From assembly GCA_016927595.1 (NCBI GenBank), contig JAFGMI010000014.1, forward strand, positions 1 through 45,492: a stretch of DNA of 45,492 bases, in the 5' to 3' direction. The notes under the pieces are model-generated. The model did no database searches and was not told the DNA's origin. It worked only from the letters and a program-made list of their open reading frames with translations. Source of the stretch: Melioribacteraceae bacterium (lineage in GTDB: Bacteria; Bacteroidota; Ignavibacteria; Ignavibacteriales; Melioribacteraceae). Positions within the stretch are counted from its first letter, which is position 1. Every line of letters begins with the position of its first letter. Positions 1-45,492 of the stretch are shown here, in pieces. Both the position numbers and the translations under genes were made by a program.

Positions 1-1
1 G

Positions 2-3000
2 GTAACTCCAACATTCAACGGAAATATCACCAATAACGGAACAATAAGAAACAATCCGGGTGGAAATGAGCTGTACATGTATACTCACAGCGATATACAC
101 AATAACGGCACATGGGAAAACAGATTCACATATCTGTCGTCTGCCAGCGCACAAAAGCTGAGTCAGTCATCCGGGAAAAAGTTCAGTTGTGAGATCGGCA
201 GATCAGCTGCCAATTATGGAGTCGGTACGGGAACTATTACGGCTGCCAGCGACCTGACATTCAGCAATAGTGTAAACCTGCAATCAGCCAATTATAGTTG
301 GGGAATATTTAATGCTGCAGGTTATAGCATAACCTGTGATGGGGCTATGAGGTTTATTCAAACCGTATTCAGGAACCTGAAGGACTTTGTAATGCTTAAC
401 GGAGCTTACCTGGAATCTGTTTCATTCGAAACTAACCTAACGTTGAAAGGAACCTGCAATCTAGGCAACTCGTCGATTCATTTCGGTGGAATTGTAACTG
501 TGGCAGATACGCTTCAAAACTCGGGATATCTGGGATGGGTAACAGGCAACTTCTACAATCAGATAATTAATAACGGCGTTATAAGAAATAATCCTGCAGG
601 CAATGAATTGTGGATAGACATTGATGGTAGTATAACCGGCAATGGTATATTTAACAACTCAAGAACATATTTATACACAAAGGGAATTGACAGAAAAATA
701 AGCGGTGAAAATTACAACACCAGTTTCTATCTTAAAAAAGACGGAGACCCGGCGTCAGGTACGATTAAATTTACAGAAAAATACGAAAACAAAGGTCGCA
801 CTCAAATTGAGAGCGGATCACATGCTGAGATTTCAAGCGGCTGTGATTTCTATAATAACTCAGACTTAAGAGTTTATGGAAGCCTTTCAAACAAGGGCAC
901 TGTATACGGCACGAGAAATTTCAGTACAAATTCCAATCAGAGTTTTTACAATTTATCGGTTTCTATTGCTTCGGGCGAGGGACTTGATTCGATGCTGGTT
1001 GTTTCTTATGGCGATCAGGTTCCAGCAACATTCGGTAACGGTGTAAAAGCTTGGTGGAGAATCAATACATTTCCGGATAATGTACATCCGCAATTCGGAA
1101 GCGCTACGTTTTATTATGAAGATGCGCTGCTTAATGATAATAATGAATCGGAGCTCAAACTGTTTCACTCGTCAGACAGCGGTAAAACATGGGTGCAGCT
1201 TTCAACAACTGCTAATTTAACAATCAACGCTAATAACAATACAGCATCAATTGCAGATGTTCCGGCTTACGGCGATTATATACTTTCTTCGGAACCCAAT
1301 CCTTATTCGGTTAAACCGATTGTTATTGTCTCGGTTATCGGCAGATCGCAGCTGAGGATAGGTCCCCCGAATCGTTACACTATCAATTATGCGAACAACA
1401 GTCTGGTGCCGGTGGATGATTTTTTAATCGGCTTAGTAGGCGGAACCAATACAAAAATATTGCAAGCCGAATTGACAAATGCTGACGGAACAAAACAGAT
1501 TCTGCCTGCAGACAGCCTCAACCTTGAATATGAAGACAGTGCCGCAACATTTTATATAGCAGGACTAGGTGCGGGCGAGGAGGGTTCTTTCGATATTATC
1601 TGCACAGGTATGCCTCTCGGGAAATCGTTGCATTCATCAACCACGCTGATAGAACCCTTCACACTGGTGGCAGGAGCAATAATAGTATATACCGGAACCA
1701 AGATAATTGATTATATGGGCGATAAAGCTGTCGAAAAAATAGAGCAGTGGGAAGTGCTGTCACCCGCGGAAAAAGAAGCCAAGCGTAAAATATGGGGTGA
1801 GCAGGTAAAAGAGGAGATTAATAAGGATAAACTTCGCGGAGTTAAACAGTGGGCAGGAAGAAAGGTAGGACAATATATTTTGACAAAGACAATGGGCGTG
1901 ATAGGCGGTACTATTGATATGATGGATGCGGCAAAAAGAAATGTTATTAAAGTTAATAAGAGTCTTAGAAAGAAAGTGTGGGACTGGTTATACAGGGAAT
2001 CGGGATTGTATGGTGTTGAAACGACCGAGTCGGGCGATTTCTCTCCCGATGTTACAGGATCATCGAAAAAAATGCAGGGAGTAACTTCATGGGATCCAAA
2101 CGAAAAGAACGGACCTGAGGGTTACGGCGCGCAGAAGTTTATTACGTCGGCAGGAAGGATGCACTATCAGATACTATTCGAAAACAAAAAGGAAGCTACT
2201 GATGCGGCTTATCAGATTGTAATACTTGATACATTAAGCAATGTGTTCGATCCTTCTACGGTAGAATTCGGTCCGACCAGTCATTCCGGATTTACCATGA
2301 CCCGTGAAGGAAACATCCTGAAATGGGAGGTAGTAGGCATCGAGCTTCCTCCCAACGTAAACCCGCCTGAAGGCGAAGGATATGTTACGCTCTCAGTTAA
2401 AACAGTTGAAGGACTTGAATCGGGGACAGCAATCTCCAATCAGGCTACTATTACGTTCGATCTGAATAAACCGATTACCACTAATTTGTACAACAACACA
2501 TTGGATTTTACGGCACCTGTAACCGAACTTGACGAGAATATTGTTGTTTTGGAAGGAGATACATTGTTGATTAACTGGTCTGCAGACGATACTGAAAGCG
2601 GTTCTGGAATTAATAGTACATCGCTGTTTTGTTCGATTGATGACGGTGCATATATGCCTGCAGGAATATCAAACCGGAATACGATCAGGTATCCTATGAT
2701 CTCCGGATCGCACAAATATAGTTTCTATGCATTGTCAACGGATAATGTCGGTAATTCCGAAAAGTCTTTTACCGCTGTTGTAAGTATTGATGCAGTCACT
2801 TCACAGAATGAAGATGAATTTATACCCGGTCAGTTTAAGCTTATGCAGAATTATCCGAATCCGTTCAATCCTTCCACAACAATTGAATACTGGCTGCCTG
2901 AAAACGGGAAGGTAAAACTGAGTCTGTTTAATATACTGGGCGAAAAAGTAGTTGATCTTGTCGATGAATTTCAGCGCGCAGGCGCGTATAGAAAAACACT

Positions 3001-3091
3001 TACTGTCGGCGGACTATCCAGCGGCATATATTTCTATAAGCTTGAATGCGGCTCTTTCAGTAATGTTAAAAAGTTAATGCTTGTAAAATAA
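2..3091 (+). CDS. T9SS-secreted repeat protein, 3' part (5' end outside window)
   Basis: The frame is open from base 2 with no stop, so the first in-frame ATG (base 77) is not the true start and the gene continues off the left edge. About 1,029 residues are visible. The N-terminal third is rich in Asn/Gly/Thr with repeated NNG..RNN motifs, looking like a beta-helix or adhesin-like repeat region. A helical, basic segment follows (about bases 1700-2020), then a DUF11/DUF7619-like beta domain opening with SWDPNEKNGPEG, then an Ig-like domain with DDTESGSGI. The last ~80 residues are a type A T9SS sorting domain (NYPNPFNPSTTIEY, ending FSNVKKLMLVK), so the protein should be exported through the outer membrane and anchored or released at the cell surface. 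The ligand or substrate is unknown. A good terminator lies just downstream. Confidence 0.9.
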   Translation, partial: VTPTFNGNITNNGTIRNNPGGNELYMYTHSDIHNNGTWENRFTYLSSASAQKLSQSSGKKFSCEIGRSAANYGVGTGTITAASDLTFSNSVNLQSANYSWGIFNAAGYSITCDGAMRFIQTVFRNLKDFVMLNGAYLESVSFETNLTLKGTCNLGNSSIHFGGIVTVADTLQNSGYLGWVTGNFYNQIINNGVIRNNPAGNELWIDIDGSITGNGIFNNSRTYLYTKGIDRKISGENYNTSFYLKKDGDPASGTIKFTEKYENKGRTQIESGSHAEISSGCDFYNNSDLRVYGSLSNKGTVYGTRNFSTNSNQSFYNLSVSIASGEGLDSMLVVSYGDQVPATFGNGVKAWWRINTFPDNVHPQFGSATFYYEDALLNDNNESELKLFHSSDSGKTWVQLSTTANLTINANNNTASIADVPAYGDYILSSEPNPYSVKPIVIVSVIGRSQLRIGPPNRYTINYANNSLVPVDDFLIGLVGGTNTKILQAELTNADGTKQILPADSLNLEYEDSAATFYIAGLGAGEEGSFDIICTGMPLGKSLHSSTTLIEPFTLVAGAIIVYTGTKIIDYMGDKAVEKIEQWEVLSPAEKEAKRKIWGEQVKEEINKDKLRGVKQWAGRKVGQYILTKTMGVIGGTIDMMDAAKRNVIKVNKSLRKKVWDWLYRESGLYGVETTESGDFSPDVTGSSKKMQGVTSWDPNEKNGPEGYGAQKFITSAGRMHYQILFENKKEATDAAYQIVILDTLSNVFDPSTVEFGPTSHSGFTMTREGNILKWEVVGIELPPNVNPPEGEGYVTLSVKTVEGLESGTAISNQATITFDLNKPITTNLYNNTLDFTAPVTELDENIVVLEGDTLLINWSADDTESGSGINSTSLFCSIDDGAYMPAGISNRNTIRYPMISGSHKYSFYALSTDNVGNSEKSFTAVVSIDAVTSQNEDEFIPGQFKLMQNYPNPFNPSTTIEYWLPENGKVKLSLFNILGEKVVDLVDEFQRAGAYRKTLTVGGLSSGIYFYKLECGSFSNVKKLMLVK

Positions 3092-3143
3092 ACTTCCGGA
3101 ATCTGATCCGGAATAATGTTCTGACATCCCCGGCAGACATTTT

Positions 3144-3184
3144 AATTCTCCCGTTAACTTGTTTAACGGGGGAATTTTTTGTTT
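3144..3184 (+). terminator. Rho-independent terminator after T9SS gene
   Basis: A 14-bp stem (3144-3157 with 3163-3176, one G-T wobble) encloses a 5-nt loop and is followed by a T-rich run. It begins about 50 bases after the stop codon of the T9SS gene. Confidence 0.85.
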
Positions 3185-3251
3185 AAATTATACTTGTGGA
3201 ATTATTAAACCGGTTTCATTGTTATTATTTCACAAATAAATCAATTTTAAA

Positions 3252-3899
3252 ATGGCTTTCAGCGAAACAGTATATCTACATTATTTATCAGCTCTGCTGG
3301 AAGGTGATAAAAACACCTGCCGTTCCATCATCAACAACCTGATGAATGAGAAGACCGATGTAAAAATCATTTATAAGGATGTTATTCAGAAATCGATGGT
3401 ACGAATAGGAGAGCTGTGGGATAAATGCAGGATTTGTATAACTACGGAACATGTAGCGACCGAAATCACAAAAGAAATGCTTTCTGTTATTAAACTGCAT
3501 GGTAATTATATTCAACCGGTTAATAAAACCGTACTGGTAACATGTGTACAAAAAGAATTTCATGAACTCGGAGCCCGCCTGATTTCAGATTTCTTCGAAA
3601 TGAAAGGCTGGAATTCCATATTTGCTGGTGCTAATACACCCCCGAAAGAACTTATGAAGTTCATCAGCGAAAAGAAACCGGATCTTGTTGGCATATCAAA
3701 TAATTTTTACCTGAACGTAATAAAATTATTCGAAACAATAGATATGATTAAATTAAAATATCCGGATCAGAGGATAATAATAGGAGGACACGGACCCGAA
3801 AACTGTTATGTAAATGTTATAGCAAAATACCCGGATATAACTTATATAAACACTCTGGAAGAACTGGAGAACTATATTACGGAATCGTTTAACATATAA
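3252..3899 (+). CDS. Cobalamin-binding protein with CarH-like photosensory motifs, no DNA-binding domain
   Basis: This 215-residue protein has a helical B12-binding-2 cap domain (residues ~5-85) followed by a Rossmann-type B12-binding domain (~92-205). Trp56 is followed by exactly nine residues and then Glu66-His67, the W-x9-EH signature known from the CarH/LitR light sensors. The lower axial ligand motif is ExHxxG (Glu102, His104, Gly107) instead of the usual DxHxxG. IIGGHG near residue 177 fits the glycine-rich nucleotide loop. CarH proteins carry an N-terminal MerR-type DNA-binding domain; here there is none, and the protein starts directly at the cap. The role is therefore inferred: a cytosolic adenosylcobalamin sensor acting through a partner, or a corrinoid carrier. 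No methyltransferase is adjacent. No clear ribosome binding site precedes the ATG. Confidence 0.85.
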   Translation: MAFSETVYLHYLSALLEGDKNTCRSIINNLMNEKTDVKIIYKDVIQKSMVRIGELWDKCRICITTEHVATEITKEMLSVIKLHGNYIQPVNKTVLVTCVQKEFHELGARLISDFFEMKGWNSIFAGANTPPKELMKFISEKKPDLVGISNNFYLNVIKLFETIDMIKLKYPDQRIIIGGHGPENCYVNVIAKYPDITYINTLEELENYITESFNI

Positions 3900-3990
3900 A
3901 TGTGTAATAATTCTGCCGGAACTGATGAAAATATAACAGCGCAACTTATTTCTTTGCCTTTTAACAAATACAATTTTCCGAGGGTCTTGT

Positions 3991-4446
3991 ATGAAATATA
4001 AAGCTGAAACACCGGAAGAATATCTGAAATCACTTCCCAATGAAAGAAGAAATGTCATCGATAAATTAAGAGAAACAGTTTCTGAAAATCTTCCCGAAGG
4101 TTTTTCAGAAACAATTAGTTACGGAATGCTGGGATACGTTGTTCCTCACTCCGCTTATCCGGATGGGTATCACTGTAATCCCGATGAGCCGCTTCCTTTC
4201 ATAAGTATAGCTTCACAAAAAAACCACATTGCATTTTATCATATGGGGCTCTATGCAGATGATAAACTGATGGACTGGTTCATAAAAAAATATTCTGAAA
4301 TATCGAAGCACAAACCAGACATGGGAAAAAGCTGCATAAGGTTTAATAAATTGGATCAGATCCCTTATAAACTTATAGGTGAGCTTTGCGGAAAGATAAC
4401 ACCGGAAGAATGGATTAATTATTATGGAAGTGAAATAAGAAAATAA
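3991..4446 (+). CDS. DUF1801 (YdhG-like) domain protein
   Basis: A 151-residue soluble protein matching the DUF1801 family pattern: an N-terminal helix EEYLKSLPNERR, the PEGFSETISYGMLGY strand region, a central FISIASQKNHIAFYH block and the C-terminal GKSCIRF motif. The family is widespread in Bacteroidota, has an iron-chaperone/frataxin-like fold and has no settled biochemical role. A GAGGG ribosome binding site sits about eight bases before the ATG. It is transcribed in the same direction as the cobalamin-binding gene, 91 bases downstream, so co-transcription is possible but not shown. Function is not inferred beyond the family name. Confidence 0.85.
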   Translation: MKYKAETPEEYLKSLPNERRNVIDKLRETVSENLPEGFSETISYGMLGYVVPHSAYPDGYHCNPDEPLPFISIASQKNHIAFYHMGLYADDKLMDWFIKKYSEISKHKPDMGKSCIRFNKLDQIPYKLIGELCGKITPEEWINYYGSEIRK

Positions 4447-4837
4447 TTGTGATTTGCTTTCCAAATCATAATAGTTACCTCTACTGATTTTGTTTAAACA
4501 GAATCCAGATGCCAGAAAAATGTATATAAACGGCGTAAATCTTAACATGAGTGTTATTGTGCTTCATCAAACAAACAGCACCAGCAAACATAAAATAATT
4601 CTTTTCTTGGAAGTACTGCGAAATTTTATCTGAACGGTTAAACTATATGCCATCTTTTTTCGGCTTCACGGCAGCACTGACAGGATTGGTAATTCAGACG
4701 ATGCCGAGTTGAAGTCCCTTGTCATCAAAAAGTATAATAGTGTTATATAATTATGCTTCCGTAAAAGCAAATTTTATTGAAATATTATATTCGTTTGTTA
4801 TTTTACATTGCTTCATTTTATAATGACAGAGTATAAT
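4447..4837. other. Intergenic region, no gene recognised
   Basis: About 390 bases between the DUF1801 gene and the M1 aminopeptidase. Short open frames here are not protein-like on either strand. The 3' part is AT-rich and probably holds the aminopeptidase promoter, but no convincing -33/-7 pair was found. No RNA gene was recognised. Confidence 0.5.
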
Positions 4838-6904
4838 ATGAAATCAAATATACTTTCCATCGCAGTAATTATTATTCTAATAAATTCAAGAGCAGCTTTT
4901 CCGCAAACCGGTATTTACGATACCGGTGGCATTTTAATGCCCGAACAAGCAGCTTATGATGTAACATACTACGATTTAAGCCTGTTTGTTAATCCTTCCG
5001 ACAGCAGTATCGACGGATCTGTGCTTATAGAAGCTAACGTATTAAGTCCCATTGAAGAATTTGTAATTGATCTCGATACCCTGCTTACAATTCATAATAT
5101 AGTTGAGATGGATGAAAAAAGTCGCAATAGCAATATTGGCTTTACCAGAAAAATTGGTAAAGTAAGGATCATGCTCTCAAGTTTATATGATAAAGGCTCA
5201 ACACTAAGAGTAAAAATATTTTACGGCGGCAGACCTCTTATAGCAAAACACCCTCCCTGGCTTGGCGGATTTCAATGGGCTAAAACCAGGGACGGATCGC
5301 CATGGATTGCCACTAGCTGTCAAGGCGAGGGCTCTGATATCTGGTATCCTTCAAAAGACCATGTTTCCGATGAACCCGATTCAATGGGTATACATATACG
5401 GGTACCCGATCCGTTGTTCTGTGCTTCAAACGGCAGACTGCTCTCCGAGGAAAAACATAACGACAGTACTACAACATATCACTGGTTTGTTTCAACGCCC
5501 ATTAATAATTATAACGTTGCTCTTAATATTGCTCCTTACAAACTAATTGAAGATACATATACAAGCGTGAGCGGAGATACGTTTCCTGTGCAATTCTATG
5601 TTTTGCCGGAACACCTGGAAAAAGGCGTTGAGTTCTTTCCCGAAATTATTGAACATTTAGAATTTTATGAAAAACACCTCGGCCCCTATCCGTTCCGTGC
5701 CGATAAATACGGCGTTGTTCAAACGCCACATCTTGGAATGGAACATCAGACAATAATTGCTTACGGTGCGAGTTTTAATAATGCTGCTATGACCGGTAAA
5801 GATTGGGGATTCGATGCACTGCATCATCATGAGTTATCACATGAATGGTGGGGAAATCTTGTTACTAATTCCGACTGGCGCGATATGTGGTTACACGAGG
5901 GTTTCGGTACGTATATGCAGGCGTTGTATCTTGAAGAAACTCAGGGAATTGAAAAGTATCATGATTACATTAAGGCGAACAGGAATTTTAGTAATACTCT
6001 GCCCGTAGCACCGAGAGACAGTAAGACAGAGAAGGAAATTACAGACGCACCGGTATATCAGAAAGGCGCCTGGTTTCTGCATATGCTGCGCTACTTCGTA
6101 GGAGAGAAAACATTCAGAAAAATTCTTAGAAGTATGGCTTATCCAGATCCGGAGCTGGAGAAAATTTCCGACGGAAGCCAGACGCGGTTTGCCACAACAG
6201 ATGATTTTCTGGCAATTGCCGAGAAGATTTCCGGTAAAGAACTTGAATGGCTGTTTGAGATATATCTTCGTCAGACAAAACTTCCTGAATTGTATCTGGA
6301 ACCAGAAAATGGCAATCTTTTTATTAAATGGCAGACGCCGAACGGACTTAATTTTCCAATGCCACTTGAAATCAAACTGGGGGATGAATTGAACAGGATT
6401 AATATTCCTAATGAAGGAATCAACATTAAAATTGTTGATGGGAATAAAATTGATATTGATCCCGAACATTGGATTTTGTTTGAACCTGCCGCATTGGAGA
6501 CGGCAATTCATCAAATTAATAATAGAAATTATATCGGCGCAAGAGAATCTGTAAAATTAATTACTATCGCGTGTGGTGACAGTATTGCCGAGAAAAATCT
6601 TTTAAGGCACATAAATTTTCTGGAAATAACAAGGGAGGAAGTTGTAAAGAACAATATTAAAAAAGTCGTCGGCGACTACCTGCTGTTCGGTAATTATAAA
6701 TTTACAGTATCCGAAAATGACGATGGATTGTTCATGAGTGGTGTCGGAAACAGACACACAAGAATTTTCCCGATTTCCGATTCTGAATTTGTTACAACCA
6801 ATTCGGAACAGACTGTTGAATTTATTATTGATGCCAGTGGACGTGTTACAGAACTACAACTGGGAAGAATCAGCGCAAAGCGGGTGAACAATGATTCACA
6901 ATAA
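4838..6904 (+). CDS. Exported M1-family zinc aminopeptidase
   Basis: The start is placed at the ATG at 4838, which gives a clean signal peptide (MKSNILSI, then a hydrophobic run to about AAFPQ). Earlier in-frame starts at 4808 (TTG) and 4823 only add a non-signal tail. The gluzincin site is HELSH at residues 331-335 with the third zinc ligand Glu354, eighteen residues later. The exopeptidase motif normally written GAMEN is GMEH here (Glu302), and Tyr407 fits the transition-state tyrosine. It probably trims amino acids from peptides in the periplasm or outside the cell. At ~688 residues it is in the range of short M1 enzymes; the region after ~residue 520 is less conserved and ends in a beta-rich domain. 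It stands apart from its neighbours by more than 60 bases on each side. Confidence 0.92.
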   Translation: MKSNILSIAVIIILINSRAAFPQTGIYDTGGILMPEQAAYDVTYYDLSLFVNPSDSSIDGSVLIEANVLSPIEEFVIDLDTLLTIHNIVEMDEKSRNSNIGFTRKIGKVRIMLSSLYDKGSTLRVKIFYGGRPLIAKHPPWLGGFQWAKTRDGSPWIATSCQGEGSDIWYPSKDHVSDEPDSMGIHIRVPDPLFCASNGRLLSEEKHNDSTTTYHWFVSTPINNYNVALNIAPYKLIEDTYTSVSGDTFPVQFYVLPEHLEKGVEFFPEIIEHLEFYEKHLGPYPFRADKYGVVQTPHLGMEHQTIIAYGASFNNAAMTGKDWGFDALHHHELSHEWWGNLVTNSDWRDMWLHEGFGTYMQALYLEETQGIEKYHDYIKANRNFSNTLPVAPRDSKTEKEITDAPVYQKGAWFLHMLRYFVGEKTFRKILRSMAYPDPELEKISDGSQTRFATTDDFLAIAEKISGKELEWLFEIYLRQTKLPELYLEPENGNLFIKWQTPNGLNFPMPLEIKLGDELNRINIPNEGINIKIVDGNKIDIDPEHWILFEPAALETAIHQINNRNYIGARESVKLITIACGDSIAEKNLLRHINFLEITREEVVKNNIKKVVGDYLLFGNYKFTVSENDDGLFMSGVGNRHTRIFPISDSEFVTTNSEQTVEFIIDASGRVTELQLGRISAKRVNNDSQ

Positions 6905-6972
6905 TTTTTGAATTAAACCGCAATATTCTAACATTTTGATTATCTTTATAAAATAATTTTCTCAGCGAGCCG

Positions 6973-7491
6973 ATGAAATTAGCCAGGAATACTGTTATTA
7001 CGATCATCTTAATTGCATGTCTATTAATTTCAGATCAGCTGACAAAGTATTTGGCAGTTAATTATCTCAAATCAGGAACTTCTGAAAACTTTCTTTTTGG
7101 CTTGGTCCAATTAGTGTACGCCGAAAACTCAGGAGCAATGCTCGGTTTGGGTGATACATTACCTGCCGAAGTTAAATTTTATCTTTTTACAGTAGCAGTT
7201 ACAATCGTCTTGATTCTTATGCTGCTTTACGTGATTTTTAAAGAAACACCATATTCAATTCGATACTTATCGATGATTTTAATTATCGGCGGAGGAATTG
7301 GAAATCTGATAGATCGCTTATTCAACAGCGGATATGTAATCGACTTTATAGTTCTTGGTACAGATAGTTTTCATACGGGAGTTTTTAATTTTGCGGATTT
7401 TTATGTGACTATAGGAGTTTTAGCAGTCTTCATAAGTTCGCTTCTCACAAAACCACAGAAAAAAAGTCCTGACGATCAGGTCGCCCGATAA
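6973..7491 (+). CDS. lspA: Lipoprotein signal peptidase (signal peptidase II)
   Basis: A 172-residue integral membrane protein with four predicted transmembrane helices and the family signatures in order: SDQLTK near residue 20, ENSGAMLGLG (~51-60), GGGIGNLIDRL with catalytic Asp114, and VFNFADFYVTIG with catalytic Asp142. It cleaves the signal peptide of diacylglyceryl-modified prolipoproteins at the inner membrane. Several lipoproteins encoded in this window would be its substrates. It follows the aminopeptidase by 68 bases on the same strand and is followed by an AT-rich hairpin and a convergent gene. Confidence 0.97.
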   Translation: MKLARNTVITIILIACLLISDQLTKYLAVNYLKSGTSENFLFGLVQLVYAENSGAMLGLGDTLPAEVKFYLFTVAVTIVLILMLLYVIFKETPYSIRYLSMILIIGGGIGNLIDRLFNSGYVIDFIVLGTDSFHTGVFNFADFYVTIGVLAVFISSLLTKPQKKSPDDQVAR

Positions 7492-7512
7492 TAAATCTCT
7501 ATTTATTATTTT
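7489..7512 (+). terminator. AT-rich hairpin terminator of lspA
   Basis: A perfect 8-bp stem, TAATAAAT paired with ATTTATTA around a CTCT loop, includes the lspA stop codon and is followed directly by TTTT. All stem pairs are A-T, so it is weaker than a typical terminator. Confidence 0.45.
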
Positions 7513-7557
7513 ACTAAATCAGGTGTTAAACGGTCAAATTTGAATAGAACCTTTCTG

Positions 7558-7830
7558 TTACCGTTTCCCCCATTTTCCCCTGTTGTTTCTTTGGGGTCTG
7601 GCTTCATTTACAATTATTCGTTTGCCTTTAATTTCAGAAGTATTCAGCTCTTTTATTGCGTTTTGTGCTTCTGCATTGTTTAACATTTCAATAAAGCCGA
7701 ACCCTTTCGATTGTTGTGTAAACATATCCTTAATAACTTTTACGCTCTTTACTTTACCATATTTCTCAAACGCAGTTTGAAGATCCGTCTCAGAAACTTC
7801 GGGTGAAAGATTTCCTATATAAATATTCAT
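7558..7830 (-). CDS. Small RRM-type RNA-binding protein
   Basis: The start is the ATG at 7830, preceded by a GGAGAG ribosome binding site; the longer open frame to 7881 adds non-homologous sequence. The 90-residue product is a single RNA-recognition motif: RNP2 is IYIGNL at the N-terminus and RNP1 is KGFGFIEM near residue 43. A short basic tail (RPQRNNRGKWGKR) follows the domain. Single-RRM proteins of this size in cyanobacteria and Bacteroidota bind single-stranded RNA and are often cold-induced; the RNA target here is unknown. It is convergent with lspA and divergent from the next gene. Confidence 0.92.
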   Translation of the reverse strand: MNIYIGNLSPEVSETDLQTAFEKYGKVKSVKVIKDMFTQQSKGFGFIEMLNNAEAQNAIKELNTSEIKGKRIIVNEARPQRNNRGKWGKR

Positions 7831-8164
7831 TTTACTCTCCGGTTTAATATAAACAGTGATAATTATTTTGGCAGAAAACAAATCTTTCCTGAAATGTCGA
7901 CCGCAGGCTTAAAAGGTTAGCTGTATGAAGTTATTTCAAAAAGAATTTTAAGCTTATTATAAATGTATTGCTTTAATTACTCACACACAAACAAACATTT
8001 AAGAGTTCTCCAAAAGAAATTAAAACCAATGTACCTTATTTTTTACCCTAAATTTTTTGCAACAATAATACTTGTTATTCCGTCTATTAATTTATCCGCT
8101 GCGAATTTTCCGACCACACGCAAAAGTATTTACATTAAATTTTATCCATCGGGGGGAGGATAAA

Positions 8165-8644
8165 ATGAAAAAATCACTTCTTTTAATATTTCTTTTCTTT
8201 TCAGTTGCAATCGTAGCTCAGCAGAAACATCCCTACACCAATTCAATTTGTACTTATGAAAAAGTTGAGGATAATTACCTGCATGGGCTTAAATCTGATA
8301 ATCTGGGACTTACAGTCAGTTGCGCATACTATTTAGGCGAAATTAAATCCACTAAATCAGTTATTCCGCTTATGGCAATGCTGAGGAACGGAAAAACTCA
8401 GGAGGAAAGATTAATTGCCGCTCTGTCTTTGATTAAAATAGGAGATCAGCGGGGAATTTATCTGGTAAGTGAACGCGCAAAATTTTGTGACTGTGAAAGA
8501 ACCAGAAGAACCTGCGAGAAATTCTATATTGCATACTTGAATCATAAATATTCAAAACAATATCAGTATGCATTTGAAGGCGACGAAGATTTAATTAAAC
8601 TTGCCGCAGGTATTGATCAACGGATTGCAGAATTTAACAACTAA
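8165..8644 (+). CDS. Exported HEAT-repeat-like protein
   Basis: The start is the ATG at 8165, behind a strong GGGGGGAGGA ribosome binding site; the longer frame from 8072 is not supported. The 159-residue product has a signal peptide (MKKSLLLIF to about VAQQ) and a mature part with two helical repeats (DNLGLTVSCAYYLGEIKS and EERLIAALSLIKIGDQRG) like HEAT or PBS-lyase repeats. Four cysteines (one in each of CTYEK and TCEK, and two in CDCER) may form disulfides or bind metal. Its role is unknown; helical repeats of this kind usually hold protein partners, here in the periplasm. Confidence 0.8.
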   Translation: MKKSLLLIFLFFSVAIVAQQKHPYTNSICTYEKVEDNYLHGLKSDNLGLTVSCAYYLGEIKSTKSVIPLMAMLRNGKTQEERLIAALSLIKIGDQRGIYLVSERAKFCDCERTRRTCEKFYIAYLNHKYSKQYQYAFEGDEDLIKLAAGIDQRIAEFNN

Positions 8645-8672
8645 AAAAGCCGGGAATTTACCCGGCTCTTTT
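8645..8672. terminator. Bidirectional terminator
   Basis: A 7-bp GC-rich stem (AGCCGGG with CCCGGCT) with a 6-nt loop, an A run on its left and CTTTT on its right. It lies between two convergent genes and can serve both. Confidence 0.85.
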
Positions 8673-8695
8673 AGGTAATACTACTATATTAATTA

Positions 8696-9706
8696 TTAAT
8701 CGTTGAATCGCAGTGTTCCTTTCGGATCTTTTCCGAAATGTCTTCGGTATATCTCCAGGTATTTTTTGTGCAGACCGGATGGCAGTTTCTTGTTGTTTAC
8801 ATACATTTCATCCACATCAAATACCAGATTGTAATCATCATCACTGTTTTCCAGATAACCATCCTCAACAAGTTCATCATTCGTCTCATGAATGAAATTT
8901 TTTAATTTTTTCAGCTCCACTTTCAAATCCTTCATGTTTTCCTTTAACCCGCTCATATCAATTTCAAAATCTTTCATGCTTTCAGCGAACTGTTCCATCC
9001 CCTCCGTAAATCCGTTCATATTTATATCTATGTCGATTTTATTAATTTTATCCAATTCCCTCTGAAGTTTTTTCATGTTTTTTCTGAGCTTATCAGAATC
9101 GAACTTTATATGAATGTTATCATCCCCGGAATCAAAATCAATTCCATTCCAATCCCAATCTTCGTCATCCCAATTGAAATCATCTTCGTCAAATTCAATT
9201 TGTATATCAAGTTTACTGAGGGCATCTTCTAAATGCACCATACTTTCAGCTAACGCTTCCGAATCAAAATCGAAATCGAAGTCGAAATTAAAATCATCCA
9301 GGATTATTTTATGACGATTTCTGTGAGGAGTGATCTCACGAATTTCATGCCTCAATTCCGCCAGTTCATCGTCGATTTCATTATAGTCGCTTTCAATTGC
9401 CTTGATGCACTTTAAAATGTAGTCTTCATATTTATAAAGCTCATTCTCTTCAATCTGCTCTCCATCCTTGTATAATTTAATGAGTGAATCATCTTCGACA
9501 TACACTTTCCATTTTACATAATCACCTTCATATTTACTCTTGAATTTATACTTTTCTGATTGATCCGATTGATTGTGAACAGGCTCACACTCCCCGCCAA
9601 AGTGTACTCCGATATGCTTTGTATGGCTGCCCGAACACGAGACGCCAGAAAAAAGCATAAAAACAAATGCTATCGTATGAACAAATTGGTTTGCGGACTT
9701 TTTCAT
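8696..9706 (-). CDS. Acidic coiled-coil lipoprotein, function unknown
   Basis: The start is supported by a GAGGATAA ribosome binding site. The 336-residue product has a signal peptide and a likely lipidated Cys24 (GVSC). Two highly acidic stretches follow: FNFDFDFDFD (~139-148), with strict alternation of Phe and Asp, and an Asp/Trp-rich block (~172-196). Residues ~200-290 form heptad-like helices (MKDFEIDMSGLKENMKDLK). The C-terminal part (MYVNNKKLPSGLHKKYLEIYRRHFGK) resembles from memory the end of Bacteroidota M56/BlaR1-like periplasmic proteins; this is a recollection, not a search result. Alternating aromatic/acidic strands and coiled coils suggest a periplasmic binding or scaffolding role, possibly calcium-dependent. 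It is transcribed alone. Confidence 0.78.
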   Translation of the reverse strand: MKKSANQFVHTIAFVFMLFSGVSCSGSHTKHIGVHFGGECEPVHNQSDQSEKYKFKSKYEGDYVKWKVYVEDDSLIKLYKDGEQIEENELYKYEDYILKCIKAIESDYNEIDDELAELRHEIREITPHRNRHKIILDDFNFDFDFDFDSEALAESMVHLEDALSKLDIQIEFDEDDFNWDDEDWDWNGIDFDSGDDNIHIKFDSDKLRKNMKKLQRELDKINKIDIDINMNGFTEGMEQFAESMKDFEIDMSGLKENMKDLKVELKKLKNFIHETNDELVEDGYLENSDDDYNLVFDVDEMYVNNKKLPSGLHKKYLEIYRRHFGKDPKGTLRFND

Positions 9707-9750
9707 TTTATCCTCAATATTTTGTTATGCAAAGTTTTGACGATTCAACC

Positions 9751-9766
9751 TACGAAAAGTTTCGTA
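9751..9766. repeat. Inverted repeat TACGAAA-AG-TTTCGTA
   Basis: Two 7-bp arms around a 2-bp centre, in the divergent region between the acidic lipoprotein gene (starting 45 bases to the left) and the MFS gene. The arm length and position suit a small operator, but no regulator is known. Confidence 0.35.
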
Positions 9767-9854
9767 AATGTACTGATATAGACTGCCTTGAAACTGCAGA
9801 TTTTCCCGATCCATAAGTCCGAAATATTTTATTCAACTTTTCGCTAATACTTAA

Positions 9855-9862
9855 TAAATTTG
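9855..9862 (+). promoter_or_regulatory. Possible Bacteroidota-type -7 element for MFS gene
   Basis: TAAATTTG matches the TAnnTTTG consensus. The matching -33 TTTG is only partial (TTTTCG region), so support is weak. A start near 9869 would give a leader of about 23 bases. Confidence 0.3.
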
Positions 9863-9891
9863 AAACTCATTTCATAAATTGTTTCCAACGT

Positions 9892-11073
9892 ATGAACCCC
9901 TGGAAGGGACTTAAAAATATTCCGCGGAACGTGTGGCTGATTTCAATCACCACTCTCATAAATAGATCCGGGATGATGGTGCTGCCGTTTCTGGCGTTAT
10001 ATCTTACACAAGAGATGGGAGAAACTCCGGGCAGGGCGGGATTTGTACTCACGGTTTACGGACTGGGTTCACTTGTATCAGCACCGTTTACAGGGAAGCT
10101 TAGCGATAAAATAGGCGCAATGAACCTGATGAGGGTTTCTTTGTTTTCATCTGGCATAGTTTTATTACTGTTTCCCCTGTTCGATAATTACATCGGGATA
10201 TTGTTTATTAGTCTGTTGCTTTCACTTGTTACCGAAGCATTCCGCCCTGCGAGCATGGCGTTTTTATCTGATCAAACCGAAGCTGAAATGCTGAAACCCG
10301 TATTCGCAGTATACAGGCTTGCAATAAATCTGGGAATGAGTATCGGACCGGTTGCAGGGGGAATTTTAACATCAATCGATTTTGATTTATTATTTTATGC
10401 AGACGGTATAACCACTCTGATGGCGGGTGTTTTTTTATTATTTGCTAAGTGGGAAAAGTGTGAGCATCATTCGGATAGTAAAGATGTTATTAAAGTTAAA
10501 GAGATCGTTCCAGCTTTCAAAGACGGAAGATTACTATATTACCTTTTCTGTCTGCTTCCTGTTACAATGGTTTTCTTCCAGCACATGAGCACAATGCCTC
10601 TTTTTCTTGTTGAGGAACTTGGTTATGCGCGTACTACCTTCGGGATATTTGTATCTGTCAACACTGTACTTATAATAATTTTCGAAGTTCCTCTGAACAC
10701 ATATATGGTTAACTGGAAGAACTGGAGGCTCTTAAGTATCGGCTCACTATTGACGGGTATCGGCTTTGGCGGGCTGGCTTTTTTTCATTCGTTACCCGGA
10801 ATTGTTTTCACTATAGTTGTCTGGACTTTTGGTGAAATGATTTTTTTTCCGGCGGCTTCATCATACATTGCAGAACTAGCACCCAAAGGACGTAGGGGGG
10901 AATACATGGGATATTTTCAGCTGCTCTTCAGCACCGCCTTCACTACTGCGCCCTGGCTGGGTGCAACGATCTTTGCCGAATTCGGTTCATTCACTTTGTG
11001 GATTGGTACCTTTTTGTTCAGCCTAATCTCCGCATTATTTATCTTGAAACTCAGGCACGACAAGTCCAAATAA
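9892..11073 (+). CDS. Major facilitator superfamily transporter
   Basis: A 393-residue integral membrane protein with about 12 predicted helices. The MFS loop 2-3 motif A is present as GKLSDKIGA (residues 68-76), and a second, weaker copy (APKGRRGEYMGYFQ) lies late in the C-terminal half. The N-terminal part (NRSGMMVLPFLALYLTQEMG) resembles the MdtH/YfcJ-like drug-efflux group. The substrate cannot be read from the sequence; efflux of a small hydrophobic compound is the usual role. It is monocistronic: the acidic lipoprotein gene is divergent and 173 bases with two hairpins separate it from the next gene. There is no clear ribosome binding site. Confidence 0.9.
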   Translation: MNPWKGLKNIPRNVWLISITTLINRSGMMVLPFLALYLTQEMGETPGRAGFVLTVYGLGSLVSAPFTGKLSDKIGAMNLMRVSLFSSGIVLLLFPLFDNYIGILFISLLLSLVTEAFRPASMAFLSDQTEAEMLKPVFAVYRLAINLGMSIGPVAGGILTSIDFDLLFYADGITTLMAGVFLLFAKWEKCEHHSDSKDVIKVKEIVPAFKDGRLLYYLFCLLPVTMVFFQHMSTMPLFLVEELGYARTTFGIFVSVNTVLIIIFEVPLNTYMVNWKNWRLLSIGSLLTGIGFGGLAFFHSLPGIVFTIVVWTFGEMIFFPAASSYIAELAPKGRRGEYMGYFQLLFSTAFTTAPWLGATIFAEFGSFTLWIGTFLFSLISALFILKLRHDKSK

Positions 11074-11087
11074 AAGCCAGTATAAAT

Positions 11088-11152
11088 TTGTCCGCTAACG
11101 GACAATGATATACTGAATACGTACACAATTCTCTTTTTGGACTTCTAGTCCA
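11088..11152. repeat. Two successive short hairpins after the MFS gene
   Basis: The first is TTGTCCG-CTAA-CGGACAA at 11088-11105, the second TGGACT-TCT-AGTCCA at 11138-11152, preceded by a T run. Neither is followed by a long T tract in the + direction, so termination is uncertain; together they may still end MFS transcription. Confidence 0.45.
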
Positions 11153-11246
11153 GTTTATAATGAGTTAATAAAACAATTTTTTTAACTTGTAAAATCTCAA
11201 TTTCCGGTATGAAAATTGGATCAATCCATCAAACACTGGAACAATT

Positions 11247-13691
11247 ATGTTGAAAAATTACTTTCTCATTTCCTTCAGAAGTCTGAAAAAAGAAAAATCA
11301 TTTACGGTGATTAATCTTTTGGGACTTGCTGTCGGCATAACCTGCTTTATAGCACTTACACTTTTCGTGCTGGATGAAATTGGTTACGATACATTTCATA
11401 AAAACACTGATAATATTTATCGTGCATATGTTCATTCGAATATAAACGGCGAGGAATCTTATAATTCCAAAACGCCTGCACCGTTGGGAGCAACGCTGAA
11501 ACAATATTTTCCGGAAGTTGAGGACTATACGAGAATAGGTTATTCGGGTATTCATCTGCTTAAATACGGTGATAAGGTTTTCAGAGAAGGCGACGTTTAT
11601 CTGGCGGATTCGAATTTTTTTGAAGTGTTTGGTTTTCAGCTTATATCAGGGAATAAACAAACAGTACTCGACCGACCGAACTCTATCGTGATTACCGAGA
11701 CAACAGCGGAAAAATATTTTGGGAACGAAAATCCTGTTGGTAAATCGTTTACGGCTGACGATAAGGACTCATATTTAATAACAGGAGTAATGAAAGACTT
11801 CCCGAAAAAATCCCACTTCAGCTGCCGGTACCTTTTGTCGATGTCGACCTACACATTTCCCGAAAACCAATATTGGCTTGACCTCTGGTACACAACGTAT
11901 GTTGTATTGAAAAAAGGAACCGATGCCGATAAGTTTGAAAAGAGTTTGAAGACTATTGTTGCTAATTATCTTGCACCTCAGGCAGAAAAAGCGCTTGGAT
12001 TTTCGATTGAAGAATTTTTCCAAAAGGGGAATTTATACGAGTACAGGTTGCAGCCTTTGACATCAATTTATCTCTATTCTCGGCGCGATCACAATATTGA
12101 TTTGAACTCTGAGTGGAGCAATATAAAATCAAGTGATATAACGTATGTTTATATTATATCAATAGTTGCTGTATTTATACTCTTATTAGCAATTGTGAAT
12201 TTTATAAACCTGTCTACAGCCAAATCCGGGAAGCGCGCGAAAGAAGTCGGGATCAGAAAAACCCTTGGTTCAGACAGATTAAGACTAATCGGACAATTCA
12301 TTTCAGAATCCACCCTTCTAGTATTTTTGGCAGTCCTGTTGTCGTTGGTCTTGTTAGAATTATTACTTCCGTATTTCAGTGCATTTCTTAAAAAAGATAT
12401 TTCCCTTGATTACTTCGGCAATATTTTTACGCTTCCACTTCTTTTGTTATTCATTTTAATTGTCGGCGTTTTAGCCGGAAGCTACCCTGCGTTTTACCTT
12501 TCTTCATTTCAGCCGGCAGCGGTTATGAAATCCGGTCATTCGAGAAGAAACAGGAAACAAAATTTTAGAAGCATATTGGTTATCGGGCAATTCGCAGTTT
12601 CTATAGTTTTAATAACGGGCACCATAATAATCAAAAATCAGCTGGAATATATACAAAACAAGAACCTTGGATTCGATAAGAATTATCTTGTCTCAATAAA
12701 TGGAATTGATGCGGTAAAAAAACGGTTGCAGCCCTTTAAAAATGAACTAGCTAAAAATCCAAATATAATTTCAATGACAAATTCCTCACGGATGTTTCAA
12801 TCGGGAGTTCCGGGAACCGGATATCTTTTCAATCAGAGAGCGGGGATGGACATTGTATCTGCAAATTATCTTGATGTGGACTATAATTTTCTCAAAGCAT
12901 TTCAGATTGAAATAAAAGAAGGACGATTCTTTTCGGAGGAATACCCAACTGATTCAAGTGCCGTGGTAATTAATGAAAGCGCAGTCAGAGAATTTAATGC
13001 GGAAAATCCTATCGGTAAAATTATTACCCGGATTGAGAACAAATCGGATTACGATACATATACAATTATAGGTGTGGTAAAAGATTTCAATTACCAGTCA
13101 TTGCATGAAACAGTTCATCCGTTATTTTTGCACCTCAGCGAAGTAAGGCAGCCCGCGGATATTCTGACTATGCGGATTGCTTCGAAGGATATCATAAATA
13201 CTTTAGAATATATTAGAAAGAAGTGGAATAATTTTTCCGATGATGAATATTTCAACTACAGTTTTGTAAACGACAAACTTACAAATCTTTACGAGAACGA
13301 GAGAAGAATGGGAATTATTACAACAGTCTTTTCAGTGATTGCCGTTTTTATTGCATGTCTGGGACTTTTCGGACTAGTTGCATTCGTAGCAGAACAAAAG
13401 ACAAAGGAGATCGGCATCAGAAAAATTCTGGGTGCGTCGGTAATTGAAATTGTATTGCTACTTTCAAAGCAGTTTACCAAGTGGGTTATTATTGCAAGTG
13501 TTCTCGCATGGCCTGTTGCTTATTATTCGATGAGAAGCTGGCTTCAGGATTTTGCTTATCGAATTGATATAAACTGGTGGATGTTTGTTTTATCCGGTTG
13601 TATTGCCCTGGCTATTGCCTTGGCAACGTTAATTTTTCATGCAATGAAAGCAGCAATGGCGGATCCGGTTAATAGTTTAAGATATGAATAA
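11247..13691 (+). CDS. MacB/FtsX-type ABC transporter permease (1 of 3)
   Basis: An 814-residue permease: an N-terminal cytoplasmic/TM start (NYFLISFRSLKKEKSFTVINLLGLAVGI), a MacB periplasmic core domain (~45-270), an FtsX block of three helices with cytoplasmic coupling helix AKSGKRAKEVGIRKTLG, a second periplasmic domain (~470-660) and a second FtsX block with AEQKTKEIGIRKILGAS, ending PVNSLRYE. The eight-helix double arrangement is the form common in Bacteroidota. Such proteins transmit ATPase motion to the periplasm for lipoprotein, peptide or drug export. A GGAAC ribosome binding site precedes the ATG. Only 12 bases separate it from the second copy. No ABC ATPase gene lies in the window. 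Confidence 0.93.
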   Translation: MLKNYFLISFRSLKKEKSFTVINLLGLAVGITCFIALTLFVLDEIGYDTFHKNTDNIYRAYVHSNINGEESYNSKTPAPLGATLKQYFPEVEDYTRIGYSGIHLLKYGDKVFREGDVYLADSNFFEVFGFQLISGNKQTVLDRPNSIVITETTAEKYFGNENPVGKSFTADDKDSYLITGVMKDFPKKSHFSCRYLLSMSTYTFPENQYWLDLWYTTYVVLKKGTDADKFEKSLKTIVANYLAPQAEKALGFSIEEFFQKGNLYEYRLQPLTSIYLYSRRDHNIDLNSEWSNIKSSDITYVYIISIVAVFILLLAIVNFINLSTAKSGKRAKEVGIRKTLGSDRLRLIGQFISESTLLVFLAVLLSLVLLELLLPYFSAFLKKDISLDYFGNIFTLPLLLLFILIVGVLAGSYPAFYLSSFQPAAVMKSGHSRRNRKQNFRSILVIGQFAVSIVLITGTIIIKNQLEYIQNKNLGFDKNYLVSINGIDAVKKRLQPFKNELAKNPNIISMTNSSRMFQSGVPGTGYLFNQRAGMDIVSANYLDVDYNFLKAFQIEIKEGRFFSEEYPTDSSAVVINESAVREFNAENPIGKIITRIENKSDYDTYTIIGVVKDFNYQSLHETVHPLFLHLSEVRQPADILTMRIASKDIINTLEYIRKKWNNFSDDEYFNYSFVNDKLTNLYENERRMGIITTVFSVIAVFIACLGLFGLVAFVAEQKTKEIGIRKILGASVIEIVLLLSKQFTKWVIIASVLAWPVAYYSMRSWLQDFAYRIDINWWMFVLSGCIALAIALATLIFHAMKAAMADPVNSLRYE

Positions 13692-13703
13692 AAGGCAGAT
13701 ATA

Positions 13704-16070
13704 ATGTTTGGAAATTACTTAAAACTGGCGCTAAGGAATTTCAGTAAATACAAGCTTCATAGTTTTATTAATTTATTTGGATTAACAATTGGTATTGCAG
13801 CTACTATTCTGATAATGTTATATATAGGTTTTCAGCTTAGCTACGATAACTTTCATGCTGACTCCGGCAACATCTACCGCATCTCGGTTAAAAGTTATAG
13901 GAACGGGGAATTAAAATACGATTCATACGAATTCGTACCGCCGCTTTCAGAAGCGATGTATCACAACTTTCCGGAAATTTCGAACTACAGCAGGTTTTCT
14001 GTATACAAGACATCTTACTTTTACCGTGATGGCGAACCTTATAAAATTTCAAATTACAGATATGCAGATTCAACTTTCTTTAAGCTCTTCTCATTCAAAA
14101 TTGTAACAGGAAGTGAAACTAAAGTGCTGAGTAAACCATTTACAATTGTTTTGACACAAAGCGAAGCAAAAAAAATATTCGGTAGTAAAAATCCCATCGG
14201 AAAAGTACTAATGATGGATAATAAAACCGGATATACAGTAACAGCAGTAACCGAAGATCCGCCCGATAATTCTCATATTGACTATAGCGCACTTGTTTCT
14301 TTTTCAACGCTTTATAATGAACCTGGTCACTACATGGATTGGAAGGGAGGCAATCAGTATTGTCACTATGTGACTCTGAATGAAAATGCAACACCCGCAC
14401 AGGTTGAAGCAAAGCTGCCCGGGTTTATGTGGAAATATCTTAATGAGGAAATGTCGAAAGTGGGAATCAAGTACGAACCGTACATGCAGAAGTTTTCAGA
14501 TATTCACTTAAACTATAACAGTTATTCGGCTGATCTGAAAATAAACCTTTCGGTTTTTACAGTTGTTGCGGCTATGATTTTATTCATGGCGTGTATCAAC
14601 TTCATTAACCTTTCAACTGCTAAATCCATACGAAGATCCGGAGAAATAGGAATAAGAAAAGTACTCGGAGCTTATCGGTCGACATTAATTAAACAACTGC
14701 TTGTAGAATCAATGGTAATTACTTTCGCCGCCGTTGTATTATCTTTGCTTCTGGTTGAAATTGTATTGCAAGTTTTCCGAGACCTGACAGGTGAAAATAT
14801 TCCGGCTTTGGACATGACAGACATAAATCACTTTTTCTTGCTGATATTGCTGTTGTTTCTTATAGGATTACTTGCCGGAAGTTATCCCGCTTTCTTCATG
14901 ACTAAACCCCAGCCAGTGAAACCGCTTCAAAATCACGAATTTTCAGGAAAGCCTAGAACAAGGTTTCGCAATCTATTAATCATTTTTCAGTTTACTATCG
15001 CCGCAGCTCTTATAATATCGACACTGTTCATCATGAAGCAGTTGTCTCATATAAGAAATTACGACCCAGGTTTTTACAAAAAAGCAATTCTGGTAACGAA
15101 CCTTTCAACAGATGAGCTTAAATTAAAGTGCAGTTTATTGAAGAAAGAAATTAGTAATTTATCGTTCGTTGAAAATAGTTCCGCAATATCGGAAGTGCCT
15201 TTTAACGGCTTCACAAGTAACGGATATTTGCCGCAGGGACTTACCGAGCCGATAATAATAAATGTTGTTGATGTAGATTCTGATTTTCTGAACACATTCG
15301 GACTCGAATTAATCCATGGAATTAATTTTATAAAAAATTCAAACGCAGATGATGAAGACTATATTATTAACGAATCATTGTCCGATGCATTAAACTGGGA
15401 CAGTGGGATTGGCAAAAGAATTGTCAGAAATGGTGTTCATAACGTGCGGGGAGTTATAAAGGATTTTAATTATGCATCGCTTTATAATAGAATTGAACCC
15501 TTGATTATTACAAATAAACCCAATGGAAACCGGTTCGATTATCTTGCAATTAAAATAAATTTGCATAATATACGTGCATCTGTAGAGCAGATCGGAAAAA
15601 TCTGGAATAATATTGCCCCGAACAATCCGTTCGAATACTGGTTTCTTGATGATGCATTCAACAACGTTTATCAAAAAGAGGAAAAATTCAGACAAACCTT
15701 CTCTATTCTGTCAATACTTGCAATATCTATTGCGTTATTGGGAGTAATAGGATTGCTTTCATTTACAACCGAGCAGCGGATAAAGGAAATTGGAATAAAA
15801 AAAGTTCTCGGTGCATCCTTGGCGGACATAATATATGACCTTACAAAATCGTATTTGATTATTATTGGCGCTTCCGTTTTGGCGGCCTGGGTAATTGCCT
15901 TCCTGTTTGTTTCGGACTGGCTCGGGCAGTTTGCTTACAGGATCGATCAATCTTTATGGATTTACATAATTTCAGGCGCAGCGGTATTTGTTATTTCTTT
16001 TGTATCAATATTTGCTGCAATTGTTAAGGCGGGCAGGCTTAACACGGCTGATGCACTAAGGTATGAATGA
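13704..16070 (+). CDS. MacB/FtsX-type ABC transporter permease (2 of 3)
   Basis: A 788-residue paralogue of the preceding gene with the same order of domains: first FtsX coupling helix IRRSGEIGIRKVLGAYRS, second TEQRIKEIGIKKVLGAS, C-terminal end NTADALRYE. It starts 12 bases after the previous stop, behind an AAGG site, so the two are almost certainly co-transcribed and could form a heterodimeric transporter with an ATPase encoded elsewhere. It is clearly diverged from copies 1 and 3 in the periplasmic domains, which argues for different partners or cargo. Confidence 0.92.
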   Translation: MFGNYLKLALRNFSKYKLHSFINLFGLTIGIAATILIMLYIGFQLSYDNFHADSGNIYRISVKSYRNGELKYDSYEFVPPLSEAMYHNFPEISNYSRFSVYKTSYFYRDGEPYKISNYRYADSTFFKLFSFKIVTGSETKVLSKPFTIVLTQSEAKKIFGSKNPIGKVLMMDNKTGYTVTAVTEDPPDNSHIDYSALVSFSTLYNEPGHYMDWKGGNQYCHYVTLNENATPAQVEAKLPGFMWKYLNEEMSKVGIKYEPYMQKFSDIHLNYNSYSADLKINLSVFTVVAAMILFMACINFINLSTAKSIRRSGEIGIRKVLGAYRSTLIKQLLVESMVITFAAVVLSLLLVEIVLQVFRDLTGENIPALDMTDINHFFLLILLLFLIGLLAGSYPAFFMTKPQPVKPLQNHEFSGKPRTRFRNLLIIFQFTIAAALIISTLFIMKQLSHIRNYDPGFYKKAILVTNLSTDELKLKCSLLKKEISNLSFVENSSAISEVPFNGFTSNGYLPQGLTEPIIINVVDVDSDFLNTFGLELIHGINFIKNSNADDEDYIINESLSDALNWDSGIGKRIVRNGVHNVRGVIKDFNYASLYNRIEPLIITNKPNGNRFDYLAIKINLHNIRASVEQIGKIWNNIAPNNPFEYWFLDDAFNNVYQKEEKFRQTFSILSILAISIALLGVIGLLSFTTEQRIKEIGIKKVLGASLADIIYDLTKSYLIIIGASVLAAWVIAFLFVSDWLGQFAYRIDQSLWIYIISGAAVFVISFVSIFAAIVKAGRLNTADALRYE

Positions 16071-16154
16071 TATATATTTTATCACCGGCACTTTTAAGAA
16101 GCTTTTTTATATTCCTATACAACATATTGTCATTTATAGTAGTCTAAATCATAT

Positions 16155-16168
16155 CTTGTAAATACAAG
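16155..16168 (+). promoter_or_regulatory. Palindrome CTTGTA-AA-TACAAG before third permease
   Basis: A perfect 6-bp inverted repeat with a 2-bp centre, ending two bases before the GGGG ribosome binding site of the third permease gene. It could be an operator or an RNA hairpin affecting translation; nothing else supports either reading. Confidence 0.3.
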
Positions 16169-16176
16169 CCGGGGAT

Positions 16177-18546
16177 ATGATGTTTATACACTTCGTTAAG
16201 ATAGCTCTTCGAAACATATTCAGACAAAAAGCTTACTCGTTTATAAACATAACGGGACTTGCTCTGGGGATGGCTTGTTCGATTCTTATTCTGCTTTGGA
16301 TAGATGACGAGCTGAGTTACGACAAATTCCATAAAAATATTAACAACCTTTACCGTGTCGAGGAAGACCAGCATTACGCCGAAGGTGTATTTCATGTTAC
16401 GGTTACGCCGTTTCCTTCAGCCCCGGTCTTCAAGGAAGAAATTCCGGAAATAGTAAACGCAGCAAGATTTAACTGGTACGGCGAAACTGCGGTTAAGTAT
16501 GTTGATAAATCCTTTATTGAAGGAAATATAGTTGCCGCAGATCCATCTTTTTTCGACATGTTTACTTACGACTTTGTAATGGGGAATAATTTCAGCGATA
16601 ACCTGTATGAAATTATACTAACCAGAGATATTGCGGATAAATATTTCGGGAAGGAAAATCCTATCGGCGAAACAATTACAATCAATAACGAGTTTGATGT
16701 TAAAATTGTAGGTGTAATTGAGAATATACCAAATAATTCCACTTACACTTTCGATATGATGATGCCATTCGAAATTCTCAGAGAACACAGTTACTGGAGC
16801 GACAATTGGGGAAGTAATTCAATCCGTACATTCGTGCAATTGGCTCCCGGCAGCAGCATTACATCTGTTAATGAAAAAATGAATATAGTATTAAAGCGGG
16901 AAAATCCCGATACAGTCACCGAATTTCTGCTTTTCCCATACAAAGATTTGCACCTTTACTCTTACTGGGGATATTCCAGCGGTTCCGAGGATGCTTTGTA
17001 CCTTTATATATTCGGTATTGTGGCGGTATTTGTTGTATTGCTCGCATGTATTAACTTTATGAATCTTTCCACTGCAAGATCAGCGGGACGTGCTAAAGAA
17101 ATAGGAATGCGCAAAGTTACAGGCGCATTGCGTGGTGCGCTTGTGAGACAGTTCTTCGGCGAATCGATAATAACTGCATTCATTGGAATGATATTCGCAC
17201 TGGTTCTTGTCTTACTGATGCTCGAACCTTTCAACAACATCACCGGCAAAAAAATTTCATTCAGTATATTCGGCAACATTGAATTTATAGGGGTGTTGGC
17301 TCTAATAACTCTTCTGACGGGTATTCTTGCCGGTTCTTATCCCGCCATATTTCTATCAGGCTTCAAACCGGTAAAGGTTCTGAAGGGGAACACATTACAG
17401 GGCAACAATACAAAACGTTTTAGACAAATACTTGTAGTATTTCAGTTCAGCATATCAATTATCTTGATCATAGGAACGGTGTTCGTTTATATGCAGCTTA
17501 GTTATATGCGCACAAAGGATCTTGGCTTTAATAAAGAACAGATTGTTTATGTGTACCTTAAAGGTCCGCAGCGTGAAAAATATGAGATTATTAAAAATAA
17601 TTTGGCGACAGTACCGGGCGTTCTAAATATTACGGGATCAGGTCATCGACCCGCGCAAATAGGAAGTAATTCGGGGGGAGCTGAATGGGAAGGGAAAGAT
17701 CCCGAAAAGTCAGTACTAATAAGCCATACATCAGTTGATTACGATTATATAGAAACGCTGCAGATTAAAATGAAAAGCGGAAGAAGTTTCTCTCGTGAAT
17801 ATTCGGATGCAATTAATGACTCGTCTGAGTTTGGAAGTATAGTTATTAATGAAGAGCTTGAAAGACTTATGGGAGGCGGGTCGGCTGCAGGTAAACACAT
17901 TAAATTCTGGGGTGCAGATCTGACAATAGTCGGCGTGATGAATGATTTTCATTTTACAAGTGTTGAAACAAAAATTCCACCCCTGATTCTCTATGTTCAA
18001 CCCGAAAGTTCGAGTAATTTGATTATGAGAATTTCACCTGATAATATTCCCGGAACAATGGATCAGCTTGAAAAAAGATGGTCGGAAGTTACTGCGGGAT
18101 ATCCGCTGAATTTCAAATTTCTTGATGAGGATTTCGACAATAGATACCGCAACAGCGAGAGGATTTTCGATCTGCTGAAATACTTTGCCGTAATGGCAAT
18201 AGCAATTGCCTGTCTCGGACTTTTCGGTCTCGCATCATATACCGCGGAGAGAAAAACGAAAGAGATTGGGATAAGAAAAGTACTCGGTGCCGGCGAGTTA
18301 AATCTTACCGCACTCCTATGCAAAGAGTTCTTTATACTTGTACTTATTTCAAATATAATCGCAATTCCCATTGCCTATTATCTGATAGCTAACTGGCTCG
18401 AGAATTTTGCTTACCGGATAAGTCCGTCGTGGGAAGTGTTTATATTAACAGCTGTTATTGCATTGCTGCTCGCGCTTTTAACTGTCGGGTATCAGGCAAT
18501 TAAAGCTGCAGTGGCCAATCCGGTTGAATCGCTGAAATATGAATAG
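16177..18546 (+). CDS. MacB/FtsX-type ABC transporter permease (3 of 3)
   Basis: A 789-residue paralogue with the same double MacB-PCD/FtsX architecture. Coupling helices read ARSAGRAKEIGMRKVTGALR and AERKTKEIGIRKVLGAG; the end is NPVESLKYE. It is separated from copy 2 by 106 bases that include a palindrome next to the ribosome binding site, so it may have its own promoter. Two ATGs are in tandem at the start; the second (16180) would give MFIHFVKIALRN, aligning better with the paralogues. As with the others, the nucleotide-binding subunit must be encoded outside the window. Confidence 0.92.
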   Translation: MMFIHFVKIALRNIFRQKAYSFINITGLALGMACSILILLWIDDELSYDKFHKNINNLYRVEEDQHYAEGVFHVTVTPFPSAPVFKEEIPEIVNAARFNWYGETAVKYVDKSFIEGNIVAADPSFFDMFTYDFVMGNNFSDNLYEIILTRDIADKYFGKENPIGETITINNEFDVKIVGVIENIPNNSTYTFDMMMPFEILREHSYWSDNWGSNSIRTFVQLAPGSSITSVNEKMNIVLKRENPDTVTEFLLFPYKDLHLYSYWGYSSGSEDALYLYIFGIVAVFVVLLACINFMNLSTARSAGRAKEIGMRKVTGALRGALVRQFFGESIITAFIGMIFALVLVLLMLEPFNNITGKKISFSIFGNIEFIGVLALITLLTGILAGSYPAIFLSGFKPVKVLKGNTLQGNNTKRFRQILVVFQFSISIILIIGTVFVYMQLSYMRTKDLGFNKEQIVYVYLKGPQREKYEIIKNNLATVPGVLNITGSGHRPAQIGSNSGGAEWEGKDPEKSVLISHTSVDYDYIETLQIKMKSGRSFSREYSDAINDSSEFGSIVINEELERLMGGGSAAGKHIKFWGADLTIVGVMNDFHFTSVETKIPPLILYVQPESSSNLIMRISPDNIPGTMDQLEKRWSEVTAGYPLNFKFLDEDFDNRYRNSERIFDLLKYFAVMAIAIACLGLFGLASYTAERKTKEIGIRKVLGAGELNLTALLCKEFFILVLISNIIAIPIAYYLIANWLENFAYRISPSWEVFILTAVIALLLALLTVGYQAIKAAVANPVESLKYE

Positions 18547-18622
18547 AAACTAAAATAACAAATGCCTGATGAAAAATTATTTTTCGATTCAAGCATCTGC
18601 CATCTGCCATCAAATATTCTTA

Positions 18623-19183
18623 CTACCAGGCATACCCTATATCAAACCTTAAAGCCGGAGCAGTTCCGTTAAAATCACTCAGGTCGTTTTCATCGCCCTT
18701 GAATGCATAATAATCTACACCGATACCCAGCCCGATCGCAAATTCTTCACCCGGGAACCATTGCCATCCGACTAAGCCACCGATAGAAAACACCCCTGTA
18801 CCTTCCAGGTTGTTGTAGGAAATATTAGGTGCTATATAAAAACCGCGCATATTTTTACCTTTAGGATGAAACCGTATTTCGGCATTAATTCCTATTCCAT
18901 CAACACCTGAAATAGTGGGTGCCTGTATACCTATACCGAGAACTGTCTGATCTTCAATCTTGTGATAATATGTTATATTGTAAAAGAGGAAAAATTTCAG
19001 AGGATTAACAGCAATCATATTATTTCTTGGAGTTATATCCTCTGTTACGGATATAATTGTTTCCTGAACATATACGGTATCTCCTGTTTCTGGGTCGATA
19101 GTCCATTTTTTTGTTTCGGTCTTATCCTGACCGCTTAAAGAAATTGCGGATAATAAAATTAAAATTACAAAAAGTCGTTTCAT
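18623..19183 (-). CDS. Small outer-membrane beta-barrel protein
   Basis: The start is placed at the ATG at 19183, next to a GGGGGGATCC site, giving a signal peptide MKRLFVILILLSAISLSGQ; the longer frame to 19219 lacks support. The 186-residue product has alternating hydrophobic strands with Gly and aromatic residues (FYIAPNISYNNLEGTG, SIGGLVGWQWFPG, AIGLGIGVDYYAF) and ends in a C-terminal aromatic residue (DIGYAW), as expected for an eight-stranded OmpA/DUF3575-like barrel. Function is unknown. The gene is convergent with the third permease and divergent from the PD40 lipoprotein. Confidence 0.8.
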   Translation of the reverse strand: MKRLFVILILLSAISLSGQDKTETKKWTIDPETGDTVYVQETIISVTEDITPRNNMIAVNPLKFFLFYNITYYHKIEDQTVLGIGIQAPTISGVDGIGINAEIRFHPKGKNMRGFYIAPNISYNNLEGTGVFSIGGLVGWQWFPGEEFAIGLGIGVDYYAFKGDENDLSDFNGTAPALRFDIGYAW

Positions 19184-19353
19184 TGGATCCCCCCGTTTAA
19201 AGTGATTGTAAAGGGACAAATCAAATTAAATGCCATCAACTTAATTTTGGTATTGAAGCCGGAAAATGAAATATATAAAGTAATAGCCGTAAAATTGATC
19301 ACTTTAAATTTATAAATTGTTTATTTATGTATACAACAAAAAAGGAACGGGTT

Positions 19354-20346
19354 ATGAAAAGAATACTGTTTGGTTTGTTTGTCGCGGGTTTAAGTTTTTC
19401 AGGATGCACCGATGAAAAACAGGAAACTTTTCCTGAATTAATGGGAGAGTATCTTGGGCAAATACCACCTTCCGATAAAGCGGAACTTTTTGCTCCGGGG
19501 ATTGTATCGACCGGAATGTATGAAAGAGATATTGCCATATCTGGAGATGGTAAAGAGATTTATTACTGCGTTATGCTGGGAAACTTTGATGCTTCTAAAA
19601 TTATGGTTATTAAAAATGTCAATGGAGTGTGGGCTAAACCGGTAACGGCATCTTTTTCGACTAATGCAGAATATAAAGATTCCGAACCCTGCATTTCACC
19701 AGACGGTTCCAAATTCTTTTTTGTATCGAACAGACCCGATACAGCTAAAGGCAGAACAGAACTGAATTTCGATATATGGGTGATGGATAGAAGTGAAGGA
19801 GGGTGGAGCGAGCCCTATAACCTTGGGGTACCTGTAAACACAGAACAATCAGAATTCTTTCCGAGTGTTACAAGTGACGGTACGCTTTACTTTACACGTG
19901 ATATAGGCAGAGAGAGTTATATTTTCAGATCAAAACTAGTCGGTGGTGAGTATACAGAACCTGAAAAACTGAACGATAAAATTAATTCAACGCTAAACCA
20001 GTTTAACGCATTTATAGCACCCGATGAAAGCTATATAATTATACCCGTATTCGGCAGACAGGAAAGTATTGGGGCAACCGATTATTTTATATGCTTCAAT
20101 GACGGAAACGACGACTGGACAGATGCAATTCATTTGGGTGAGGCAGTTAATTCGGATTCGAGACAGGAATACTCGCCGTATGTAACCCGCGACGGTAAAT
20201 ACTTTTTCTTTATGTCTTCAAAATTCAATAAAGAGAAATTCGATGCAACCGGCACAAGGGAAATGCATAATTCTCCTGAAAACGGCAATCCGGATATATA
20301 CTGGATATCAGCAGATTTTATCAATCTGTTAAAACCATCAAATTAA
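19354..20346 (+). CDS. PD40 (WD40-like) beta-propeller lipoprotein
   Basis: The start is the ATG at 19354 behind AAAGGAAC, giving a lipoprotein signal MKRILFGLFVAGLSFSGC (lipidated Cys18). The 330-residue product contains repeated PD40 motifs typical of TolB-like propellers: EPCISPDGSKFFFVSNRPD, FFPSVTSDGTLYFTRD and PYVTRDGKYFFFMSS. Such propellers in Bacteroidota bind peptides or glycans at the periplasmic face or accompany peptidases. No catalytic domain is attached. It is a single gene in a divergent/convergent context, so its partner is unclear. Confidence 0.85.
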   Translation: MKRILFGLFVAGLSFSGCTDEKQETFPELMGEYLGQIPPSDKAELFAPGIVSTGMYERDIAISGDGKEIYYCVMLGNFDASKIMVIKNVNGVWAKPVTASFSTNAEYKDSEPCISPDGSKFFFVSNRPDTAKGRTELNFDIWVMDRSEGGWSEPYNLGVPVNTEQSEFFPSVTSDGTLYFTRDIGRESYIFRSKLVGGEYTEPEKLNDKINSTLNQFNAFIAPDESYIIIPVFGRQESIGATDYFICFNDGNDDWTDAIHLGEAVNSDSRQEYSPYVTRDGKYFFFMSSKFNKEKFDATGTREMHNSPENGNPDIYWISADFINLLKPSN

Positions 20347-20425
20347 AAGTAAGATGCTGTCGATAATAATTATTGAGGAAATTTCGGATAAAATTTCTTG
20401 CGGTGGTTTTATTCAGAATTTAGTG

Positions 20426-20456
20426 GAGATGTGATAAATTTTTAATACCACATCTC
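20426..20456. repeat. Hairpin between convergent genes
   Basis: GAGATGTG pairs with CACATCTC across a 15-nt AT-rich loop. It sits between the convergent PD40 and ybjQ-like genes, where a terminator is expected, but lacks a T run on either side. Confidence 0.4.
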
Positions 20457-20463
20457 TCAAACG

Positions 20464-20778
20464 CTACTCCACATATACTGCGGTTCCATATACCAGAATT
20501 TCAGCAGCGTGTTGTGCAATATAGCTGGTCGAAAAGTCTATATCTACTATTGCATTGGCACCGAGTGCTTTGGCTTCTTCTATCATCCTGTCGAGAGCTT
20601 GTTCCCTGGCTTCAGCCATTAACTTTGTATATTCTTCAATTTCACCGCCGATCAGATTTTTTAGAACAGCCAAAATATCTTTCACAAAGTTTCTTGAACG
20701 AATTGTATTGCCCCGAACAACTCCAAAAGTTTTCTTAACCTCTTTACCGGCAATGTAGGAGGAGGTGCTGAGTATCAT
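20464..20778 (-). CDS. YbjQ/UPF0145 family protein
   Basis: A 104-residue protein matching the UPF0145 (YbjQ) family over its full length: N-terminal STSSYIAGKEV, GVVRGNTIRSRNF, the central AREQALDRMIEEAKALGANAIV and a C-terminal strand YGTAVYVE. The family forms pentamers and is listed as putative heavy-metal binding; no enzymatic activity is known. Its ATG overlaps the stop of the anti-sigma-like gene by four bases (ATGA), so it is translationally coupled as the last gene of the sigma operon. Confidence 0.93.
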   Translation of the reverse strand: MILSTSSYIAGKEVKKTFGVVRGNTIRSRNFVKDILAVLKNLIGGEIEEYTKLMAEAREQALDRMIEEAKALGANAIVDIDFSTSYIAQHAAEILVYGTAVYVE

Positions 20779-21218
20779 CTCTGGATCTCCTTATATTTGT
20801 CATATTTGTAAGTGAACAATTTTTCACGAACTACAGAATATACTAGCAACATTATACCAAACACTAAAATGGTAATTCCTGCTTTTACCAGAAGAGGTAC
20901 TTCATTGTTCTCAAATAAATTTTCTGCCGCCAAAATAGCCAGATAAGCAAAACAGACGAAGAAACCCAGCGAAATTGCAATCCAGGCAATACCCCTTTCG
21001 ACTCTGTTGTAAACATTTATCCAGTATCCATCCCAAATCTCGACCGAAGGATTTTTTAATTTCATTGCTCTTAGCACCTCCTTAGTCCGCTTTTGTTCTT
21101 CATACTCACTTCTAAACTCAGAATTAGCCGATAATAAGTTTTCAAACTCATTCTTTTCTTCAGGACTTGCCGATTCATCCAGGTATCTTTCTAATAAATA
21201 TATGTTCCTTTCATTCAT
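20775..21218 (-). CDS. Probable membrane anti-sigma factor
   Basis: A 147-residue protein with a helical, charged N-terminal domain (LLERYLDESASPEEKNEFEN, a DESLSPEE-like motif common at the start of anti-sigma factors) and two transmembrane helices (~75-97 and ~108-130), ending in a basic cytoplasmic tail. It lacks the HxxxCxxC zinc motif of ZAS-type anti-sigmas. The gene overlaps the ECF sigma gene upstream and the ybjQ-like gene downstream by ATGA each, which is the main reason for this call. It would hold the sigma factor at the inner membrane. Confidence 0.8.
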   Translation of the reverse strand: MNERNIYLLERYLDESASPEEKNEFENLLSANSEFRSEYEEQKRTKEVLRAMKLKNPSVEIWDGYWINVYNRVERGIAWIAISLGFFVCFAYLAILAAENLFENNEVPLLVKAGITILVFGIMLLVYSVVREKLFTYKYDKYKEIQR

Positions 21219-21757
21219 ACAAGCATCCCTTCTAATTTTTTTGCAAGTTTTTTTCTTGCATAAAATAAACGCGACATAACAGTTCCAATCGGTATATCCA
21301 GAGTTTCTGATATCTCTTTATAGCTGTAGTTCTCAAATTCCTTAAGAATAATAATTTCACGGTCATCAAAATCCATCTGAGCCAAAGCATTTTCCAGTTT
21401 CTCACAAGCTTCATTTTTGTCGTAAGTTTTTTCCGGATTTGTCTCGTCGGACGTGTATTGGGCTTTTTCCAGATAATCAGCGCTTACATTTTTACGGTTG
21501 TCTCTTATGAAGTTCAGACACAAATTTCTAAGGATTTTATAGTACCAGGTGAAAAATTTTTTTGTCTTGTCAAAATTCTTAAAACTTCGGTAGGCTCTTA
21601 TGAAAGCTTCCTGCGATAATTCCATTGCGGTATCATGCGATCCCATTATACCCAGAGCAGCATAATAGGCTCTTTTCATGTTGCTTTTTACCAAGAGTTC
21701 GAACTCAGCCATTTCAGCTCTCGTTAGACCCGGATTAACGATTAATTTCTTTTTCAC
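21215..21757 (-). CDS. ECF-type RNA polymerase sigma factor
   Basis: A 180-residue sigma-70 family protein of the extracytoplasmic type: region 2 at ~20-90 (ELSQEAFIRAYRSFKNF, FFTWYYKILRNLCLNFIRD) and region 4 at ~120-175 with the helix-turn-helix YKEISETLDIPIGTVMSRLF. Regions 1 and 3 are absent, as expected. The start used is GTG at 21757; an in-frame ATG at residue 16 (MAEFELLVK) is a possible alternative. It heads a three-gene operon with overlapping stops and starts (sigma, anti-sigma, YbjQ-like). A TAATTTTG sequence at 21792-21799 could be its -7 element, but no good -33 element was found. Confidence 0.95.
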   Translation of the reverse strand: MKKKLIVNPGLTRAEMAEFELLVKSNMKRAYYAALGIMGSHDTAMELSQEAFIRAYRSFKNFDKTKKFFTWYYKILRNLCLNFIRDNRKNVSADYLEKAQYTSDETNPEKTYDKNEACEKLENALAQMDFDDREIIILKEFENYSYKEISETLDIPIGTVMSRLFYARKKLAKKLEGMLV

Positions 21758-21882
21758 AGTTCTGATACACCATGCCTATAATTTTATTCAGCAAAATTAT
21801 GAAAAAACTTCCTGTCTTTTTAAATAATATAAATCCTGACAATACTGTGTTATGGAATACCTGGGACTCGGAAGAATGAATA

Positions 21883-23841
21883 CTATTTCACCTTCTCTAA
21901 AAATTTGAACCATGTTTTATAATTTGTAATCTGGTTTTCAAGTCCTTTAATGCCATGTCCCTGTCCTTCAAATTTAACCAGCGTAAAGTCCTTGCCGTAT
22001 TTTTTAAGACTATCTGCCATCCACAAGCTTCCCTCAATCGGTACGCGGTTATCATTGGTTCCATGTGTAAGTAAAAGTTTGCCCCGCGCTTTATCGGCAT
22101 AATACAAAGGCGATCTGTCCCGTAGTTTATCGGCTTCGGTTTTAGGATCACCGGCTTCTTTCGTCACCCAGTCGGGAATATTACAGTTTTCATAGAAATG
22201 AATTATATCAGAGAATCCCGCATGACTTATGCCAAAGCCCCATTCAAAATCGGCTTTAATTCCATTAATGACCCCGGGAAAAGTTAAAAGCCTCATGGTT
22301 GCATAGCCGCCGTGGCTTCCTCCGAATACACCTATTCGTGATGCCGGAACATCAAGCTTTTCGCCGATGTATTTAGCGGCATATATAATATCAATTATTT
22401 CGTTACCTCCGAGATCCTTATCATTGAGTTCTGAAAATTCTCTTCCAAAGCCATCACTACCCCTGGGCGAAGGGCTCAGTACGTAAATGCCCGCATCTGC
22501 GAGAATTTGGTTCCGCTTGCTGAAAGTATTTGCACCGCCATAAAATGACTGGATCATTACAATGCGTTCGTCCGCGGGAAGCGGATTTTTAGGAACATAT
22601 AGAAACGCGTGCAGCATTCTGGTTTTACCGGTTGCCGGATCGGTGTCAAACGTTGGATATTCAAGTCGCTCAACTTTTGCATGAAGAATTTCATTCTTTA
22701 AATCATCGGGTGTATCGATAACTGTTGAGAATGAAAAGTCGGACTGAGTAACCGTGAGCTCATCAATTCTGAACATACTTATTGCTGATGTGCTCTGGAC
22801 CAGAAGCTTGTTCTTATCCGAATCCAGTATCGATAGATTGACTTCGATTTTTTTTGAATTAACTACAGTTCCATTTTCAGGATCAATCAGATAAATCTCA
22901 TTCTCAATCGGATTTGCAAGTACTGCAAATATATATTTCTTGCCGTTTATATCTATTAGTTCGCTTTCGTTTATATCTTTCGTAAAACTTGTTAGCTGTT
23001 TGGATTTCATTTTCTGCAGGTTGTATACATATAGATTTGTAAAGCCGTTTTCATTCGAATAATAAACAAATTCATTATTGTTGAGCCAGTCTTTATAAGC
23101 AGGACCCGGGTAAGAACGTGGCTTTAACGGATCCGTAAGCAGTTTCCATGATTTATTTTTTATATCCACATAAACAATGTTACCGTAAACACGGTCTGCA
23201 TCTTTAAGTACTGTTGTTATAATTCCCGTCCCATCGGGTCTCCAGCTGGGAGTACCCCATGTGAAACGATATTCTTTTGTATCCTGCAATACTGAAATAT
23301 CATCACCGGTATTTAAATCAAGTATCCTTAATTCTCCGAGACGCTGTTCCTTATTACCCAGACGAACAATGTATGCAGTCTTGTTATCATCATTCCAGCG
23401 CCATCCGAAAATGTAGGGCACATCGGTTAGTTTTTTCAATTCCCGGGTAACAGGATTGAGTTTCCACAGATTTAAAATTTCATCGTTTTTCTCATCCCCG
23501 GTCCAGTAAAGATTTTCATCACTTTTATTATATCTGATTCCCCATACATTCCTTAACGAGAAATCAACATCCGATACAATACTGCCCGTAGTTAAATCAA
23601 TATTTTTTGTGAGATCGATTTCCTTTAAAAACGTTATACTGTCCTGGTAATAGTAATACATCTTTCCGGCTTCGTAGAATGGTGTAAAACCACTGTACGG
23701 AAAACCTTCGAAGTATGGTTGAAGATTTAAACTGCGATCTTTGAACGATACCAGTCTTGAATTATCCGGGTTATCTGTCCGACAGGAGTTTAAAAGTATT
23801 AGTGAGACAATCACCACCAATGTAAAAATATACCTTTTCAT
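21883..23841 (-). CDS. S9 prolyl-oligopeptidase-family serine peptidase lipoprotein
   Basis: A 652-residue protein with a lipoprotein signal (LILLNSC, lipidated Cys20), an N-terminal beta-propeller (~45-370) and a C-terminal alpha/beta hydrolase domain (~395-650). The catalytic triad is visible: Ser509 in GGSHGG, Asp597 in NDNRVP and His629 in GQGHG. The overall form is that of the DPP4/acyl-aminoacyl peptidase group, cleaving short peptides after Pro or Ala or removing N-terminal blocked residues, in the periplasm. The AGAGGTG ribosome binding site supports the start. It lies 89 bases downstream of the LytTR regulator gene on the same strand. Confidence 0.93.
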   Translation of the reverse strand: MKRYIFTLVVIVSLILLNSCRTDNPDNSRLVSFKDRSLNLQPYFEGFPYSGFTPFYEAGKMYYYYQDSITFLKEIDLTKNIDLTTGSIVSDVDFSLRNVWGIRYNKSDENLYWTGDEKNDEILNLWKLNPVTRELKKLTDVPYIFGWRWNDDNKTAYIVRLGNKEQRLGELRILDLNTGDDISVLQDTKEYRFTWGTPSWRPDGTGIITTVLKDADRVYGNIVYVDIKNKSWKLLTDPLKPRSYPGPAYKDWLNNNEFVYYSNENGFTNLYVYNLQKMKSKQLTSFTKDINESELIDINGKKYIFAVLANPIENEIYLIDPENGTVVNSKKIEVNLSILDSDKNKLLVQSTSAISMFRIDELTVTQSDFSFSTVIDTPDDLKNEILHAKVERLEYPTFDTDPATGKTRMLHAFLYVPKNPLPADERIVMIQSFYGGANTFSKRNQILADAGIYVLSPSPRGSDGFGREFSELNDKDLGGNEIIDIIYAAKYIGEKLDVPASRIGVFGGSHGGYATMRLLTFPGVINGIKADFEWGFGISHAGFSDIIHFYENCNIPDWVTKEAGDPKTEADKLRDRSPLYYADKARGKLLLTHGTNDNRVPIEGSLWMADSLKKYGKDFTLVKFEGQGHGIKGLENQITNYKTWFKFLEKVK

Positions 23842-23930
23842 GACACCTCTAGTTAAATTATTAGATTAAGTTAGTTTTTATCGTGGGCAGAGGCAAGATA
23901 GTTTTTTCCCGCTTTATATTCCCAGGTTTG

Positions 23931-24659
23931 TTAAATGCCGCCGGAAGAATACTTAAGTGTTTTAAGTACGTTGTTTTTATAAGTCCTGCCGATAGTCAAT
24001 TCTTTAGCCCCGATTTCAACAGAATACGAAGTAAAGGCAGTAACTTGAGGGATAGATACGATATACGATTTATGAATACGCAGGAACATATTATCAGGGA
24101 GCTTACTTTGAATATTTGAAAGAGTAGATTTTGTAATAACGCTTTCCTTAATGGTATTTACCACAACGTAATCTTTCATTCCCTCAATGAATAAGATTTT
24201 ATTTAGATAAATTTTCACGATTTTTTTGTTGTCCTTAACGTTTAAATAAGCCTGTTCATTGTTATGGTCTGAAAATCCATTAGTGACTTTAACCGAAGAA
24301 TCAGATAGCTGTGAATAGAATTTATTTATCGCTTTTAAAAACCTTTCAAATGAAATCGGTTTAAGTAAGTAATCAACCACATTAAGTTCGTAACCCTCCA
24401 GTGCGTATTTGCGGTGAGCAGTGGTGATAATTACTTTTGGCGGATTATCCAGCGTCTTTAAAAAGTCAAGTCCGGATATTTCAGGCATTTGAATGTCAAG
24501 AAACATCAACTCGATATTATGTTTTCTTAAAATATCAATTGATTCAAGTGGACTCGAACATTTTGCCATGATCCTAAAGTCTGGTATTTTATTCAAGTAG
24601 TTTTCGATGACTTCTATTGCCAGCGGCTCGTCATCAACTATTAAGCATTTAGTAACCAT
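23931..24659 (-). CDS. LytTR-family response regulator
   Basis: A 242-residue regulator: a receiver domain (1-~120) with acidic pocket DD at 9-10, phosphoacceptor Asp55 (FLDIQMPE) and Lys100 (LLKPIS), followed by a LytTR DNA-binding domain (~140-240; KIVKIYLNKILFIEGMKDYV, LRIHKSYIVS). It starts one base after the stop of the sensor kinase gene (TAAAATG), so the two are translated together. Typical LytTR regulators control a small nearby set of genes; candidate sites are discussed for the divergent region to the right. Confidence 0.95.
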   Translation of the reverse strand: MVTKCLIVDDEPLAIEVIENYLNKIPDFRIMAKCSSPLESIDILRKHNIELMFLDIQMPEISGLDFLKTLDNPPKVIITTAHRKYALEGYELNVVDYLLKPISFERFLKAINKFYSQLSDSSVKVTNGFSDHNNEQAYLNVKDNKKIVKIYLNKILFIEGMKDYVVVNTIKESVITKSTLSNIQSKLPDNMFLRIHKSYIVSIPQVTAFTSYSVEIGAKELTIGRTYKNNVLKTLKYSSGGI

Positions 24660-24660
24660 T

Positions 24661-25737
24661 TTAATTTCCGGTTCTGTTCTTTAAATCAATTGTCAGTTCG
24701 GCGTTGAATTGATTATGTAATCGATTAATATTCAGTTTATAATGATCCCTGTATATCAACTCCAGTCTTTTTCTTACATTTCCAAGTCCAATCCCATTGC
24801 CGGATGAATTGTTCGGATCAACTTTATCATTAGCGCAGGAATTGCTTACGCGAAACATAATTTTATCTGCCGATGAGTTCAATTTAATTTTTATCCAACC
24901 GCCGGAACTTATTTTACTGATTCCATGCTTAAATGCATTTTCAATGAATGGAAACAGGATTAGTGGCGAAATCATTTTAACATCCTTTAATCCGGTAACT
25001 TCAAATTCAATTTTTGCACGGTCACCGTATCGGAGTTTTTCAAGATCAATATAGTTTTGAATGAGTTCAATTTCTTTTTGAACCGGAATTACTTCATCGT
25101 TGCATTGATACAGAATGTAATCCAGTATCGCAGATAGCTTCAGTACAACTTCGGGTGATTTGTCGGACTTATTTAAAGTCAGCGCATAAAGATTGTTTAG
25201 TGTGTTGAACAAAAAATGTGGATGAACCTGGGATTTGAGCATATTCAGTTCGGCTTCGAGCTTTTCTTTGATAAGTTGTTGATTTATTCTTTGAGCGTTA
25301 AGCCAGTGTTTAAGAAGTTTTATAGAAGATGCGAAAAAAACAACCATAAAAATTCCAATCAGGCGCAGATATATATCAAGAGATGTGGGTGTTATCGCTT
25401 CTTTGAAATAAGCGGCTGGTTGAATTCGGGCAGTCAATAAAACTATAGTTATTATTATTTCCAGATATGCAGTTGCTAAGGCTATGTATATCAACCACAC
25501 AATGAACTTCTTATATCTTTTTTGAAGCAGAAATTTTGGAATAAGGTGATAGAGAACGGTATAGGTTGCGCCTATATAAATAGGGAATGTGAACAACAGA
25601 TGTATGAATGTATAATAAATATTTCCGCCGAGCCGGAAATAGAAAAATGTGAAAAAGAACAAAACACATACCCAGAATAAAACATGGAGCTTGATACGCA
25701 GTGATCTCGAAGGTGATAAAAAAATATCTATATTCAT
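24661..25737 (-). CDS. LytS/YehU-type sensor histidine kinase
   Basis: A 358-residue kinase with four predicted transmembrane helices (~17-35, 41-62, 79-103, 122-141), a short linker and a His_kinase domain (PF06580 type) with the phosphoacceptor His174 in VHPHFLFNTLNN, then a HATPase domain with N-box LFPFIENAFKHGIS and G-box NGIGLGNVRKRLE. No separate extracytoplasmic sensor domain exists, so the signal is likely sensed within the membrane. It is co-transcribed with the LytTR regulator. Its promoter must lie in the 369-base divergent region to the right. Confidence 0.95.
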   Translation of the reverse strand: MNIDIFLSPSRSLRIKLHVLFWVCVLFFFTFFYFRLGGNIYYTFIHLLFTFPIYIGATYTVLYHLIPKFLLQKRYKKFIVWLIYIALATAYLEIIITIVLLTARIQPAAYFKEAITPTSLDIYLRLIGIFMVVFFASSIKLLKHWLNAQRINQQLIKEKLEAELNMLKSQVHPHFLFNTLNNLYALTLNKSDKSPEVVLKLSAILDYILYQCNDEVIPVQKEIELIQNYIDLEKLRYGDRAKIEFEVTGLKDVKMISPLILFPFIENAFKHGISKISSGGWIKIKLNSSADKIMFRVSNSCANDKVDPNNSSGNGIGLGNVRKRLELIYRDHYKLNINRLHNQFNAELTIDLKNRTGN

Positions 25738-26106
25738 GGCAAGCTGCTATAAATTTCACTGCTACGATAGTTACTTTTTTGTCTCAGAACAGAATTATTC
25801 GACCAACAACAACTATCTGGAACTCAAAAGTAGATTACTATCGACTAATTACAATTTTACCCCGTAAGATACAATGTGTCATAAATCCCGGCACGTCTGA
25901 CGACTATTTAAAATTAACAATAATTGATTTAATAAGTTGCTTACGTATGAATGAAGTGAGTAAATATAATGCAACTAAAATAATCAATGAATTTGTTCAA
26001 ATAAAACTCGGAATAGTCATACCGAATTTATTTCAACCTCTATTAGCACATAGAAGTTATGCTGATATGATAACAAACATGAGTAAAACTAAAAAAAGGA
26101 GGTAAT
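25738..26106. promoter_or_regulatory. Divergent regulatory region with repeated ACTATC motifs
   Basis: This 369-base stretch separates the LytS/LytTR operon from the MotA-like gene. ACTATC occurs at 25812 and 25837 (25 bases apart, same orientation) and inverted as CGATAGT at 25765-25771; the 25837 copy extends to ACTATCG, an exact inverted match. Spacing of about two helical turns fits LytTR regulators, which bind paired direct repeats. An open frame of 134 codons crosses the region on the + strand but does not look like a protein. A strong AGGAGG ribosome binding site ends the region at 26098-26102. Confidence 0.4.
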
Positions 26107-26475
26107 ATGTTCACATTTATAACACAAAGCGGTATGTTTGGATTTCTTCAGGTGGTTCTGATGATAGTTGCCGCGGCATTTGCGGCTTTATCCGGCATTG
26201 AATTATACAGGGAAAACACCAACCGCAGAAAAGCAGCCGAGAATATTAATAATATTGTAAGAACGGGAATTTTAAGTGCTGCTTTGGGATTTCTGGGTAC
26301 TGTTTACGGTGGTTATGAAGCACTGGGAGAAATAATGAGTGCAAGTGAAATATCAATGAGAATTGTTTATGAAGGTATCAGGTGGGCTTTATCTTCTACA
26401 ATACTTGGCTTTCAGATATTTTTCTTCACAGCAGTTGTCTGGTTCCTGCTAAAGTTGAAACTGGGTGTTGAATAA
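26107..26475 (+). CDS. Compact MotA/TolQ/ExbB-like membrane protein
   Basis: A 122-residue protein with three predicted transmembrane helices (~12-32, ~54-70, ~93-116). The second and third match the core of the proton-channel family: ALGFLGTVYGGYEAL corresponds to the LGLLGTVxG motif of ExbB/TolQ, and IRWALSSTILGFQIFF to the ALxTTxxGL helix. The large cytoplasmic domain of ExbB and the four-helix layout of MotA are missing. No ExbD/TolR or MotB partner is nearby, so function is open. The strong GGAGG site six bases before the ATG shows it is a well-translated gene. Confidence 0.75.
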   Translation: MFTFITQSGMFGFLQVVLMIVAAAFAALSGIELYRENTNRRKAAENINNIVRTGILSAALGFLGTVYGGYEALGEIMSASEISMRIVYEGIRWALSSTILGFQIFFFTAVVWFLLKLKLGVE

Positions 26476-26511
26476 CTGAAAGCATACTATCATCATTTAA
26501 CGTTAATAACG

Positions 26512-26550
26512 CAGGGACGGTTTACAGCCTGTCCCTGTATCTTAATTTTT
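26512..26550 (+). terminator. Probable terminator after the MotA-like gene
   Basis: CAGGGAC pairs with GTCCCTG across a 12-nt loop and is followed by TATCTTAATTTTT. It ends the transcript about 60 bases before the amylase start. Confidence 0.7.
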
Positions 26551-26613
26551 GAACTCCTGCTATTAATTACTATTTTTACCAAACAATTCCAACGGGTCAA
26601 ATTTGGGGATTTT

Positions 26614-29013
26614 ATGAGCACGAAATTAATTCGTCTGCTGCACTTATTACTAGTAAACCTGCTCTTAATCGGTTGCTCGGGCTATTCCGAAAATGAAATT
26701 GGTGATATAATAGCACCCATTACATTAACCTCGGGCAAGTCGAAACAAATTGTCGTACAGGATATATTCTACACTGAAAAGCATGAAATCTTTTTTAAAA
26801 ATAATGATCAACTTTCTATAAACTATAATTCCGGCAATGATACAATAACCATTATTCCAAATCCCGGTTTTGATGGTATTACTTCTCTTAATTTCGAGTT
26901 TGATGACAACATGTACGATATACCACTTATTGTAAAAAAAGAAAAGCTTTACGAGTTCTCCTTTAAACCGGATAAAGATTATGAGGAACTCACACTTTTC
27001 GGAAGCTTCAACGGCTGGAACAGGCACGACATATTCATGAATGATGAAGACGGAAACGGTGTCTTTACTGCATCGGCAGCTCTTGAACCGGGAGTTTACC
27101 AGTATAAGTTTTTCGGTGACGGCGAGGAGATTGTCGATCCACTCAATCCTCAGAAAGTTCCGAATGGTTTCGGAAGTTTTAACTCTGTTCGTATTATCGA
27201 AGAAAACGATGTCGATAAACTTTTTCTTCATATTGATACATATGACCTCAATTCAATTCGCGGCAGCTATAGTTTTATTGCAGAATATAAAAACAGATCA
27301 GCATTACTGCCCGAAGAGGTCTTTGCATATCTGGACAATAATCAAATCGATGATAAGTATCTCGAGGTTAAAGGCAGCCGGATAATAATTCATATTCCAA
27401 GGGAAGAACTTGGCGATAATGATTTGCTGAGAGTTATAATCTCAAAAAACGGTCGTATAAGCAATATGCAGTATGTATTTCTGTTTGACGGAGAACCTGC
27501 ATCAAACGAAAACTTTACCTGGTACGACGGGATAATTTATTCGTTAATGATAGATAGATTTAATGACGGCGACAAATCGCTCAACAAACCAGTTCAACAT
27601 GATTCTCTTCTGAAAAAAGCTAATTATATGGGTGGCGACCTGCAGGGTGTGATCGATAAATTGAATGAAGGATATTTCACAGATCTTGGAATAAACACAC
27701 TGTGGATATCACCGGTTTATGATAATCCAGAAGAAGCGTTTCGTGAATATCCCGCACCGCACAGATATTATTCCGGGTATCACGGCTACTGGCCAATAAG
27801 TCCCGATAAAGTTGAAAACAGGTTTGGCGACCTGGCTAAACTGAAGGAACTTGTAAAAACAGCACATAACAAAAACATAAAAGTACTTCTGGATTTTGTT
27901 TCGAACCATACTCACGAACAACATCCTTACTTCAAAGAAAACCGCAACTGGTACGGTCAACTCGAATTGCCGAACGGTGAACTTAACCTGCGGAAATGGG
28001 ATGAATACAGGCTGACAACATGGTTTGAACCCTACCTGCCTTCGTTCGATTATCTCGGGTCACCCGAAGCGGTTGAAGCAATAACCAACAACGCAGTCTG
28101 GTGGTTAAAGCAAACAGATGCTGACGGTTACAGGCACGACGCAGTCAAACATGTTCCGAACCTTTTCTGGCGGGAACTAAACAAGAAAATCAGGGAGCAG
28201 GTTGCTGCCCATAGAGATTTTCCGGTTTTTCAAATCGGTGAAACATTTGGCAGTTATGAATTGATTAGTTCCTATGTAAATAACGGTCAGCTCAGCAGCC
28301 AGTTTAATTTTAATCTGTACGATGTCGCAATTCCAACATTTATTGAAAAGAATTCATCGTTCGACAGGCTGGATAAGGAAATGAATAAAACGTTTTCAAT
28401 TTACGGCAACATACATCTGATGGGAAACGTAATGGACAGCCATGATAAAAACAGGTTTATGGCTTATGCTGACGGTGACCTTGATGTATCCGAATGGAGC
28501 GCAGTTGAGACCGGTTGGAACAATCCGCCTGTTGTTGATAATCCTGACAATTATAAGAAATTGAATTTATACTATGCTTATATGAATACAATTCCGGGTC
28601 TTCCAGTAATTTACTACGGAAGCGAATTCGGTATGAGCGGTGCAAGCGATCCTGACAACAGGAGAATGATGCGATTCGGTAATCAACTAAGTGAAGCAGA
28701 GAAGAGAACCCTTTCAGAAAACAGGAAAATTATAAATCTTCGCGAGCAGCACACGGCTTTGCGCTACGGGGATTTTTACACTTTACAGGCAGATGAAAAC
28801 ATCTACGCGTACATGAGATCTGATATGTACGAGAGATTATTGATAGTATTAAACAAATCAGCCACTGAGCAGAATATTGATATCAGGATTCCAATTTATT
28901 ACGAAGTAAAGGAACTGAAAAGTTTATATGATACAAGCATTGTGGTGGTAACAAAAAACAGTTGTAAAGTTGTTGTAAATGGGAACGGCTGGCAGATTTA
29001 CAGTCTGAATTAA
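26614..29013 (+). CDS. GH13 alpha-amylase-family lipoprotein
   Basis: A 799-residue glycoside hydrolase with a lipoprotein signal (LLLIGC, Cys21), an N-terminal beta region, a CBM48/AMPK-type glycogen-binding domain (~110-190; LFGSFNGWNRHD, GVYQYKFFGDG), a linker Ig-like domain and a GH13 catalytic barrel. Conserved regions I-IV are visible: DFVSNH, GYRHDAVKH with nucleophile Asp509, FQIGETFG with acid/base Glu543, and DSHDKNR with Asp611. It should cleave alpha-1,4-glucans such as starch, pullulan or cyclodextrins on the cell surface or in the periplasm. Region IV has SHD instead of NHD. No SusC/SusD genes flank it. Its stop codon overlaps that of the convergent recQ gene. Confidence 0.95.
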   Translation: MSTKLIRLLHLLLVNLLLIGCSGYSENEIGDIIAPITLTSGKSKQIVVQDIFYTEKHEIFFKNNDQLSINYNSGNDTITIIPNPGFDGITSLNFEFDDNMYDIPLIVKKEKLYEFSFKPDKDYEELTLFGSFNGWNRHDIFMNDEDGNGVFTASAALEPGVYQYKFFGDGEEIVDPLNPQKVPNGFGSFNSVRIIEENDVDKLFLHIDTYDLNSIRGSYSFIAEYKNRSALLPEEVFAYLDNNQIDDKYLEVKGSRIIIHIPREELGDNDLLRVIISKNGRISNMQYVFLFDGEPASNENFTWYDGIIYSLMIDRFNDGDKSLNKPVQHDSLLKKANYMGGDLQGVIDKLNEGYFTDLGINTLWISPVYDNPEEAFREYPAPHRYYSGYHGYWPISPDKVENRFGDLAKLKELVKTAHNKNIKVLLDFVSNHTHEQHPYFKENRNWYGQLELPNGELNLRKWDEYRLTTWFEPYLPSFDYLGSPEAVEAITNNAVWWLKQTDADGYRHDAVKHVPNLFWRELNKKIREQVAAHRDFPVFQIGETFGSYELISSYVNNGQLSSQFNFNLYDVAIPTFIEKNSSFDRLDKEMNKTFSIYGNIHLMGNVMDSHDKNRFMAYADGDLDVSEWSAVETGWNNPPVVDNPDNYKKLNLYYAYMNTIPGLPVIYYGSEFGMSGASDPDNRRMMRFGNQLSEAEKRTLSENRKIINLREQHTALRYGDFYTLQADENIYAYMRSDMYERLLIVLNKSATEQNIDIRIPIYYEVKELKSLYDTSIVVVTKNSCKVVVNGNGWQIYSLN

Positions 29014-30458
29014 TTGCAGACATCGCAGTTGCCGCATTCTGGTTCGTTCGGGAAACCGAAATAATCGGAGATAAACACTCTGCGGCAGCCGGTCGTTTTA
29101 AAGTAGTTTACGACGGATAATAATTTTCTGTTATCATTTGTTAGTTTTTCCTTCAGGTAGTCTTCATCGTGTAGTTGTTGCGGAAGTTCATTAATCAGTT
29201 TTAACTCTTTGTTTTCAAGGCTTCCTTCTGTTACCCCATACCGGTCGAACATCGCGAGCACAGTTTCAACTCTGAAATCATTTCTGTCTTTAAAACTCAT
29301 TTGTTCACGCAGATAATCGTAGCCGTCTGAAATAACTGCATCCATATTGGCGGAGAGTAGATCATACATTCGCGAATAATAATCTGCACTCGGATTAGCC
29401 CATTTTATAAATTCCATCTGTGTGTAGAGATCATCCTTGTTATAAAGCATCAGGCAGAGCGAGTCCCTGCCGTCACGCCCGGCTCTTCCTATCTCCTGAT
29501 AATACGATTCGATTGAGGAGGGAACTTCAGCGTGTATCACAAAGCGTATGTCAGGTTTGTCGATACCCATTCCGAAAGCGTTTGTTGCGAGTATTAAAGG
29601 CTCTTTTCCAGAAAGAAAATTTCGTTGTGTCTGCTTGCGCTGTTTCGAATCAAGTTTGCCATGATAAATACTGTGGCTGTAACCCTTATCTTTAAGAAGC
29701 TGGGAGTAATATTCAAGTTTTTTAATTAATGAGAAATATATTATTCCCGCCCCGTTGTATTTATCAAGTACTTTAAGGACAGCATCGAGAGTTTCTTTCT
29801 CATCATATACATCAACTGCTTCCAGACGAAGGTTCGGTCTTTGAATACCCTGATGATACGTTTTTATTTCATCCGGCTTGAGTCCCAGTTTTATGATTAT
29901 ATCCTTTTGCACATCAGGTGTTGCCGTAGCTGTTAATGCTATAGTTAACGGGTTGCCTATAAGCTCTCTAAACTCGGCAATTCGAGAATAATCAGGTCGG
30001 AAATCGTGTCCCCATTCAGAAATGCAATGTGCTTCATCAACAGCAAGCAGCGATATTTTAGCCTGTTTGATTTTTTCAACGAATTCTTTTTTGCGGAAAC
30101 GTTCCGGTGTAACATAAAGGAGTTTAATTTTCCCTTGTAGAAATGCGTCCAGCCGTTTTATTTTTTGCTCAGCAGATACTGTTGAATTAATATAAGCGGC
30201 GGAAATATTTTTTTTCTTTAGTGCATCAACCTGATCCTGCATAAGAGCTATAAGCGGACTAATCACAACGGTTCCGCCTTCAAAAAGCATCGCAGGTACC
30301 TGGTAACAAACCGATTTACCTCCGCCGGTCGGCATTAAAACGAGCGCATGTTTATTCTCGTTTACGAGACGGTTTATAATTGATTCCTGTCTGCCGCGAA
30401 ATGACTTATGACCGAAATAAGTTTTTAATATGTCCAGCGGTTGATTCAAAATGCTCAA
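29010..30458 (-). CDS. Short RecQ-family (RecS-like) DNA helicase
   Basis: A 482-residue superfamily-2 helicase: Walker A PTGGGKS (43-49), DEAHCISEWGHDFRPDY (motif II and the aromatic-rich loop), motif VI EIGRAGRDGRDS, and a zinc-binding module with Cys458, Cys475, Cys478 and Cys481 at the very end. The winged-helix RQC part and the HRDC domain found in E. coli RecQ (~610 residues) are absent, as in Bacillus RecS. It unwinds DNA 3' to 5' in recombination and fork repair. The start is TTG (30458, or 30449); there is no ATG before the Walker A motif. It is read after the M24 peptidase gene with only nine bases between. Confidence 0.93.
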   Translation of the reverse strand: MSILNQPLDILKTYFGHKSFRGRQESIINRLVNENKHALVLMPTGGGKSVCYQVPAMLFEGGTVVISPLIALMQDQVDALKKKNISAAYINSTVSAEQKIKRLDAFLQGKIKLLYVTPERFRKKEFVEKIKQAKISLLAVDEAHCISEWGHDFRPDYSRIAEFRELIGNPLTIALTATATPDVQKDIIIKLGLKPDEIKTYHQGIQRPNLRLEAVDVYDEKETLDAVLKVLDKYNGAGIIYFSLIKKLEYYSQLLKDKGYSHSIYHGKLDSKQRKQTQRNFLSGKEPLILATNAFGMGIDKPDIRFVIHAEVPSSIESYYQEIGRAGRDGRDSLCLMLYNKDDLYTQMEFIKWANPSADYYSRMYDLLSANMDAVISDGYDYLREQMSFKDRNDFRVETVLAMFDRYGVTEGSLENKELKLINELPQQLHDEDYLKEKLTNDNRKLLSVVNYFKTTGCRRVFISDYFGFPNEPECGNCDVCN

Positions 30459-30467
30459 AAATTCTTG

Positions 30468-31658
30468 TTATTTAATCAGAAATATTTCTGTTTGCGGGGT
30501 GCTTAAGAATTCAACACCTTCGTCTTTAACCCATACAATTTCTTCCATCGTAGCGATGCCGTAGCCGGGTATTGTTAATCTTGGTTCTATTGTAAACACG
30601 TTCCCCTTTTCCAAAGGCATGTAAACAATATTACCATAACGTTCCCATTTAGGACCCATCATAGCGCCGCCGTCGTGAGCAACTCTGCCAACCTGGTGTC
30701 CGAGTCCATGGGGATATTCTTCGTATCCGTTGCTAACAATATTACTCCGGGCGATGTCGTCTATTTCCCATGCAATTTTACCAGGCTTCATTGCCGCAGC
30801 AGCCATTTGAATAGACTCTTTAATAACATTAAATCCTTTCATTACTTCTTCTGGTGCTTCGGTTTCACCTTTCTTTAATACATACCAGGTACGTTGTAAA
30901 TCCGAGCAATATCCATTATACTTAATACCGAAGTCCATGTTTATAACATGTCCGGGCTTAATCTTCCTATCGGTAGGACCGGCGTGAGCACCTGCCGTAT
31001 CGGGTCCCGTAAACACCGCAGGGCAATGTTCTTCATCCCAGGCGAGTTCGAAACCTCTTTCTTTAACGAGTTTGATTACAAACTCCGCAACATCTTTCTC
31101 CGATTTTCCAACTTCAATAAAACTGGTTACTTCATCAAATATTTTAAGTGTTTCTTCTATAGCTTTTTTAATAAGATCAACCTCAGATTGATTTTTTCTG
31201 CCGCGTAAAGCAGCAATAATTTCTTCCGAAGATATGAATCTGTCTTTATACGGTGTATCTTTAAGCCAGTCCATCAGTTCGAGGTAACAGCCGAAAGTTA
31301 ACCCGTCCGCCATGCTTGAATTACGCGAAAAGTTAATGGCAATCTTTTGAGGATCGTATTTTTCAAGCACTTTCAGAAGGTCATCTTTTCCGAACTTAAG
31401 ATAACTGACAATATTATTGAAGGTTCCGACCGTTTTCATATTTGCCTCTTCCAGCGAACCAATGACGGCTGTCGTGTCACCGTTCTTCGTGATTATAAAT
31501 GCCGAAAACCATGTAGCGCCTGTACCGACAATCATTTCGAGCATAGGATCTTTGATATTGCCCGTCTCCCTAACGAACGTCATCCACATATCAATATCTT
31601 TTTCGTTAAGAATTTCAACAGCTTGTTTTTGTTTTTCAAGAATCATTGTTTTGTCCAT
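30468..31658 (-). CDS. M24-family metallopeptidase (Xaa-Pro aminopeptidase/prolidase type)
   Basis: A 396-residue cytosolic peptidase with a creatinase-type N-terminal domain (~1-145) and a pita-bread catalytic domain (~155-396). The metal ligands are recognisable: Asp242 and Asp253 (NMDFGIKYNGYCSD), His321 (GLGHQVG), Glu358 (TIEPR) and Glu372 (TMEEIVWV). It probably releases N-terminal residues from Xaa-Pro peptides. There is no signal peptide. A GAGGG ribosome binding site precedes the ATG. It follows a small gene on the same strand by 35 bases and precedes recQ by nine, suggesting a three-gene transcript. Confidence 0.93.
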   Translation of the reverse strand: MDKTMILEKQKQAVEILNEKDIDMWMTFVRETGNIKDPMLEMIVGTGATWFSAFIITKNGDTTAVIGSLEEANMKTVGTFNNIVSYLKFGKDDLLKVLEKYDPQKIAINFSRNSSMADGLTFGCYLELMDWLKDTPYKDRFISSEEIIAALRGRKNQSEVDLIKKAIEETLKIFDEVTSFIEVGKSEKDVAEFVIKLVKERGFELAWDEEHCPAVFTGPDTAGAHAGPTDRKIKPGHVINMDFGIKYNGYCSDLQRTWYVLKKGETEAPEEVMKGFNVIKESIQMAAAAMKPGKIAWEIDDIARSNIVSNGYEEYPHGLGHQVGRVAHDGGAMMGPKWERYGNIVYMPLEKGNVFTIEPRLTIPGYGIATMEEIVWVKDEGVEFLSTPQTEIFLIK

Positions 31659-31693
31659 ATTACCCTCTTTTAATTTGTCTTCATTAGACTTTA

Positions 31694-31897
31694 CTATCTG
31701 CCCACGAAATTTTTTAATATCTCCGGTTCAACAGATTGATCGACTATTTTGCCCGTTGCTTTTTCAATAACCTCAATCTTTGAAGGAGTTGCACTCATAC
31801 CGATCACAGTGAAAAGAAACCATCCCCATCCCGAGTAGAAAGTTCTGATCTCGTACTTTTTATTATCTTCCAGGTATGGTTTAAAATTATCGCTCAT
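31694..31897 (-). CDS. Small hypothetical protein
   Basis: A 67-residue frame starting at the ATG at 31897 (MSDNFKPYLEDNKKYEIRTF); the longer frame to 31936 has no support. A hydrophobic segment WGWFLFTVIGMS sits in the middle and the C-terminus is charged (ATGKIVDQSVEPEILKNFVGR). I do not recognise the family. It is probably real because it lies 35 bases ahead of the M24 gene on the same strand and a TAATTTTG promoter element lies at a suitable distance upstream. Possibly a single-pass or membrane-associated small protein. Confidence 0.55.
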   Translation of the reverse strand: MSDNFKPYLEDNKKYEIRTFYSGWGWFLFTVIGMSATPSKIEVIEKATGKIVDQSVEPEILKNFVGR

Positions 31898-31921
31898 ATA
31901 TTGAAAAAATATACTGTTAAG

Positions 31922-31929
31922 CAAAATTA
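31922..31929 (-). promoter_or_regulatory. Candidate -7 element for the small gene/M24/recQ unit
   Basis: Read on the minus strand, TAATTTTG matches the Bacteroidota -7 consensus TAnnTTTG, with TTTT nineteen bases upstream in place of the -33 TTTG. The start site would fall about 20 bases before the ATG of the small gene. Confidence 0.4.
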
Positions 31930-31989
31930 GTCCCAATATTTTTCAAATAAAAATGAATTGATACCCACAGCTAGTGTTAAATTAAGATA

Positions 31990-32868
31990 ATGAGTATATT
32001 TTGCGTCGAATTTTTCAAATGTCCGGTAATAAAAGTGAATAAAGATATTAAACTTGCAGTAATCGATCTCTATAATGGTGAGCCGAACCAGGGAATGCGA
32101 TGCATTAAAGACATAATAACTGAGAGCAATTATTACTTCAAAGGGATTGCTGTGGATTACAGAATATTTGAAGCGCGCGGCAAAGGTGAAATTCCTTCGG
32201 AGAAGTATGACATTTATATTTCTTCTGGCGGTCCGGGAGATCCATTTGACGGGGAAGGTACCGAGTGGGAAAAAAATTATTTCAGTCTTTTGGATAAAAT
32301 ATGGTTTAATAATCAAAGGGCGGGGAACGATAAAAAATTTGTTTTTTTCATATGTCATTCATTTCAGATAATGGTCCGTTACTTCGGATTGGGTGATGTG
32401 ATAAAAAGAAAATCAAAATCGTTCGGATTGCTGCCCGTGCATAAAACAGAAGAAGGTAAAAAGGATCCTCTGTTTGAAGGTCTTGATAATGTTTTTTACG
32501 GAGCGGATTTTAGAAGCTGGCAGGTTATACAACCATATTTAAAAAGGTTTGAAGAGCTGGGTAGTAATATAATTGCAATTGAAAAAGAACGACCGCATGT
32601 ACCTCTCGAGAGAGCTATAATGGGAATACGTGTGTCGGATGAAATTTGCGGTACGCAGTTTCACCCGGAGGCTGATCCCGAAAGTATGGAATATCACTTC
32701 AAACAGCCCGAGCGCAAAAAACAGGTGATAGATGAATACGGAAAAGAAAAATGGCTTCAAATGATAGAGATTCTGGAGGAGAAGAATAAAATCTGGCAAA
32801 CCCGCAACTCAGTTATCCCGAATTTTTTGAAACAGGCTTACAGAAGTCTTAGACCGGAACCTAAGTAG
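31990..32868 (+). CDS. Class I glutamine amidotransferase-like protein
   Basis: A 292-residue protein with a GATase1 fold: KLAVIDLYNGEPNQGMR at the N-terminus, the oxyanion-type strand YISSGGPGDP, nucleophile Cys122 in FFICHSFQ, and His225/Glu227 in TQFHPEAD. The triad is complete, so glutaminase (or a related hydrolase) activity is likely, in the style of stand-alone GMP-synthase-like GATases. No synthase partner is adjacent, so the acceptor is unknown. The start at 31990 gives an unusual tail (MSIFCVEFFKCPV); an in-frame GTG at 32035 (VNKDIKLAV) is a plausible alternative. Confidence 0.88.
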   Translation: MSIFCVEFFKCPVIKVNKDIKLAVIDLYNGEPNQGMRCIKDIITESNYYFKGIAVDYRIFEARGKGEIPSEKYDIYISSGGPGDPFDGEGTEWEKNYFSLLDKIWFNNQRAGNDKKFVFFICHSFQIMVRYFGLGDVIKRKSKSFGLLPVHKTEEGKKDPLFEGLDNVFYGADFRSWQVIQPYLKRFEELGSNIIAIEKERPHVPLERAIMGIRVSDEICGTQFHPEADPESMEYHFKQPERKKQVIDEYGKEKWLQMIEILEEKNKIWQTRNSVIPNFLKQAYRSLRPEPK

Positions 32869-32885
32869 ATAAAGAAATAATCCAT

Positions 32886-32922
32886 CAAAAAAAAACCCTT
32901 CACAATTTGCATGAAGGGTCTT
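32886..32922 (-). terminator. Terminator, mainly for the ferredoxin gene
   Basis: An 8-bp stem ACCCTTCA/TGAAGGGT with a 9-nt loop. On the minus strand it is followed by a run of nine T residues. The + strand side (CTTCT) is weaker but may also help end the amidotransferase transcript. Confidence 0.85.
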
Positions 32923-32944
32923 CTACAACAGTAACAAAGGAAAT

Positions 32945-33157
32945 CTATTTTTCCACAATAGCATCAACTGCACAAACGTCTAAACAGGATTTACAATCGT
33001 TACACAGCTCAGGGACGATGTATGTGTGTTCGTCCGATAAAGCTGTCTTGCTTTCACCGCTCAACACATAATCTTCGCCTGCATTGTAGATCGCGTCGTT
33101 TTCACATTCATCTAAACACGCAGCACAGTTAATGCATTCTTCCGTAATGAACATCAT
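32945..33157 (-). CDS. 2[4Fe-4S] ferredoxin with a long inter-cluster insert
   Basis: A 70-residue protein with two CxxCxxCxxxC motifs, CINCAACLDEC near the N-terminus and CNDCKSCLDVC near the C-terminus, each ending in DAI, as in bacterial two-cluster ferredoxins. Two things differ from the classical form: the Pro after the last Cys of each motif is replaced (CE and CA), and about 20 extra residues lie between the motifs. It carries electrons in the cytoplasm; the partner oxidoreductase is not encoded nearby. The GGAGC ribosome binding site and tandem ATGs support the start. It is monocistronic with a strong terminator. Confidence 0.93.
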   Translation of the reverse strand: MMFITEECINCAACLDECENDAIYNAGEDYVLSGESKTALSDEHTYIVPELCNDCKSCLDVCAVDAIVEK

Positions 33158-33241
33158 GATAAAAAGCTCCTTGATTTATTAATTTGAAAAATGTTTTACT
33201 ATGTAAAACTATTCAGACTTTTCAATACTAACAAGAGAAAA

Positions 33242-33961
33242 TCATCCTAAAATCATAATTGCACCTATGATGAACAGGAAACCCAGTATAAATTTCTTAT
33301 AAACTGTTGATGATGTTCTACCAAAAAGTATTTTACCAGCAATTTGTCCCGCAATAATAAACGGGAGATACGTAATAAATCCGGATAATACTTCCCCGTT
33401 CGTAAGCCCGGATGCATAGTGACTGAGGACAATAAGCACTGAACTGAATAAAAAAAATCCGGTAATCGAGGCTTTTAATTTGTATTTATCCCAGTTCTGG
33501 ATATAAAAATATATTAATACAGGCGGACCGTTTGTATTGAAAGCGCCTCCGAGAATGCCGGAAAAAAATCCGAACAAATAACCCCAGTTAACATTTATAT
33601 CTTTTGCTCTTATGAAATCTGTAAGAGAAAGACTAACAAAAATTATAAGAACAATTCCCAGCAGTAACTTTATTAAATAAGGCTCGGCTTCCGATAAAAA
33701 GAAAACGCCGGGCGGTATACCTATTATCGAACCTAAAATTATTTTTTTGAGTTCGAATATTTTGATATGCTTTCTTAAAGATATTGTCAGGTAAATATTT
33801 ATTATTAATCCGAAAAGTGCGCAGAGAGGTATTGCCACCTTCAAGTCGATGAGAAAAGAAAGAAGAGAGAGAGCAACCAGTTGAAAGCCGAAGCCGCTGA
33901 ATCCCTGTGTGAATGAAGCCAGCAGTAAAATTGAACTGATTAACAAAAATTCGTGGGACAA
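33242..33961 (-). CDS. TSUP-family (TauE/SafE) membrane exporter
   Basis: A 239-residue membrane protein with about seven to eight helices. The repeated N-terminal and C-terminal signatures of the family are present: ASFTQGFSGFGFQLVALSLL near residue 15 and GGAFNTNGPPVLIYFY near residue 138. TSUP proteins move sulfite, sulfonates or other organic anions across the inner membrane; substrate not determinable. The open frame begins with TTG (33961); another in-frame TTG at codon 6 (LLISSILLL) is also possible, and the TATTTTTG around the first TTG resembles a promoter -7 element. It is divergent from the PepSY-like lipoprotein gene. Confidence 0.9.
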   Translation of the reverse strand: MSHEFLLISSILLLASFTQGFSGFGFQLVALSLLSFLIDLKVAIPLCALFGLIINIYLTISLRKHIKIFELKKIILGSIIGIPPGVFFLSEAEPYLIKLLLGIVLIIFVSLSLTDFIRAKDINVNWGYLFGFFSGILGGAFNTNGPPVLIYFYIQNWDKYKLKASITGFFLFSSVLIVLSHYASGLTNGEVLSGFITYLPFIIAGQIAGKILFGRTSSTVYKKFILGFLFIIGAIMILG

Positions 33962-34046
33962 AAATAATTCCGAATTTATATTGTACAGTGTGTAAAAATA
34001 ATAATTATAATTTGTATCTTTTTAAAAATAATACAGAAGGACTTCG

Positions 34047-34664
34047 ATGAATCTAAGAATTATACACACCGCGAAAGTAATTTTGATTGCACTAAGCGTC
34101 ATGCTAATAATTGAATCGTGCTCTTGCCGTAGCTGCTATAACAATAGTGATATTCAACAGGTGCCCGATAGTATTTTCGTGTTAACAGATAAATATATAG
34201 TATCGCAAACCGGCGAGGAATTCTTTGATGAGTATATTCATCCCGATTATCAGGCAAGCAGTAAAAAGAAAGATAAGTACGAAGTCCGGTATAATTTTAA
34301 AATGGCTGAATACTATTTTGTTGATGAAGAAGTAATAATAATAACTGACACGACCGGCAGCTTGATTAAAGACTTTCCTACTGTCGGTATTCCGCAATGC
34401 GCACGTAAACCGGGAGGGTGTAATTTTATTGTTGACGAGAAAAAAGCGATTGAAATAGCTAAACAGAACAGTATGCCAGAAGGAATTAAAGACTGGGCTG
34501 TTGCATTCAGATGGTCGGGTGAAATGAATAAGTACGTATGGCATGTTCTCTCAACCACAAAGGAATTCGGTAACAATGATAATTATAAAGCTGAAGGACA
34601 GGAGATAATGATTGATCCATTGTCCGGAATGATTTTAAAATACAGGGGCTGGCAAATTTTATAG
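34047..34664 (+). CDS. PepSY-like lipoprotein
   Basis: A 205-residue exported protein behind an AGAAGGA site. The signal peptide ends in IIESCSC, so the first Cys is probably lipidated; a cysteine cluster SCSCRSCYNN follows. The C-terminal half (VDEKKAIEIAKQNSMPEG, YVWHVLSTTKE, EGQEIMIDPLSGMILKYRGW) has the helix-strand pattern of PepSY domains, which bind or inhibit peptidases in the periplasm. The N-terminal half is not recognised. The next gene has its own promoter, so it is probably transcribed alone. Confidence 0.75.
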   Translation: MNLRIIHTAKVILIALSVMLIIESCSCRSCYNNSDIQQVPDSIFVLTDKYIVSQTGEEFFDEYIHPDYQASSKKKDKYEVRYNFKMAEYYFVDEEVIIITDTTGSLIKDFPTVGIPQCARKPGGCNFIVDEKKAIEIAKQNSMPEGIKDWAVAFRWSGEMNKYVWHVLSTTKEFGNNDNYKAEGQEIMIDPLSGMILKYRGWQIL

Positions 34665-34725
34665 TAGTGAATCAGAAAGAAATTAACCACCATTTTGCAT
34701 TTTATAAATATTTTTCTCAAAATAG

Positions 34726-34756
34726 TTGCGTATGTAAAGGTATTTTTATAAGTTTG
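34726..34756 (+). promoter_or_regulatory. Bacteroidota-type promoter of the DUF134 operon
   Basis: TTG at 34726-34728 and a perfect TAnnTTTG (TAAGTTTG) at 34749-34756, 20 bases apart, match the -33/-7 architecture of Bacteroidota promoters. The start site would be near 34763, 15 bases before the ATG. Confidence 0.65.
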
Positions 34757-34759
34757 TTT

Positions 34760-34773
34760 TGTGCATATGCACA
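34760..34773. promoter_or_regulatory. Operator-like palindrome TGTGCATATGCACA
   Basis: A perfect 14-bp palindrome covering the predicted transcription start and ending four bases before the DUF134 ATG. In this position a bound protein would block RNA polymerase. DUF134 itself is a helix-turn-helix protein and a natural candidate; this link is inference. Confidence 0.6.
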
Positions 34774-34777
34774 TAAT

Positions 34778-35059
34778 ATGGGAAGAATGAAAAAACATAG
34801 GAAGTGCAGGTTTTTAAGCGATGAAAAGGTATTTAAGCCGCTGGGGATACCTATGATTGATCTGGTAACTTTCGAAATCGATCCTGATGAAATTGAGGTT
34901 ATGAGAATCTGCGACCTGGAAGGTAAAAGTCAGATTGAAGCGGCTGACAGGATGAAAGTATCAAGAGGTACTATTCAAAGACTACTTTTATCGGGCAGGT
35001 ACAAACTTATAGATGCACTGTTGAATTCCAGGGCAATAAAATTGAAAAACAAATATTGA
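34778..35059 (+). CDS. DUF134/UPF0251 helix-turn-helix protein
   Basis: The start is the ATG at 34778, which gives the family's typical opening MGRMKKHRKCRFL; the longer frame from 34667 crosses the promoter and is rejected. The 93-residue product carries the family blocks FKPLGIPMIDL, FEIDPDEIEVMRICDLEGKS and a sigma-region-4-like helix-turn-helix (IEAADRMKVSRGTIQRLLL). DUF134 proteins are predicted DNA binders usually found beside NifX/NafY-type genes, as here. A transcription regulator role for the two-gene operon is likely; autoregulation through the upstream palindrome is inferred. Confidence 0.92.
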   Translation: MGRMKKHRKCRFLSDEKVFKPLGIPMIDLVTFEIDPDEIEVMRICDLEGKSQIEAADRMKVSRGTIQRLLLSGRYKLIDALLNSRAIKLKNKY

Positions 35060-35066
35060 GGTTATT

Positions 35067-35465
35067 ATGATTATATGTATGCCTACAAACGGCAACACCG
35101 GATTGAATGAACTTGTTCATAACCATTTCGGCAGCGCGAGATACTACACCATATATAATACTGAAAGTAAAGAATTAAGTGTGATTGAAAATGGCAACGA
35201 TCATCATTCACACGGTGAATGCCTCCCGGTCTCTGATTTAAAGGGATCTGATATAGATGCAGTATTGACAAAAGGAATGGGTAAAAGGGCTTTACAAAAG
35301 TTAAACAACGGCGGTATTTCGGTTTTTCTGATCAATAACGATACTGTTGAATCAGCTATCAGAAAGTTTGAAGAAGGCACACTTGTTGAACTTGCTGTTG
35401 AAGACGCATGCGGCGGTAGTGGACGAGGGCATGGTCACGGACATCACCATCATCATGAAAACTGA
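35067..35465 (+). CDS. Dinitrogenase Fe-Mo cofactor (NifX/NafY)-type metal-binding protein
   Basis: A 132-residue protein of the NifB/NifX/NafY cofactor-binding fold (ICMPTNGNTGLNELVHNHFGSARYYTIY cannot be quoted fully as a motif; key parts are MPTNGN and VHNHFGSARYY). DAVLTKGMGKRAL and the C-terminal ACGG also fit. The tail carries seven His in GHGHGHHHHH, a metal-binding run. No nitrogenase genes are present, so it probably serves another metal or iron-sulfur cofactor, as stand-alone members in anaerobes do. It starts seven bases after the DUF134 stop, in the same operon. Confidence 0.9.
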   Translation: MIICMPTNGNTGLNELVHNHFGSARYYTIYNTESKELSVIENGNDHHSHGECLPVSDLKGSDIDAVLTKGMGKRALQKLNNGGISVFLINNDTVESAIRKFEEGTLVELAVEDACGGSGRGHGHGHHHHHEN

Positions 35466-35529
35466 GAATCATTTCAAAAGTATCCCATGTGGCATGATTG
35501 TAATTCTGCATCGATAGAATTATTTTTAT

Positions 35530-35550
35530 CCCGTAAATTAAATTTACGGG
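35530..35550 (+). repeat. Hairpin CCCGTAAA-TTAAA-TTTACGGG before CoA-binding gene
   Basis: An 8-bp perfect stem with a 5-nt loop ending six bases before the ATG of the CoA-binding gene. It has no T run, so it is either a poor terminator of the NifX-like gene or an RNA structure occluding the ribosome binding region. Confidence 0.55.
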
Positions 35551-35556
35551 GCTTCT

Positions 35557-36009
35557 ATGACTTCATTAAAAACAATCAGAGAATTTATATCTCACAAAAA
35601 ACTCGTCGTTATTGGCGTTTCACGTAATCGTAAGAAATTCGGCAACTATATCTACAAACAATTGAAAAACAAAGGCTACGATGTTTATGCCATTCATCCT
35701 TATATGGACACAATTGAAGGCGACACGGTATATTCTTCACTCGACCGGCTCCCTGAAACGGTTGATGGAGCCGTACTAAACATATCTCCGGAAAAGGCTG
35801 AGGAGGCAGTAAAAGAGGCGGCTCAGGCAGGAATTAAAAGAATATGGTTTCAGCAGGGTTCTTCTAATAATGAAGCTTTTAGAATATGCAAAGAAAATGG
35901 AATTGATTTTGTCTGCGATCAGTGTATAATAATGTTTGCCGAACCGGTTGAATCTTTCCACAAATTTCACAAATGGATTTGGAAATTAATCGGTAAATAT
36001 CCAGCGTAA
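35557..36009 (+). CDS. CoA-binding (YccU-like) domain protein
   Basis: A 150-residue protein with one CoA_binding_2 Rossmann domain: KLVVIGVSRNRKKFGNYIYK at the nucleotide loop, YDVYAIHPYMDTIEG, DGAVLNISPEKAEEAV and IKRIWFQQGSSNNEA, as in stand-alone YccU/succinyl-CoA-synthetase-like CoA binders. It lacks the ligase domain, so it binds CoA or a nucleotide rather than catalysing. The C-terminal motif CDQCIIMFAEP is typical of the family. It lies 91 bases after the NifX-like gene with a hairpin in between; co-transcription is uncertain. Confidence 0.93.
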   Translation: MTSLKTIREFISHKKLVVIGVSRNRKKFGNYIYKQLKNKGYDVYAIHPYMDTIEGDTVYSSLDRLPETVDGAVLNISPEKAEEAVKEAAQAGIKRIWFQQGSSNNEAFRICKENGIDFVCDQCIIMFAEPVESFHKFHKWIWKLIGKYPA

Positions 36010-36026
36010 ATCAATAATAGGGGGTA

Positions 36027-36440
36027 ATAATAAGCAATATAAAAGTAATTCTGATTGTTGTATTCATCTCAGTTCATTTTATTATGTGTAAGGATACGGA
36101 AATTCGCGAAAATGTTTTTATTTGTGATTTTATTGACACGAACAATAATGTACTAGCTACAGGTTTAATTAAGTACAGGCAAAATGGTGAATATATAACT
36201 GTTGATTGGAAAATAGCTTCAGGCAAAGGATCTGAATTTCATGCAAGTGGGTAAAGAGATCTTGTTGCAAGTGAAGATCAGAATAATTTTGAATTTAATC
36301 CCCATCCCGGGTTTGTTGATCATAACCTGTTTATCATAGCTGAGTATGATAAAGCAGATCGTGCGCTGCAAGGTAAGTGGATATGAACTACGTTTATAGG
36401 TGTTTCCGATCGAGGCAAATATACCGGCAAAGAGTTATGA
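36027..36440 (+). pseudogene. Decayed small lipoprotein gene (lost start, two nonsense codons)
   Basis: One reading frame (codons in phase with 36027) reads as a coherent secreted protein: an N-terminal segment SNIKVILIVVFISVHFIMC with a lipobox-like FIMC, then VFICDFIDTNNNVLATG, EYITVDWKIASGKGSEFHA, FNPHPGFVDHNLFIIAEYD and GVSDRGKYTGKEL. It is broken by TAA at 36252-36254 and TGA at 36384-36386, and the position where ATG is expected reads ATA ATA after a GGGG ribosome-binding-like run. Sequence on both sides of each stop stays in the same frame, so these look like point nonsense changes rather than frameshifts. Genes in this window use TGA as a stop, so recoding is unlikely. Function unknown. 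Confidence 0.65.
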
Positions 36441-36892
36441 TCAAACATTGTACCTGACAAGATATGAAAGTATCAGATTTTAGAATTCGAAATAAGAACA
36501 GGTTAAAAGTAAAGACTGAACAACAGACGCATGTATACTCAATCCGCTTTTAAGTTGTTGACGTAGAACTCGAAAAATTGTAAGGGCAGACTTATAACCG
36601 GCAGAAAACCAAATATATGATTGATTAATTAAACGAATAGTCTGATTACTAAAATTTACAAAACTGTAACGAGAGGTCTTCAACATATTATTACCCGGTT
36701 GTCATCCGTTACTCTTCCGGCATTATAAGAAATAAAAAGATTACCAGGTTCTGGAAGCACTTGAATGAGGCACAATCACAATAAAAAGTATTATGTTTAA
36801 CGTTGAAAAATTTTTATTGAACTTTATTTAATTATTATTAAGCATGGTTATATATTAGTGAATCTGAATTACAGAAGTAAAAGTTCCGGCCT
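36441..36892. other. Intergenic region, no gene recognised
   Basis: About 450 bases between the pseudogene and the RlpA-like gene. A 68-codon frame on the minus strand (36480-36686) is not convincing as a protein. The last ~120 bases are very AT-rich and probably contain the RlpA promoter. No RNA gene or repeat was recognised. Confidence 0.5.
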
Positions 36893-37369
36893 ATGTCCAG
36901 GATATATGTTTTATCATTTAAAATAATCATAGTGGGTTCAGCAGTAATTTTACTGTTTTATTCCTGCGCTTCCGTCCCGAAATTTACCAGCGAAAAATGG
37001 AATAATAATATCAAGCAGGATACTATCACTTATGAAAACCCGGCTGGAGAAAAAACAGTTTTAGAGAGTATTGTCGGACTTGCGTCCTACTATGCCGAGC
37101 CTTTTCACGGCAGGCAAACATCGAACGGTGAAGTATACGATAAAAACGGTTTAACAGCTGCTCATTCTTCCTATCCATTCGGCACTATCATTAAGGTAAC
37201 TAATCTGAGCAACAATAAAAGTGTTGAAATCAGAATTAACGACCGTATGCCCAAACATCCCGCACGAGTTATTGACCTTTCGTATGGTACTGCAAAGGCA
37301 CTTGACATGGTAGAAAAAGGTGTGACAAAAGTCCGTCTCGATATTTTAGAGTGGGGTACAAAAGAATGA
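36893..37369 (+). CDS. RlpA-like double-psi beta-barrel lipoprotein
   Basis: A 158-residue exported protein with a lipoprotein signal (ILLFYSC) and a C-terminal double-psi beta-barrel: GLASYYAEPFHGRQTSNGEVYD, AHSSYPFGT, KVTNLSNNKSVEIRINDR and HPARVIDLS, the classic RlpA signature blocks (first block is residues ~63-84). RlpA proteins bind denuded glycan strands and some are lytic transglycosylases acting at the septum. The SPOR domain often found at the C-terminus of RlpA is missing. It is convergent with the sensor kinase and stands alone. Confidence 0.92.
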   Translation: MSRIYVLSFKIIIVGSAVILLFYSCASVPKFTSEKWNNNIKQDTITYENPAGEKTVLESIVGLASYYAEPFHGRQTSNGEVYDKNGLTAAHSSYPFGTIIKVTNLSNNKSVEIRINDRMPKHPARVIDLSYGTAKALDMVEKGVTKVRLDILEWGTKE

Positions 37370-37706
37370 TTTCGGGCAGAATAAAAAATATATATAAATC
37401 CATATGAACAATATCGCTTTAGTAATTTAAATTCCTTTTAAGTCCGCACTCAGTATAAATTGTTTGACTGCATATAATTTGAAGATATTCTTTTTGAATT
37501 AAATTTGTACGAAACAAACAGCAGTTTTATGTTTTAATAATAAGCAATAATAGATTTCATTTATTCTGAAAACACCTCAATTAATCTGAACATAATAATA
37601 CTTGATCAATTCTAAAAATGACGCCGAATACCTGTAAGGTAATTAATGAAAAGCACACTGAAGCAAAACCATTTAATGATTGCACAAAAGATTTTATTAA
37701 ACAGGT
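37370..37706. other. Intergenic region between convergent genes
   Basis: About 340 AT-rich bases between rlpA-like and the sensor kinase gene. No gene, RNA or clear terminator hairpin seen. Confidence 0.5.
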
Positions 37707-40700
37707 TTATGTTGAATACCCGTCTTTCTTAAAAGTAATAATGAACACAGTACCTTTGTTCTTCTCACTCTCAACGGAAATCTCAGCATTATTTATGTCA
37801 CAGTATTTTTTTACCAAAGACAATCCGAGACCAGTACCCTCGTATTTTCTTGTATATCCGGTTTCTTCCTGACTGAACGGTTCAAACAACTCATTCAGAA
37901 AATCCTGTGACATCCCCACTCCCGTGTCAGTAATTTTCATGATAACCTTATCATCATCTACAGATGAAAAGATATCAATTTTACCTTTCTCTGTGTACTT
38001 AACAGCGTTATCAACTAAATTTGCGATGAGCTGAGTTACAGAATAGTAATCCCCCGTAATTGAACAATCGCCGGAGCCATGTGATGTTGTTATTTCGAGT
38101 CCCTTTTCTATTGCCTGACCCTTGAATTCTTCTGCTATGCCGAAAGCTATTTCGCATAAATCCAGTTTTTCAAATTTTGCATCATAATTGCCAAGCTGAA
38201 GCTGAGACAGATTAAGAATCGAATCAATAGTTCTTATAAGCCGCTTGCTGCCTTTTTCAATCGCAGTGAAATATTCATTCATATAATCAGTTTTTCTATC
38301 TTTAAGGTCATCTCGTATAAGAGCAGAAAAACTCAGTATAGTATTTACGGGGGTTCTTATTTCGTGAGACATTTGAGCAAGAAACTCTGACTTCAATCGG
38401 TCTGACTTTTCAGCCTTCTCCTTCGCTTCCATAACCTTTACTTCAGCCTGTTTCTTTTCTGTTACGTCCTCTATTATTCCCTCAACAAAAAACCTGTTGC
38501 CGATATCCTTAATAAGTCTGGCGCTTTCCCTCACCCAAATTTCTCTGTTATCGAGAGTTGTGTATTGGATTTCCAGTCCGTCTACAATTTCATCTTTTTT
38601 CAATATATTAAAAAATCTGTTCCGTGCTTCCGGATCAACATAAAGCGAATCCGAAAAATCAATATCTTTAACTTCATCGAATGATTTTGCGCCGAAGATT
38701 TTTAAAAATGCAGGATTGCAAAGAATAATTTTACCATCCATTGTTTCGCGGTAAATGCCGTAAAGCGAATTTTGAAACAGGCTCCTGTAGCGCAGTTCAC
38801 TTTCTTTTAATGCTATTTCGTACTCACGTTTTTCAATAATCTCCTCGTGCAGTTCATGAGTCCGGTCCCTGACAGTTTTCTCAAGACGCTCTGTTAATTT
38901 TAAATTGTTATAATATCTGAAAATGGCTGATACAATTACTATCAGTAAAATAATAACCAGAAGATAAAACCAGGCTTGATAATAAAAAGGGCTTGCGATT
39001 GTAAATGATGCAGAATAAACAGAATCACTTAAAATCCCGTTTGCATTTTCTATCAATAATTCAACGGAATAATCTCCTGGTGATAGTGAAGGAAATCGTA
39101 TTAGGGTTTCGTCTGTTTTGAATGAATCGATAATACTGTTATTATTGTAAATAAGTTTTATATGGTAATAAACATTTCTTTCGTCTATATAACTGTAACC
39201 GGCAACTTTCAGAGATATGTTGTTCTGATCTGATGCCAATGAAATATTATTGTTAATTAAATATTTTTTATTATCACTCGTTTGAATGAAAATAATTTCA
39301 CCTTTCGGCGGACTGGTTTTAGGCAGATCATAAGCGGAGTTATAAACCGAAAGCCCTTCTTCGGTACCTATCCAGAAATTTCCGTTGCCGTCAAGTTTGC
39401 CGGCATCTCTGTTGGCTTCAAGTCCAAGGAGACCGTTGTTGTTGGTGAATCTAAATGAAACGTTTCCGTCCCATCTGATTACACCTTCTCCCAGACCGAA
39501 CCATAGTTCCTTATCCTTACCGCCGGCTATAAAATATATTGGTTCATTAATACTCAAGCCGGGGAGTGAAAATTTTTTCAGTTTGTTTCCCGAAATTTTG
39601 TATAAACCGCCGCTCGATCCCACGAGGGTACCATTATAATTGCTCTCACATAAAGCGTAAATATTATTTGAATTTTTATTATTCCCCTGGGCAAATTCAA
39701 GCGAACCATTTTTGTATATTCCTGCGCCGCGGTTAAAAGTAGCTATATAAAAACCGCCGGACTTCGAGGGGAACAGCTTACGCATGTTTAATCCTTTGGC
39801 TGAATCAATAACGGGAATCAGACCGTTATCGTATTTATAGACGGTTTTTGCTCCTGCAATCCAGATATTTTTTTCACTGTCTTCGATTACGGAAATAAGC
39901 TCATCGCCTTTAAAATCAATCCAGTTGGTTTTATCTTTTTTCAGATTACCAAGCCCGTTAGCATAGTCTACAATCCATAGTATGTTCCGGGAATCATACT
40001 GAAGGTCCCAGATTCTTGAATATATATAAGTGCCTTTTGTTTTCGATTCGATCTCAATATTCTTAATTCTGTTCGTTTTAATGTCAAACAGAGCAAGGTT
40101 AAACTCCTGACCCAAAGCTACGTATCGGTCCCCCATAAATTCTATTGCAGTAACTTCATTGTATTTTAATCCTGATTCGGAATCGAAATTTCTAAAAGGA
40201 GTGTAGTATAGTTTATAAATCCCTCTTGAGGAAGTAATCCAGATGTTATTTTCGTAATCTATATATACTGATGTTCCGCCTTCGCCAAGCCCTGTGCCGT
40301 CGAAGTCAATTTTTCTTACTTTGTTTTCAACTTTGTCGAGTTCGAACGACGATACCTGGTTTCCGAAAATTACCGTGTTCTGTATTGCGGAAATGAAATA
40401 TGTTCCCGATTGGTCTTTGTAAGACATCAAATTAAAATCCGATGAAACTTTAACGAATTTATCCTTTATAAAATAGCCCAGCCAGTTAGTTGACAGAAGC
40501 CAGCATTGGTTACCTGTATCAGCAATAGATGAACTCATAGTAAGAACATTTTTACCCGGAAGCTGTGAATTAATTTTACTCAGAGGTATGAGCTCATTAT
40601 CATCCAGTTTGTAAACGCCTTTATTGGTAAGGGCAAATAATATTTTGTGAGCCGAATAGATATTGTTGATGATAAGTGATTCGTCACTGTTTTTGTGTTC

Positions 40701-41168
40701 AGACCAAATGCCTTCCCTTAAAAAATATATTCGTGATTTACTATCCAGTATAACAGGCAAATTTTGATGGAAGCACATCTTTTTAAGTCTGAAGCTGGAA
40801 CCTGTTGCTTCTGATAACGGAGGAAAAAACTGATCTCCGAATTCAGGCAGCATTTTGATGGAGTGGTTGGAAGTTTCAGGCAGGACCCAGATTTTTCCGT
40901 TCTGATCTTGTACTAATTCGGCAACCGAATAGTTTATAAGCGAGTCGTATTTTTCCTTCCAGGATTGTCCGTCGAATGATATCACTCCGGTACTGCCGGC
41001 AAATAGCAGTTCACCGCTTTCTTTCTGCAGACAACTGTAATAAATTGCTCTAGGCAGTCCTTCACGGGAGGTGTATCGTGTTATTTTAAATTCCTGGGCG
41101 GTTACGTTATTGGCATGGAATAAAAATAACGTGATTAGGAAAATAAAATTAATAATATTTTTTATAAT
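37707..41168 (-). CDS. Large one-component-style sensor histidine kinase (propeller/Y_Y_Y/PAS/HisKA)
   Basis: The first ATG/GTG/TTG start in frame is GTG at 40985, but coding sequence clearly continues upstream for 61 codons: KIIKNIINFIFLITLFLFHA is a signal peptide ending VTAQ, then EFKITRYTSREGLPRA, the usual opening of two-component propellers. The frame's last upstream stop is at 41184, and the only fitting start is ATT at 41168 behind GGGGT. The ~1,153-residue protein has a periplasmic Reg_prop propeller, a Y_Y_Y domain, one membrane helix (~727-750), a PAS domain, a HisKA domain with His935 (SHEIRTP) and a HATPase (NLVDNAVKY, GTGLGLS). No receiver or DNA-binding domain follows. It lies 18 bases after the unknown gene upstream. 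Confidence 0.88.
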   Translation of the reverse strand: MIKNIINFIFLITLFLFHANNVTAQEFKITRYTSREGLPRAIYYSCLQKESGELLFAGSTGVISFDGQSWKEKYDSLINYSVAELVQDQNGKIWVLPETSNHSIKMLPEFGDQFFPPLSEATGSSFRLKKMCFHQNLPVILDSKSRIYFLREGIWSEHKNSDESLIINNIYSAHKILFALTNKGVYKLDDNELIPLSKINSQLPGKNVLTMSSSIADTGNQCWLLSTNWLGYFIKDKFVKVSSDFNLMSYKDQSGTYFISAIQNTVIFGNQVSSFELDKVENKVRKIDFDGTGLGEGGTSVYIDYENNIWITSSRGIYKLYYTPFRNFDSESGLKYNEVTAIEFMGDRYVALGQEFNLALFDIKTNRIKNIEIESKTKGTYIYSRIWDLQYDSRNILWIVDYANGLGNLKKDKTNWIDFKGDELISVIEDSEKNIWIAGAKTVYKYDNGLIPVIDSAKGLNMRKLFPSKSGGFYIATFNRGAGIYKNGSLEFAQGNNKNSNNIYALCESNYNGTLVGSSGGLYKISGNKLKKFSLPGLSINEPIYFIAGGKDKELWFGLGEGVIRWDGNVSFRFTNNNGLLGLEANRDAGKLDGNGNFWIGTEEGLSVYNSAYDLPKTSPPKGEIIFIQTSDNKKYLINNNISLASDQNNISLKVAGYSYIDERNVYYHIKLIYNNNSIIDSFKTDETLIRFPSLSPGDYSVELLIENANGILSDSVYSASFTIASPFYYQAWFYLLVIILLIVIVSAIFRYYNNLKLTERLEKTVRDRTHELHEEIIEKREYEIALKESELRYRSLFQNSLYGIYRETMDGKIILCNPAFLKIFGAKSFDEVKDIDFSDSLYVDPEARNRFFNILKKDEIVDGLEIQYTTLDNREIWVRESARLIKDIGNRFFVEGIIEDVTEKKQAEVKVMEAKEKAEKSDRLKSEFLAQMSHEIRTPVNTILSFSALIRDDLKDRKTDYMNEYFTAIEKGSKRLIRTIDSILNLSQLQLGNYDAKFEKLDLCEIAFGIAEEFKGQAIEKGLEITTSHGSGDCSITGDYYSVTQLIANLVDNAVKYTEKGKIDIFSSVDDDKVIMKITDTGVGMSQDFLNELFEPFSQEETGYTRKYEGTGLGLSLVKKYCDINNAEISVESEKNKGTVFIITFKKDGYST

Positions 41169-41186
41169 CTTACCCCGGTGTTTTTA

Positions 41187-41978
41187 TTAACGAACGAACT
41201 TCCACCAGTAGAAGTATTGATTTTCGAGTTCGTTTAATGACGGCATCGGGAAGAATTTAAGTTTATCGCCTTCTGCAAACCAGAATCCGTGACGTAAAAA
41301 TTTATACGAAATATCCCTCAATAAACTTCCCAGTCCGATTGTTTTGGTAAGCTTCTCAGGTTTATCAGTTAATTCCATTATACAATCATAGAATCTGTAT
41401 GGATTAACATTCGGGAGTTCAATGCTGAATATTTCTTTATTTTTGTTCTGTTCAAGAAATCTGCCGATATTAAATTCAATTTGTGTAAAGCAAATTTTCG
41501 GAGCTCCCTTACTCAAAGTTTCTTTTGTAATAAATCTCCCGAACTCTCTCTGGTCAAAAGTAGATGCAACCAGCGTATCCAGGGGAGTAATTTCCTGGTA
41601 AATTCTTATGAGACCCGGTTCATTATAAGCTGTGTACTCGGATGAATCTATCGAAAGCACCTTCCCGTTCGCTGTACAGAGGTGCAGTTTTTTAATTGCG
41701 TCCAGGTCGACATGTTCCAGGACATTATAAGATTTGATAAACTTGGTTTTTTTGGGCGATCCGTCGGGATGCTCTGTTGTTAATTCCAGATACTTGTCTA
41801 TTTCAAAATGGTCATTTCTAAAATGTATGTCGAGCTCTGCAAAGATTACTTTGCCGCTGAAATGTTTTGCGCTGCCTGTTGTATAATGTTCTCCGAATTT
41901 ATCGGGCTCCAGCTGCGACGCAACAAGAGCGTTAATTGGAAAAACAATCATGTATAAGTGTTTTTCGTGCTTGGGCAT
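41187..41978 (-). CDS. Unrecognised protein with internal duplication, coupled to the sensor kinase
   Basis: The start is the ATG at 41978 behind GGAG; a GTG at 41984 is less likely. The 263-residue product has no signal peptide or clear membrane helix. Residues ~10-60 and ~128-176 look like two copies of one module: LVAS (18-21 and 136-139), followed by KFGEHYTT / EFGRFITK and then alternating strands FAELDIHF / FTQIEFNI. The C-terminus is rich in aromatics (FWFAEG, QYFYWWKFVR). I do not recognise the family. It is immediately upstream of and in line with the giant sensor kinase gene, so it may be expressed with it as a cytoplasmic partner; that is inference. Confidence 0.7.
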   Translation of the reverse strand: MPKHEKHLYMIVFPINALVASQLEPDKFGEHYTTGSAKHFSGKVIFAELDIHFRNDHFEIDKYLELTTEHPDGSPKKTKFIKSYNVLEHVDLDAIKKLHLCTANGKVLSIDSSEYTAYNEPGLIRIYQEITPLDTLVASTFDQREFGRFITKETLSKGAPKICFTQIEFNIGRFLEQNKNKEIFSIELPNVNPYRFYDCIMELTDKPEKLTKTIGLGSLLRDISYKFLRHGFWFAEGDKLKFFPMPSLNELENQYFYWWKFVR

Positions 41979-42105
41979 TATCACACTCCAATTTTAATAA
42001 ATATCAAGGAACTAAAACTATTAAATAAGGTGTATAAGAGCAAGAAACACAGCTGAAACTTTTAACTGACTAATTCATCTCACAATAAAACAAAAATTAA
42101 AAAAG

Positions 42106-42327
42106 ATGATGAAAAAGTACTTTTTACGACTTACTCTCGGTGCCGTTAGTGGCGCTATATTAGGATACAGTTATTATTATTTCATTGGATGCAACGGGTC
42201 GTGTGCAATTGCGGGAAACCCATATATTTCAACTGCATACGGATTACTTGCCGGCGTGGCACTTGTTTTTCCTTCAAAAATAAAAAACTCTGAGGTAAAA
42301 GAGAATGGAAATAACACGGTCAGTTGA
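42106..42327 (+). CDS. DUF6132 small membrane protein
   Basis: A 73-residue protein with two transmembrane helices (~8-27 and ~43-57) and the family's conserved turn GCNGSCAIAGNPYIS. DUF6132 genes accompany rhodanese or thioredoxin-like redox genes in Bacteroidota. Two ATGs are in tandem at the start. Its 3' end overlaps the DUF1858 gene by 23 bases, so the two are translated together. Confidence 0.85.
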   Translation: MMKKYFLRLTLGAVSGAILGYSYYYFIGCNGSCAIAGNPYISTAYGLLAGVALVFPSKIKNSEVKENGNNTVS

Positions 42328-42517
42328 AATTGAGGATCTTGTTAACACTTATCCTGAATCGGTCTCTTTTTTAAGTGATAAAGGCATAAGATGTCTTAGG
42401 TGCGGCGAGCCTATTTGGGGAACACTGGAAGAGGCGGCAAAAGAAAAAGGATTTACCGATAAAAAAATTGATACAGTTGTCGACGAACTGAAAAGTTTTC
42501 TGGATCAGAAGAGCTGA
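42305..42517 (+). CDS. DUF1858 domain protein
   Basis: A 70-residue soluble protein matching DUF1858: EDLVNTYPESVSFLSDKGIR, then CLRCGEPIWGTLEEAAKEKG with a CxxC pair, and a C-terminal helix. The domain is also the N-terminal part of ScdA/RIC-type iron-sulfur repair proteins; it is thought to sense or handle metal or redox stress. It overlaps the upstream DUF6132 gene and precedes the thioredoxin gene by 49 bases. Confidence 0.9.
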   Translation: MEITRSVEIEDLVNTYPESVSFLSDKGIRCLRCGEPIWGTLEEAAKEKGFTDKKIDTVVDELKSFLDQKS

Positions 42518-42566
42518 TTTATTGTATATTTGCATGTAATTATGAATTATTAGGAAAGATTTATTT

Positions 42567-43202
42567 ATGGGTCAGAAGCATCATAAAAAAGTTCAGCAGG
42601 AAGAAATTCCGGCACAGTTCAGCGAAAAACAAAAAAAATGGATAAAAGGCGGTATTTTTATAGCCATAATCCTTGGATTGTTCATTGTAAATAACCTTGA
42701 TGGTGAGCCCGATAACGGACCCTATCCGCCGGGATATCTTGAGTTTAGCGGCTCCACACTTAAACTTTCAGATTATCAGGGGAAAATAATAATACTCGAT
42801 TTCTGGGCAACCTGGTGTGCTCCATGCAGGAAAGCAATTCCGGAATTAATTGAGCTCGGAAATGAATATGAGGATAAAGGTGTTCAGGTAATAGGAATCA
42901 CAATGGATGACACTGATCAGAAATCAAATGTGGAAAAATTTATTGACGAATTTGAAATTGATTATCCGGTTGTTTGGGGAAATGAATCCATTATATATAA
43001 ATACGGTGGAATTCAGACCATTCCGACTTCCTTTATTATTGATAAAAACGGCAAGGTAATTTCGCGGTATAACGAATATGTCCCGAAAGAAACATACGAA
43101 AACGATATTAAAGATATTTTATCGGGAAAGTTTAATAACAGAGAACTGGTTAATGCACCGGATTTTGAACTGCCTTTGGTGAAGGAGAATAATTTCCGAT
43201 AG
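42567..43202 (+). CDS. Membrane-anchored TlpA-like thioredoxin
   Basis: A 211-residue protein with a basic cytoplasmic N-terminus, one transmembrane anchor (~27-44) and a periplasmic TlpA/ResA-type thioredoxin fold. The active site is WCAPC (Cys84, Cys87), with the cis-Pro loop IQTIPTSFIIDKNG. It reduces disulfides in the periplasm, for example in cytochrome c maturation. A short C-terminal extension (FELPLVKENNF) follows the fold. Together with DUF6132 and DUF1858 it forms a redox cassette, closed by a terminator. Confidence 0.92.
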   Translation: MGQKHHKKVQQEEIPAQFSEKQKKWIKGGIFIAIILGLFIVNNLDGEPDNGPYPPGYLEFSGSTLKLSDYQGKIIILDFWATWCAPCRKAIPELIELGNEYEDKGVQVIGITMDDTDQKSNVEKFIDEFEIDYPVVWGNESIIYKYGGIQTIPTSFIIDKNGKVISRYNEYVPKETYENDIKDILSGKFNNRELVNAPDFELPLVKENNFR

Positions 43203-43219
43203 TTTTGTTTTAAAATGCG

Positions 43220-43258
43220 AAAACCCGGTTTTGCTGAGGCTGCCGGGTTTTAATTCTT
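43220..43258 (+). terminator. Terminator after the TlpA-like gene
   Basis: AAAACCCGG pairs with CCGGGTTTT across a 14-nt loop and is followed by TAATTCTT. The A run on its left also allows it to end the small minus-strand gene. Confidence 0.75.
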
Positions 43259-43275
43259 GAAAAAGAAAATGTTTA

Positions 43276-43464
43276 TTATATAACTTCCCTGTATTCTTCT
43301 TCCATTAGTTGCTGATCGACGAATTCTTTAAGTAAAGTGGCTTCTCTTTCCAGTCTCCAGAGTTTTTCTTTTAACTCATCATAACTCGAATATCTCAATT
43401 CACTCGTCAAATTTTCGATATTCTTTATGCCATGCTCGATCTTATCTTCGTTGTACCTGTCCAT
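43276..43464 (-). CDS. Small charged helical protein
   Basis: A 62-residue product, MDRYNEDKIEHGIKN and so on, made of two amphipathic helices with a high charge content (coiled-coil-like). There is no signal peptide or known motif. A GGGGG ribosome binding site seven bases before the ATG supports it as a real gene. Function unknown; not co-transcribed with the DUF971 gene, from which 196 bases separate it. Confidence 0.7.
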   Translation of the reverse strand: MDRYNEDKIEHGIKNIENLTSELRYSSYDELKEKLWRLEREATLLKEFVDQQLMEEEYREVI

Positions 43465-43660
43465 AATTATACCCCCGTAATTTGTACTAACAAATATGTT
43501 CTTTAAGCAGAAGTTGAACAGCCTAAAATTTTGTGCCCTGCTGTTCGAGACTTAATTACACAAGCAAGATAATATTTGCAGCTCAAATGTGTAGTTGTCT
43601 AAATCACACAATGAAGTTACAGAATTTTTAATTAAATGCAAGTTAAATTAAAATTGACTT

Positions 43661-44017
43661 TTAACTTTCAACATTAGTAATATTTTCAGACAAATTATTT
43701 TTTAATTCGAGGAATTCAATCCATTTTTCAAGCAATTCCCAAGAATATATACCATGGTCGTAGCCGTCCTTCCATGTGATCTGGATCGCGTAGTTCCCAA
43801 CAAGTTCAATTTTTTTCACTTCGTATTTGCCTGGTTTGTCAGGACCTTTCGGAGGCGGTGCATAATGCTTCCAGAGTATGGTTTCGCCCTTATTAGTTGC
43901 ATCCGGCGACTCATCCCTCAAAAATTTCAACGGGTAACTTACTATCTTCGAATTATACCATTCCAGATCAAGCGATTGTTTTTCTTTATTCAGTTTTATC
44001 TTGCTTGGTGCTGCCAT
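43661..44017 (-). CDS. DUF971 protein (GBBH-like N-terminal domain)
   Basis: A 118-residue protein matching DUF971: SKIKLNKEKQSLDLEW, YPLKFLRDESPDAT, ELVGNYAIQITWKDGYDHGIYSWELL. The domain forms the N-terminal zinc-binding part of gamma-butyrobetaine hydroxylases and also occurs alone, sometimes linked to iron-sulfur cluster biology. Here the usual His/Cys metal ligands are only partly present (HYAPPP, DGYDHG). It starts nine bases after the dGTPase stop, so it is co-transcribed with that gene. Confidence 0.88.
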   Translation of the reverse strand: MAAPSKIKLNKEKQSLDLEWYNSKIVSYPLKFLRDESPDATNKGETILWKHYAPPPKGPDKPGKYEVKKIELVGNYAIQITWKDGYDHGIYSWELLEKWIEFLELKNNLSENITNVES

Positions 44018-44026
44018 TTTCTATCC

Positions 44027-45301
44027 TTAAATATAATCTTTAATTGAACTATAGTCCGGATCAAATAATCTTTTGTAGTTGGTCATTGCAAATGAATCGG
44101 TCATTCCCGCAATATAGTCACATACCAAACGTGCACGTGTGTTCATTTCCTTTTCACTTCTGATCAATGTATCTGAGAAGTCGGGTAGTAATTTGGTATC
44201 TTTAATTTCTGTAATATAGTTCGATTCAAGAGCCTTAAAGATGCTTGTTATCATCATATCCCCCTTGTATTCCATTTGATGAAGTTGGGAGGATCTGAAA
44301 ACAAGTTCAACAGCTATTCTCTTGTAAAGTTCTACTTTTTCAATCAGGCTATTTTCAATGATAAGCTCGTATTTATAACGGTTGGTTAATGTATCTAGAA
44401 ACGTTTTTCTTTCATTAATCTGACACGATTCCACCAATTCACCTATCTCTGAGCCGAACTGAGCTTTAAATTTTCTCGTGCGGATCCAATCCACTATCTG
44501 GTGATAAGTCTCTTTTTGAATTTCTGAAAGTTCAGCTTCGTTTTTGCTGAACCAGCGCTCCAGTTTTATAATGGTAATAAAACCGCCAGATATACTGTCT
44601 ACAAGATCATTTGTTGCATACGCAGTATCGTCCGCCCAATCCATTATCTGGCATTCGATACTTTTAAAGTTGTTAAGATTTTCGACATTGTTTAATGAAT
44701 CAGGCTTTTGCATTCCACCGAAAATAAAATCAACGACTTCCTTTTGATAGTTATAAAGAAAGTGGTTGTACGGGTTGTTGAAATCACCATATAAAGCTTT
44801 GTATTTTAATATGGAATCAAGCAAAGCCCGGGTGGGCTTCATACCCCTTCTCGAATTTTCGAACGTATAAAATATTTCGGTTAAAAGCCTCAGCGTCTGC
44901 GCGTTTCCTTCAAATCCGCCATAAGGCTTCATTAGTTTGTTGAGTGTTCTTTCACCAGCATGACCGAAGGGCGGGTGTCCGAGATCATGAGCCAGACAAG
45001 CCGATTCTACAAGATCAGTATCGATAAAATAATCATCGGTAAATAATCCGTCGTATTTTTTTCTCAGAAAGTTACATATTGATCGTCCTATCTGAGCAAC
45101 TTCAATTGAATGTGTTAATCGGGTTCTGTAATAATCGTATTCACCCGGAATAAAGACTTGTGTTTTTCCCTGAAGACGTCGGAACTCCGACGAATGAATT
45201 AACCTGTCGCGGTCTATCTGGAACGGTGTTCTGTATTCATCTTTCCTTTTGCTCTCATTCACTCGCTCGAAATCGAACTCATTGTAGAATTTGTTATACA
45301 T
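44027..45301 (-). CDS. Deoxyguanosinetriphosphate triphosphohydrolase-like HD protein
   Basis: A 424-residue HD-domain protein. The metal site is visible as His64 (THSIEVAQIG), His105-Asp106 (CLAHDLGHPPFGHAGE) and a later Asp in WADDTAYATND. It is of the short dGTPase-like (type 2) group, cleaving dNTPs to deoxynucleosides and tripolyphosphate and thereby controlling the dNTP pool. The N-terminal block RTPFQIDRDRLIHSSEFRRL is the family signature. A good promoter lies upstream; DUF971 follows nine bases downstream. Confidence 0.95.
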   Translation of the reverse strand: MYNKFYNEFDFERVNESKRKDEYRTPFQIDRDRLIHSSEFRRLQGKTQVFIPGEYDYYRTRLTHSIEVAQIGRSICNFLRKKYDGLFTDDYFIDTDLVESACLAHDLGHPPFGHAGERTLNKLMKPYGGFEGNAQTLRLLTEIFYTFENSRRGMKPTRALLDSILKYKALYGDFNNPYNHFLYNYQKEVVDFIFGGMQKPDSLNNVENLNNFKSIECQIMDWADDTAYATNDLVDSISGGFITIIKLERWFSKNEAELSEIQKETYHQIVDWIRTRKFKAQFGSEIGELVESCQINERKTFLDTLTNRYKYELIIENSLIEKVELYKRIAVELVFRSSQLHQMEYKGDMMITSIFKALESNYITEIKDTKLLPDFSDTLIRSEKEMNTRARLVCDYIAGMTDSFAMTNYKRLFDPDYSSIKDYI

Positions 45302-45329
45302 GCCTGTTCAATATTAATAAATGATATTG

Positions 45330-45360
45330 CAAAGTTAATAAATATGGAGGAAGATAGAAA
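45330..45360 (-). promoter_or_regulatory. Promoter of the dGTPase/DUF971 operon
   Basis: On the minus strand TAACTTTG (45337-45330) matches the -7 consensus TAnnTTTG; TTTC (45360-45357) lies 19 bases upstream as a one-mismatch -33 element. The start site would be about 22 bases before the ATG. Confidence 0.5.
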
Positions 45361-45364
45361 TTTT

Positions 45365-45404
45365 GTCCTTCGACACTGACTGCCTCGGCAGTCAGGCTCA
45401 GGAC
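45365..45404. repeat. Composite hairpin (REP-like element)
   Basis: An inner perfect stem CTGACTGCC/GGCAGTCAG (45376-45395) is bracketed by an outer GTCCT/AGGAC pair (45365-45369 with 45400-45404). The style CTTCGAC...GCTCAGGAC recalls the dispersed intergenic repeats seen in many FCB and other genomes. Confidence 0.7.
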
Positions 45405-45433
45405 GATAATTGATTATATTTCATATTTCACAC

Positions 45434-45492
45434 TGAGCGGAGCCGAAGTGTGAGCGGAGCCGAAGTGTGAGCGGAGCCGAAGTGTGAGCGGA
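45434..45492. repeat. 17-bp tandem repeat at right edge
   Basis: The unit GAGCGGAGCCGAAGTGT is repeated perfectly at 45435, 45452 and 45469, with a partial fourth copy cut by the window edge. There are no spacers, so it is not a CRISPR array. Confidence 0.9.

Follow-up and report, generated by a model that had tools for sequence, protein, structure and literature searches.

Photocobilins, represented by SasPcob and AbDPcob (PDB 8J2W, 8J2X and 8J2Y), combine a cobalamin-binding module with a fused biliverdin-binding globin, and those that exhibit the Wx9EH motif undergo CarH-like spectral changes under green light (PMC10979010, excerpts). SasPcob has no fused output domain, and the light-adapted stand-alone protein activates a diguanylate cyclase in trans in vitro (PMC10979010, excerpts). 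The CarH/LitR regulator of Thermus thermophilus (TtCarH, PDB 5C8D) possesses a MerR domain; the residues of the GxxW-x9-EH motif of CarH contact the adenosyl group, its lower-ligand motif has been published as D/ExHx2G (PMC9304148, excerpts), and the break-up of the TtCarH tetramer needs His132 (PMC10442372, excerpts). CtMerR of Chloracidobacterium (PDB 8JBS, 8JBT), a dark tetramer with a DNA-binding domain, exhibits the same pocket without a His at position 132 and is light-responsive (PMC11796333, excerpts). AerR and SAerR (PDB 7TE2) are stand-alone cobalamin proteins that work with a partner, in the case of AerR the transcription factor CrtJ, which it controls by protein contact (PMC9144470, excerpts). 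BBAG-2 clusters encode a B12 protein and a globin as separate adjoining genes (PMC10151467, excerpts), together with genes for bilin synthesis. Stand-alone cobalamin photosensors are already known, with the in vitro action of SasPcob as an example of signal transfer to a separate protein.

The protein analyzed here is encoded in a stretch of 45,492 nucleotides from a Melioribacteraceae bacterium (contig JAFGMI010000014.1, referred to below as the window). A preliminary inspection of the letters without database searches (the sequence-only reading) had delimited its open reading frame correctly, from start to stop codon (Table 1). The Pfam analysis identified PF02607 (B12-binding_2) in aa 11–81 (E-value 3.9e-13) and PF02310 (B12-binding) in aa 93–195 (E-value 4.4e-16), which together nearly fill the protein; no MerR or other output domain was found above the cut-off, in agreement with the sequence-only reading, and Pfam revealed no fused bilin-binding globin (photoglobin) domain, the membership feature of photocobilins. 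Without a MerR domain the protein is not a CarH, and without a globin it is not a photocobilin by definition; CarH is nonetheless its top NCBIfam match, at 49.8 bits against a cut-off of 400. We propose, with a probability of about 0.62, that it senses light with adenosylcobalamin as a stand-alone protein and acts through a separate partner, and that it most likely works like a photocobilin minus the bilin part. The same genome encodes a cobalamin adenosyltransferase (PF01923, E-value 6.3e-60). Two terminator-like sites were found between positions 3050 and 4100 (shuffled sequence: mean 0.7, sd 0.8), and since one of them separates the gene from its upstream neighbor, the sensor gene is probably transcribed alone from its own promoter. 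The scan of the whole window returned no tRNA and no Rfam family at the gathering score. No paper describing this family was found in the literature searched, which covered few subscription papers.

Table 1. Coordinates of the features discussed in the text (positions refer to the window unless a locus is named)
Feature	Position	Strand	Remarks
Gene for stand-alone cobalamin-binding protein, subgroup Ia	3252..3899	+	starts with ATG at 3252 and ends with the stop codon 3897-3899; intact, 215 aa
Terminator-like hairpin	3144..3176	+	14 pairs, then T run; between upstream gene and sensor gene; consensus match only
GxxW-x9-EH, G53 to H67	3408..3452	+	G53, W56, E66 and H67 conserved without exception in class I (39/39)
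Lower axial ligand loop, K101-E102-F103-H104-E105-L106-G107	3552..3572	+	H104 corresponds to TtCarH H177; H104 and G107 in 39/39
GxxxP, G126 to P130	3627..3641	+	Ia: G 35/35, P 33/35
S149 to GG178-179, latter half of classic B12-binding motif	3696..3788	+	Ia: S149 33/35, G178 and G179 35/35
Residue 180	3789-3791		GGH in the window protein
Large secreted-type gene	1-3091		window begins inside it
Three consecutive genes of ~790-815 aa	11247-18546		FtsX/MacB-type permease-like, by sequence reading only
GH13 amylase-like gene	26614..29013	+	PF00128; 57% identity to L044 copy; 22.7 kb from sensor gene
Peptidase-like gene	30468..31658	-	aminopeptidase/Xaa-Pro type, below NCBIfam cut-offs; cluster often after amylase in relatives, by sequence likeness
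Gene similar to the large gene, at the end of the contig with the PAP2-like gene, window's genome	L081:9131-9588		contig C31 ends inside it
MerR-cobalamin CarH-like gene, window's genome (G000)	L082:7924-9643		contig C4; Wx9EH and QKHEIG; divergent from sigma-70 family gene
Carotenoid cluster, window's genome	L162:1847-9917		contig C22; phytoene synthase by SQS_PSY match, others by sequence reading and likeness to L051
Sensor and carotenoid genes, G032	L051:1-8623		same strand
Ib three-gene modules	L068:5788-8589; L069:4289-6542; L122:5309-7579; L123:7357-9611		cobalamin protein, ~150-aa protein, histidine kinase
Cobalamin-only class II sensor, then SpoIIE-type phosphatase	L010:5944-7898		SAR324 MAG
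Ia sensor gene directly upstream of MlaE/ABC ATPase/MlaD operon	L054, L060, L063, L064, L067		Pfam on L060 only

Searches of 58 genomes (that of the window and its relatives) revealed proteins of about 215 aa in 27, with 35–66% identity when the window protein itself is excluded. A family profile run against 395 genomes from the phylum, with up to 7 candidates scored in each, returned 30 places with at least 223 bits, followed by a gap down to at most 174 bits; the members of the lower-scoring group are mostly about 355 aa long, with one exception of 216 aa (L124 from G134, 150 bits). No relative was found in the viral contigs searched. The set analyzed here as class I comprises 39 members, i.e. 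35 of subgroup Ia, including the window protein, and 4 of the deeper-branching subgroup Ib; among the members measured, the lowest identity to the window protein is 35% for Ia and 28% for Ib. L124 and L146 (G070) were left out of all counts, as were three Paenibacillus sequences (L008, L009 and L012) that are close copies of L007, and L113 and L078 stand outside the counts of next genes. The residue counts below refer to an alignment of 83 rows, against which the TtCarH numbering was checked, and which also includes MerR-CarH proteins (16), photocobilin-type proteins (class II, 17) and corrinoid carriers with MetH (11, three of them from the window's genome).

The sequence-only reading had singled out W56 and E66-H67, with nine residues between them, and this spacing holds throughout class I: G53, W56, E66 and H67 align with G128, W131, E141 and H142 of TtCarH, as do the class I counterparts of E175, H177, G180, G199 and P203. 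Wx9EH is present in all class I members (Ia 35, Ib 4), in 17/17 class II and in 16/16 MerR-CarH rows; neither it nor the EH pair occurs in any of the 11 carrier and MetH rows, 10 of which exhibit Phe at the Trp site. Since all 39 proteins retain W, E and H at identities as low as 28% among those measured, and since EH is absent from all 11 carriers, the motif is no product of chance; such a pocket very probably holds the B12 coenzyme as green-light sensors do. The CarH-type pattern D/ExHxxG...S...GG is complete in the window protein (E102-x-H104-xx-G107, S149, G178-G179), with S...GG taken as part of the classic B12-binding motif as defined in PMC9304148 (excerpts). At residue 180, the GGH of the window protein corresponds to GGQ in 34/35 Ia and 4/4 Ib rows. 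The Glu at position 102 had been taken by the sequence-only reading for a departure from CarH; this contrast has to be reversed, since CarH of T. thermophilus HB8 (plasmid record) itself reads E175-R-H177-E-I-G180, the published motif admits either residue, and Asp, found in 11/11 carriers, is the carrier form here. Class I has 37 Glu and 2 Asp at this position; the 16 CarH rows are divided between Glu (7) and Gln (7), with one Asp and one Phe.

The signature of light-responsive cobalamin-binding domains (SignatureFinder) comprises GxxW, EH, GxxH and GxxxP (PMC11796333, excerpts), of which the window protein exhibits all parts except GxxH. Its K101 occupies the position of TtCarH Gly174, a site with Lys throughout Ia (35/35) and Asn throughout Ib (4/4), so that GxxH is missing from class I as a whole; the Gly is also absent from 5/17 class II and 5/16 CarH rows. 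At the position of TtCarH Arg176 class I exhibits Phe or Tyr, with one Gln, and at that of His132 it has Asp (Asp57 in the window protein) or Glu in 39/39 members. Judging from the alignment, class I is thus set apart by Lys or Asn at the position of Gly174 and a carboxylate at that of His132.

His132 is the upper ligand in the light state of CarH, and its replacement in all 39 members would agree with another reading, in which the protein is a light-independent adenosylcobalamin sensor or effector whose pocket reports the intracellular level of the coenzyme to a partner, photolysis being incidental. The pocket residues argue for binding of the adenosyl group, not for light itself, and photolyase-type matches (FAD_binding_7) over the cut-off are found in 8 of the 58 genomes and are absent from that of the window. 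On the other hand, the same W/EH pocket with Arg (CtMerR), Gln (SasPcob) or Tyr (AbDPcob) in place of His132 still responds to green light (PMC11796333, excerpts), and the kinase-linked class II relatives mostly possess an N-terminal domain that matches phycobiliproteins. We regard a light-independent role as unlikely.

The genomic neighborhood of the nearest relatives suggests where a light signal could go. In 4/4 Ib loci a gene for a protein of about 150 aa and a histidine kinase gene come right after the cobalamin gene, the gaps ranging from -32 to 18 bases; in L123 the kinase gene precedes the ~150-aa gene, and in L122 the HisKA domain of the kinase scores under the Pfam cut-off, with HATPase above it. 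The ~150-aa protein has no Pfam and no PDB match, and its hhalign match to the class II N-terminal domain is weak (probability 31%/21%, E-value 0.0005/0.001 for a single pair), so that 'globin-like' is a tentative label. The Ib module is possibly a split photocobilin two-component system, in which the B12 protein and the globin would be encoded separately, perhaps as in BBAG-2 clusters; those clusters, however, carry bilin-synthesis genes where Ib carries a histidine kinase, and Ia has neither as an immediate neighbor.

Among class II, the next gene was examined in 16 of the 17 rows and encodes a HisKA/HATPase kinase in 13; the other next genes encode a SpoIIE-type phosphatase (L010), a GGDEF protein (Ilyobacter) and, in the Streptomyces row, a STAS protein, with a PP2C phosphatase upstream. 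Pfam was run on the neighbors in L070, L079, L007 and L010; the other kinases were recognized by the alignment and their H-box. Two class II proteins, L010 and L079, consist of the cobalamin module alone, and L079 adjoins a kinase. In L070–L077, L125, L126 and L011, a relative from an Ignavibacteriaceae MAG, the photocobilin-type protein, with a phycobiliprotein-like N-terminal domain and a cobalamin domain, is directly followed by a histidine kinase, and these kinases have an N-terminal region in common. With kinase or other output genes adjoining both the Ib and the class II genes, these kin very likely signal to separately encoded output proteins, and the partner of the closest relatives is very likely the adjoining histidine kinase. 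Among these homologs without MerR, the kinase is the recurrent neighbor in Ib and class II, and the neighbors in Ia are lineage-specific.

At the 35 Ia loci the immediate neighbors never include a member of the kinase cluster or of the 150-aa (globin-like) cluster, a count in which some loci end at contig ends and the unclustered genes are only partly identified. For each of the two kinase types, a profile of the N-terminal region (E-value up to 0.001) recovered the genomes it came from (1 of 6 and 2 of 7 searched) and gave no match in the window's genome or in its two congeners; the profile of the Ib 150-aa protein, in a search without a control, had no match in the window's genome at E-values up to 1. 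From these comparisons the kinase linkage seems to have been lost in Ia. In 22/35 Ia loci the gene directly upstream is PAP2_C-like, and in 19/35 the one directly downstream is GH13 amylase-like, each with one further case with an intervening gene; MlaE, ABC ATPase and MlaD genes follow downstream in 5/35 loci, all from one family of the order, and a pyrophosphatase-like gene (by sequence reading) is found upstream in 4/35 loci of another family, once with a small ORF between. The Pfam assignments of these neighbors (PAP2_C, amylase, MlaE, ABC, MlaD) come from single members.

In the window's genome the Ia cluster is broken up and the sensor gene is retained: the amylase-like and peptidase-like genes, with a recQ-like gene between them, lie far downstream in the window, and the PAP2-like gene is on a separate contig (C31). 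This scattering, together with the different neighbors in other families, weakens the candidate notion that the PAP2-like and amylase genes form a general output operon. The contig with the PAP2-like gene ends inside a gene similar to the first gene of the window, and in the congener L043 the PAP2-like gene, the large gene and the sensor gene are consecutive. The two contigs are possibly adjacent, with no overlap found between the end of one and the start of the other.

An AerR-like antirepressor, i.e. a free-standing cobalamin protein whose contact with one particular transcription factor alters the DNA binding of that factor, would match the predicted fold (7te2, Z-score 18.6) and the lack of an output domain, and a CarH-like MerR regulator is encoded in the same genome (Table 1). 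However, no transcription factor was found among the identified recurring immediate neighbors of the 35 Ia genes, with a DtxR-like gene (by sequence reading) downstream in the single locus L066, and AerR is absent from the PDB sequence matches of the family profile at E-value 0.001, so that the relation to AerR seen here is one of fold. We consider this role quite improbable.

Structure prediction for the window protein with a six-row alignment (window protein and five relatives) gave an AlphaFold2 model with a mean pLDDT of 82.9; a poor single-sequence model (pLDDT 46.5) was discarded. Comparison with CarH revealed the same fold (Z-score 16.9), and, best match per entry, the top three were SasPcob (23.2), CtMerR (22.0) and AbPcob (21.7), followed by MetH (19.9), the monomethylamine corrinoid protein (18.8) and AerR, a ranking biased toward photocobilins by the photocobilin-type rows in the model alignment. 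The search of the family profile against the PDB returned SasPcob (E-value 1.2e-28), AbPcob (1.5e-20) and CtMerR (1.5e-19), and further the corrinoid protein 4jgi (1.3e-18), MetH (1.4e-15) and CarH (5.1e-07), the last being outranked also by 1y80. Photocobilins are thus the best sequence, profile and structural matches of the window protein and share its W/EH pocket, and on these comparisons the nearest characterized relatives are photocobilins, not CarH itself. Since MetH and the corrinoid proteins outrank CarH as well, fold and profile alone do not set the window protein apart from carriers, and the distinction comes from the pocket residues and the tree.

In the tree of the 83 rows, subgroup Ia is supported at 97/96 and Ia with Ib at 100/98, and both are joined with 16 of the 17 class II rows at 99/96, SasPcob itself not being a row; carriers (99/94) and MerR-CarH (96/87) form groups of their own. 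Ib is not a clade, L123 branching first, and neither is class II: its Streptomyces row is placed close to the carriers at low support (93/60), and its Ilyobacter row adjoins class I (95/59). Joining class I to CarH was not rejected (p-AU 0.107), but the best tree prefers the photocobilin-type rows, beside which class I is placed. TtCarH has a long branch and an odd composition. A corrinoid methyl-group carrier of the MtaC/MtbC/MtgC type or its remnant, retained by the sequence-only reading as an ancestral alternative, would explain the two identical Pfam domains, the similar fold, the ranks above CarH and weak MtgC and MtbC matches in NCBIfam, far under the cut-off, but it is highly improbable in view of the missing EH pair and the Asp two residues before His in the carriers, of a joint clade rejected at p-AU 0.016, and of the lack of a methyltransferase among the recurring Ia neighbors identified (many single neighbors being unassigned), and on pocket residues and tree we set it aside. 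What survives of the sequence-only reading is a CarH-like module without its own output that would depend on a partner, in keeping with the invariant pocket, the fold matching photocobilins and CarH, and the clade relatives located directly before histidine kinases; its argument from Glu versus Asp and its carrier alternative do not stand, and photocobilins are nearer than CarH.

The genomes that encode Ia proteins were also compared for genes related to light. At least one SQS_PSY gene is found in all 58 genomes; a further, lower-scoring copy, taken as phytoene synthase, is present in 17/27 genomes with Ia versus 5/31 without (Fisher one-sided p 0.00028) and, among genomes at least 90% complete, in 15/24 versus 5/26 (p 0.0021), both values ignoring shared ancestry. 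Strong photolyase-type matches occur in 4/27 genomes with Ia versus 0/31 without (p 0.041). In G032 a carotenoid cluster (crtI-like, crtB, an unidentified gene, lycopene cyclase and another crtI-like gene, truncated where the contig ends) begins 386 bp past the PAP2-like, sensor and amylase genes; among the neighbors identified at the 35 Ia loci, no other carotenoid genes were seen. The window's genome has a carotenoid cluster as well, on another contig; the 16 kb examined there contain no sensor gene.

If the window protein is indeed a light sensor of the proposed kind, it would bind adenosylcobalamin in the dark between its four-helix cap and Rossmann domain, base-off and with H104 as the lower ligand, the adenosyl group packing on W56 and contacting E66 and H67. 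Cleavage of the Co-C bond by green light would set the adenosyl group free, upon which the pocket would relax; since the protein has no output domain, the altered surface of the light-state protein would have to act on another protein. Sequence, pocket conservation, predicted fold, ancestry and the kinase linkage of relatives are what was observed, and cobalamin binding, the light response, the action on a partner and the loss of the kinase are what we infer. As a more speculative and rather doubtful extension, the lineage may have shed the kinase and the globin and act via a new partner, with Asp/Glu57 in place of His132 and the invariant Lys101 giving a different light-state cobalt chemistry, and it may control envelope-lipid or carotenoid functions (PAP2-like, MlaEFD, crt) without binding DNA itself.

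The Ib triplets and the class II-kinase pairs provide concrete candidates for sensor and partner. Subgroup Ia is a defined family of minimal size, one residue short of the published four-part signature, and its proteins might serve as a compact green-light module.
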